40,301 nucleotides of DNA from Syntrophales bacterium (GTDB lineage: Bacteria > Desulfobacterota > Syntrophia > Syntrophales > UBA4778): contig JAQTPK010000001.1 of NCBI GenBank assembly GCA_028712885.1, forward strand, positions 1 to 40,301, read 5' to 3'. The notes under the pieces are model-generated. The model saw nothing but the letters and a program-made list of their open reading frames with translations, searched no databases and was not told the DNA's origin. The position numbers and the translations under genes are program-made. Below, one piece after another: positions 1 through 40,301 of this stretch. Each line of letters starts with the position of its first letter. Within the stretch, counting starts at the first letter, position 1.

Positions 1-5
1 TAAAA

Positions 6-100
6 TGGCGGAGAGAGCGGGATTCGAACCCGCGGTACACCCTTGACAGGCGTACAATCGCTTAGCAGGCGATCGCTTTCGGCCTCTCAGCCATCTCTCC
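6..100 (-). tRNA. tRNA-Ser (anticodon GCU), CCA encoded
   Basis: Reads serine codons AGC/AGU. On the minus strand the acceptor stem GGAGAGA/TCTCTCC, a long serine-type variable arm, the T-arm GGGTTCGAATCCC, discriminator G and an encoded CCA (6-8) are visible. The anticodon loop is CTGCTAA, giving GCT. It is the last gene of the serS - tRNA-Ser(UGA) - tRNA-Ser(GCU) series on this strand. Confidence 0.97.
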
Positions 101-108
101 GCTATATA

Positions 109-225
109 GGGTATTGGGCTTTAGGCGTCAGGCGTTGGAAAAATGACCTGACACTGCCAACCAATTTTGTGGCTTCAGGCGTTAGGCATTGGGCGTTGGG
201 AAAATTAAAGCAAACCTAACGCCGG
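109..225. repeat. Degenerate 7-nt word array (AGGCGTT-type)
   Basis: Two runs of the word (G/A)GGCGTT in 7-nt phase occur at 109-138 and 171-200, with a short reverse-complement piece (CCTAACGCC) at 215-223. This fills the first third of the 365-bp gap between the two serine tRNAs. No gene is visible here. It belongs to the window-wide family described in the findings. Confidence 0.7.
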
Positions 226-319
226 TTTTGGTAAGTCACCTTTTGCCCGAGTTCAGGTTACATCTTTATCCGCCGCTTCTCTTGTGGCGGGCACATTTCT
301 GAAAAAGATTAAAGCCGCC

Positions 320-456
320 TGGCTTCTCTGCTTCTCAACCTCTCACCCTTCGACCCTTCGACAGGCTCAGGGCTCAGGGTGACAATCATCAGGGACATCA
401 ATGTCCGATCTGAATAGTGAGAAGCCTCCTAACTTCTCAACTCATCCTCTCAACTT
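320..456. repeat. Degenerate word array with CCCTTCGAC/GGCTCAGGGTGAC core
   Basis: Runs of CTTCTCA-like words at 320-346 and 430-456 flank a core of CCCTTCGACCCTTCGACAGG and CTCAGGGCTCAGGGTGAC. The core contains a short inverted repeat (CACCCT/AGGGTG). It lies between the two tRNA genes and has no coding frame I can support. Confidence 0.55.
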
Positions 457-465
457 CGTTTTTTA

Positions 466-551
466 TGGCGGAGGGAGCAGGATTCGAACCCGCGAACCTT
501 TCGGTCAACGGTTTTCAAGACCGCCGCCATAGACCACTCGGCCATCCCTCC
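466..551 (-). tRNA. tRNA-Ser (anticodon UGA), CCA encoded
   Basis: Reads UCN serine codons, chiefly UCA. On the minus strand the acceptor GGAGGGA/TCCCTCC, a serine-type extra arm, GGGTTCGAATCCT, discriminator G and an encoded CCA (466-468) are visible. The anticodon loop CTTGAAA contains TGA. It lies 92 bp downstream of serS on the same strand, separated from it by a word-array palindrome. Confidence 0.97.
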
Positions 552-557
552 ATTAAA

Positions 558-637
558 TCAGGCATAAGGCGTTGGGTATTGGGTTTCAGGTGATCCTTCG
601 AGACCGCCTAAAGCCTGACGCCTAACGCCTTACGTCT
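558..637. repeat. Inverted 7-nt word array (AGGCGTT-type)
   Basis: The left arm at 558-588 has AGGCATA, AGGCGTT, GGGTATT and GGGTTTC words. The right arm at 607-637 reads, on the other strand, CGTAAGG CGTTAGG CGTCAGG CTTTAGG. The spacer is about 18 nt. It fills the serS to tRNA-Ser gap. Confidence 0.75.
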
Positions 638-643
638 AAAAAT

Positions 644-1924
644 TTATCCCGCAGCCGATATCCTGTCAATCCCTTTCATGTACGGCTTCAACGCTTCGGG
701 AATGACGATGCTCCCGTCGCGCTGCTGGTAATTCTCCAGCACAGCCACGAGGGTCCTCCCGACCGCCAGTCCGGATCCGTTCAGGGTGTGAAGAAGCTCT
801 ACTTTTGAGCTTCCCTCCCGCCGGAACCTGATACCGGCCCTGCGGGCCTGAAAGTCTTCGAAGTTGCTGCAAGAGGATATCTCCCGGTAAGCATCCTGAC
901 CGGGCAGCCACGCCTCCAGGTCGTATGTCTTTGCCGATGAGAATCCGAGGTCGCCGGTGCACAGCGATACGGTCCGGTAATGGATGCCGAGTCTTTTCAA
1001 AACCTCTTCCGCATTCAACGTGAGTTTTTCCAGTTCCTCATAAGACGTTTCCGGAAGAGAAAACTTCACCAGCTCGACCTTGTTGAACTGATGCTGTCGG
1101 ATGAGTCCCCGCGTGTCCTTCCCGTACGAGCCCGCCTCAGCGCGGAAGCAGGGAGAATAGGCCACCAGGTAGCGCGGCAGGTCCTTTTCCGCCAGGATTT
1201 CTCCCTGATAGATGTTCGTCACGGGGACTTCCGCCGTCGGGATCAGCCAGTAATCCATTCCCTCGATCTTGAAGAGGTCCTCGGCGAATTTCGGGAGCTG
1301 GCCCGTTCCGGTCATGCTTGTCCCGTTTACCATGAACGGCGTCAGTACTTCCGTGTAACCGTGAACGGAGGTATGCAGGTCCAGCATGAAATTAATGAGG
1401 GCCCGTTCCAGCAGCGCCCCCGCCCCGCAGTAGAGGGTGAACCTGGCGCCGGCTATCTTCGCTCCGCGCGCAAAATCGAGGATCCCGAGCGCCTCCCCGA
1501 GCTCCCAGTGCGGCCTGGGCGCGAAGTCGAATTTCGGCTTCTCTCCCCAGGTCCGGACCACCGGATTATCTTCGGAGCCGGTTCCGTATGCCACGCTTTC
1601 GTGGGGAACGTTGGGGATGATCATGACGAAGCTCTGCAGTTCCGCCTCGATCTGCTTGAGGTCTTCGTCGATTGCCTTGATGCGGTCCGAGACCTCCCCC
1701 ATCCGGGAAATCAGCCCGGAGGCGTCCTGCTTCCCGGCCTTGAGCTTTCCGATCTCTTTCGAGACCCGGTTCCGGTCGCTCCTCAGCGACTCCACTTCCT
1801 GGAGGCGTTCTCTCCTCCCGGCATCGAGCTGAACGAACCGGTCGAGATCTATCTGCTGACCCCGTTCCGCCAGTTTTTTTCGCACCAGATCCAGATTCTC
1901 CCGAAGAAACCTGATATCCAGCAT
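644..1924 (-). CDS. serS: Seryl-tRNA synthetase
   Basis: Charges tRNA-Ser with serine in the cytoplasm. At 426 residues it has the full family length. Residues about 25-100 form the tRNA-binding antiparallel coiled coil. The class II core follows: the TAE serine-binding loop at 230-232, motif 2 with R261-AEAGS at 261-266, and motif 3 GSGLAVGR at 383-390. The ATG at 1924 is preceded by GAGGGAG. It is the last protein gene of the yggT-to-serS run and is followed by two serine tRNA genes on the same strand, so enzyme and substrate genes are clustered. Identity is certain from the motifs. Confidence 0.98.
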
Positions 1925-1979
1925 AATCGCTTCTCCCTCTTAAATGGAAGATTTTACTAACATTATTTCCCCGATGGAG

Positions 1980-2561
1980 TCAACGTTTTTTCCACTTGCG
2001 CAGTGTCTGCCAGGCGCGCCGGAATAAGCCGGAGAAAGATTCCCCGATTCCGCAGCCGGCGTCTTCCGCGCGTCTTCCGTGACGGATCTCTTCGGACGGA
2101 CGGGCCGGAGATGATTTTGCCTCCCTGCCGATGCGGGCGAACTCGCCCCCGAAAAAAGATCCTTTCTTCCGGAAAAAGATCTCATTAAAAAAGGCCTGGT
2201 CAAACCGGTACCCCTTTTTCCTGAATTCCCGCTCGAGCTCGCTGAAAAAATCCCGCGCTTCCGGGTTCCCGAACATGTCGCGGAAAATCTCCTCGCGGGC
2301 GTAGCCGAAGTTCTTCTTCTCCCCGGAAGCGGGGGCAGTCCGCTCCTCCCGCCCGCCGGACCGGCGATCCAGCTCCTCCCTTTTTCTGCGGTCTGTCAGG
2401 ACTCCGTAAGCCTCCGCTACTTCCTTGAACCGCTCTTCGGCCAGGCAGTTGTTCGGGTTATGATCGGGATGGTACCGGAGCGCGAGCTTCCGGTACGCGC
2501 TCCTGATTTCCGCGCTGGTTGCCGACTGTCGAACGCCGAGGATCCTGTAGTAGTTCTTCAT
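1980..2561 (-). CDS. J-domain (DnaJ-like) protein
   Basis: A 193-residue protein whose residues 3-67 are a J-domain: YYRILGV, helix II, the HPD motif (YHPDHN) and KREELDRR. The J-domain stimulates Hsp70 ATPase activity. There is no G/F region, no zinc-finger region and no canonical C-terminal substrate domain. The rest is charged (Arg/Lys/Glu/Phe rich) and ends in RKWKKR, so it is a type III (class C) J-protein, and its client is unknown. The start at 2561 has GAGGAAG upstream. The gene begins 7 nt after the murJ stop, so coupling is likely. It is distinct from the full dnaJ at 34934. Confidence 0.85.
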
Positions 2562-2568
2562 GGCTTCC

Positions 2569-4173
2569 TCATCGGACGTCTTGAGCTTTCCGTCCCGAAA
2601 TCCTCTTCCGCACGGAATCGACGACCACCATCAGCTCGGGACTTTTCAACCCATAAGAGGCGGCGAGAAATGCGGCGCCTCCCGCGGCTATCTCCAGCGA
2701 AAGGGCCAGGAACCTTTCCTGGAAGCCGGCCTCCGGATTCCAGGGAAACGCCAAATCCATAAGGTAAATGGCGCCCAGCATCAGAAGGGAAGACAGGCAG
2801 ATCTTTCCGAGAGATTGAAAGAAAAGCCGGTCGAGAAACCCTCCGATGCGCCTGGTCAGGATCAGGTAAAGCAGGGCGACGTTGAAGGCGGAGGCGAGCG
2901 AAGTCGCCAGCGCGAGCCCGCCGTGCTGAAGAGGAAACATCAGCAGAACGCTCAGCAGCGTGTTCATGATCAGTGCGGCGATGCCGATCTGTACGGGAGT
3001 CTTCGTGTCCTGGAGGGAATAAAAGGCGGAGATCACAACCCTGATGGCGGAGAAGAACCACAGCCCCAGCGAATAATATAAGAGGGCCTGCGCGGTCAGG
3101 ACGGACGATTGCAGGTCGAATTCGCCCCTCTGGAAGAGCACGGAAATTATCGGCAGCTTCAGGGCGATCAGGGCGGCCGTAGCCGGCACGGCGATGAAAG
3201 TGATGAGGCGCAGGGAAAAGGCAAGGGTCCTTTTCATCTCGTCCATGGCGCCCCTGCTTACCTGTGCGGACAGGCTGGGCAGGGACGCCGTCCCGATCGC
3301 TATCCCGAATACGCCGAGGGGCAGTTCCACGATCCGGTCGGCGTAGTACAGGTAAGAGACGCTTCCCCCCGGAAGAAAGGAAGCGAGCAGGGTCCCGATA
3401 AACACATTGATCTGGTAAACGGCCGCTCCGAACGCCGCCGGGACCATGAGCGCTCCGACCCTGCGGATCCCGGGGTGGCCGGGCTCGAAGCGCAGGGCCG
3501 GACGCATGCCCAGCCGGAAGAGGACGGGTATCTGCATCGCAAGCTGGAGCAGGCCGCCGATCATGACTCCCGCTGCCAGCGCGACGATCGGCTCCGCAAA
3601 AAAATCGCGCAGCCAGAGCGCCGCCCCGATCATGGAGATGTTCAACAGCACGGGGGAGAGCGCCGGAGCCGCGAAGTGCCGGAGCGAGTTCAATATCCCC
3701 ATGCAGAGGGCCACCAGGGAAATGAAAAATATATAGGGGAACATGAGGCGGGTGAGAAAGACCGTCAGGGCGTACTTCTCGGGGACGGACTTGAAACCCG
3801 GCGCCATGATCGTGACGAGAAGGGGCGAGAGGAGAACGCCGGCGATGGAAATCACGACGAGCAGGACGGAGAGGAGCGTGAAAGCGGCATTGGCGAGATC
3901 GAGCGCGTCCCGGCGGGTCCTGCGGTTGAGGTACTCGGTGAAGACGGGCACGAAGGAAACGGTCAGCGATCCCTCCGCCAGGAGCCTCCGCAGCATGTTC
4001 GGGATGCGGAAGGCGACGAAGAACGCGTCCGTGGCCATGCCTGCCCCGAAAAACTTCGCCACGACTACGTCCCGGATGAATCCGAATATCCTGCTCAGCA
4101 GCGTCGCGAGCCCGACGACGCCGGCCGCCTTGGCTACGTTTCTGCTCTCCGCATCGGGACGACTTTCACACAC
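2569..4173 (-). CDS. murJ: Lipid II flippase MurJ (MviN family)
   Basis: Moves the peptidoglycan precursor lipid II across the inner membrane. At 534 residues with repeated hydrophobic segments it fits the MOP-superfamily 14-helix fold. The N-terminal signature [18 protein letters not shown], followed by [18 protein letters not shown] and VPVFTEYL, is typical of MviN/MurJ. The start is GTG at 4173, inside the end of the DUF167 gene (8-bp overlap), with GGAGG 9 nt upstream, so translation is probably coupled. The codons and composition match the neighbours. Confidence 0.96.
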
Positions 4174-4453
4174 GCAGGAGCGCCTCCGCTTCGATCCGCT
4201 TCAGGCCCTTGACCCGGAGGACCTTCTGTTTCGATTTCAGTCCCGTGACGATCTCGACCCGGGATTTATTCACGCCCAGCAGCCTGGCGATCACCCGGAC
4301 GCATTCCTCGTTGGCGGCTCCTTCCACGGGGGGCGCCGTGATCTTCAGCTTCAGGACGCCGTCGATGATTCCGGCCGGTCCGCTCCGGGATGAGCGCGGG
4401 AGGACACGGACGGAAAACGTTATGCCGTCTGCGGTTTCTTTAATTAAAAGCAT
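4166..4453 (-). CDS. DUF167 (YggU-type) family protein
   Basis: A 95-residue protein of the small DUF167/UPF0235 family, whose biochemical role is unknown. Diagnostic stretches are FSVRVLPRSSR, LKLKITAPPVEGAANEECV and KSRVEIVTGLKSKQKVLRV. It sits between yggT and murJ. The yggT-DUF167 pairing is widely conserved, often with proC and yggS. Here proC is next door in the opposite orientation and yggS is at the far end of the window. The ATG at 4453 has only a weak ribosome site. Confidence 0.92.
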   Translation of the reverse strand: MLLIKETADGITFSVRVLPRSSRSGPAGIIDGVLKLKITAPPVEGAANEECVRVIARLLGVNKSRVEIVTGLKSKQKVLRVKGLKRIEAEALLRV

Positions 4454-4473
4454 GGCGGACAGTGGGGCTATTA

Positions 4474-4776
4474 CTACGTTTTGAGCCGGAAGGCAATCTG
4501 AAGAAGGCTCTGCACGAGGAAATACTGGAGAAAAATTATGACGAGAATGAGGATCATGGGAGACAGGTCGATTCCGACATTGCGGAAAGGCATCCTCCGG
4601 CGAATCGGCCTCAGGGCGGGCTCCGTGATACGGTAAAGGAACTGCACAATGGGGTTGTACGGGTCAGGATTGACCCAGGAAATGAGCGCTCGTATCACAA
4701 TAACCCACATGTAAAGCGTGAGGGCGATGTCGAGGATCTTGGCCGAGGCTTCGATGAAATTGGCCAGAAGGAACAT
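4474..4776 (-). CDS. YggT family membrane protein
   Basis: A 100-residue integral membrane protein with two hydrophobic blocks, each about 20-25 residues, at 4-30 and 68-92. Between them the conserved PDPYNPIVQFLYRITEPALRP-like segment (NPIVQFLYRITEP, 40-52) and the FRNVGIDLSPMI segment mark the YggT family. Homologues are linked to cell-division or envelope functions and K+ tolerance, but the molecular role is unsettled. The ATG at 4776 has AGGAG 9 nt upstream. It starts 15 nt after the relE stop, so it is probably co-transcribed with the toxin-antitoxin pair. Confidence 0.93.
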   Translation of the reverse strand: MFLLANFIEASAKILDIALTLYMWVIVIRALISWVNPDPYNPIVQFLYRITEPALRPIRRRMPFRNVGIDLSPMILILVIIFLQYFLVQSLLQIAFRLKT

Positions 4777-4791
4777 GAGGCGTCTCCTTAT

Positions 4792-5055
4792 TCAATTTCT
4801 GTAAATTTCTTTTCTGTCTCCGACTGTTAAAACGATAAGCTCTTTTTTCTCTCTGTCAATCGTGTAGATGATGCGATAATTTCCGCACCTGTATCGGTGC
4901 AGACCTTTAAAAATTGCTTTCAGAGGCTTCCCCAACGACAGCGGTTCTGTCGACAGGTGGCCCTCAACCTTTTCCAGAATCAGCCGCGCCCTTTCTTTAT
5001 CCAAGCTCTTGAGATCGTCTACAGCTTCTTCATTCCATATGACTTTATAGCTCAA
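4792..5055 (-). CDS. relE: RelE/ParE-family toxin
   Basis: An 87-residue protein of the RelE fold. The N-terminal YKVIWNEEAVDDLKSLD, the central KPLKAIFKGLHRYRCGNYRIIY and the terminal LIVLTVGDRKEIYRN match RelE-type mRNA interferases, which cut mRNA in the ribosomal A site. The Arg/Tyr-rich RYRCGNYRIIY segment holds the likely catalytic residues. The start is TTG at 5055, inside the antitoxin gene (11-bp overlap), with GAGGT upstream. Translation therefore depends on antitoxin translation, as is usual for these modules. No frame damage is visible, so it is probably active. Confidence 0.9.
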   Translation of the reverse strand: MSYKVIWNEEAVDDLKSLDKERARLILEKVEGHLSTEPLSLGKPLKAIFKGLHRYRCGNYRIIYTIDREKKELIVLTVGDRKEIYRN

Positions 5056-5263
5056 GAGTCTTTTTTACCTCATCGCTCGTATAATACTTTGCATTTTTTT
5101 TGTTCAGCCTCTCAAGGGCCAGAAACGCATCCTCGTACTCAGCAAGGTACTTTTCGAGCATGTCTTTGATATAGAAGCTTTTCGGCCGCTTTGTCTTCAG
5201 GGAAAGATCTTCAAGCCTTTTCTCGATATCATCCGAGATTCTTACGTTTAAAGTTTTTGCCAT
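5045..5263 (-). CDS. relB: RelB-type ribbon-helix-helix antitoxin
   Basis: A 72-residue antitoxin. The N-terminus KTLNVRISDDIEKRLEDLS is a ribbon-helix-helix DNA-binding motif. The charged C-terminal half would wrap the toxin. I chose the ATG at 5263, not the upstream ATG at 5290, because GGAGGT lies 8 nt before it and the RHH strand begins directly after. A consensus-like promoter and an 8+8 bp inverted repeat lie just upstream, consistent with autorepression by the RelBE complex. Confidence 0.9.
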   Translation of the reverse strand: MAKTLNVRISDDIEKRLEDLSLKTKRPKSFYIKDMLEKYLAEYEDAFLALERLNKKNAKYYTSDEVKKTLEL

Positions 5264-5290
5264 ACCGGGTACCTCCAACCCGAAAATCAC

Positions 5291-5310
5291 ATGTGTTATT
5301 TGTAATACAT
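5291..5310 (-). promoter_or_regulatory. Probable RelB operator (inverted repeat)
   Basis: ATGTGTTA-TTTG-TAATACAT is an inverted repeat of two 8-bp arms with one mismatch. It lies directly downstream of the -10 box of the relBE promoter and 27 bp upstream of the relB start. Position and symmetry fit the binding site of a dimeric RHH repressor. Confidence 0.6.
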
Positions 5311-5337
5311 ATGATACGGCTCATGAGGAATTGTCAA
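5311..5337 (-). promoter_or_regulatory. relBE promoter
   Basis: On the minus strand, TTGACA (5332-5337, 6/6) is followed after 15 nt by TATCAT (5311-5316, 5/6). It is the only strong promoter I see for the relB-relE-yggT-DUF167-murJ run. The -35 box is half of an inverted pair, TTGTCAA-N14-TTGACAA (5331-5358). Confidence 0.6.
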
Positions 5338-5385
5338 GTAATTTTTAATGATTGACAAGGGCACTGGGGATGAGCGATGAACAAT

Positions 5386-5515
5386 GAAAAGTAAAAGGTA
5401 AAAAGTGAATGAGGGTTCAAGGGTTCGGACGATCCAGGGTTCAAGTGATCTTATAAGTTCGCTTGAATCCTTTCTGAACTTCTTGCTTTTCACCTTTTAC
5501 CTTTCACTTTTTACT
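5386..5515. repeat. Inverted 7-nt word array (GTAAAAG-type)
   Basis: The left arm at 5386-5410 has GTAAAAG, GTAAAAA and GTGAATG words. The right arm at 5487-5515 is the complement (TTTTCACCTTTTACCTTTCA and so on). An inner GGGTTCAAG/CTTGAATCC pair is nested inside. The right arm ends 7 nt before the proC Shine-Dalgarno sequence. Confidence 0.75.
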
Positions 5516-5531
5516 GACGAAGGAGGGGGCC

Positions 5532-6350
5532 ATGCTGAAGAAGAAAAAGTTGGTCGTGATCGGCGGGGGGAAAATGGGAGAGGTGATCACCGGCGCCATT
5601 GTGGGCCGCCAGCTTGCGGCCGCTCGGAACGTCACGGTTACCGACGTCGTGGCGGAGAGGCTGAAATACCTGAAGGGCAAATTCGGTGTGGTTGCGACCG
5701 CCGATAACAAGGCCTCCGTAAAGAAAGCGGATGTGGTGATCCTGGCGGTAAAGCCCCAGAGTATGGCCGAAGTTCTCCAGGGGATATCAGGCGAGGTGAC
5801 GGCGGACAAGCTTCTGATCACAATTGCGGCGGGGATCCCCATAAAGTTCATTATGGATCAGCTCGGAAAACCGGCGCGGGTGATCCGCGTCATGCCCAAT
5901 ACGCCGGCCCTGATCGGCGAGGGAGCAGCCGCCCTGGCCAAGGGCGGGAACGCGACGGATGAGGACCTGGAGCTGGCAAAGCACATTTTCGATTCGGTGG
6001 GGATTACGGTCGTCGTGAAAGAGGACCTCATGGACGTTGTAACGGGGTTGAGCGGAAGCGGTCCGGCATACGTCTTCACGATAATAGACGCCCTGTCGGA
6101 CGGCGGCGTTCTGATGGGGCTGAGCCGGGATGTCGCAGTCAAGCTTTCGGCCCAGACCCTTCTGGGCGCCGCCAGGCTCTGTCTTCAGAGCGGGAAGCAC
6201 CCCGGCGAATTGCGGGACATGGTAACTTCCCCCGGGGGTACGACAATTGCGGGACTGAAAGCCATGGAAGAAGGCGCCCTGCGGTCGGCCTTGATCAGGG
6301 CCGTCGAAGCCGCCACGCTGAGGTCGAAGGAACTGGGGAAGGGGAAATAA
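5532..6350 (+). CDS. proC: Pyrroline-5-carboxylate reductase
   Basis: Last step of proline synthesis: NAD(P)H reduction of 1-pyrroline-5-carboxylate. At 272 residues it has the family length. The N-terminal Rossmann segment VVIGGGKMGEVITGAI (residues 7-22) binds the cofactor. AVKPQ follows, then VIRVMPNTPALIGEGA. The C-terminal dimer domain carries VTGLSGSGPAYVFTIIDAL and DMVTSPGGTTIAGL. The ATG has AAGGAGGGGGCC immediately upstream. It transcribes away from relBE and ends at a strong hairpin terminator. Confidence 0.98.
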   Translation: MLKKKKLVVIGGGKMGEVITGAIVGRQLAAARNVTVTDVVAERLKYLKGKFGVVATADNKASVKKADVVILAVKPQSMAEVLQGISGEVTADKLLITIAAGIPIKFIMDQLGKPARVIRVMPNTPALIGEGAAALAKGGNATDEDLELAKHIFDSVGITVVVKEDLMDVVTGLSGSGPAYVFTIIDALSDGGVLMGLSRDVAVKLSAQTLLGAARLCLQSGKHPGELRDMVTSPGGTTIAGLKAMEEGALRSALIRAVEAATLRSKELGKGK

Positions 6351-6351
6351 A

Positions 6352-6531
6352 GAAGGTGAGAGGGTGAGAGGTTGAGAAGATAGGATCTGCTGATTAACCT
6401 TAATTGGCCGTATGAAATAAAAAAGCATGTCATGGTGAACATTCCAACCATGACATGCTTTTTTTAATCCAGTGCCGAGAAGTGTCTCAGTTCCCTAATT
6501 TCTCACCTTCTCACCTTCTCACCTTCTCAAC
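6352..6531. repeat. Inverted word array (GGTGAGA-type) around a terminator
   Basis: The left arm at 6352-6382 has GGTGAGA, GGGTGAGA and GGTTGAGA words. The right arm at 6498-6531 has TTCTCACC three times and then TTCTCAAC, an 8-nt period. The proC/rng terminator lies in the spacer. Confidence 0.7.
6419..6465. terminator. Bidirectional Rho-independent terminator
   Basis: The near-perfect stem AAAAAAGCATGTCATGGT / ACCATGACATGCTTTTTT has about 18 pairs and a 9-nt loop, with T-tracts on both strands. It lies between the convergent proC (plus) and RNase E/G (minus) genes and can end both. Confidence 0.9.
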
Positions 6532-6539
6532 ATCAATCT

Positions 6540-8285
6540 TTAATCCTCGTCCGGCGGCAGCGCCACGGGATAAAGTATCAACTCTGGAGGAAGCAACGCG
6601 TCTTCGGGCTCCCCGCTCTCCGTCGCGCTTTTTTCAGCCTCCGCCGCGGTCGACGGTCTCCGCCTCCTGCGGCGGCTCCTCTTTCGTCCCGATTTCTTCC
6701 GGGGCTCTTTTGCCTCCCCCGGCCTGACTCCCGCTTCGGCTCCCGGGGCGGGCTCCATCTCGATCGCTTCCGCCTCAGTGATCTCGGATGCCCTCGCGGC
6801 CTCGCCCTCTCTGCCGTTCGCCGGACGCTCTTCTTTGCGGATCAGCTCGAATTTGGACTCATCCCAGCCCATATCCGGATTTCCGTATATGAAGATTGAA
6901 GCATCATATGATCCTTCGAGGCTGCTTATCTCCGCGCGCTTCCGGTTCAGAAGGTATTCCGATACCTCCTTGGGCAGCATCATCCGGATCTCGCCGAATT
7001 CCCCCTTGACGATCTCCGATTTGATTCTCCTGAAGGCGTTCAGGGCCATGAACTCCAGCGATGGTTGAAGGCCCCGGCCTTTGCAGTGGGGGCAGGGCAC
7101 GTAGCTGATTTCCTGGATAGTTGACTGCTTCTTCTGTCTCGAGAGCTCGATCATGCCGAATCTCGAGATCCTGGAAAGCTGGATCCGGGACCGGTCCACG
7201 CTCAGCGCCTTCTTGAATGCCTTTTCCACTTCGCTGTTGTGCTTGCGGTCCTTCATGTCGATAAAATCGATCACGATCAGGCCGCCGAGGTCCCTCAGCC
7301 GGAGCTGGCGGGCGATCTGTTCCGCGGCCTCGAGGTTTGTCTTGTACGCCGTCTCCTCCACGTCCCTCTTATTTGAGCCTTTTCCGGAGTTCACGTCTAT
7401 AGCGATCATCGCCTCCGTCTGGTTGATGACGATGTACCCGCCCGACTTCAATTCGACCCTTTCCCGGTAGATCTCGCCGATCTGGGCCTCCAGGATGTGG
7501 TCGAAAATCGGATTTTTCTCCTTGTAGTGCTTGATTATTTTCACGTTCCGGGCGGCCACGATCTTGCAATAATCGCGCATTTTTTTGAATGTTTCCAGGT
7601 CGTCAACCAGGATTTCCTGGATATCGGCCGTGAAGTAATCTCTGAGCGAGCGCACGCCGAAATCGCTCTCCTGATAAATCAAAGCGGGCGCGGCCGCTGA
7701 TTCCGACTTCTTCTGGATGGTCTTCCAGAGCCGCTTCAGGTGCTGGTAATCGCGGGAGAGCTCCTGTTTGGTGCGGTTCATCCCCGCCGTGCGGACGATG
7801 ATTCCCGTTTTGTCCTTCCGGCTGATCTGCTCCGTGAATTCCTTGAGTCTCTTGCGGTCCGCTTCGTCCTCGATCTTCCTGGACACTCCCACGGAAGGAC
7901 GGTTCGGCATAAGCACGAGATATCTGCCGGGCAGGGATATATAGGTCGTCAGCATGGCTCCCTTGCGGTCCTTCTCCTCGCGGGAGACCTGCACCAGGAC
8001 CTCCTGGCCGATTTTCAGGGCTGGCCGCTTTCCCTCTTCCCGCTGCTGGAAGTATTCCTGGCTTACGTCGTGAAGCGGCAGGAAGCCGTTCTTCTTTCCG
8101 CCGTAATCGATGAAGGCGGCCTGGAGCCCGCGCTCGACCTTCATCACCAATCCCTTGTAGATGTTCCCTGCAATCGGCTCCCGCACCGCCATCTGGATGT
8201 TGAACTCGGCAAGCTTGCCGTTGTCCACGATGGCCATCCTTTTTTCTTCTTTATCGATGGCATTGATCAACATTCTTTTTTTCAT
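6540..8285 (-). CDS. rng: Ribonuclease E/G family endoribonuclease
   Basis: Single-strand-specific endoribonuclease for rRNA maturation and mRNA decay. The start KKRMLINAIDKEEKRMAIVD is followed by an S1 domain (ERGLQAAFIDYGGKKNGFLP). The Mg2+ site residues lie in AIDVNSGKG and VIDFIDMKD, and the zinc-link is CPHCKGRG. The C-terminal 100 or so residues are low complexity, with a KRSRRRRRRPS patch that may bind RNA. I use the ATG at 8285 because the 22 residues before it do not resemble the family. It starts 13 nt after the YciO-like gene. At 581 residues it is longer than RNase G and lacks the long degradosome tail of E. coli RNase E. Confidence 0.95.
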   Translation of the reverse strand: MKKRMLINAIDKEEKRMAIVDNGKLAEFNIQMAVREPIAGNIYKGLVMKVERGLQAAFIDYGGKKNGFLPLHDVSQEYFQQREEGKRPALKIGQEVLVQVSREEKDRKGAMLTTYISLPGRYLVLMPNRPSVGVSRKIEDEADRKRLKEFTEQISRKDKTGIIVRTAGMNRTKQELSRDYQHLKRLWKTIQKKSESAAAPALIYQESDFGVRSLRDYFTADIQEILVDDLETFKKMRDYCKIVAARNVKIIKHYKEKNPIFDHILEAQIGEIYRERVELKSGGYIVINQTEAMIAIDVNSGKGSNKRDVEETAYKTNLEAAEQIARQLRLRDLGGLIVIDFIDMKDRKHNSEVEKAFKKALSVDRSRIQLSRISRFGMIELSRQKKQSTIQEISYVPCPHCKGRGLQPSLEFMALNAFRRIKSEIVKGEFGEIRMMLPKEVSEYLLNRKRAEISSLEGSYDASIFIYGNPDMGWDESKFELIRKEERPANGREGEAARASEITEAEAIEMEPAPGAEAGVRPGEAKEPRKKSGRKRSRRRRRRPSTAAEAEKSATESGEPEDALLPPELILYPVALPPDED

Positions 8286-8298
8286 AATCCGTATCCAT

Positions 8299-8904
8299 TC
8301 ATTGAAAGTCACCGATGTCGCCTTTCCCCGCCCTGAGAACCAGCGGCACATCGTCCACGAGACTGATCACGCTCGATTTCTCCGAGACCAGGATTCCTCC
8401 GTCAATCACGAGATCCACCTGCTTCATTATTTTTTGGATCTCGGCGGGGTCGCTCAAAATCTCATCTTCCGCTATTTTGGCGCTGGTATTGATAATGGGG
8501 TTTCCGAGCTCCCTGACCAGCGTCGTGCAGATCAGGTTGTCCGGAACCCTTATCCCTACCGCCGTTCTTTTCTGCAGAAGGATTTTCGGGACCTCGCGGG
8601 AGGCCTCAAGGACGAACGTGTACGGTCCCGGCAGGTATCTCCTCAGGACCTTGTACGCGAAGTTTGATACGAGGGCATAATGGCTGATGTCTTTCAGGTC
8701 GGCGCATACGAAGCTCAGCGGCTTCTTTCTGCTCCGCCTTTTTATTTCATATATTTTTTCTATTCCCTTTTTGTTGAAAAGATCGCATCCGAGACCGTAA
8801 ACCGTATCCGTCGGATAGACGATAATGCCCCCTTCCCGCAGCATATCGACTGCTTTCCTAATAAGCCGCATCTGGGGATTGTCCCTGTTGATTGCGAGCA
8901 TCAT
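8299..8904 (-). CDS. YciO/TsaC/Sua5-family (YrdC domain) protein
   Basis: The YrdC fold binds ATP and dsRNA. TsaC/Sua5 members make threonylcarbamoyl-AMP for the t6A37 tRNA modification. Visible motifs are GGIIVYPTDTVYGLGCDL, KRRSRKKPLSFVCADL and GIRVPDN. In TsaC the tetrad Lys-Arg-Ser-Asn is completed by a STSAN-type loop. Here the loop reads INTSAKIAED, so the Asn position appears to be Lys. Single-domain length (about 200) and the sequence style favour YciO, whose own role is less clear. The start is one of three adjacent start codons (8901-8907) with no clear ribosome site. Confidence 0.88.
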   Translation of the reverse strand: MMLAINRDNPQMRLIRKAVDMLREGGIIVYPTDTVYGLGCDLFNKKGIEKIYEIKRRSRKKPLSFVCADLKDISHYALVSNFAYKVLRRYLPGPYTFVLEASREVPKILLQKRTAVGIRVPDNLICTTLVRELGNPIINTSAKIAEDEILSDPAEIQKIMKQVDLVIDGGILVSEKSSVISLVDDVPLVLRAGKGDIGDFQ

Positions 8905-8960
8905 CAACAGTGAAAAATATCAGAAATATCGGAAATAAGCAAGAAAAGGAGGGAAAATTC

Positions 8961-9060
8961 GTCCATTGCGTCATTGTGTCTATTGCGTCCATTGGGTCAT
9001 TGCTTGAGAATTTATATAGGAACGCAACGGACGCTATGGACGCGACAGACGCAATAGACG
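8961..9060. repeat. Inverted word array (GTCCATTGC-type, 8-9 nt)
   Basis: The left arm at 8961-9002 has GTCCATTGC, GTCATTGT, GTCTATTGC, GTCCATTGG and GTCATTG. The right arm at 9023-9060 has GGACGCTAT, GGACGCGAC and AGACGCAAT, an exact 9-nt period. It fills the gap between leuB and the YciO-like gene and ends at the leuB stop. Confidence 0.7.
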
Positions 9061-9061
9061 T

Positions 9062-10126
9062 TCAGCATTTTCGTATATATCCCGCCACCAGGTCTCCGAT
9101 TTCCCGCGTCCCGAGACCCATCCTGCCCGCATCCAGGCTCCGGATATCGTTCTGCAGCGCCTTCTTTACGGCCGCCAGGATTCTGGAAGCGGCTTTTTCC
9201 TCGCCCAGAAACTCAAGCAGCATCTGGGCGGAACAGATCGCGGCGAGCGGGTTTATCTTGTTCTGGCCGGTGTATTTGGGGGCGGACCCTCCGATCGGCT
9301 CGAAGAACCCCGTCACGCCGGGACGGATATTGCCGCCGGCGGCTATTCCCATGCCGCCCTGGATCATTGCGCCCAGGTCGGTAATGATATCGCCGAACAT
9401 ATTGTCCGTGACGATAACGTCGAAATATTCAGGATTTTTAATCATCCACATGCAGGTCGCGTCCACGTGGGCGTAGTCCGTCTGAATATCGGGGAATTCC
9501 CGGCCGACGTCGTAGAATACCCTTTCCCAGAGGTCGAACGCGTAGGTCAGGACGTTTGTCTTCCCGCAAAGTGTCAGCTTCTTCCTGCGGTTCCTTTTCC
9601 GGCAATATTCATAGGCGTAACGGACGCAGCGCTCGATACCCTTCCTGGTGTTGATCGATTCCTGGACGGCGATCTCGTCCGGGGTGCCTTTCTTCAGGAA
9701 GCCCCCGCTTCCGGTATAAAGCCCCTCCGTGTTTTCCCGGATGACGACAAAATCGATATCGTCCGGTCCCTTGTCCCTGAGCGGAGTATAGACGCCCGGG
9801 TAGAGGACGACCGGCCTCAGGTTGATATAGAGGTCGAGCGCGAAGCGAAGCTTCAGCAGGATACCCTGTTCGAGGATTCCCGGCTTGACTCCCGGGTGCC
9901 CGATTGCTCCCAGGAGGATCGCCTTCATCCCCTTCAGCTCCGAGAGCACCGAGTCGGGGACAAGCTCTCCGTTCCTGAGATACCGCTCCCCGCCCAGATC
10001 GTACTCGGCAAGGCGGACCTTCAATCCTCCAACCTCCGCCGCAGCCCGGAGCGCTTTGACGGCTTCCGCCGTGACCTCCGGGCCGGTGCCGTCACCGGGA
10101 ATAACGCCTATCTCGTATTCGCTCAT
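9062..10126 (-). CDS. leuB: 3-isopropylmalate dehydrogenase family (LeuB), probably beta-methylmalate active
   Basis: NAD-dependent oxidative decarboxylase of the isocitrate/isopropylmalate family, 354 residues. Visible are the N-terminal IGVIPGDGTGPEV, RFALDLYINLRPVVLYPGV (substrate Arg), FVVIRENTEGLYTG, GKTNVLTYAFDLWERVF and the metal-site TDNMFGDIITDLGAM, with FEPIGGSAPKYTG near the cofactor site. Directly behind cimA (19-bp gap, GAGGT ribosome site) it would oxidise beta-methylmalate to 2-oxobutyrate in the citramalate route to isoleucine. LeuB enzymes are known to do this as well as the leucine reaction. No leuA or leuCD is present in the window, so the isoleucine role is favoured but not proven. 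Confidence 0.9.
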   Translation of the reverse strand: MSEYEIGVIPGDGTGPEVTAEAVKALRAAAEVGGLKVRLAEYDLGGERYLRNGELVPDSVLSELKGMKAILLGAIGHPGVKPGILEQGILLKLRFALDLYINLRPVVLYPGVYTPLRDKGPDDIDFVVIRENTEGLYTGSGGFLKKGTPDEIAVQESINTRKGIERCVRYAYEYCRKRNRRKKLTLCGKTNVLTYAFDLWERVFYDVGREFPDIQTDYAHVDATCMWMIKNPEYFDVIVTDNMFGDIITDLGAMIQGGMGIAAGGNIRPGVTGFFEPIGGSAPKYTGQNKINPLAAICSAQMLLEFLGEEKAASRILAAVKKALQNDIRSLDAGRMGLGTREIGDLVAGYIRKC

Positions 10127-10145
10127 GTCCTTACCTCTCAGTGAT

Positions 10146-11750
10146 TTACCGCCTGCCGTTCGCCGAGTTTACTCGCGCGCCCGCGTCGGATTTGCTCAGT
10201 TTGTATTGTATGCTGTCTACCAGGGCCTGCCAGCTTGCCTCTATGATGCTGCCGGACACGCCGATCGTGCTCCAGACTTCGCCGGCGTCCCGAGACTCTA
10301 TCCAGACGCGAACCTTCGCCGCAGTCCCGTCTGTCCCCTCCAGAATGCTGACTTTGAAGTCCACGAGGTGCATCTCTTTAATCTGGGGATAAAAGGTTGT
10401 CAACGCCTTTCTCAGGGCGTTGTCCATGGCGTTGACGGGCCCGTTTCCCTCCGCTGCTGTGATCTCCTCTTCGCTTCCGACCGAGATCTTGATCATGGCC
10501 TGCGACAGGGACGGACCGCCCTGGCTCTTTTCGTTCACGACCCGGAGCGACTCCAGGCGGAACGGTTCCTTGAATTCTCCCGTCGTTTTCCTGATCAGCA
10601 CGGCCAGGGAGCCGTCGGCTGCTTCGAATGTATATCCCTCGTCCTCCAGTCTTTTTATCTCGGCGACGATTTTGCGGCTGGCGGGATCGCCGTTTTCGAG
10701 GGAGATCCCCAGCTCCTTCGCCTTGTATTCGATATTGCTCTTGCCGGAGAGGTCGGATACGAGGACCCGGCGATGGTTGCCGACCATTTCCGGGGCGATA
10801 TGCTCATAGGCGGCCGTGTTTTTCAGCACGGCATTGACGTGGACTCCGCCCTTGTGCGCGAATGCGCTCCGGCCCACGAACGGCCGGGAACTCAGGGGAG
10901 GGACATTAGCCGTGTCGCTGACGAAATGGGAAAGGTTAGTCAGCTGGCGGATCGATTCGTCCGGGAGACATCTCTTCTTCATTTTGAGCTGGAGATTGGC
11001 GATGATCGGCAGCAGATCGGCGTTGCCGCATCTCTCGCCGTAGCCGTTTATCGTCCCCTGCACCATCCGTACGCCCCGCCCCGCGGCGGCCAGAGTGTTG
11101 GCGACCGCCAGGCCGCCGTCGTTGTGTGCATGTATTCCGAGCATGTGCGGCGGGATGAGATCCAGCATGGACGCGACGATCAGGTCGACCTCGTGGGGAA
11201 GCGTCCCTCCGTTCGTGTCGCACAGGCAGATGAAATCGGCGCCCGAAGCAAGGGCGGCCTCGACGGTCTTGCGGGCGTAGCCGGGGTTGTTTTTGTAGCC
11301 GTCGAAGAAATGTTCGGCGTCATAGACGAGCTCCTTTCCTCTTTTCTTCAGGAAACGTACAGTGTCCCCGATAATGGCGAGGTTCTCCTCAAGGGACACT
11401 CCCAGGATCTCCCTTGCATGCAGGTCCCAGGTTTTCCCGAAAATCGCGACAGCGGGAGTGCCGGCCTGAAGCAGCGCCTCCAGGTTGGGACATTCTTCGG
11501 GGCGGGAATCGGCCTTGCGGGTGCTTCCGAAAGCGGTCAGCCGGGAGTTCCGGAATCGGTAGCCTCCCGCCATTTCGAAGAAGCGCATGTCCTTCGGGTT
11601 TGAGCCGGGCCAGCCCCCCTCGATGTAATGAAATCCGATATCGTCCAGTCTCTTTGCGATGCGGAGCTTTTCCTCCGCCGAGAAATTGACCTGTTCCCCC
11701 TGCGTCCCGTCCCGCAGCGTAGTATCGTAAACGATAATGTCGTTACCCAT
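10146..11750 (-). CDS. cimA: (R)-citramalate synthase
   Basis: Condenses pyruvate and acetyl-CoA to citramalate, the entry step of threonine-independent isoleucine synthesis. At 534 residues it has the CimA length. The HMGL-like barrel starts with VYDTTLRDGTQGEQVNFS (residues 7-24). HAHNDGGLAVANTLAA supplies the metal-binding His pair, and GTINGYGERCGNADL follows. After about residue 400 a LeuA-type regulatory domain follows. The long spacer and the EGGWPGSNPKD substrate loop favour CimA over LeuA. The ATG at 11750 has GGAGA upstream. It is preceded by an attenuator leader encoding an isoleucine-rich peptide, which independently points to isoleucine synthesis. Confidence 0.96.
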   Translation of the reverse strand: MGNDIIVYDTTLRDGTQGEQVNFSAEEKLRIAKRLDDIGFHYIEGGWPGSNPKDMRFFEMAGGYRFRNSRLTAFGSTRKADSRPEECPNLEALLQAGTPAVAIFGKTWDLHAREILGVSLEENLAIIGDTVRFLKKRGKELVYDAEHFFDGYKNNPGYARKTVEAALASGADFICLCDTNGGTLPHEVDLIVASMLDLIPPHMLGIHAHNDGGLAVANTLAAAGRGVRMVQGTINGYGERCGNADLLPIIANLQLKMKKRCLPDESIRQLTNLSHFVSDTANVPPLSSRPFVGRSAFAHKGGVHVNAVLKNTAAYEHIAPEMVGNHRRVLVSDLSGKSNIEYKAKELGISLENGDPASRKIVAEIKRLEDEGYTFEAADGSLAVLIRKTTGEFKEPFRLESLRVVNEKSQGGPSLSQAMIKISVGSEEEITAAEGNGPVNAMDNALRKALTTFYPQIKEMHLVDFKVSILEGTDGTAAKVRVWIESRDAGEVWSTIGVSGSIIEASWQALVDSIQYKLSKSDAGARVNSANGRR

Positions 11751-11770
11751 GTATTTCTCCGGTTCTTATT

Positions 11771-11855
11771 TCGTAAGGCGTAAATCGTGAGGCGCAAGGA
11801 GTATAAAGCCGGGCAGAACCCGACACCTTACGCTTCACTCCTTACGACTTACGTT
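11771..11855. repeat. Inverted 7-nt word array (GTAAGGC-type)
   Basis: The left arm at 11771-11803 has GTAAGGC, GTAAATC, GTGAGGC and GCAAGGA. The right arm at 11823-11855 is the complement (ACCTTACGCTTCACTCCTTA and so on). It sits inside the cimA leader, between the attenuator terminator and the cimA ribosome site. Confidence 0.75.
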
Positions 11856-11862
11856 CAGAAAC

Positions 11863-11897
11863 AAAAAACCGCTGCCGGTTGAGCCTGACAGCGGTTT
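11863..11897 (-). terminator. Attenuator terminator of the cimA-leuB leader
   Basis: On the minus strand AAACCGCTG pairs with CAGCGGTTT (9 bp, plus inner GG/CC), followed directly by a T6 tract. It lies 33 nt after the leader-peptide stop and about 110 nt before cimA. Its 5' arm overlaps the antiterminator segment at 11883-11894, so the two structures exclude each other. Confidence 0.85.
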
Positions 11898-11984
11898 CGG
11901 TTTCCTATTTTAAAAGTACTACGCCATCGTCAGGCAGGAATATGTGCCGCCTGAATAATTATGCTGCTGATAATGATGATGGCG
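11883..11984 (-). promoter_or_regulatory. Competing attenuator segments 1, 2 and 3
   Basis: Segment 1 (11974-11984, CGCCATCATCA on the minus strand) covers leader codons 5-9. It can pair with segment 2 (TGACGATGGCG): 7 bp, one mismatch, then 3 bp. Segment 2 (11924-11935, GCCTGACGATGG) can instead pair with segment 3 (11883-11894, CCGCTGTCAGGC): 7 contiguous bp plus a partly wobble extension. Segment 3 includes the 5' arm of the terminator. Segment 2 contains the leader stop codon. A ribosome stalled at isoleucine codons covers segment 1 and frees 2:3 (read-through). A ribosome at the stop covers segment 2 and allows termination. Confidence 0.8.
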
Positions 11985-11998
11985 AATCTGCTCTTCAT
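11930..11998 (-). CDS. Isoleucine-rich leader peptide of cimA-leuB
   Basis: A 22-codon frame: ATG, then KSRFA, four Ile codons in a row (7-10), SS, three Ile codons (13-15), QAAH, Ile20, PA, stop TGA. Eight of 22 residues are isoleucine. It begins about 33 nt after the predicted transcription start and ends inside segment 2 of the attenuator. The ribosome site is weak (no GGAGG seen). The function is to sense charged tRNA-Ile by ribosome stalling, as in the ilv and thr leaders of enterobacteria. The peptide itself is probably discarded. Confidence 0.85.
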   Translation of the reverse strand: MKSRFAIIIISSIIIQAAHIPA

Positions 11999-12037
11999 TT
12001 CGAACGGTTCTAACTGCCGAAATCTGATCTGGCATGC

Positions 12038-12066
12038 TTTATAGAATGATTTCCGCCCGTTGTCAA
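12038..12066 (-). promoter_or_regulatory. cimA-leuB promoter
   Basis: On the minus strand TTGACA (12061-12066, 6/6) - 17 nt - TATAAA (12038-12043, 5/6) forms a near-consensus sigma-70 promoter. Transcription would begin near 12031, giving a leader of about 280 nt that contains the peptide and the attenuator. Confidence 0.85.
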
Positions 12067-12162
12067 CAGAAATCGGTCTGCTTTCAATCCCGGAGCGAAA
12101 GCCCGCCGATCAGCCGCGCTTTGAGTCTTCCGAAGCACCGTCTGAATGCCTGCAGACATGAT

Positions 12163-12191
12163 TTGACGATCCGGACCGGAATGGATATATT
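12163..12191 (+). promoter_or_regulatory. Promoter for the small exported protein
   Basis: TTGACG (12163-12168, 5/6) - 17 nt - TATATT (12186-12191, 5/6), reading away from the cimA promoter. Transcription from about 12198 would include the 23-codon frame at 12222, the hairpin at 12299 and the gene at 12444. Confidence 0.7.
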
Positions 12192-12221
12192 CCGGCTTAA
12201 GAGACATCCGGGAGGAAATCC

Positions 12222-12293
12222 GTGAAAAAGCATCTTGATTCTCTCGAGGTCGCCAAGAAAGAAAGGTCGGGCTGGCTGGATGGGGGGGCATGA
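12222..12293 (+). CDS. Possible 23-residue upstream peptide
   Basis: A short GTG-started frame with a good ribosome site (GGGAGGAAATCC before GTG) about 24 nt after the predicted transcription start. The product begins VKKHLDSLEVAKKERSG and ends DGGA; charged, no membrane segment. I do not recognise it. It may be a real small protein, the remnant of a gene, or an upstream frame coupled to the hairpin that starts 5 nt after its stop. Support rests only on the promoter and ribosome site. Confidence 0.35.
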   Translation: MKKHLDSLEVAKKERSGWLDGGA

Positions 12294-12298
12294 ATAAA

Positions 12299-12351
12299 GT
12301 TCAGAGTTCAGTCATAACTGCCGGACCACAGGTCCGGGTTCAACTCTGAAC
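12299..12351. repeat. Two-tier inverted repeat
   Basis: The outer arms GTTCAGAGTT / AACTCTGAAC (12299-12308 and 12342-12351) enclose an inner hairpin CCGGACC-ACA-GGTCCGG (12321-12337). There is no T-tract, so it is not an obvious terminator. The GTTCAGA words resemble the window-wide word arrays. Confidence 0.7.
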
Positions 12352-12443
12352 ATTACACTCGAACTTAAAAATGTGATCAGGATACCAGAATAAAAATAGA
12401 AACAGTTGCATGAAGGAAAGGATATTTTTCAGGAGGCTTTCCC

Positions 12444-12752
12444 ATGAGGAAAAACGTTTTGACTGCGTTGGTTTTCGTGGTGATAATCGCGATGGCGGCG
12501 CCCGCGTCCGCGGGGACCTGCCCGCCGGAAACGATCGTTGCGGACGTTCTGGTGGTGAGGCCGCTGGGCCTGGCGACAATTGTGCTGGGAACGGCGGCTT
12601 TCATAGTTTCCCTTCCTTTTTCCCTTCCGAGCGGAAGCGTGGGAACAGTGGCCCGGGCGCTGGTGGCGGATCCCGCCAAGTATACATTCTCCAGACCCGT
12701 GGGGGATTTCAGCAAGGACTGGGAGCGGAAGAACATCGCCTGCGACGGCTAG
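12444..12752 (+). CDS. Small exported or membrane protein, uncharacterised
   Basis: A 102-residue protein. Residues 1-23 are a signal peptide (RKN, hydrophobic core, cut after APASA). A second hydrophobic stretch at about 41-60 (PLGLATIVLGTAAFIVSLPF) is followed by SLPSGSVGTVARALVADPAKYTFSRPVGD. Similar small proteins with a V-x-RPLG, LPF-x-LPSGS and A-KYTF-RPLG pattern are common in Proteobacteria, and no function is known to me. AGGAGG lies 9 nt before the ATG. Its own promoter is at 12163. It converges with the aldo/keto reductase relic. Confidence 0.85.
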   Translation: MRKNVLTALVFVVIIAMAAPASAGTCPPETIVADVLVVRPLGLATIVLGTAAFIVSLPFSLPSGSVGTVARALVADPAKYTFSRPVGDFSKDWERKNIACDG

Positions 12753-12762
12753 CAGACCTGCT

Positions 12763-13128
12763 TCAACCCAGGTCCGCCCTGTGCCTTTCAAAAAGGTCGT
12801 TGAGGCCTTGAGCATTTCCCGGATCGGAAGTCCGTATGGGCACCGCTCCTCGCATTCGCCGCTGTCCGTGCAGAGCTTCGTGCTTTCCATCGCGAGGCGG
12901 GCGAATTCCACAGATACGGCCGGCGACATCCGGGATGCAACGACCCTGTAGGCCATCGCCGGCGTGATCATCACCCCGGCGGGACAGGGCATGCAGTACT
13001 CGATGTAATCCGTTTTCAGCGCGCGGAGACTGTTTTCGAGCTGGACGATTGCGCCCTTCGCATCCCTCCGGATAGTCTTGGTGGCGATGACGATTTCCCG
13101 GCGCATTGCCGAAGCTGACGTATTTCAT
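12763..13128 (-). pseudogene. Aldo/keto reductase relic (internal deletions, frameshift)
   Basis: The start (13128) reads MKYVSFGN, the typical N-terminus of a ferredoxin-tailed aldo/keto reductase. It then jumps in another frame to REIVIATKTIRRDAKGA and QLENSLRALKTDYIE (around residue 100 of the family). It jumps again to YCMPCPAGV, with CTDSGECEERCPYGLPIREML from the C-terminal cysteine-rich tail. About 120 codons remain of an expected 330-390. The NADP-binding barrel is gone, so it cannot be active. It lies just after ppnP on the same strand. Confidence 0.8.
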
Positions 13129-13132
13129 GAAT

Positions 13133-13450
13133 TCATCCCTTTAGGAAACTGCAGCAGTAATCCGTGAGACCCTTTACCTTTAATTTGAACTTTGAGTTTC
13201 CCGCAACCTTGAAAGACTCTCCGCCCCGCACGGTCCTCCAGGCGTTTTCGCCGGGAAGGAGGACGTCGAGTTCGCCCGAGAAAATCTCCATCAGTTCCTG
13301 GTCGCCTGTGCCGAACTCATACTCGCCGGGCAGCATGATGCCCAGTGTTTTCCTTGAACCGTCTGCAAAAAGAACGGTCCGGCTCGTCACTCCGCCGTCA
13401 AAATAAACATTCGCCTTCTTCACTATCGCCACGTTCCGGAATTCCGGCAT
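13133..13450 (-). CDS. ppnP: Pyrimidine/purine nucleoside phosphorylase (PpnP)
   Basis: A 105-residue single cupin of the YaiE/DUF1255 family, which phosphorolyses several nucleosides to base and ribose-1-phosphate. Family signatures are [33 protein letters not shown] and [13 protein letters not shown], then [24 protein letters not shown] lies before the ATG at 13450. The neighbours do not indicate a pathway. Confidence 0.93.
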
Positions 13451-13484
13451 CTCGCTGCCTCCTCATGTTTAATTACGATTTGTT

Positions 13485-14759
13485 TTAATCGGTGCAGCAC
13501 GGGCGATCTTTCTTCCACGCCTGCACGGTCTCCTGCAGCCATTCGTACATGCCTCTGACCACGTAGAATTTCGGGAAGAGCAGGTTGTCATCCGGGGAGA
13601 TCAGGCCGTCCTCAACGGCGCATCGCGCCAGGGAAGTGCCGGGATAGATCCGGATTCCGATGGTGATTTTGAGGCTGTCCAATCCCAGCGAATCGGCAAA
13701 AGCGAGGCTTTCTTCCGCCGTTTTTTCGGTTTCGCCGGGACCGCCCAGCATCAGGAAACCCATTCGTCTTATCCCGTGCTCCCTCAGGATATCTGAAGCC
13801 CTTCGGACCTGGGCGGAGCTGAATTTCTTGTTCATCCTGTGCAGAATATTTCCCGAGCCGCTCTCGAAACCGAGGCTGACCTCGCTGCATCCCGCGGAGG
13901 CCATCAGAGAGACGAGTTTCACGTCGGCTTCGCCAGGATAATATATGCACCTCCAGGATATCTTAAGCTTCCTGGCGATAATTCCGGAGCAGATCTCTCC
14001 CGCATATGAAGACGGAACGTTGAAAATATTGTCGACGAAATAAAAACGCCCGAAACCGGCGCCGCAATAACGGGATATCGAATCGATTACCGGGCCGGGG
14101 CTCCGCATTCGCAGCGCACAGCCCTCGATAACGGGAGTGGAGCAATAGCTGCAATCGAAAGGGCATCCGCGCCTGGTCTGAAAAGGCATGTAGATGTCTC
14201 TTCTGCCTGCTTCCGGAACGGACGACAATGCAGGATCCGGGAGCGGAAATGCGTCAAGGTCATCCTGGAATTCCCTCGGCCCCTGGAGGCCGCGGCCCCG
14301 CAGGAAGAGACCGGGCGTTCCGGAAAGATCCGCCCCGGCGGATATTTTTTCGATAAGCAGCGGGAATGCTTTTTCCCCTTCGCCCTGGATGCCCATATCC
14401 GCTTCCAGGTACTCGAGGGCGCTTTCCGGGAAGATGCTGTATCCCGCGCCGCCGAGGACCAGCGGCGCATCAGAGGCTTTCCGGATGTCATTCGCGATTT
14501 CCTTTACCCGGTCGAGGAGGAATTGAGGCGCCTCGATATTCTGGTCGTCGATGTTGCGGACGGAAACGCCGATTACGTCCGGGCGGAAATTCCCGATCTC
14601 GCGCCTGAGGACAGCCGAATTATTCTCCTGCGCCATGAGGTCGATCACTTTGATTTCATGGCCGGCGCCTCCTGCGGCCGCAGCAACGCAATTAAGCCCG
14701 AGCGGAAGGGGGGGGATATTGATCTGTTCGGTATTTGCGGATACCAGGAGAACCTTCAT
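13485..14759 (-). CDS. B12-binding-domain radical SAM protein
   Basis: About 424 residues. The N-terminal 140 or so residues are a cobalamin-binding-type Rossmann domain (PPLPLGLNCVAAAA, DVIGVSVRN, LVLGGAGYSIFPE), followed by MGIQGEGEKAFPLLI. The radical SAM core starts at TRRGCPFDCSYCS, with the C-x3-C-x2-C that binds the 4Fe-4S cluster. SLGFESGS and FLMLGGPGETEKT follow. The C-terminus ends in a CC pair (RPCCTD). The substrate is unknown; such proteins act in methylation, lipid or cofactor chemistry. The ATG at 14759 is used; a TTG at 14771 is possible. Neither has a strong ribosome site. Confidence 0.9.
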   Translation of the reverse strand: MKVLLVSANTEQINIPPLPLGLNCVAAAAGGAGHEIKVIDLMAQENNSAVLRREIGNFRPDVIGVSVRNIDDQNIEAPQFLLDRVKEIANDIRKASDAPLVLGGAGYSIFPESALEYLEADMGIQGEGEKAFPLLIEKISAGADLSGTPGLFLRGRGLQGPREFQDDLDAFPLPDPALSSVPEAGRRDIYMPFQTRRGCPFDCSYCSTPVIEGCALRMRSPGPVIDSISRYCGAGFGRFYFVDNIFNVPSSYAGEICSGIIARKLKISWRCIYYPGEADVKLVSLMASAGCSEVSLGFESGSGNILHRMNKKFSSAQVRRASDILREHGIRRMGFLMLGGPGETEKTAEESLAFADSLGLDSLKITIGIRIYPGTSLARCAVEDGLISPDDNLLFPKFYVVRGMYEWLQETVQAWKKDRPCCTD

Positions 14760-14810
14760 TTGCGATTTCAAGCGCCTGGCGAAGCCGAAAACTATCAGGC
14801 TGTCCTCAAC

Positions 14811-15251
14811 CTAACCATTGATGACAATGCCGTTCGCGATCACCGATACCCCGCCGACCAGAGTATCGCTCACGGGGCACCGCGCTTTGACGAACGACAC
14901 GAAATTTTCTATTTCCTCGCGCGATGCATCCGCAGAGATGTGCACTGTGTAACGGATCTCCTTAAATCCCGGACGCACGCCTTCCTTCCCCCGGAGGAAA
15001 CCGTCCGGGTCCAGATCCCCCTCGAGTTCGACCCGGAACTCGTGAAGGTCAATCTTCCGCGCCTTTGCGAAGAGCCTTGCCACGATGCACTGGCAGGCGC
15101 CCAGCGTACAGAGCAGCATTTCCACCGGGTTCATCCCTGTGTCGGTGCCGCGCAGAGTGGGGGGCTCGTCCATCAGGACCCGGAATCCCCGCGAAGTGTT
15201 TTCAACGGACAGCCCCTTTCCCAATTTTGACTCGGCCTTGAAAGTCTTCAT
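14811..15251 (-). CDS. OsmC family protein
   Basis: A 146-residue OsmC/Ohr-fold protein. The paired cysteines of the family are present: C53 in LLCTLGACQC and C125 in KARCPVSDTL. These form the peroxide-reducing thiol pair in OsmC/Ohr enzymes. Two extra cysteines (C48, C55) flank the first. NPVEMLLCTLGAC is the usual helix signature. The start codon overlaps the stop of the small membrane protein by 4 bp (ATGA), so the two are co-translated. It may reduce organic hydroperoxides, but the substrate cannot be read from sequence. Confidence 0.92.
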   Translation of the reverse strand: MKTFKAESKLGKGLSVENTSRGFRVLMDEPPTLRGTDTGMNPVEMLLCTLGACQCIVARLFAKARKIDLHEFRVELEGDLDPDGFLRGKEGVRPGFKEIRYTVHISADASREEIENFVSFVKARCPVSDTLVGGVSVIANGIVING

Positions 15252-15430
15252 TCACTGTCCTTTTTTTCGTTGTGGTCCTTTCGCATGAGCAGGATCCGGA
15301 CGGCGAATCCGATCAGCGTCAAAAGCGGCACACCGATCAATATGAGATTGCCGAGCGACAGGGACTGGCCCAGCACCAGGATGCACAGCAGAACAATCCC
15401 TCCCACGAAATACCACAGGTTTCCGGACAT
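15248..15430 (-). CDS. Small two-helix membrane protein
   Basis: 60 residues: MSGNLWYFVGG, a first hydrophobic helix (about 6-24), a GNLILIGVPLLTLIGFAVRI second helix (about 27-47), and a charged tail RKDHNEKKDSE. I chose the ATG at 15430 because AGGAG lies 9 nt upstream; a longer frame begins at 15607 but has no support. It overlaps osmC by 4 bp. I do not recognise a family. It may anchor or partner the OsmC protein. Confidence 0.75.
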   Translation of the reverse strand: MSGNLWYFVGGIVLLCILVLGQSLSLGNLILIGVPLLTLIGFAVRILLMRKDHNEKKDSE

Positions 15431-15620
15431 ATCCCCGCTTCTCCTTTTTTGTTTCATTTCTATCAGATCGGTTTTCTGCTGGCAAGTACCGGAAAGCAGG
15501 AAAGCGGGAACTAAATGCAGGAGACCTCCCGCCCAGTTCGATTCTTGAATTCCGGGCCGGTATTGCGAAAACAGGCCGGATAATATATACGCTACTTCAG
15601 ATCTCATTCGGGGGTGGGTA

Positions 15621-16199
15621 ATGGATGCCGGTGAAATGGAGAAAATTTTCGAAAGGCTCCGGGTAAATCAGGAAATCGCGGACAAGTTCTTCGAGATTGA
15701 AACCTGTATTCTTTCCGTCCTGGATTTCAAGGCCCTGTTTGAAAAGCTTCTGTCTGAAATCGGGACAAGATTTTCCATTCCGTATGTATGGCTGTCCATG
15801 GTGGACGAGAGCGAAATCTCGCCGCTGATCGGCGCCATCGAATCGTCGGACGACCTCCGGGGACGCCTGAAGATAATCGAGTCGGAGGGATTCCTTGAAC
15901 TGGTGGAAGACCGTACGAAACCCCTGCTGGCCAACGGCGACCTGAAACACTTTTATAAGCTGTTTCCCTCGAGCCAGAAATACTTCCTGAAATCGATAGC
16001 CGTCGTTCCGCTGCTTCTCGACGGACGAATAATCGGCAGCCTCAATCTCGGCGATTCCGACCCGATGAGGTACCGGCCGGGGATGGACACCCGCTTCCTC
16101 GAGCAGCTCGCGGTGAAGCTCTCGATCTGCCTCTCAAATGTCACCGCCCACGAGAAGCTGAGACTTTTGGCGGAGTACAATCCCGCGCCTCAGGAATGA
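15621..16199 (+). CDS. DUF484 / GAF-domain protein
   Basis: 192 residues. An N-terminal helix leads into one GAF-like sensory domain: IPYVWLSMVDESEIS, KSIAVVPLLLDGRIIGSLNLGDSDPMRYRPGMDTRFLEQLA (read in pieces around 120-165) and the final helix LSICLSNVTAHEKL. DUF484 proteins of Proteobacteria have this layout and unknown function. The IIGSLNLGD and RYRPGMDTRFLEQLA patterns are the usual DUF484 signature. GGGGGTGG lies just before the ATG. It is a single gene, divergent from the osmC operon. Confidence 0.85.
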   Translation: MDAGEMEKIFERLRVNQEIADKFFEIETCILSVLDFKALFEKLLSEIGTRFSIPYVWLSMVDESEISPLIGAIESSDDLRGRLKIIESEGFLELVEDRTKPLLANGDLKHFYKLFPSSQKYFLKSIAVVPLLLDGRIIGSLNLGDSDPMRYRPGMDTRFLEQLAVKLSICLSNVTAHEKLRLLAEYNPAPQE

Positions 16200-16200
16200 C

Positions 16201-16397
16201 GTAAAGAGTGAAGAGTAAGGCGTAAGGTGTTCCAAAAACAGCGTACCCTGATGGTTTTTGGAATTTCTATTTGAATGTTTCGGATTTGTTTGGGATTCGG
16301 GATTTAACACCTTACCCCTGACGCTTTACGCCTTACGGTTTTTTGTGCTTGGGATTTGGGATTTTGCCGTCTGGCGCATCTTCGCAACTTCGCATCT
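16201..16397. repeat. Inverted word array (GTAAGGY and TTGGGAT words)
   Basis: The left arm at 16201-16231 has GTAAAGAGTGAAGAGTAAGG and GTAAGGTGT. The right arm at 16305-16338 has ACACCTTACCCCTGACGCTT and ACGCCTTACGG. Between and after them are GGATTTG, GGGATTC, GGGATTT and CTTCGCA words. It fills the gap between the DUF484 gene and thiC (convergent); no other terminator is visible there. Confidence 0.7.
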
Positions 16398-16400
16398 TCG

Positions 16401-17672
16401 TTATTTTTTGCCCATGCGGATTGCGCAGAGATCGCCGCACATGGTGCAGCCTTCCCCCTCGGCGCTCGTGCTTTTCTCCAGCATTTTTTCCGCCTTCTCC
16501 GGGTCGATAGCGCTCCGGATCTGAGCCTCCCAATCAAACGACTTCCTTGCCTCTGCCATGGAAATGTCTTTGGCCAGAGCGTCCGGTACCCCCCGCGCTA
16601 TGTCCGCGATGTGCGCCGCGATGCGGGAGGAGATGACGCCATCCCGCACGTCTTCAACCGTGGGGAGGCGGAGGTGCTCGGAGGGCGTGACATAGCAGAG
16701 GAAGTCCGCGCCCGCCGCACCCGCTACGGCGCCGCCGATCGCCGCCGTGATATGATCGTGGCCCGGCGCGATATCCGTCGGCAGGGGGCCGAGGACATAA
16801 AAGGGAGCACCGTCGCAGAGCTGTTTCTGAAGGAGGACGTTTGCCGCTATATCCGCGAACGGCACATGGCCGGGCCCTTCGATCATGACTTGCACGCCCT
16901 GCTGCCGCGCACGCTTGGCGAGCTCTCCCAGCAGGAGCAGCTCGTGAACCTGTCCCCTGTCCGTTGCGTCGGCGATGCAGCCGGGCCGCAGGCCGTCGCC
17001 GAGGCTGAGCACTATTTCGTGACGCCGGGCGATTTCGAGCAGGCGGCCGAAATCTGAGAAGAGGGGGTTTTCCCGTTTGTTGTAATCCATCCAGTGGGCT
17101 GTCATGGACCCCCCGCGGCTGACGATCCCGAGAAGCCGGCCCTCGGCATGAATGGAATTCACGCTGGCAAGTGTAACTCCGCAGTGGACCGTGATAAAAT
17201 CCACCCCGTCTTCGCCGTTCTCCTCAATGACGCGGAATATGTCTTCGGCGTCCATTTCTACGATGGCTTTGCCGCGTTCGAGAATGCCCGCCGCCGCCTG
17301 GTAGATGGGCACGGTTCCGACGGGCGCCGTTGATTCCCGCATTACGGCCTTGCGCATTGCGGCAAGATCGCCCCCGGTGGATAGATCCATCACGGTGTCC
17401 GCCCCGGCCCGCAATGCCGCCAGGAGCTTTTCGATCTCCGCTCCGGCGTCGGCGTTGTCCTTCGAGGTGCCGATATTCGCGTTGACCTTCGTCTTCAATC
17501 CCCTGCCGATGGCAAGCGGGAGTATTCCGGAATGGCTCCTGTTGCGCAGGACTATGATCGTCCCGTCCTCGATGCCCCGGCGGACGGCCTCCGGATCGAC
17601 GTTCTCCCGCTCGGCCGAGAGCTTCATCTCTTCCGTAATTTTTCCTGCACGAGCCTGTTCGATCTGCGTCAT
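16401..17672 (-). CDS. thiC: Phosphomethylpyrimidine synthase
   Basis: Radical SAM enzyme that rearranges aminoimidazole ribotide to HMP-phosphate, the pyrimidine half of thiamine. At 423 residues it is the short form, lacking the N-terminal extension of the roughly 610-residue enterobacterial enzyme. Signatures are NANIGTS near residue 40, GTVPIYQA, DFITVHCGVT, GGSMTAHWM, IEGPGHVPFADI and YVLGPLPTDIAPGHDHI. The cluster cysteines are at the end: C409, C412 and C416 (C-x2-C-x3-C as read here). GGTGATC precedes the ATG. It is third in the TPP-controlled operon, 99 bp after thi4. Confidence 0.98.
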   Translation of the reverse strand: MTQIEQARAGKITEEMKLSAERENVDPEAVRRGIEDGTIIVLRNRSHSGILPLAIGRGLKTKVNANIGTSKDNADAGAEIEKLLAALRAGADTVMDLSTGGDLAAMRKAVMRESTAPVGTVPIYQAAAGILERGKAIVEMDAEDIFRVIEENGEDGVDFITVHCGVTLASVNSIHAEGRLLGIVSRGGSMTAHWMDYNKRENPLFSDFGRLLEIARRHEIVLSLGDGLRPGCIADATDRGQVHELLLLGELAKRARQQGVQVMIEGPGHVPFADIAANVLLQKQLCDGAPFYVLGPLPTDIAPGHDHITAAIGGAVAGAAGADFLCYVTPSEHLRLPTVEDVRDGVISSRIAAHIADIARGVPDALAKDISMAEARKSFDWEAQIRSAIDPEKAEKMLEKSTSAEGEGCTMCGDLCAIRMGKK

Positions 17673-17683
17673 ATGATCACCCC

Positions 17684-17773
17684 GGCGTCAGGCGTCGGGA
17701 TCCGGGAAGAATACTTTTCGACAGCAATCCTTCCTGGGACCTGCTAATGCCTGACGCCCAATGCCCAACGCCT
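17684..17773. repeat. Inverted 7-nt word array (AGGCGTC-type)
   Basis: The left arm at 17684-17706 has GGCGTCA, GGCGTCG and GGATCCG. The right arm at 17740-17773 has CCTGCTAATGCCTGACGCC and CAATGCCCAACGCC. It fills the thi4-thiC gap and reaches the thi4 stop. Confidence 0.7.
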
Positions 17774-18545
17774 ACTTTGAATTTATAATCAGTTCCGCGG
17801 CCCGTTTTCCGGATAAAAGCATTCCGCCGAAGATCGGTCCCATCCTCGGCCCTCCGAAGGCGGCGTTTGCGGACATGCCCGCGACATAAACGCCGGGACA
17901 GATCTCGCGCGTATTGTCGATCGTTACCTTCTCCGCCTTTTCCGCCCAGAGGGACCGCTCGCCGAGAAGCTTGCCCGTTTCCGTATTGAGCCGCACGTCC
18001 GCCTTCCTCTCGATTACCCGCAGAACCTCCGTATCATGGCCCGTCGCGTCGATAACGTTTCCCGCCCTGATCGAAAGCGGATCCACGTGCAGTCCGGTCA
18101 TCTCAACGGGGGACCAGGTGATCACAAGCCCGACGATCCTTCCCTCCCGGATAACGACGTCTTCAACCGTGATGCAGTTGAAAACGACCGCCCCCGCGCG
18201 CACCGCCTGCGAACAGATCGTGGATACCGACTCGATCGCATCGGCCGTATAATACCCCTTCTTGTATTCGGACGTCCGGATTCCGAACATGTCGAGGATC
18301 GGCTTGGCCTCTTTCTGGACGACGATTTCGTTGAACATCATGCCGCCTCCCCACATGCCGCCGCCGATGCTCAGCTTGCGTTCAAATATGGCGACCTTTT
18401 TCCCCGCCTTGGCCAGGAAATAAGATGCGACCAATCCCGCCGGACCGCCCCCCACCACGGCAACGTCCACTTCCAAATGATCCATCAGTTTCCGGAAAAA
18501 ACGGTCGATGATGGCTCTGGTAATCGTAACTTCATTCAATGGCAT
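17772..18545 (-). CDS. thi4: Thi4 thiazole synthase, sulfide-dependent (catalytic) type
   Basis: Makes adenylated thiazole from NAD, glycine and sulfide. From the ATG at 18545 it has 257 residues. FAD/NAD-type Rossmann segments are [20 protein letters not shown] and the [10 protein letters not shown] loop. The yeast protein gives up an active-site cysteine and is single-turnover; here the equivalent motif reads DATGHDTEV, with His170. This matches the archaeal Thi4 type, which uses free sulfide and turns over. GGGGAGGGG lies directly upstream of ATG 18545, which is why I prefer it to the ATG 27 nt earlier. It starts 23 nt after thiDN. Sulfide use would suit an anaerobe. Confidence 0.93.
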
Positions 18546-18568
18546 ATTCCCCTCCCCGCAAAACGGCG

Positions 18569-19906
18569 TCATGCAAGACGGCCGGCGATTTTGATTATCT
18601 TGGCGACGACCTCTTCAGGATCTCTTCCCAGCACCCGGACCATCGGCTCCTTCCCGACGTCTCCCCTGTCGAAAATGACGTCCGGAATCGATCCGCGCCG
18701 GGCCAGAACATAGTCCGTGCCCCATTCAAGGGAGGAACCTTCCCGCCGCTTCACCTCTTCCGGTTCATCTGCGCGGCTGAAAGAATCCGTGTCAAGCCCC
18801 AGATCCCTGCAGGCGGCGATTATTTCTTCCGAAAAACGGATGTTCATGGCGGCCCGGTATTCCGGGCGGAAGCGCATAACCGTCAAAATGATCCTTGCGA
18901 TGTGACTTGAGGCGCCGAAAGCGGGTTCGCGAAAAGTAAAAACATCTGCGCCCATCCGGATGATCCTGCCCGGCACCGCCGCGACTTCCGAAGGAATCGT
19001 CGCCCCCGGGAGAGCATAGCCGAGGTTCGATTGGACTTCCGGAATTATTCTTCCGCAGTGTTCCGATTTCAGCCTCTCCACTGCGGAAGAGAGCGCCCGG
19101 ATGCAGTCGTGTCCTTCCGCCTTCCGTATAAGCGCCGCAAGGGGATTTGTGGGGCCGTGGCCCGATCCTACGCGGATGGAATTCCGTATCGCCGTCGTGA
19201 TGAAGGTCTTCGCGCGGGCAACCGCGTCTTCCGCCCGGAGTCCGTCCGCAAGAAAAAATGCCAGCGCGGCGGAAAACGTGCATCCCGTCCCGTGGGTGTC
19301 GCGCGTTTCAATCCTCTCCGCGGCGAATTCCCGGAACCGTTCGCCGTCGTACAGCACATCCAGCGCGCCGCCCTCGAGATGGCCGCCTTTTACCACGACG
19401 TGGCGCGCGCCCATTTTCTGTATCGCCGCGGCGGCCGTTTTCATTTCCCGGGGGGATGAGATCCTCAGACCCGAAAGGACTTCAGCTTCGGGTATATTCG
19501 GCGTTACCATGAAGGCGATCGGGATGAGCTCCCGGACGAGCGCTTCTATCGCATCCTCTTCAATAAGTCGGGCGCCTCCTTTGGCGACCATCACCGGATC
19601 AACCACGAGGAGTTCGATCCCGTACTGGCGGATTTTCCGCGCCGCGGTCCGGATCACCCCGGAAGCCGCCAGCATGCCCGTTTTCGCCGCGTCAACTCCG
19701 ATGTCGGAGGCGACGGAATCAAACTGGAGCTCCACAAATTCCTCCGGTACCGGATAGACACCCTGCACGCCGGCCGTATTCTGCGCCGTCAGCGCAGTTA
19801 TGACGCTCATGCCGTACCCGCCCAGCGCAGCGATCGCCTTCAGGTCCGCCTGAATCCCCGCTCCGCCCCCGGAATCCGACCCCGCGATTGTCAATATTCT
19901 TTTCAT
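18569..19906 (-). CDS. thiDN: HMP-P kinase / ThiN-type thiamine-phosphate synthase fusion
   Basis: A 445-residue bifunctional enzyme. Residues 1 to about 255 are ThiD, the HMP and HMP-phosphate kinase: [30 protein letters not shown] and [15 protein letters not shown] (anion hole, catalytic Asp/Gly-Thr-Gly). Residues from about 270 are ThiN, which joins HMP-PP and thiazole-phosphate: [26 protein letters not shown] and [19 protein letters not shown]. ThiN replaces ThiE, as in many archaea. The ATG at 19906 follows GAAGGT. It is the first gene after the TPP riboswitch, so the operon order is thiDN-thi4-thiC. Confidence 0.94.
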
Positions 19907-19926
19907 AATACCTTCGGTGAAAAAAT

Positions 19927-19990
19927 CATGGGTCATGGGTTATGGGTAATGAGAGAAGAATGACAGCCTATAACCCATTACCAATCACCT
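19927..19990. repeat. Inverted 7-nt word array (GGTNATG-type)
   Basis: The left arm at 19927-19953 has GGTCATG, GGTTATG, GGTAATG in exact phase. The right arm at 19967-19990 is CCTATAACCCATTACCAATC. It lies between the riboswitch terminator and the thiDN ribosome site. Confidence 0.75.
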
Positions 19991-20000
19991 GAATTGAAAA

Positions 20001-20032
20001 TAAAAAGGCCGCATCCCGACCCGGATGTGGCC
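20001..20032 (-). terminator. Terminator of the TPP riboswitch
   Basis: On the minus strand GGCCACATCC pairs with GGATGCGGCC (one A/C mismatch), loop GGGTCG, followed by TTTTTA. It lies about 15 nt after the aptamer and about 95 nt before thiDN, the usual place for an expression platform that stops transcription when TPP is bound. Confidence 0.85.
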
Positions 20033-20046
20033 CTCAGTTCAGAATA

Positions 20047-20131
20047 TGAGCCGCTCCCTACGCTGGCATTACCCAGGTCAGGTTCAAGGGGTATTATCTC
20101 AGCCCCATATGCTGTGAGGGCACCCCCGCTG
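20047..20131 (-). promoter_or_regulatory. TPP riboswitch (THI element)
   Basis: The minus strand has the conserved blocks in order: GGGGGTGCCCTC, then GGGGCTGAGATAATACCCC, then GAACCTGA, CTGGGTAATGCCAGCGTAGGG and a closing stem (the last block has its core GGTAATGCCAGCGTAGGG). CTGAGA binds the pyrimidine and GCGTAGGG the pyrophosphate side. It controls thiDN-thi4-thiC, which all make thiamine phosphate. A terminator follows directly, so repression by TPP is at transcription level. Confidence 0.97.
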
Positions 20132-20141
20132 ATATATAGGC

Positions 20142-20170
20142 TAAATAAAGGATTTCGAGAAGTTTATCAA
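20142..20170 (-). promoter_or_regulatory. Candidate thi operon promoter
   Basis: On the minus strand TTGATA (20165-20170, 5/6) - 17 nt - TATTTA (20142-20147, 3/6). It overlaps the end of tatD. The start would fall near 20135, a few bases before the first aptamer block, which is the main support. Confidence 0.4.
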
Positions 20171-20943
20171 GAGTTATCTGAAGGCAGGGAAAACAGCCGG
20201 GCGGCATTCTCCGAAGTGCGTCGCCCGATCTCTTCCGGCGTCAGCCCGCGTATGGAAGCGACCGCTTCCGCCGTGATTGCTACATAGGCGGGCTCGTTTC
20301 TCTTCCCGCGGTGCGGCTGCGGCGTAAGATAGGGGGCATCCGTCTCGATCAGGAGACAATCCAGCGGCGCTTTCTTTACTACTTCCCGCAGCCTTTCCGA
20401 TTTCGGATACGTCACCGTTCCGGGGATGGAGAGATAAAAACCAAGGTCAAGGCACTTCTTCGCCATTTCATAATCGCCGGAAAAACAGTGAAAAACCCCT
20501 TTCCGGACGTCCGGGTTTTTTTCCAGGATCGACAGGACCTGTGTATGCGCTTCCCGGTCGTGAATGATGACCGGAAGCTTCATCTCTCCGGCGATATCGA
20601 GCTGTTCCTCAAAACGGTACATCTGGATTTTTCGGGGGGAGAGATCCCGGAAGAAATCAAGGCCGATTTCGCCCCATGCAACCACTTTGGAGTGGCCGCA
20701 CAATCTTTTCAACTCGTCGTAATCGGCGGGACGGATGCGGCCGGCCCCGTGGGGGTGAATGCCGACGGCGGCAAACACATCCGGATTTTTCTCCGCCAGG
20801 GCTACAGCTTTACGGCAGTCGCGCAGGGTGGTCCCGACTGTCAGGATTCTTCCGATCCCGGCGGATCGGGCGCGGGAGAGGACCTGTTCCCGGTCCGCAT
20901 CGAAGTCCTTCATTTCCAGGTGACAGTGGGAGTCGGTAAGCAT
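20167..20943 (-). CDS. tatD: TatD family metal-dependent hydrolase
   Basis: 258 residues, TIM-barrel amidohydrolase fold; TatD proteins act as DNases or exonucleases and in quality control. Metal ligands are visible: H6 and H8 in DSHCHLE, Glu in WGEIGLDFF, His in VIIHDRE, FHCFSG and Asp in LIETDAPYLTP. No Shine-Dalgarno sequence is seen before the ATG at 20943; the word array ends just upstream. It is a common neighbour of metG/holB elsewhere, but not here. Confidence 0.95.
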   Translation of the reverse strand: MLTDSHCHLEMKDFDADREQVLSRARSAGIGRILTVGTTLRDCRKAVALAEKNPDVFAAVGIHPHGAGRIRPADYDELKRLCGHSKVVAWGEIGLDFFRDLSPRKIQMYRFEEQLDIAGEMKLPVIIHDREAHTQVLSILEKNPDVRKGVFHCFSGDYEMAKKCLDLGFYLSIPGTVTYPKSERLREVVKKAPLDCLLIETDAPYLTPQPHRGKRNEPAYVAITAEAVASIRGLTPEEIGRRTSENAARLFSLPSDNS

Positions 20944-20949
20944 TTTAAA

Positions 20950-21017
20950 TACAAGTTTCAGGTTTCAGGTCTCAGGTTTCGGGTTTAGAAGACCTGAAAC
21001 CAGACAACCGAAACCGG
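20950..21017. repeat. Inverted 7-nt word array (GTTTCAG-type)
   Basis: The left arm at 20955-20988 has GTTTCAG, GTTTCAG, GTCTCAG, GTTTCGG in exact 7-nt phase. The right arm at 20990-21016 is GACCTGAAACCAGACAACCG plus AAACC. The arms are adjacent with almost no spacer. It lies between tatD and the 49-residue gene. Confidence 0.8.
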
Positions 21018-21029
21018 ATGCCTCTTTAT

Positions 21030-21179
21030 TCAGTCAGAAGTTATTTCTTCAGCGTATTCTGAAACGTCCGGCAGGTCGCGCAGATATTTTCTCAAATCCT
21101 CTTCCGACAGCTCGCCGCCCATAATCTTCTTTTCGATGATCCTCTTGTCCGTCTCGCCGGTGTAAGTCTTCCCTTTCAT
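21030..21179 (-). CDS. 49-residue acidic protein, uncharacterised
   Basis: A short frame with a strong ribosome site (GGAGGCTTTTC before ATG 21179). The product starts MKGKTYTGETDKRIIEKKI, continues GGELSEEDLRKYLRDLPDV and ends SEYAEEITSD. The charged helical pattern with ELSEEDLRKYLRDLPDV looks like a structured small protein rather than a chance frame. There is no signal peptide or membrane segment. It is in line with tatD and oppBC on the same strand. I do not recognise a function. Confidence 0.7.
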   Translation of the reverse strand: MKGKTYTGETDKRIIEKKIMGGELSEEDLRKYLRDLPDVSEYAEEITSD

Positions 21180-21246
21180 GAAAAGCCTCCAAAAAATATT
21201 TAACCCCTAATACACCAAAGGGGTGGAACGTACAAGCCTCTTCAAA

Positions 21247-21319
21247 GACAGTTCACAGTACCATAATTAAAAAAACTCTGAAACTTGAACTGAGAACTGC
21301 GAACCGTAAACTGTGAACT
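21247..21319. repeat. Inverted 7-nt word array (GAACTGN-type)
   Basis: The right arm at 21278-21319 has GAACTGA, GAACTGC, GAACCGT, AAACTGT, GAAC in exact phase. The left arm is short (GACAGTTCACAGTACC, 21248-21263). It ends at the oppC stop. Confidence 0.75.
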
Positions 21320-21320
21320 T

Positions 21321-22154
21321 CTATTCTTTAAGCCTGGGATCCAGCGTATCCCGTATCCCTTCGCCTAAAAGGTTATAGCCGAGAACGGTGAACAGAATCG
21401 CCAGCCCCGGAAAGAGCGAGAGCCACCAGGCGATGTCGATATTGTCTTTCCCGTCCGTGAGAATATTTCCCCAGCTCGCCATCGGCGGCTGGACCCCGAT
21501 GCCGAGAAAACTCAGGGCCGACTCGGTGAGGATGGCCCCGGCGACTCCGAATGTGGCGGCGACGAGAAGCGACGCCATGGCGTTCGGCAGTATGTGCACG
21601 AAGATCACCCTCAGGTCGCCGGCTCCAATCGCCTTTGCCGCCAGGACGAAATCGCGCTCCTTGAGCGTGATAAAATCGGCGCGGACCAGGCGTGTGACCC
21701 CCATCCAGCCCGTCAATCCGATGATTATCATGATATTCCAGATGGAGGGCTCGAGAAACGCGATCACGGCGAGAATAAGGAACAAAGTCGGGAAGCAGAG
21801 CATGATGTCCACCGACCGCATGACCAGCGGGTCGAGCCACCGCCCGTAATAGCCCGAGAGCGCGCCCAGCACCGTCCCGATAAGGATGGCGATGCCGGTC
21901 GAGACGAACCCGACCATGAGCGATATGCGGGACCCCCAGATCATCCGGCTGAAGATGTCCCGCCCGAGCTGGTCCGTTCCGAACCAATGGGCGGCGGAGG
22001 GAGGGGCGAGTATCCGGTCGAGGTGAATTTCCGTAGGCTCGTACGGCGCCAGCAGGGGCGCAAAAACGGCTGTAAAGAAAAGTCCGAAAACGAGCAGGCT
22101 TCCGGCCACGGCCATTCTGTTTTTCAGGAATTTTTTCCAGAGATCGGATTGCAT
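21321..22154 (-). CDS. Oligopeptide-type ABC transporter permease, OppC/DppC-like
   Basis: 277 residues, inner-membrane permease with an N-terminal helix (NRMAVAGSLLVFGLFFTAVFA), the periplasmic segment HWFGTDQLGRDIFSRMIWGSRISL and five further helices. The coupling motif (EAA loop) is at FVLAAKAIGAGDLRVIFVHILPN. Together with the partner permease it forms the pore for peptides or nickel-type solutes. No binding protein or ATPase gene is near, so the rest of the transporter must be elsewhere or lost. The ATG at 22154 lies 18 nt after the OppB-like gene; only a distant GGGGGG ribosome site is seen. Confidence 0.93.
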   Translation of the reverse strand: MQSDLWKKFLKNRMAVAGSLLVFGLFFTAVFAPLLAPYEPTEIHLDRILAPPSAAHWFGTDQLGRDIFSRMIWGSRISLMVGFVSTGIAILIGTVLGALSGYYGRWLDPLVMRSVDIMLCFPTLFLILAVIAFLEPSIWNIMIIIGLTGWMGVTRLVRADFITLKERDFVLAAKAIGAGDLRVIFVHILPNAMASLLVAATFGVAGAILTESALSFLGIGVQPPMASWGNILTDGKDNIDIAWWLSLFPGLAILFTVLGYNLLGEGIRDTLDPRLKE

Positions 22155-22172
22155 CGTGTGTTCATGCCCCCC

Positions 22173-23147
22173 TCAGGAAATCCTTATCCTCGGATCGGCC
22201 AGGGCATATGAGATATCCGCGATCAGGTTCCCCAGCAGCGTCAGCACGGCGCCGATCACGAGTATCCCCATGATCACCGGATAGTCCCGCGCCATGACCG
22301 AGCCGTAGAAGAGCTGCCCCATTCCGGGGATAACGAAAATGGACTCGAATATCACGCTTCCCCCGATAAGTTCCGGGACGGAAAGGCCGAGGATCGTAAT
22401 AACGGGGAGCATGGCGTTCCTCAGGGCGTGCTTGAAAATGACCGTCCTTTCGCTGAGCCCTTTCGCCCGGGCGGTTGTGATGTAGTCCTGCCGGATCACC
22501 TCCAGCATGTTGGAGCGCATGTAGCGCGACAGCCCGGCGAGCCCGCTGAAGGCAAGCAGGAACACGGGAAGAATCAGATGGCTGACCAGATCAAGGAACG
22601 CCCTTGCGGGAGGAAGATACTCGGCGTTGAGGGAGCGTATTCCGGAAATGGGAAGCCATCCCAGCCAGCTTCCGAAGAGGATCATCAGCAGGAGGCCCAG
22701 CCAGAAAGAGGGGATGGAATACCCGACGAAAACGAAAAGGCCCGCGAGTCGGTCGAAAAGGGAATTCTGCCGCACCGCGGACAGAATTCCGATCGGGATC
22801 GCGACCGACATGATCAGGGCGATCGAAAGGACGTTCAGAGTGATCGTGATCGGGATCCTCTCGAGGATTTTATCGGCGACCGGCCGGTGGTCCTGGGAAA
22901 AGGAAATTCCCATGTCGAGCCGGACCAGCCTCCCCACCCAGAGGAGATATTGCTGGTACAGCGGCTTGTCCAGATCGTACATGGCCCGCAGCCGCTCTTT
23001 GGCCTCTGCGGACGCCCTGGGATTCATCTGTGTCTGGAGATCGGTGGGCGAGCCGGGGGCGATGTGGATAACCGCGAAGCAGATAATCGTGATCCCGATC
23101 AGAAGCGGGATCATGAACGCCAGCCGGCGCAGGATATAACGGATCAA
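22173..23147 (-). CDS. Oligopeptide-type ABC transporter permease, OppB/DppB-like
   Basis: 324 residues, six predicted helices; begins [19 protein letters not shown]. The OppB-type periplasmic segment [32 protein letters not shown] is read in parts at about 52-83. The EAA loop is [25 protein letters not shown]. The C-terminal AALA DPRIR tail is typical. The start codon is TTG at 23147 with GAGGAGGGC upstream, 13 nt after ugd. The pair follows ugd closely, so it may be co-transcribed. Confidence 0.93.
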
Positions 23148-23160
23148 TCCGCCCTCCTCA

Positions 23161-24489
23161 TCAGCATCTTCCGATGCAGGTGTAAACGAAACCGCGCTCC
23201 TTCATTTCCGCCGGATCGTACTGGTTTCTGCCGTCAAAGAGCACCGGAGATTTCATGAGTTTCTTCATCCGGTTGAAGTCCGGATTCCGGAAGAGATGCC
23301 ACTCGGTGGCCAGAGCCAGGAAATCCGAGCCTTCCAGCGCTTCGTAGGGATTGTTGAAATACCGGACCCGGGGGTCTTCGCCGAGAACACTTTTCGCGTT
23401 TTGAGCGGCCTCGGGATCATACGTCCGTATATTCGCCCCGTGCGCGAGCAGGGCGCGGATTATTTCTATTGCGGGGGACTCCCTCACATCATCCGTGTTC
23501 GGCTTGAAGGCAAGCCCCCAGACCGCCCCGGTCTTGCCCGCGACGGTTCCCTTATCCGAATAATATGCGATAATCTTGTCCGCCATGATCCTGCGCTGGC
23601 GGATATTGACCTCTTCCACGGATTTCAGGATCCTCGTATCGTATTCGCAATTCCCGGCCGTGCTGATCAAGGCCCGCACGTCCTTGGGGAAGCACGACCC
23701 GCCGTAACCGATTCCCGGATAGATGAAGCTGTACCCGATCCGCCGGTCCGAGCCGATTCCCAATCTTACCTTCGAAATGTCCGCTCCGACCCGCTCGCAG
23801 ATATTTGCCATTTCGTTCATGAACGAGATGCGGGTCGCGAGCATGGCGTTGGCGGCGTATTTGGTCAACTCGGCGCTCCGGACGTCCATTACTATCATCT
23901 TTTCCCTGTCCATGGCGAACGGGGCGTAAATTTCCTTCATCAGTTCGGCTGTTCTTGGATTATCGGTGCCGATGATCACCCGGTCGGGCTTCATGAAATC
24001 GTTAATCGAGTCGCCCTCTTTCATGAATTCCGGGTTGGAGACGACGTCGAACTCTATATGGAGGTTTCTTTTTTTCAGTTCGCCGCGGATGGTTTCCCTG
24101 ACCTGGTCGGCGGTTCCCACGGGAACGGTTGATTTGTTGATGATGATTTTGTACTCGGTCATGGTTTCCCCGATTCCGGAAGCCACGTCCAGCACGTGCT
24201 TCAGGTCGGCCGCCCCGTTTTCATCCGGAGGAGTGCCTACGGCGATGAACAGAAAGAGGGATTTGTCGACCGCGTCCGCGAGCTCAGTCGTGAATACGAG
24301 CCGCCCGTCTTCCCTGTTCTTTTTCACGAACGTCTCCAGGCCGGGCTCGAAGATCGGAACGATCCCGCGGTTGAGCTCGTCGATCTTCTTTTCGTCAATA
24401 TCCACGCAAGTAACGTCGTTTCCCATGTGGGCGAAACATGCGGCCGCGACCAGCCCCACGTAGCCGGTCCCTATGATGCCTATCTTCAT
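23161..24489 (-). CDS. ugd: UDP-glucose 6-dehydrogenase
   Basis: Oxidises UDP-glucose to UDP-glucuronate for surface polysaccharide; 442 residues. The N-terminal Rossmann motif is [13 protein letters not shown] (4-16), with [12 protein letters not shown] and STVPVGT following. The catalytic Cys266 lies in [30 protein letters not shown] and [10 protein letters not shown] are C-terminal landmarks. The start at 24489 overlaps the stop of the TIM-barrel gene by 4 bp, with GGAGAGGGGG upstream, so the two are coupled. GDP-mannose dehydrogenases are related, but the motifs fit Ugd. Confidence 0.95.
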
Positions 24490-25298
24490 TCCCCCTCTCC
24501 TTTCGACGTCCCGTCGACGAGGCCCATGTTAATCAGGTTATCGAGCGTTTTCCAGAGGTGCTCTTCCGTATGCGGTTCAACCGTGATTATCGGCTCTATT
24601 CCGTTGTCTCTGATCCAGGCGAAGAGGCGGGCGAACGGGAAAGTGCCGTGCCCGACCGGCAGATGCTGGTCCTTCGTTCCGTCGTTATCGTGCAGATGGA
24701 CCTGACCCATCCTCTTCCCCAGTACGAGCAGCCACTCGTCTATGGCCTTTTTTGAAAATGCGTTATAGTGTCCCGTATCCAGGCAGAAGCAGACCCGGCG
24801 CGGATCCAGTCTGTCCAGCAGGGCCTTTATCTGCAGCGGGTCGGTCTCATAAACGTTTTCAAGGGATATCACCGCCCCCGATTCCTCCGCCGCGTCGAGG
24901 AGCCCGCTCCAGGTCAATAAGCTGTTTTCGAGCCAGCAATCTTCACTGGACACGTAATACCTCTCGTCGAAGGCGGGATGGCAGACAATGGTCTTCGGCC
25001 TAAAGTGGACCGCCAGATCGAATACCTGCTTCAGGCGCTCCACGGTTACCTGCCGGATTCTGGGGTCCACCGCTCCGGGCCTCAGGTCCATGAAGGGGGC
25101 GTGAAGAGTTACCGAAACGCCCGCGTCGCGGACGAATGCGGCGGTCTCCAGGAATACCCTTTCCGGATACCGGTCTAGAACGGCTCCGCTGAATCCGATT
25201 TCGGGATTGATTCCCCTCTCCGCAATAAACGGCAGGTATTTTTCGTAGAGCTGGTCGAAAGGGATGTGCACCTGGATCTGATTCAGGATCTTCTTCAT
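24486..25298 (-). CDS. Sugar phosphate isomerase/epimerase-like TIM barrel
   Basis: 270 residues of the xylose isomerase-like (AP endonuclease 2) barrel family. Metal-binding positions are in VTLHAPFMDL, VCHPAFDE, ISLENVYE (Glu), FCLDTGHYNAF (Asp, His), VHLHDNDG and ITVEPHTEEHL (Glu). The exact substrate cannot be read. It is translationally coupled to ugd, so a role in sugar or polysaccharide precursor supply is possible. I use the ATG at 25298; another in-frame ATG is at 25319 and a much longer frame goes to 25511. None has a good ribosome site. Confidence 0.85.
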   Translation of the reverse strand: MKKILNQIQVHIPFDQLYEKYLPFIAERGINPEIGFSGAVLDRYPERVFLETAAFVRDAGVSVTLHAPFMDLRPGAVDPRIRQVTVERLKQVFDLAVHFRPKTIVCHPAFDERYYVSSEDCWLENSLLTWSGLLDAAEESGAVISLENVYETDPLQIKALLDRLDPRRVCFCLDTGHYNAFSKKAIDEWLLVLGKRMGQVHLHDNDGTKDQHLPVGHGTFPFARLFAWIRDNGIEPIITVEPHTEEHLWKTLDNLINMGLVDGTSKGEGE

Positions 25299-25489
25299 TG
25301 TAAATAAATAACGTATCATAACGGCGTCTATTTCACAATAGCCGCGGGCTTCCTGCGGACATGCCCGCGTCCGGATCCCCGGATTGCATCCGGCGGCGAG
25401 CTCATCCGGGGCAGGCGAGCGGATCATATTCAGGCATTTTCTCCGGGGATTCGGAGACTCTCCGAAACCCTGCTCCGGTGAATCTCCAA

Positions 25490-25518
25490 TTGACAGGGAT
25501 ATTAATTTCATTTAGAAA
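25490..25518 (+). promoter_or_regulatory. Promoter of the rsfS-comF run
   Basis: TTGACA (25490-25495, 6/6) - 17 nt - TAGAAA (25513-25518, 4/6). Transcription would start near 25525, only about 6 nt before the first ATG (25531) but 24 nt before the ATT with a strong ribosome site. Confidence 0.65.
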
Positions 25519-25530
25519 TTATGAAAATCC

Positions 25531-25941
25531 ATGCCAAGGAGGTCCGAGATTCCCAGAAAAATAAGTTCCAGAAAGCTGGTGCTGCTGAGTGCGAATGCGG
25601 CATTGGAAAAAAAAGCCACCAACCTGATCATACTAAACGTTAAAGAGATGTCTTCGCTCGCGGATTACTTCGTTATATGCAGCGGAAACTCCGACCGCCA
25701 GGTTCAGGCCATCTCATCCGCGATTGAGGAGGTTCTGAAGAAAGCGGGGCGCCTCCCCATCGGCGTAGAAGGAGAACGGGCAGCCAAGTGGGTGCTCATG
25801 GATTACGGAGACGTCATCTTCCATATCTTTTATGAGCCGGTGCGCAGCTTTTACGATATCGAGAGATTGTGGACGGACGTTCCGCGGATGGAAGTGGGCG
25901 AGGACGTCTCAGAAATCTCTTCGCTTCGCAAAGGAATGTGA
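25531..25941 (+). CDS. rsfS: Ribosomal silencing factor RsfS
   Basis: Binds ribosomal protein L14 and blocks subunit joining, especially on starvation. 136 residues from the only conventional start. The DUF143 core is IILNVKEMSSLADYFVICSG, NSDRQVQAISSAIEEVL, GERAAKWVLMDYGDVIFHIF and YDIERLW. The coordinates start at ATG 25531, but that codon has no ribosome site and the mRNA would begin about 6 nt before it. AAGGAGGT lies inside the frame at 25536-25543, perfectly placed for an AUU start at 25549, which would give 130 residues. I think AUU is the real start. The comF start follows the stop directly. Confidence 0.92.
   Translation: MPRRSEIPRKISSRKLVLLSANAALEKKATNLIILNVKEMSSLADYFVICSGNSDRQVQAISSAIEEVLKKAGRLPIGVEGERAAKWVLMDYGDVIFHIFYEPVRSFYDIERLWTDVPRMEVGEDVSEISSLRKGM
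25536..25551 (+). promoter_or_regulatory. Strong Shine-Dalgarno before an AUU codon in rsfS
   Basis: AAGGAGGT, 5 nt, then ATT in the rsfS frame. AUU starts are rare; E. coli infC and pcnB are the known examples, and they are sensitive to IF3. The predicted transcription start (about 25525) also favours this start over ATG 25531. Confidence 0.55.
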
Positions 25942-26658
25942 TTGAAGGAAATTATCCATGACTTTGCGGATCTTGTCTTTCCTCCCCGCTGCGCGGGATG
26001 CGGCGAAATCAGAGCGGACGGGGATATCCCGTTCTGTGAAAACTGCTGCTCGGGCGTTTGCCTGATCCGATCTCCTCTGTGCGCCTGCTGCGGAATCCCG
26101 TTTGCCCCGGGGCAGCAGGATCATTTGTGCGGGGACTGCCTTTTGGAAAAGCCGCCCTTCGACAAGGCGCGAGCGGTAGGAGTTTACGAGTCCGCCCTGC
26201 ACGAAGCGGTGCGCCGCTTCAAGTATGCGGGCAACCTTGCGGCAGGTCATGTCCTGGGCCGGTGGATGGCCCTGTACGATTTTCCCGATTTCAGCCCGGG
26301 CGGATGCTCCGTCATCGTCCCGGTGCCCCTTCATCTGAACCGGCTCAGGGAGCGCGGTTTCAACCAGTCGCTGGTCCTGGCGCAGCAGATATCGAAAGTT
26401 CATTCCGTCCCGCTCGATTTCCGCTGCCTCGGCCGGTTGAGGGACACGGTTTCCCAGACCGGACTGGGGAGAAATGAGAGGATGACGAATATCAGAGGCT
26501 CATTCAGGGTGAGAAGCGCCGGGGCGGTAGAGGGCCGGAAGGTTCTTCTCGTGGATGACGTTCTGACGACCGGGAGCACCGCGGGTGAATGCGCGCGGGT
26601 CCTCCTTGGAGCGGGAGCCGTATCGGTTGACTTGGTGACGCTGGCGAGGACGGCGTAA
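25942..26658 (+). CDS. comF: ComF family protein (double zinc ribbon, phosphoribosyltransferase)
   Basis: 238 residues. The N-terminal zinc-ribbon cysteines are in RCAGCGE (17-20), FCENCC (32-36), CACCG (47-50) and CGDC (63-66). The phosphoribosyltransferase domain has VPVPLHLNRLRERGFNQ (127-142) and the PRPP-binding VLLVDDVLTTGST (201-213). ComF proteins take part in DNA uptake or salvage; the exact role here is unknown. It starts with TTG directly after the rsfS stop, with AAAGGA just before. Confidence 0.93.
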   Translation: MKEIIHDFADLVFPPRCAGCGEIRADGDIPFCENCCSGVCLIRSPLCACCGIPFAPGQQDHLCGDCLLEKPPFDKARAVGVYESALHEAVRRFKYAGNLAAGHVLGRWMALYDFPDFSPGGCSVIVPVPLHLNRLRERGFNQSLVLAQQISKVHSVPLDFRCLGRLRDTVSQTGLGRNERMTNIRGSFRVRSAGAVEGRKVLLVDDVLTTGSTAGECARVLLGAGAVSVDLVTLARTA

Positions 26659-26674
26659 GCGATCTTTCCAGTAA

Positions 26675-26800
26675 AGGGGCTAAAGGCTAAAGGACGAAGG
26701 GCGATAGCAAAAAACTGGAAAGAGAATTCCAGCTCAGATATTCTTCAGTTCAGGCATTTTTTGCCTTCAGCCGTTTGCCTTTAGCCCTTTGCCGTGAGGA
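26675..26800. repeat. Inverted 7-nt word array (GGCTAAA-type)
   Basis: The left arm at 26675-26708 has GGCTAAA, GGCTAAA, GGACGAA, GGGCGATA. The right arm at 26762-26797 is TGCCTTCAGCCGTTTGCC and TTTAGCCCTTTGCC. The spacer holds a small palindrome (CTGGAA..TTCCAG). The right arm runs into the rfaE2 ribosome site. Confidence 0.75.
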
Positions 26801-26807
26801 GTGGAAG

Positions 26808-27290
26808 ATGGAAGGAAAAATTCGGACAAGAGAGGAACTGAAGAAGGAAATCGATGCGCTCCGGCGGGCCGGAAAGAAAATAGTATTCACGAACGGCTGC
26901 TTCGATCTTCTGCACTGGGGACATACGACATATCTGCGGGAGGCAAAAAAGCTCGGCGATGTTCTCGTGCTCGGCCTGAACAGTGACGCATCCGTCCGGG
27001 CAATCAAAGGGGACAAGCGGCCGCTCACCCCGGAACGGGAGCGCGCGGAAGTGATGGCCTCCCTGGAATCGGTGGATTTTGTGACCGTCTTCGGGGAGGA
27101 GACGCCGCGTGAATTAATCGAGTACCTTCGGCCCGATATCCTTGTCAAAGGCGGCGATTGGGCCCCCGGGGCCGTCGCCGGAGGAGATTCCGTCCGCAAG
27201 AGGGGAGGCGAGGTGGTCATCATTCCCCTGGTGGAAAATTCCTCAACTTCGCGCATAATAGAAAAGATCCTGAAAATTCATGAAAAATAG
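26808..27290 (+). CDS. rfaE2: D-glycero-beta-D-manno-heptose 1-phosphate adenylyltransferase
   Basis: Makes ADP-heptose for the LPS inner core. 160 residues, single nucleotidyltransferase domain (the kinase half of HldE is separate or elsewhere). The KIVFTNGCFDLLHWGHTTYL segment has the HxGH adenylylation motif, GLNSDASVRAIKGDKRPLTP follows, and the end has VENSSTSRIIEKI (the ISSTxxIxRI-like site). The start at ATG 26808 has GAGGAG upstream. It implies an LPS-bearing outer membrane. Confidence 0.95.
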   Translation: MEGKIRTREELKKEIDALRRAGKKIVFTNGCFDLLHWGHTTYLREAKKLGDVLVLGLNSDASVRAIKGDKRPLTPERERAEVMASLESVDFVTVFGEETPRELIEYLRPDILVKGGDWAPGAVAGGDSVRKRGGEVVIIPLVENSSTSRIIEKILKIHEK

Positions 27291-27333
27291 GCCCGTTCGG
27301 CCGGATAATCATGGATTTCAGGCTGTTTTTTTA

Positions 27334-27362
27334 TTTACAAAAAATGATTTTTTTTGTATTTA
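27334..27362 (+). promoter_or_regulatory. Candidate dksA promoter (AT-rich)
   Basis: TTTACA - 17 nt - TATTTA in the most AT-rich stretch of the window (27325-27385), about 50 nt before dksA. The boxes are weak and TATTAT 4 nt later is an alternative -10. There is no other regulatory signal between rfaE2 and dksA. Confidence 0.35.
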
Positions 27363-27411
27363 TTATATTTACCCAAAAAGAATTTACATTCATCAGAGGT
27401 GTGTTTCGTCT

Positions 27412-27774
27412 ATGAAGCCCGAAAAACTCGAAATTTTCAAAAATCTTCTCAATCAGCGGATCGACGACCTCCTTAACGAGGCCAGCAAGACTGTTTCCGA
27501 CATGACTGATGAGAAAGAAAATTTCCCCGATCCGAACGACAGGGCCAGTCTCGAATCGGAGAGGAATTTCGAGCTTCGGATCAGGGATCGGGAACGCAAG
27601 CTGATTCGCAAAATGCAGGAAGCGATTCAGAGGATAGAGAACGGAACGTTCGGCATCTGCGACCGCTGCGGCGGTCAGATCTCCGAGAAGCGCCTGATGG
27701 CCCGTCCCGTCACCACTCTCTGCATTGAGTGCAAAACCAAAGAGGAAAGACTGGAAAAACAGCGGGGCGAATAA
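27412..27774 (+). CDS. dksA: DksA family RNA polymerase-binding regulator
   Basis: A 120-residue DksA. It inserts its coiled coil in the RNA polymerase secondary channel and works with ppGpp on stable RNA promoters. The tip carries DPNDRA (D40, D43, A45), the key acidic pair. The zinc ribbon is CDRCGG .. CIECK (C-x2-C-x17-C-x2-C). ATG 27412 was chosen because AGAGGTG lies upstream and the added N-terminal residues from 27280 have no similarity. It is shorter than the 151-residue E. coli protein. It lies in a run with priA and rfaE2. Confidence 0.95.
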   Translation: MKPEKLEIFKNLLNQRIDDLLNEASKTVSDMTDEKENFPDPNDRASLESERNFELRIRDRERKLIRKMQEAIQRIENGTFGICDRCGGQISEKRLMARPVTTLCIECKTKEERLEKQRGE

Positions 27775-27836
27775 GCCCTGACCTTTCCCTGCCTCCGTTT
27801 TCCATTAGCGGCAAATCCCTCCTTCAGCAGGTCGAA

Positions 27837-30230
27837 ATGTTTATCCTTGTAGCATTCAATATTCCTGCGGGCCATGCCTACACATACTCCGTCCCCTCCG
27901 GGCTGGCCGGGAAAGTAGAGATAGGCTGCAGGGTTCTTGCCCCTCTCGGCAAAAGAAAAGCAGTAGGCTTCGTGATTTCCGAAGAAGGCGACCCGGAGAG
28001 GGGAGAAATCAAGGATATCTTGTCGGTAATTGACCCGGAGCCCCTGTTCGGGAAAGAGGAGCTTCTCCTGTATTCCTGGGCCGCCGATTACTACCTGTAC
28101 CCCCTTGGCAAGTTAATAAAAGAGATCGTTCCCGGCCAGGTCCGGCCGGACGTCCTGATCAGTCGCGCAAAGGCAGGCGGGCCTGAGGAATTGTCTTCCC
28201 TTCCGGAGATCCAGCAGAAAATCATCATGATCCTGAATTCGGGGCGGAAGGCGCTCCCCGCGCGCATCCTGGAGAAAAGGCTGGGGGAAAGAGCTAACAG
28301 GCATCTCCATTCCCTCCAGCGCAGCGGATGGATACGGCTTGAGGAGACGGTGCGGGAGGGACCCGGGCCCGGCAGGGAGAAGTATGTCAGCGCGGCCGGG
28401 GCGGAAGCGGTCAGGATAACCAGGAACGAAAGGAGATTCCTCGATCTTCTTGAAGAGCGCGGGACCTGCCGCCTTTCATCTCTCAGGGAAGCCATGCCTC
28501 AGTCGGTCCGGATAGCCCGCGCCCTGGAGAAGAAAGGGGTAATAAGTATATCGGAGCGCGAGGCTCCCAGGAAACACGGGCAGGACAGCCTCTCGCCGCC
28601 GGCGGGAGCACCGGCGGTCCTGACTTCCGAGCAGGTTTCCGCCCTGGCGGAGATAGCAGGCGGAATATCCTCCGGCGGGTTCAAGGCCTGCATCCTCCAT
28701 GGGGTAACCGGAAGCGGCAAAACGGAGGTCTATCTGCAGGCGGCCGCCCACGCCCTGGCCCGTAAAGGCGGCGTTCTGTTCCTGGTCCCCGAAATAGCCC
28801 TGACCCCGCAGCTTCTGGGCCGCATTCAAAACCGTTTCGATCCGGGCCGGATTGCGGTAATGCACAGCGGAATACCCGAGGCGGCCAGGGCCGACCAGTG
28901 GAGGCGCATACAGAAGGGGGAACTGGACATCGTTGTGGGAGCGAGGTCGGCCGTTTTTGCGCCGGTCAGGCGGTTGAGGCTGATCATCGTAGACGAGGAG
29001 CATGATTCCTCCTACAAGCAGGAGGACCGAATGCGCTATAACGCCCGCGACCTCGCCGTCGTCAGGGCGGCGCAGACCTCGTCCGTAGTTGTCCTCGGGT
29101 CGGCGACGCCTTCCGTGCAAACTCTGCATAACGTCGGTTCCGGCAAATACTCCCGCCTGGAGCTCTCCAAGAGAATTGAGGAGAGGCCGCTGCCCGAGGT
29201 ACAGGTCGTCGACATGAAGGGGGAGCGGGACCATGCGGGAAGGGTCCCGATATTTTCCCGCGCGCTCGACGCCTCCATACGGGAAGCGCTTGCCCGGGGG
29301 AAACAGTCTCTTCTCTTTCTCAACCGCCGGGGTTCGCACCCGCACGTCTTTTGCTGCGAATGCGGCCATGTCCTCCGTTGCTCGCATTGCTCCGTAACGC
29401 TGACCCATCACGCCGATTCCGGCCTGCTTGTCTGTCATTATTGCGGCTTCTCCATGAAGGCCCTGCCTGTCTGTCCGGGCTGCGGCGGGACCCGCATCGG
29501 TACGCACGGCTTTGGAACCGAGCGGCTTGAGAAGGAGACCGCGGCCAGATTTCCGGAGGCGAGAATCGCCCGGATGGACAGCGACACGGTCGCGCGCGCG
29601 GGATCTCAGGCGGGGATTTTGAAGAAACTGGACCGCGGAGAGATCGATGTTCTGATTGGAACGCAGATGATCGCCAAGGGCCACGACTTTCCGAATGTGA
29701 TACTGGTCGGAGTAGTTTCAGCCGATCTTTCCCTGAATATCCCGGATTTCCGCGCCGCCGAGCGGACGTTTCAGATCCTGATGCAGGTGGCGGGGAGGAG
29801 CGGACGGGGCGATACGCCGGGAAAAGTCGTAATCCAGACCTTCAATCCGGACCATTACGCGATAAAGGCGGCGGAAATACACGATCATGCCGGTTTTTAC
29901 GAGCGCGAACTGTCCGTGCGGAAGCCGCTGCTTTACCCGCCCTTTTCGAGGCTGGTTTCCCTTGAAATCGCCGGTCCGCAGGAGGATCGGGTCAGGGATG
30001 CCGCCCGGAAGATGGGCGAGGAAGCGAAGCTGCTCTTATCGAAGGGAATCCGGGACATTGAAATACTGGGACCCGCGGAGGCGCCCGTATCCAGAATAAA
30101 GGGGAAATATCGGTGGCGCCTTCTCCTGAAAGGGGGCGACCGCAGCCGGCTGCGAGAAGCCGCGCGCAGGCTTGCCGGGTCATGTCCGGAAAAAGTAAGG
30201 ATAGATGTGGATCCGTTGAATTTCATGTAA
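27837..30230 (+). CDS. priA: Primosomal protein N' (replication restart helicase)
   Basis: Reloads the replisome at stalled forks; 797 residues from ATG 27837. The N-terminal FILVAFNIPAGHAYTYSVPS is the 3' DNA-binding domain. Helicase Walker A is GVTGSGKTE (289-297), Walker B DEEH (386-389). The zinc-binding insertion is CCECGHVLRCSHC, then CHYCG and CPGCGG (about 507-550). The motif VI segment IQVAGRSGRG is present (MQVAGRSGRG). A weak AGCAGG ribosome site precedes it. The frame could extend to 27729, but that part overlaps dksA and is not family-like. Confidence 0.97.
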   Translation: MFILVAFNIPAGHAYTYSVPSGLAGKVEIGCRVLAPLGKRKAVGFVISEEGDPERGEIKDILSVIDPEPLFGKEELLLYSWAADYYLYPLGKLIKEIVPGQVRPDVLISRAKAGGPEELSSLPEIQQKIIMILNSGRKALPARILEKRLGERANRHLHSLQRSGWIRLEETVREGPGPGREKYVSAAGAEAVRITRNERRFLDLLEERGTCRLSSLREAMPQSVRIARALEKKGVISISEREAPRKHGQDSLSPPAGAPAVLTSEQVSALAEIAGGISSGGFKACILHGVTGSGKTEVYLQAAAHALARKGGVLFLVPEIALTPQLLGRIQNRFDPGRIAVMHSGIPEAARADQWRRIQKGELDIVVGARSAVFAPVRRLRLIIVDEEHDSSYKQEDRMRYNARDLAVVRAAQTSSVVVLGSATPSVQTLHNVGSGKYSRLELSKRIEERPLPEVQVVDMKGERDHAGRVPIFSRALDASIREALARGKQSLLFLNRRGSHPHVFCCECGHVLRCSHCSVTLTHHADSGLLVCHYCGFSMKALPVCPGCGGTRIGTHGFGTERLEKETAARFPEARIARMDSDTVARAGSQAGILKKLDRGEIDVLIGTQMIAKGHDFPNVILVGVVSADLSLNIPDFRAAERTFQILMQVAGRSGRGDTPGKVVIQTFNPDHYAIKAAEIHDHAGFYERELSVRKPLLYPPFSRLVSLEIAGPQEDRVRDAARKMGEEAKLLLSKGIRDIEILGPAEAPVSRIKGKYRWRLLLKGGDRSRLREAARRLAGSCPEKVRIDVDPLNFM

Positions 30231-30323
30231 AACGTAAAGCGTAAGGTGTAAAGTGTAAGGTGTTTTTATCAGTGAGCGGACTGGTTTTGATACTCCTTAC
30301 TCCTTACGCTTCACACCTGACGA
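30231..30323. repeat. Inverted 7-nt word array (YGTAARG-type)
   Basis: The left arm at 30232-30263 has CGTAAAG, CGTAAGG, TGTAAAG, TGTAAGG in exact phase. The right arm at 30290-30321 reads back CGTCAGG, TGTGAAG, CGTAAGG, AGTAAGG. Same phase, 4-6 of 7 matches per word. It spans from the priA stop to the fmt ribosome site. Confidence 0.85.
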
Positions 30324-30330
30324 GAGTAAA

Positions 30331-31272
30331 ATGAAAAAGCCAAGCATACTGTTCATGGGCACGCCTGATTTTGCCGTGCCTTCCCTGGAGGCGCTGGTTG
30401 ACAGCGGGTATCCTCTCGTTGCCGCCGTGACCCAGCCGGACAGGCCGAAGGGCAGGGGAAGAAAGGAGGAGCCCCCGCCGGTGAAAACCGCCGCCGAGCG
30501 GCTCGGCGTTCCCGTTCTTCAGCCCCTGCTAATACGCGACCGCGAGTTTCTCGACGACTTCGAGCAACTTTCGCCCGATATGGTCGTTCTGGCCGCGTTC
30601 GGGCAGATCCTGCCGAAAACGATTATCGAACAGCCTCCATTCGGCTGCCTGAACGTACATCCTTCTCTCCTTCCGAAATTTCGGGGAGCGGCGCCGATCA
30701 ACTGGACCCTGATCAGCGGTGAGACAAGGACGGGCGTTTCAATCATTCGCATGACCGAGCAGGTCGACGCCGGAGACATACTTCTTCAGGAGGAGATCGA
30801 AATAGGGCCGGAGGAAACAGCGGGCGAGATCCATGACCGGCTGGCGGCCCTCGGCGCGCGCCTGATCGTCGAAGCAGTTGAGGGAGTCATCGGCGGTACT
30901 GTTGCTCCCGTGAAACAGGATGACTCCCGGGCGAGCTTCGCCCCCAAGCTGTCGCGCGAAAACGGACATATAGACTGGGGATCTGATTTCCGGGAAATTG
31001 TGAACCTGGTGCGCGGGCTCTCTCCTTCACCCGGCGCCTGGTCGGTTCTCGGCGGGCGGGTCCTGAAAATTTATCGCGCCTGGGGGTCCCCTTCACCCGG
31101 AAAAGAGTTCCGGCCGGGCGAAATTGCCGGCGCGGACGAGGAGGGGCTGAAAGTCGCTGCAAAGAACGGGCTGGTCATTCTGAAGGACCTTCAGTTCGAG
31201 GGGAAGAAGAGAATGTCCGCAACCGAATTCATCAGGGGATTCAGAATCAAGCCCGGCATGGCTCTCGAGTAA
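30331..31272 (+). CDS. fmt: Methionyl-tRNA formyltransferase
   Basis: Formylates initiator Met-tRNA using 10-formyl-THF. 313 residues. LFMGTPDFAVPSLEALV opens the N-terminal Rossmann. The catalytic segment is CLNVHPSLLPKFRGAAPI with N108 and H110, and the Asp is in VDAGDILL. The C-terminal OB-like domain starts near residue 206. The ATG follows the word array with only a weak GAGAG ribosome site. rsmB begins 2 nt after its stop, as in many genomes. Confidence 0.97.
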   Translation: MKKPSILFMGTPDFAVPSLEALVDSGYPLVAAVTQPDRPKGRGRKEEPPPVKTAAERLGVPVLQPLLIRDREFLDDFEQLSPDMVVLAAFGQILPKTIIEQPPFGCLNVHPSLLPKFRGAAPINWTLISGETRTGVSIIRMTEQVDAGDILLQEEIEIGPEETAGEIHDRLAALGARLIVEAVEGVIGGTVAPVKQDDSRASFAPKLSRENGHIDWGSDFREIVNLVRGLSPSPGAWSVLGGRVLKIYRAWGSPSPGKEFRPGEIAGADEEGLKVAAKNGLVILKDLQFEGKKRMSATEFIRGFRIKPGMALE

Positions 31273-31274
31273 TT

Positions 31275-32618
31275 ATGAATATCGGCCCGCGGGGGACAGC
31301 TGTCGAAATCCTGAACGAAGTAGACCGGGGCGCTTTTGCGGAACCCCTTCTTGACCGGAGCCTTTCCGGGGGAAAATCCATGGGGCCGCGCGACCGCGGC
31401 CTTCTCACCATGCTCGTTTACGGCACGCTGCGGATGAGGGGCAGGCTGGACTGGAACCTGCGCCGGCATTACCGGGCGGATTACGACGCCATGGAAACCG
31501 GCATCCGGAACATTCTGCGGATCGGAGCGTATCAGGCAATGTTCATGGACAGAGTTCCGGATTACGCCGTCGTGAGCGAATCGGTCGAGACGGCCCGGCG
31601 AATGTTTCCCGGCAGGGAAGGCCTGGTCAACGGAGTAATGAGAGGGTTCCTGAGGGGAAAAGGACGACAGCAATATCCCGATCCCGAAAATGAACCTGCA
31701 GCCCACATTTCAGCTTTCTATTCCCACCCGCTCTGGCTGGTGGAGAAGTGGATAGAGCGGTACGGCGTATCCGAAACACGCGCCCTGTGCGAAGCCGATA
31801 ACGGCATCCCCCCTTGTACGGTGCGGGTGAACCGGCTCAGGGCGGAAAGGAAGCCGCTTGCGGACAAACTCCGCTCCGCGGGGATGAGGGTTTTCTTCAC
31901 GCCGGTATCCCCGGACGGGCTTATTCTCGAAGACGCGGAAATCCCCCTCCGGGAAAGCAGCTTTGTCCGAACCGGTTCCATCCAGGTTCAGGACGAGGCC
32001 TCCCAGATGATCTCCGTCCTGACGAATCCTCCCCGGGGGGGGAGAGTCCTCGATCTCTGTTCGGGTATCGGAGGCAAGACCGCGCACCTCGCCGAGATCA
32101 TGGGCAATGAAGGCGAAATTGCCGCTGCAGACATAAACAGGGGGAAACTGAATTCGCTTCGCAGGATCGCGGGAAGGCTCGGAATTTCAATTGTGAAGAC
32201 GTTCGTCCGGGACGCTGCGCAGGATTTGGGCTCGTCTTTTCACGGCGGCTTCGATCGCGTTCTGGTGGATGCCCCCTGTTCCGGAACGGGAACGCTGAGG
32301 AGAAATCCGGAAATCAAATGGCGGCTGCGCCCCGAAGATATTCCGGGGCTTCAATCACTCCAGACGGAGATACTGGGGAGGGCGGCGCTTTATCCTCGAA
32401 AAGGAGGTCTCCTCGTCTACAGCACTTGCAGCCTCCTGTCCGAAGAGAATGAAGATGTCGTGAGCACGTTTCTTTCCCGCAACGGCTCTTACCGCCCCGT
32501 CGCGCCGCATCATGAGGCAACCGCGGGCCTGATCGGTCCCGACCTCTTATTCCGGACATTTCCCCACCGCGGCGGAATGGACGGATTCTTCGCGGCGGTG
32601 ATGGAAAGAATAAACTGA
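31275..32618 (+). CDS. rsmB: 16S rRNA (cytosine-967-C5)-methyltransferase
   Basis: SAM-dependent m5C methyltransferase, 447 residues. The N-terminal NusB-like helical domain is at about 1-135. The core has motif I RVLDLCSGIGGKTAHLAEI, motif IV DAPCSGTG and motif VI VYSTCSLLSEENE; the two cysteines are the catalytic pair. The ATG sits 2 nt after the fmt stop, so initiation is coupled to fmt translation. Confidence 0.96.
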   Translation: MNIGPRGTAVEILNEVDRGAFAEPLLDRSLSGGKSMGPRDRGLLTMLVYGTLRMRGRLDWNLRRHYRADYDAMETGIRNILRIGAYQAMFMDRVPDYAVVSESVETARRMFPGREGLVNGVMRGFLRGKGRQQYPDPENEPAAHISAFYSHPLWLVEKWIERYGVSETRALCEADNGIPPCTVRVNRLRAERKPLADKLRSAGMRVFFTPVSPDGLILEDAEIPLRESSFVRTGSIQVQDEASQMISVLTNPPRGGRVLDLCSGIGGKTAHLAEIMGNEGEIAAADINRGKLNSLRRIAGRLGISIVKTFVRDAAQDLGSSFHGGFDRVLVDAPCSGTGTLRRNPEIKWRLRPEDIPGLQSLQTEILGRAALYPRKGGLLVYSTCSLLSEENEDVVSTFLSRNGSYRPVAPHHEATAGLIGPDLLFRTFPHRGGMDGFFAAVMERIN

Positions 32619-32690
32619 TTTTGCGGGAAAGGCGGGAAAAGCATTTGTTAGGGTCAATGCATTAAAACAACGGCGGAAGTGACGCGGCAA

Positions 32691-32719
32691 TTGACTTTTT
32701 CAGGCAAAAGTAATATTAA
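32691..32719 (+). promoter_or_regulatory. Promoter of the MBL-fold gene
   Basis: TTGACT (32691-32696, 5/6) - 17 nt - TATTAA (32714-32719, 4/6), 23 nt upstream of the ATG at 32742. Confidence 0.55.
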
Positions 32720-32741
32720 CTCCGGGCATTTAGGGGTAATC

Positions 32742-33395
32742 ATGGAAAAACAAGGGAAAGCAGGTCTGCTCATCAGGCAGCTCCAGGTCGGCCGGATGGC
32801 CATCTTTGCCTATATCGTCGGGGATAAAAATTCGGGCGAGGCGCTCCTTATCGACCCCGCTGCCGAAACAGATCGGATTCTGGCAGAGTGCGCGAAGAAC
32901 GGGCTGAGCGTGAAGTATATCGTAAACACGCACGGACACGTAGACCACATTTCCGGCAATGCCGATGTGAAGCAGAAGACCGGCGCCGGTATCGTCGTTC
33001 ACGAAAAAGATGCCGATATGCTGACGTCCACGCCCGGAATGATCCTTAAAATGTTCGGGGCGAAAGCCTCTCCTCCCGCGGATTTGACTGTGAAAGACGG
33101 CGATTCGATTTCGGCCGGCGGCATATCGCTTCAGGTCCTCCATACTCCGGGACACACTCCCGGGGGCATGTGCCTTTACACGCCGGGATATGTGTTCACA
33201 GGGGATACCCTTTTCGTGGGCGGGGTGGGCAGGACGGATCTGCCCGGAGGCTCCTGGAGGGTCCTCTCCGATTCCATCCGGACCAAACTGCTCGTACTTC
33301 CCGAGACGACAGTGGTTCTGCCGGGGCACAATTACGGCTACAGCGCGCAGTCGACGATCGGAAAGGAAAAGGCCGGAAATCAATTCCTGAAATAG
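32742..33395 (+). CDS. MBL-fold metallohydrolase, glyoxalase II-like
   Basis: 217 residues from ATG 32742. The metal-binding motif is NTHGHVDHISG. Other ligands are in VLHTPGHTPGG (His), VFTGDTLFVGGVGRTD (Asp) and VLPGHNYG (His). It resembles hydroxyacylglutathione hydrolase-like and persulfide dioxygenase-like proteins (ETHE1 type), so thioester or persulfide hydrolysis is possible; the sequence does not separate these. AGGGG lies upstream. The longer frame from 32679 overlaps the promoter. Confidence 0.9.
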   Translation: MEKQGKAGLLIRQLQVGRMAIFAYIVGDKNSGEALLIDPAAETDRILAECAKNGLSVKYIVNTHGHVDHISGNADVKQKTGAGIVVHEKDADMLTSTPGMILKMFGAKASPPADLTVKDGDSISAGGISLQVLHTPGHTPGGMCLYTPGYVFTGDTLFVGGVGRTDLPGGSWRVLSDSIRTKLLVLPETTVVLPGHNYGYSAQSTIGKEKAGNQFLK

Positions 33396-33513
33396 AGGCA
33401 CGAGGCTAAAGGCACAAGGCGAAAGGCGGGCCTGAAGAGCTGGACGAACCATAAGAGGTAAATAAACCGGACTGTTTTTATGTGGCCCTTTGCCCTTTGC
33501 CCTTAACCCTTAA
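33396..33513. repeat. Inverted 7-nt word array (AGGCNNA-type)
   Basis: The left arm at 33396-33428 has AGGCACG, AGGCTAA, AGGCACA, AGGCGAA in exact phase. The right arm at 33482-33513 reads back AGGGTTA, AGGGCAA, AGGGCAA, AGGGCCA. The last base of the right arm abuts the purC Shine-Dalgarno AAGGAGG. Confidence 0.85.
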
Positions 33514-33522
33514 GGAGGATTC

Positions 33523-34407
33523 ATGCAGACCATTTTCAGCACGGATCTGAAAGGACTCAAGCCCTTCAGCCGGGGCAAGGTCAGGGACAACTACGAGACG
33601 GACGGATTTCTTCTCATGGTTGCCACCGACCGGATCTCCGCGTTCGATATCGTGATGCCGAATCCGATACCGGGGAAAGGAAGGATCCTCACCCGGCTCT
33701 CCGCGGTCTGGTTCCGCCGGATTCAGGGAATAGTCGGACATCACCTCGTTTCAACCGACGTTCGGGATTTTCCGAAGGAATGCCTTCCCTACAGGGACGT
33801 TCTTGAAGGCAGAACGATGCTGGTAAAGAAAACGAAGCCTCTCCCGGTGGAGTGCATCATCCGCGGGTACCTGGCCGGCTCGGGGTGGAAAGACTATAAG
33901 GCGAGCGGTGCGATATCCGGAGTCCGGTTACCCCCCGGTCTCAGGGAATCATCGCGGCTGCCGGAGCCTATCTTCACGCCGACAACAAAGGGCGCGGAGG
34001 GTGAGCATGACATGCCGATCACCAGGAAAGACGTGGAGGACATGATCGGTTCCGAACTGACCGCCCGCATGATCGATATCGGATTTAAGATTTACAATTT
34101 TGCCGCGGCGGCCGCGGAGAAAAACGGAATCATCATCGCCGATACGAAAATGGAATTCGGCATCCGGGAAGGGGAGCTTCTGGTAATAGACGAGCTGCTG
34201 ACCCCGGACTCGTCCCGATTCTGGCCCAGGGATGAATACGCGGAGGGGCGCCCCCAGAAAAGTTTCGATAAGCAGTACCTGAGGGATTATCTGATTTCCA
34301 TATCGTGGAATCAGAAACCGCCCGCGCCCGATCTTCCCCCCGAAGTGATTCTCCGAACCAGAGAGAAGTACGAAGAGGCGCTTTCCCGCCTTGGCGGCGA
34401 CTCCTGA
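33523..34407 (+). CDS. purC: SAICAR synthetase
   Basis: Joins CAIR and aspartate in purine synthesis (ATP-dependent). 294 residues, the long form. Signatures: FSRGKVRDNYE, ATDRISAFDIVM, VECIIRGYLAGSGWKDY, FTPTTKGAEGEHD and IADTKMEFG, then DELLTPDSSRFWP. AAGGAGG lies 6 nt before the ATG. The neighbours are not purine genes. Confidence 0.97.
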   Translation: MQTIFSTDLKGLKPFSRGKVRDNYETDGFLLMVATDRISAFDIVMPNPIPGKGRILTRLSAVWFRRIQGIVGHHLVSTDVRDFPKECLPYRDVLEGRTMLVKKTKPLPVECIIRGYLAGSGWKDYKASGAISGVRLPPGLRESSRLPEPIFTPTTKGAEGEHDMPITRKDVEDMIGSELTARMIDIGFKIYNFAAAAAEKNGIIIADTKMEFGIREGELLVIDELLTPDSSRFWPRDEYAEGRPQKSFDKQYLRDYLISISWNQKPPAPDLPPEVILRTREKYEEALSRLGGDS

Positions 34408-34488
34408 AGGCCACCCTTGCACGGTTATTCCCTTAAGATAAGCCTGCGATTGAACGCGGCAGCCGGATGGATTTTTGCGGAGCCGTCA

Positions 34489-34516
34489 TTGACAAAAATC
34501 GGAGGGTAATTATTTT
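34489..34516 (+). promoter_or_regulatory. Promoter of the helical-repeat gene and dnaJ
   Basis: TTGACA (34489-34494, 6/6) - 16 nt - TATTTT (34511-34516, 4/6). A small hairpin GCGCT-GAG-AGCGC follows at 34522-34534 in the 5' leader. No sigma-32 or CIRCE consensus is visible. Confidence 0.55.
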
Positions 34517-34547
34517 AATGTCGCGCTGAGAGCGCCAGGGCGGGGGT

Positions 34548-34934
34548 GTGTCCATTAAAGTACCGGATTACAAAGGAAAACAGAAACTTCTCTACATACA
34601 GGAGACGTCGTCCCCAGAGCTTGTAAGGATCGGGGAAGAATGCCTTAAAGAAGAAAAGATTGCAGACGCAATCGATTTTTTCGGGAAGGCGCAGAACAAA
34701 AGCGGACTGGAAAAAATAGCGGAAGCTCTCATCGACCAGGGCGACCTGATGTTATTCCTGCATTGTTTGAAAGCGCTGGGCCGGGAAGGCTCGGTGCAGG
34801 AATGGGACCGAATCGGCCGCAGGGCTTTGGAACTGGAAAAGTATTCTTTTGCTTTCCATGCCTTCGGACTGGCCGGGAACGCCGCCATGGTTGAAGAGAC
34901 CCGGCGCAAGATGGAAAGGGATCGGCAATCCTGA
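34548..34934 (+). CDS. Helical-repeat (TPR-like) protein upstream of dnaJ
   Basis: 128 residues starting with GTG. The body is helical, with pairs of amphipathic helices reminiscent of TPR repeats: [20 protein letters not shown], then [40 protein letters not shown] and [15 protein letters not shown] recognise no family. It overlaps the dnaJ start by one base (TGATG), so it is coupled to dnaJ and may be a partner or adaptor. A chaperone-related role is inference from position only. Confidence 0.7.
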
Positions 34935-35989
34935 TGACAAAGAGGGATTATTACGAAATACTTGGAGTTTCAAGGAACGCATCGGAAGAGGAGATCAAGA
35001 AAAGCTACCGCAAGCTTGCAATGAGGCACCATCCGGATCGAAACCCGGGCAGCAAGGATGCTGAAGAAAAATTCAAGGAGGCATCCGAGGCGTATGAAGT
35101 TCTGAGAGACCCTGAAAAGAGGGAGCTCTATGATAATTACGGCCATGAGGGGCTGAGCGGAGCGGGTTTCAGGGGGTTTTCCGGATTCGAGGATATCTTT
35201 TCAAGCTTCGGGGATATTTTCGAAGATGTATTCGGCTTCACCGGAACCCGGCATTCCCGCAGGACAGTTAGAGCGGGAGCGGATCTGCGGTATGACCTCA
35301 CGATCAACCTCATGGAGTCTGCTTTCGGGACCTCAAAGGAAATCGAAGTCGAGAAATTCGAGATCTGCGGGGAATGCCGCGGGAGCGGGGCGGAGCCGGG
35401 GACCTCTCCGGAAATATGCCCCCGTTGCCGCGGATCGGGTCAGGTGACACAGTCCAGCGGATTCTTCACGATCAGCACAACGTGTCCGCAATGCCGCGGT
35501 TCGGGCAGAATCATTAAAAAGCCCTGCAGGGTCTGCCATGGGGCCGGCCGCGTGCGTGCAAAGAAGAAGGTTCAGCTGAAAATCCCGCCGGGTGTGGAGA
35601 CCGGATCGCGGCTGCGGCTCAGGGGCGAAGGGGAAGAGGGCCAGCCGGGGGCTCCCAGCGGCGACCTGTACGTTTTCATTCACGTACAGGAGCACGAATT
35701 CTTTAAGCGGGATGGAGACGATATTTATTGCCAGATACCGATCTCGATAACGCAGGCAGTCCTGGGCGGGAGCGTGGAGGTGCCGACGCTGGAGGGCCAG
35801 GAACAGCTGAAGATCCCGAGAGGGACTCAGAGCGGGAAGGTTTTCCGCTTCAAGGGCAAGGGAATTCCGCATCTGCGGGGATACGGCCGGGGGGATCAGG
35901 TGGTCCAGGCGATCGTCAAGGTTCCGACCCATATAACAAAGAAGCAGGAAGAACTTCTCAAGGAGTTCGCTAAAATAAGCGGGGAATAG
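34934..35989 (+). CDS. dnaJ: Chaperone DnaJ (class A J-protein)
   Basis: 351 residues. The J-domain (YYEILGV, HPD in HHPDRNPG) spans residues 1-68, followed by a G/F-rich stretch ([12 protein letters not shown]). Four zinc motifs [24 protein letters not shown] and CRVCHGAG are at about 143-206. The C-terminal substrate domain has [16 protein letters not shown]. It acts with DnaK in folding. The start overlaps the helical-repeat gene by one base. dnaK and grpE are not in the window. Confidence 0.97.
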
Positions 35990-36075
35990 GTTATCGGTGG
36001 GTATTGGGTATTAGGTATTGGGATGAACCCTGAACATAAGATCTGTTGCCCATTACCCAATACCCATAACCTATG
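35990..36075. repeat. Inverted 7-nt word array (ATTGGGT-type)
   Basis: The left arm at 35990-36022 has GGTGGGT, ATTGGGT, ATTAGGT, ATTGGGA. The right arm at 36050-36075 is CCCATTACCCAATACCCATA and ACC. It lies between the dnaJ stop and the terminator. Confidence 0.8.
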
Positions 36076-36084
36076 GCCCCAAAT

Positions 36085-36119
36085 AAAAAAGCCGGCTGGG
36101 TGCCAGCCGGCTTTTTTTT
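36085..36119. terminator. Bidirectional Rho-independent terminator
   Basis: Stem GCCGGCTGG / CCAGCCGGC, loop GTG (with G), flanked by AAAAAA and TTTTTTTT. It lies between convergent dnaJ and the Hsp20 genes. The T-tract overlaps the stop codon of the last Hsp20 gene. Confidence 0.95.
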
Positions 36120-36609
36120 ATGATTTGATGGGTATCTTTTTCGACTCCGGCTCCTTGCCGGTTTTAGGAATGTTGATGGTGAGAACTCCCTTCTCGAACT
36201 TCGCTTCGGCCTTGTCCGCATCTATTCCCTCGGGGAGGGTGACGGCCCGGCGGAAAGATCCGAATCTGCGCTCGACCCGGTAATAATTCCCCTCCTTTTC
36301 CTCTTTCTCCTCTTTCTTTTCCCCCTTGAGTACGAGGGCATCCCCGGTGAGCGTGACTTCTATATCCTTCTCGTCGAGTCCGGGAAGCTCCGCGGAGACC
36401 TTGATCTCTTCATCTGTTTCCTTCACGTCGAGCGAGGGGGAGAAGACTTGCCGGCCCCAGGGCTCGGCCAACTTAGCGACATCCGATGAAAAGAAATCGT
36501 CCATGAGGCGGTTCATTTCCCGCTGAAAACTCAGGAACGGCCATTCGCCCTCCCTTTTCGCCGGAAGGCCGCCTCTCATCCTTCTCTGAATAAGATCTCT
36601 CAACGGCAT
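36118..36609 (-). CDS. Hsp20/alpha-crystallin family protein (third of three)
   Basis: 163 residues, ATP-independent holdase chaperone. The alpha-crystallin domain begins near residue 55 (FSPSLDVKETDEEIKVSAEL) and ends with FEKGVLTINIPKT, which is the A-x-x-x-GVL signature. An internal charged insert (EKKEEKEEKEGNYYRVERR) lies at about 96-114. The N-terminal arm has WPFLSFQREMNRLMDDFF. The C-terminal I-P-I (KKIPIKS) is the I-x-I motif. AGGAGG precedes the ATG. Confidence 0.95.
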   Translation of the reverse strand: MPLRDLIQRRMRGGLPAKREGEWPFLSFQREMNRLMDDFFSSDVAKLAEPWGRQVFSPSLDVKETDEEIKVSAELPGLDEKDIEVTLTGDALVLKGEKKEEKEEKEGNYYRVERRFGSFRRAVTLPEGIDADKAEAKFEKGVLTINIPKTGKEPESKKIPIKS

Positions 36610-36640
36610 TTTTCTACCTCCTTTTCTATTTCAGGCAAAT

Positions 36641-37045
36641 CTAAGACGCCCTCACTTCGATCTTCTTCGGCTTCATCGGTTCCGTTTTGGGGAGCACGAG
36701 TTTAAGCACCCCGTTGGAAACCGAGGCCTCAATCTTCTCCCGGTCGATAGCTTCCGAAACTGTGAAAGCGCGCTCGTAATCCCCGATCCCGTATTCTGCA
36801 AACGAGAGATCGTAACCCTTGTAATGCTCCACCTCCACCGATCCGCCTATTGTCAGGACGTTCTTCTCCAGGGTGATATTGACGGATTTCTCGTCAACCC
36901 CGGGCATATCGGCGAAAACAATGATCGCATCTTTCTTTTCCACAATATCCACATTGGGCAGATACACCCTTTTATGCCTGGTCCGCTCGGCATCCACCGG
37001 CGCTTCCGTTTTCTGGGCCTGAACATCTTTCCGTTCGATATCCAT
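36641..37045 (-). CDS. Hsp20/alpha-crystallin family protein (second of three)
   Basis: 134 residues. The alpha-crystallin domain begins at YLPNVDIVEKKDAIIVFADM (28-47) and ends at VSNGVLKLVLPK. There is no long N-terminal arm and no clear C-terminal I-x-I. The loop YKGYDLSFAEYGIGDYERAF replaces the usual FxRxFxLP region. This makes it the most divergent of the three. AGGGGGTG precedes the ATG. It starts 10 nt after the first gene. Confidence 0.92.
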   Translation of the reverse strand: MDIERKDVQAQKTEAPVDAERTRHKRVYLPNVDIVEKKDAIIVFADMPGVDEKSVNITLEKNVLTIGGSVEVEHYKGYDLSFAEYGIGDYERAFTVSEAIDREKIEASVSNGVLKLVLPKTEPMKPKKIEVRAS

Positions 37046-37055
37046 ATGACACCCC

Positions 37056-37499
37056 CTATGCCGATTTTATCTGGATCTTCTTGGGCTTGTCCGCTTCCGC
37101 CCGGGGGAGCTCTATTTTCAGGACTCCCTTTTCATAGTTGGCGTTGACTCTGCCCGATTCGATCTGAAAGGGAAGTTTGAGGGATCTGGCAAAACTCCCG
37201 TATGCCCTCTCCTGCCGGTGATACGTTTCGGCTTCCTTCAATTCCTCCGCAGTGCGGACCCCTTTCAGTTTGAGCGTGTCGCCGACAACGGAAATATCGA
37301 TCTGTTTTGGGTCAATGCCCGGCATCTCGGCTGTGATCAACGCGTCATTTTCGCTGATCCAAACATTCATGGCCGGGAAGTCCTGCGAATAGGGAACGGT
37401 GATCCCGGAAAAAAGACGATCCATTTCCTGTTGGAGCCTCTGCATATCATGCCAGGGACTCCGACCTCTTTGAAGTCTCCCGATCTCTGGCCACCACAT
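37056..37499 (-). CDS. Hsp20/alpha-crystallin family protein (first of three)
   Basis: 147 residues. ATG 37499 was chosen because GGAGG lies 8 nt upstream; the frame extends to 37565 without support. The N-terminus WWPEIGRLQRGRSPWHDMQR is followed by the alpha-crystallin domain (AMNVWISENDALITAEMPGI) and NYEKGVLKIELPRA. The C-terminal KKIQIKSA holds an I-x-I motif. It heads the three-gene operon. Confidence 0.94.
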   Translation of the reverse strand: MWWPEIGRLQRGRSPWHDMQRLQQEMDRLFSGITVPYSQDFPAMNVWISENDALITAEMPGIDPKQIDISVVGDTLKLKGVRTAEELKEAETYHRQERAYGSFARSLKLPFQIESGRVNANYEKGVLKIELPRAEADKPKKIQIKSA

Positions 37500-37530
37500 A
37501 TGTGAACCTCCTTGTTTATTTCTGGGCCTT

Positions 37531-37558
37531 AAATTAGTAATCAAAAATTTCTTGTCAA
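37531..37558 (-). promoter_or_regulatory. Candidate Hsp20 operon promoter
   Basis: On the minus strand TTGACA (37553-37558, 6/6) - 16 nt - TAATTT (37531-37536, 3/6). No CIRCE, HAIR or sigma-32 -10 box is visible. The short leader has no RNA thermometer pattern I can identify. Confidence 0.45.
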
Positions 37559-37574
37559 GGATCAAGCAGGATCG

Positions 37575-37741
37575 GGTACCCTGTTCACAGTTGCCGAGAG
37601 GTGCTCTTTATGAAAATCATATAACCGGATTTTCCGGTTGACTGATCCCTGAGATTTGAACTACTTTTCGGCAACTCTGGATTCTGAGCTGCGAACTGTG
37701 GACTCCTGAACTGTGAGCTGCAAACTGGGAACTGGGAACTG
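37575..37741. repeat. 7-nt word array (AACTGNG-type)
   Basis: The main run at 37680-37741 has AACTGTG, GACTCCTG, AACTGTG, AGCTGCA, AACTGGG, AACTGGG, AACTG and runs into the MFS start codon. A complementary left piece is at 37580-37600 (GTTCACAGTTGCC), and another pair GTTGCCGA/TCGGCAAC is at 37588-37674. It fills the gap to the Hsp20 genes. Confidence 0.75.
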
Positions 37742-39055
37742 ATGATCATGCCCGAAAAGATCCGGAGCAGGATGGAGAACGCCTGGTGCATGTACGACTG
37801 GGCCAATTCCGCCTTCACCACGACAATCATCGCCGCCGTATTCCCCTATTATTATGTCTCAGTGGCGGGGAAGAGCCTCGATCCCAATGTCGCCACCGCC
37901 TATTGGGGCTATACGAATACCTTCGCCATGCTCCTGACCGCCGTCACGGCGCCCGTGCTCGGAGCGATAGCGGACAGGTCCGGTTCAAGAAAGAAGTTCC
38001 TCGCCGCCTTGGCCGGGATCGGAATGATGTTTTCGGGGCTGCTCGCGCTTGTCGGACCGGGCGACTGGATCCTGGCATCCGCCCTCTTCATCTGCGGGCT
38101 CATCGGGTGGTCGGGGGCAAACGTTTTCTACGATTCACTTCTCCCCCATGTAGCGGCGCAGGGGCGGATAGATACGGTCTCCAGCCGGGGATTTGCGCTG
38201 GGATATCTCGGGGGAGGGCTGCTGCTGGCATTGAATCTGGTCATGATTCAGCCGGGCCTGCTCGGACTCGAGAGCTTTCCCGGCATCCCGGACGCGCAGT
38301 GGGGAGCGCGCGTGTCGTTCATCAGCGTGGCCGTCTGGTGGGCGGTTTTCTCGGCGCCGCTGCTTGCCCGTGTTCCCGAGCCGCCGGTCAGGACCGGCGA
38401 TTACGATCGGTTAAACCCCATGCGATCGGGTTTCCGCAGGGTAACCCGGACCATCAGAGAAGCGCGCCGGCATCCGGACATACTTCTCTTCCTGACGGCA
38501 TACTGGCTCTACAACGACGGAATAGCCTCCGTTATCGTCATGGCAGTCGCCTTCGGACACGAGATCGGGATAAGCCAGGGACACCTTATCGGCGCAATTC
38601 TCGCCGTGCAGTTTGTTGGCGTGCCGTTCGCGATTCTTTTCGGCCGGCTCTCTGGATGGATAGGCGCCAAAAGATCGATCATGGTCGGTCTGGGGATTTA
38701 TTGCCTGATCGTCACGGGAGGATATTTCATGACCAGCCCCCTGCATTTCTGGATTCTCGCCCTCCTTGTCGCCACCGCGCAGGGAGGAACCCAGGCGCTG
38801 AGCAGGTCCCTTTTCGCCCGAATGGCCCCGGAAAAAAGAGCGGCTGAATTCTTCGGTTTTTATGACGTCAGCGCCAAATTTGCCAGTATCATGGGTCCAT
38901 TCCTCTTTTCGACCGTCGCCATTTTGACCGGTTCCAGCAGGAACGGCATTCTGGCGCTCCTGGCGCTTTTTGTCCTGGGCGGAGGCCTGCTTTCCGCAGT
39001 AAATGTGGAGAGGGGCGCGCGCGCAACATCGGACCCCGGCCGCAATGAGATTTGA
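37742..39055 (+). CDS. MFS transporter, UMF1/Atg22-like
   Basis: 437 residues, about 12 hydrophobic segments. The start ENAWCMYDWANSAFTTTIIA is the UMF1 family signature (WCMYDWANSAF), and the DRSGSRKKFL loop follows helix 2-3. Related eukaryotic Atg22 exports amino acids from vacuoles; the bacterial substrate is unknown. The start codon lies at the end of a word array and has no ribosome site; the in-frame ATG at 37748 is an alternative. Confidence 0.9.
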   Translation: MIMPEKIRSRMENAWCMYDWANSAFTTTIIAAVFPYYYVSVAGKSLDPNVATAYWGYTNTFAMLLTAVTAPVLGAIADRSGSRKKFLAALAGIGMMFSGLLALVGPGDWILASALFICGLIGWSGANVFYDSLLPHVAAQGRIDTVSSRGFALGYLGGGLLLALNLVMIQPGLLGLESFPGIPDAQWGARVSFISVAVWWAVFSAPLLARVPEPPVRTGDYDRLNPMRSGFRRVTRTIREARRHPDILLFLTAYWLYNDGIASVIVMAVAFGHEIGISQGHLIGAILAVQFVGVPFAILFGRLSGWIGAKRSIMVGLGIYCLIVTGGYFMTSPLHFWILALLVATAQGGTQALSRSLFARMAPEKRAAEFFGFYDVSAKFASIMGPFLFSTVAILTGSSRNGILALLALFVLGGGLLSAVNVERGARATSDPGRNEI

Positions 39056-39082
39056 CACTGTCCTGCAGGCGTGCAATTATCG

Positions 39083-39187
39083 GCTTCAGGTTTCAATTTT
39101 CAGGTCTCAACTTGTTTTTGGAGGCTTGAGACTTGGACCTGGTACCGAGTTCCGCAACCTGAGACCTGGAACTGAGACTTGAAACTC
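39083..39187. repeat. Inverted 7-nt word array (RACYTGR-type)
   Basis: The left arm at 39083-39115 is CTTCAGGTTTCAATTTTCAG, then GTCTCAACTTG. The right arm at 39120-39187 has GGCTTGA, GACTTGG, ACCTGGT, then ACCTGAG, ACCTGGA, ACTGAG, ACTTGAA. The maf start codon lies inside the right arm. Confidence 0.75.
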
Positions 39188-39775
39188 CTTAATCAGAAAC
39201 TGATCCTGGCCTCGGCATCGCCCCGAAGAAAAGAGCTTTTCGACCTGCTTGAACTTGAGTATTCGGTCGTGCCGAGCGGGGTTAAAGAGGAGTTCCTGCC
39301 GGGCATGTCCGCACGCGACCACGCGCTCGGACATGCCAGGTCGAAAGCCGTTTCGGTGTCCGCCAGGTTCCCTCTCAGCTGGGTGGTAGGAGCGGATACG
39401 ATCGTCGTTGTGGACGGAAAACCTCTCGGCAAGCCGAGGAGCCGGGAAGAAGCCGTGAAGATGTTGAAAGAGCTGAGCGGAAAAACCCACAACGTGATTA
39501 CCGGCTATGCCGTCGCCCGGGAAGGCCGGATAGCAGCCGACGGCGCCGTCAGCTCGGAAGTGGTATTCCGGGCCATTCCGGACGAGGAGATGGAGTGGTA
39601 CGTGTCCACCGGAGAACCCTTCGATAAGGCGGGCGGTTATGCCGTCCAGGGGGCCGGCGCATTTTTAATTGAGGAAATCCGCGGCTCTTATACTAATGTG
39701 ATCGGGCTCCCGCTGAGCGAAGTGATAGGAGTCCTGAAAAGCCTCGGGGTCATCAGGTTCGAGGCCGGCGGGTAG
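39179..39775 (+). CDS. maf: Maf family nucleoside triphosphate pyrophosphatase
   Basis: Hydrolyses dTTP/UTP or modified nucleotides, keeping them out of nucleic acids; it also affects division. 198 residues: LILASASPRRKELFDLL (8-24), VVGADTIVVVDGKPLGKP, LSGKTHNVITGYAV, YVSTGEPFDKAGGYAVQGAG, and the final GSYTNVIGLPLSEV. The TTG at 39179 is the only start before the LASASPRR motif, and it lies in the word array with no ribosome site, so initiation is odd. Confidence 0.95.
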   Translation: MKLLNQKLILASASPRRKELFDLLELEYSVVPSGVKEEFLPGMSARDHALGHARSKAVSVSARFPLSWVVGADTIVVVDGKPLGKPRSREEAVKMLKELSGKTHNVITGYAVAREGRIAADGAVSSEVVFRAIPDEEMEWYVSTGEPFDKAGGYAVQGAGAFLIEEIRGSYTNVIGLPLSEVIGVLKSLGVIRFEAGG

Positions 39776-39777
39776 TT

Positions 39778-39815
39778 GCTTTTCGCTTTTCACTTTTTAC
39801 TCTTTACTTTCTCAC
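39778..39815. repeat. Single-arm word array (TTTTCAC/TTTTTAC-type)
   Basis: GCTTTTC, GCTTTTC, ACTTTTT, ACTCTTT, ACTTTCTCACC (39780-39815). Only the right-hand arm is visible. It resembles the GTAAAAG-type array near proC (complement) and ends just before the yggS ribosome site. Confidence 0.6.
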
Positions 39816-39832
39816 CGAAAGGGAGTTGGAGA

Positions 39833-40301
39833 GTGCGCGATTCCGTGAGCAGGGAAATAGAGGAGGTCCGGGAAATAATAGCAGAAACGGCATCGCGGGC
39901 CGGGAGGGATCCGTCCGATGTGAAGTTGATGGCGGTCACCAAATCCGTCGATGACGAGAGAATAATGGAGGCGATCGAGGCCGGCGTGGACATGATCGGG
40001 GAAAATTATGTCCAGGAAGCAAAGAGGAAGATAGAGAAGATGGGCCGCAAAGCGCCCTGGCATATGATCGGTCATCTTCAGACCAATAAGGCAAAGTACG
40101 CGGTCAGGCTCTTCGATCTCGTCCATTCGGTCAACAGGATAGGTCTCGCGCAGGAACTGGCCAGGCGGTCCAGCCAGGCGGGCCTTGTTTCCCGGGTCCT
40201 GATCGAAGTCAACCTGAGCGGCGAGCCGACAAAGAGCGGGGCTCCCCCCGACCAGGCGCTTTCCCTGATACGGGAATGCTCCCGGATTCCGGGCCTTTCA
40301 A
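39833..40301 (+). CDS. yggS: PLP homeostasis protein YggS (partial, runs off the window)
   Basis: Binds pyridoxal phosphate and buffers it; 156 residues visible out of about 230. The PLP-binding lysine is in LMAVTKSVDD; GENYVQEAKRK and WHMIGHLQTNKAKYA follow, and VLIEVNLSGEPTKSG is the usual middle motif. The start is GTG at 39833 (GGGAG upstream), with GTG 39845 as alternative. In many genomes yggS lies with proC and yggT; here it is separated from them by about 34 kb. Confidence 0.93.
   Translation, partial: MRDSVSREIEEVREIIAETASRAGRDPSDVKLMAVTKSVDDERIMEAIEAGVDMIGENYVQEAKRKIEKMGRKAPWHMIGHLQTNKAKYAVRLFDLVHSVNRIGLAQELARRSSQAGLVSRVLIEVNLSGEPTKSGAPPDQALSLIRECSRIPGLS

Follow-up and report, generated by a model that had tools for sequence, protein, structure and literature searches.

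A short, isoleucine-rich open reading frame (ORF) lies between a promoter and an intrinsic terminator upstream of cimA in the window (the whole 40,301-nt stretch of Syntrophales DNA analysed here), and raises the question of whether transcription of this gene is adjusted to the supply of charged tRNA-Ile. The near-consensus promoter, the 22-codon leader with isoleucine at codons 7-10, 13-15 and 20, the ability of segment 2 to pair with either segment 1 or segment 3, and the T6 terminator overlapping segment 3 had all been described in an initial annotation, and each was found in its place (Table 1). Within the leader transcript the segments can form the alternative pairings 1:2, 2:3 or 3:4, the GCCUGAC that includes the stop codon being, as read from the sequence, complementary to the GUCAGGC of the terminator 5' arm. 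RNA folding gives the terminator, located between leader and cimA, an energy of -20 kcal/mol (z -3.7).

Table 1. Features of the putative cimA attenuator and of the genes that follow it, in window coordinates.
Feature	Position	Strand	Detail or basis
Promoter TTGACA-17-TATAAA	12038..12066	(-)	11/12 consensus; -35 TTGACA 12061-12066, -10 TATAAA 12038-12043
Leader peptide ORF MKSRFAIIIISSIIIQAAHIPA	11930..11998	(-)	22 codons, ATG 11998 to TGA 11930, 8 Ile codons
First Ile run, codons 7-10 (AUC AUC AUU AUC)	11969..11980	(-)	sequence; overlaps segment 1
Second Ile run, codons 13-15 (AUA AUU AUU), likely control codons	11954..11962	(-)	stall model, spacing
Segment 1, CGCCATC, partner GATGGCG (11922-11928) just past stop	11978..11984	(-)	RNA fold
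Inner protector arm TCAGGCGG, partner CCUGCCUGA (11930-11938)	11947..11954	(-)	RNA fold
Segment 2 (CCTGCCTGACGATGGCG), contains leader stop codon	11922..11938	(-)	pairs with segment 3
Segment 3, terminator 5' arm	11884..11896	(-)	covaries with segments 2 and 4
Segment 4 and T6 tract (T6 11863-11868), intrinsic terminator 3' arm	11863..11878	(-)	fold and alignment
cimA, citramalate synthase, putative regulated gene	10146..11750	(-)	TIGR00977 704 bits, cut-off 450
leuB, isopropylmalate/methylmalate dehydrogenase	9062..10126	(-)	NF002898 519 bits, cut-off 393; 19 bp after cimA

Regarding the genes downstream, a search of the genome for threonine deaminase gave nothing above the cut-off (58.8 bits against 378.75), so that cimA, whose product is the usual entry to isoleucine synthesis in many anaerobes, is likely to be this entry in the window genome as well. 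The leuB family has a single match in the genome, the one adjoining cimA, and its placement under isoleucine control would be predicted to tie leucine synthesis to the isoleucine supply. The control of cimA-leuB put forward in the initial annotation could nevertheless be retained only in part: the conserved target would be cimA but not the cimA-leuB pair, since leuB adjoins cimA in the window and in just one other of the order loci examined.

Conservation of the leader was evaluated on cimA loci taken to belong to the order Syntrophales (class Syntrophia), the class search having given genomes of one order, with the named relatives being deltaproteobacterial metagenome bins. At a threshold of at least 5 Ile in 10 codons, an Ile-rich leader was detected upstream of cimA at 87 of 98 loci of the order; shuffled sequences gave one in 26 of 1960 cases and cimA loci outside the order in 1 of 93, so that the conservation of isoleucine codons proposed as a check in the initial annotation was borne out. 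The densest 10-codon stretch of the window leader contains 7 Ile; dinucleotide shuffling of these 600 nt, repeated 3000 times, never reached this value. The Ile-rich leader before cimA is not due to chance. Behind the leader ORF comes the terminator, which in most genomes lies about 30 nt upstream of cimA. The 90 leaders compared comprise 88 distinct peptides with 34% Ile overall (ATT 291, ATA 219 and ATC 207 codons), and show no conserved sequence beyond the Ile runs; considering that all three Ile codons are used and that the peptides differ, it is the amino acid that is kept and not the bases. A promoter scoring at least 10/12 precedes the leader in 62 of the 90 relatives versus 6 of 90 shuffled sequences, and Shine-Dalgarno sequences are enriched before the relatives' leaders (51/90 versus 24% in the control), while that of the window is poor (-2.3 kcal/mol versus a median of -4.2 in the 90 relatives), in agreement with the weak ribosome site already pointed out for this leader. 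A few genomes of the order show a poor or absent Ile leader together with a retained terminator, the loci L121 and L194 among them. Upstream of cimA at L121 (genome G028), the terminator is present and an Ile-rich leader ORF was not found, and this region is perhaps a decayed attenuator.

The alternative helices were then evaluated in an alignment of 44 genomes, one row each, with 500 shuffles as control. The antiterminator 2:3 was paired in 93.0% of cells and the terminator 3:4 in 96.5%, values that drop to 24-54% in slid controls. Double changes were found in 23 cells for 2:3 (shuffled mean 8.4) and in 37 for 3:4 (shuffled mean 9.3), each count being reached by none of the 500 shuffles, with the caveat that related rows can exceed such shuffles without any structure. 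Less striking were the pair count and the pair-type count of 2:3, matched or exceeded in 182 and 246 of the 500 shuffles, respectively. On the evidence of these sequences, antiterminator and terminator are mutually exclusive and both covary. The compensatory changes that the initial annotation had suggested looking for in segments 1 to 4 are thus present in 2:3 and 3:4; the 1:2 pairing, with a codon-shuffle p of 0.03 in the window, is weak across relatives, and the inner protector helix, which has an equivalent in many of them, showed no covariation in the alignment and is unsupported as a covarying element. Outside segments 2-4 there is little conserved structure.

Ribosome positions were explored with a stall model in which the ribosome footprint is masked and the remainder folded before segment 4 exists. 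For the window, it gives 2:3 a probability of 0.00-0.01 with the ribosome at codons 7-10, of 0.53, 0.83 and 0.84 at codons 13, 14 and 15, respectively, and of 0.00 at the stop codon; over 46 leaders, the mean is 0.85 at the best Ile codon versus 0.03 at the stop. With the ribosome at codons 7-10, the TCAGGCGG:CCUGCCUGA hairpin persists in the model, so that segment 2 stays sequestered. Hence, the proposal that stalling for lack of tRNA-Ile frees 2:3 holds in the model at codons 13-15, but not over segment 1 and codons 7-10, where the initial annotation had placed it, and the first Ile run found no support in the modelled folds as the window control site. A stall at these codons, met first by the ribosome, is predicted not to free segment 2, which counts against the attenuator reading. 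The last Ile run and segment 2 are separated by an almost invariant distance, 26 nt (IQR 26-29) in relatives and 28 nt in the window; this spacing, together with the stall-model probabilities, points to codons 13-15 as the likelier control site. AUA is enriched in the last Ile run (36% versus 14% in cimA genes, p 9e-8, codon usage being that of cimA genes and of genes in the window), which may partly reflect a conserved CATAATTAGG motif. Both folds anticipated for this region were recovered, the terminator by plain folding and 2:3 with the ribosome at codons 13-15. Once the full terminator is present, it prevails in all states of the model, and read-through must therefore be decided by the timing of events as the RNA is transcribed, which is also the case in the trp attenuator.

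Conservation, covariation and gene context strongly support the logic of the trp, his and ilv attenuators proposed for this leader, and we give a probability of about 0.9 to its being a ribosome-mediated transcription attenuator that senses charged tRNA-Ile and acts on cimA. Transcription would start near position 12030 and a ribosome would translate the leader. With sufficient Ile-tRNA, the ribosome would reach and cover the stop codon in segment 2, allowing the 3:4 terminator to form and transcription to end near 11863. Under a shortage of charged tRNA-Ile, the ribosome would stall at Ile codons, with the greatest effect at codons 13-15; there it would mask the inner protector arm but leave segment 2 free to capture segment 3 ahead of the synthesis of segment 4, so that the terminator would be absent and cimA-leuB would be read. 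We infer from computational evidence that leader translation, stalling, termination and read-through take place in vivo.

Other explanations share part of this evidence. Arrest peptides of the TnaC or Erm leader type, in which the peptide's own sequence stalls the ribosome on a small-molecule cue and not on uncharged tRNA, have a similar anatomy, with a short ORF followed by alternative hairpins; however, they keep specific residues, whereas the peptides compared here almost all differ and have in common an Ile density written with three codons, and the composition of the leaders tracks the product of the operon, which makes such a peptide very unlikely here. It is scarcely credible, too, that the ORF encodes a genuine small hydrophobic protein and that the terminator merely ends its gene: the hydrophobic nature of Ile-rich peptides and the modest 1:2 pairing in the window would fit, but not the lack of conservation beyond the Ile runs, the near-constant spacing between the last of these and segment 2, or the covariation of segment 2 with a terminator arm, unneeded by a plain terminator.

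Elsewhere among bacteria, T-boxes and riboswitches regulate branched-chain genes, and a tRNA- or metabolite-binding RNA of this kind could govern the terminator with the ORF being incidental. Nonetheless, an Rfam search for known leaders or riboswitches gave no family at the gathering score (26 bits versus 49 for His_leader and 25.7 versus 58 for ncS01), and this, together with the scarcity of conserved structure beyond segments 2-4, renders this possibility very improbable.

Leaders rich in the matching amino acid also precede sister operons. The window genome contains two ilvB copies, each with a Val-rich leader and a terminator (MRCLETIAFVLVVIVVPCTAGG at L150 and MKAISILRIVVVVVTPSTGAG at L166), and Leu-rich leaders precede leuA of relatives; in the order, the genes lie apart and their leaders differ, with Ile for cimA, Val or Ile for ilvB and Leu for leuA. 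An RNA model of segments 2-4, built from the cimA leaders and searched in the own genome and in 247 genomes of the phylum, gave one match in the former and matches in 26 of the latter. In several other Desulfobacterota the match heads an operon: ilvB and cimA follow it, in some cases together with leuA, and ilvD, ilvH and ilvC were also identified in one of these operons (L347). The leaders of these operons have the same segments 2, 3 and 4 as the cimA leader, but mix Ile, Leu and Val, so that one leader serves three amino acids and all genes, whereas cimA of the window order has its own Ile-only leader. In a cimA protein tree, the 28 sampled members of the order all fall to the same side of a branch with full support, labels being given by order and not by each peptide; two of these 28, L116 and L121, have a poor or no Ile leader. 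Another cimA, the second one of genome G058 (L134), is 56% identical to that of the window, has no leader and groups with distant cimA sequences. The simplest reading, although not proven, is a breakup of the operon followed by recoding of each leader. We slightly favour that one ancestral Ile/Leu/Val attenuator of ilvD-ilvBH-ilvC-cimA-leuA was copied at this breakup and that the codons of each copy then changed to match the product of the branch it serves; the result would be a set of single-amino-acid switches, with that of cimA tuned to isoleucine alone.

Among known systems, the ilvL attenuator of Escherichia coli ilvGMEDA, whose leader carries Ile, Val and Leu codons and which controls ilvA, resembles the cimA leader in its Ile-codon peptide, alternative hairpins, U-run terminator and control at the isoleucine entry. 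However, it counts the three amino acids together, whereas the window leader counts only Ile, and its isoleucine entry is threonine deaminase instead of citramalate synthase. In Corynebacterium and other Actinobacteria, the ilvBNC attenuators likewise consist of a short ORF with branched-chain codons and a terminator before a branched-chain operon (PMC1262725, PMC11857589), but differ in gene, phylum and sequence, as well as in mixing Ile, Val and Leu codons. In agreement with the initial annotation, which knew of no widely described case, our literature search found no attenuator on citramalate synthase, although an earlier mention in the survey of proteobacterial attenuators by Vitreschak (2004) is possible. 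Thus, the mechanism is classical, while its target, lineage and specialisation are new within the literature searched. The locus would place classical attenuation on citramalate synthase, and its order-wide conservation, together with the mixed-codon version in relatives, provides a natural series for the study of control-codon specialisation.

The DNA around the leader and its genes also contains repeats. Between the terminator and cimA lies an 82-nt, imperfectly palindromic element (11780-11861), a member of a family of interspersed repeats that is matched at 14 further places in the own genome, and extra sequence at this place was also observed in several relatives. An inverted repeat at 12295-12355, with 14-nt arms that are 93% complementary, separates the leader promoter from a divergent ORF at 12410. 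At the other end, another inverted repeat, with 21-nt arms and GTC(T/C)ATTGCGTC-like repeats, is found at 8978-9059, between leuB and the gene for threonylcarbamoyladenylate synthase.
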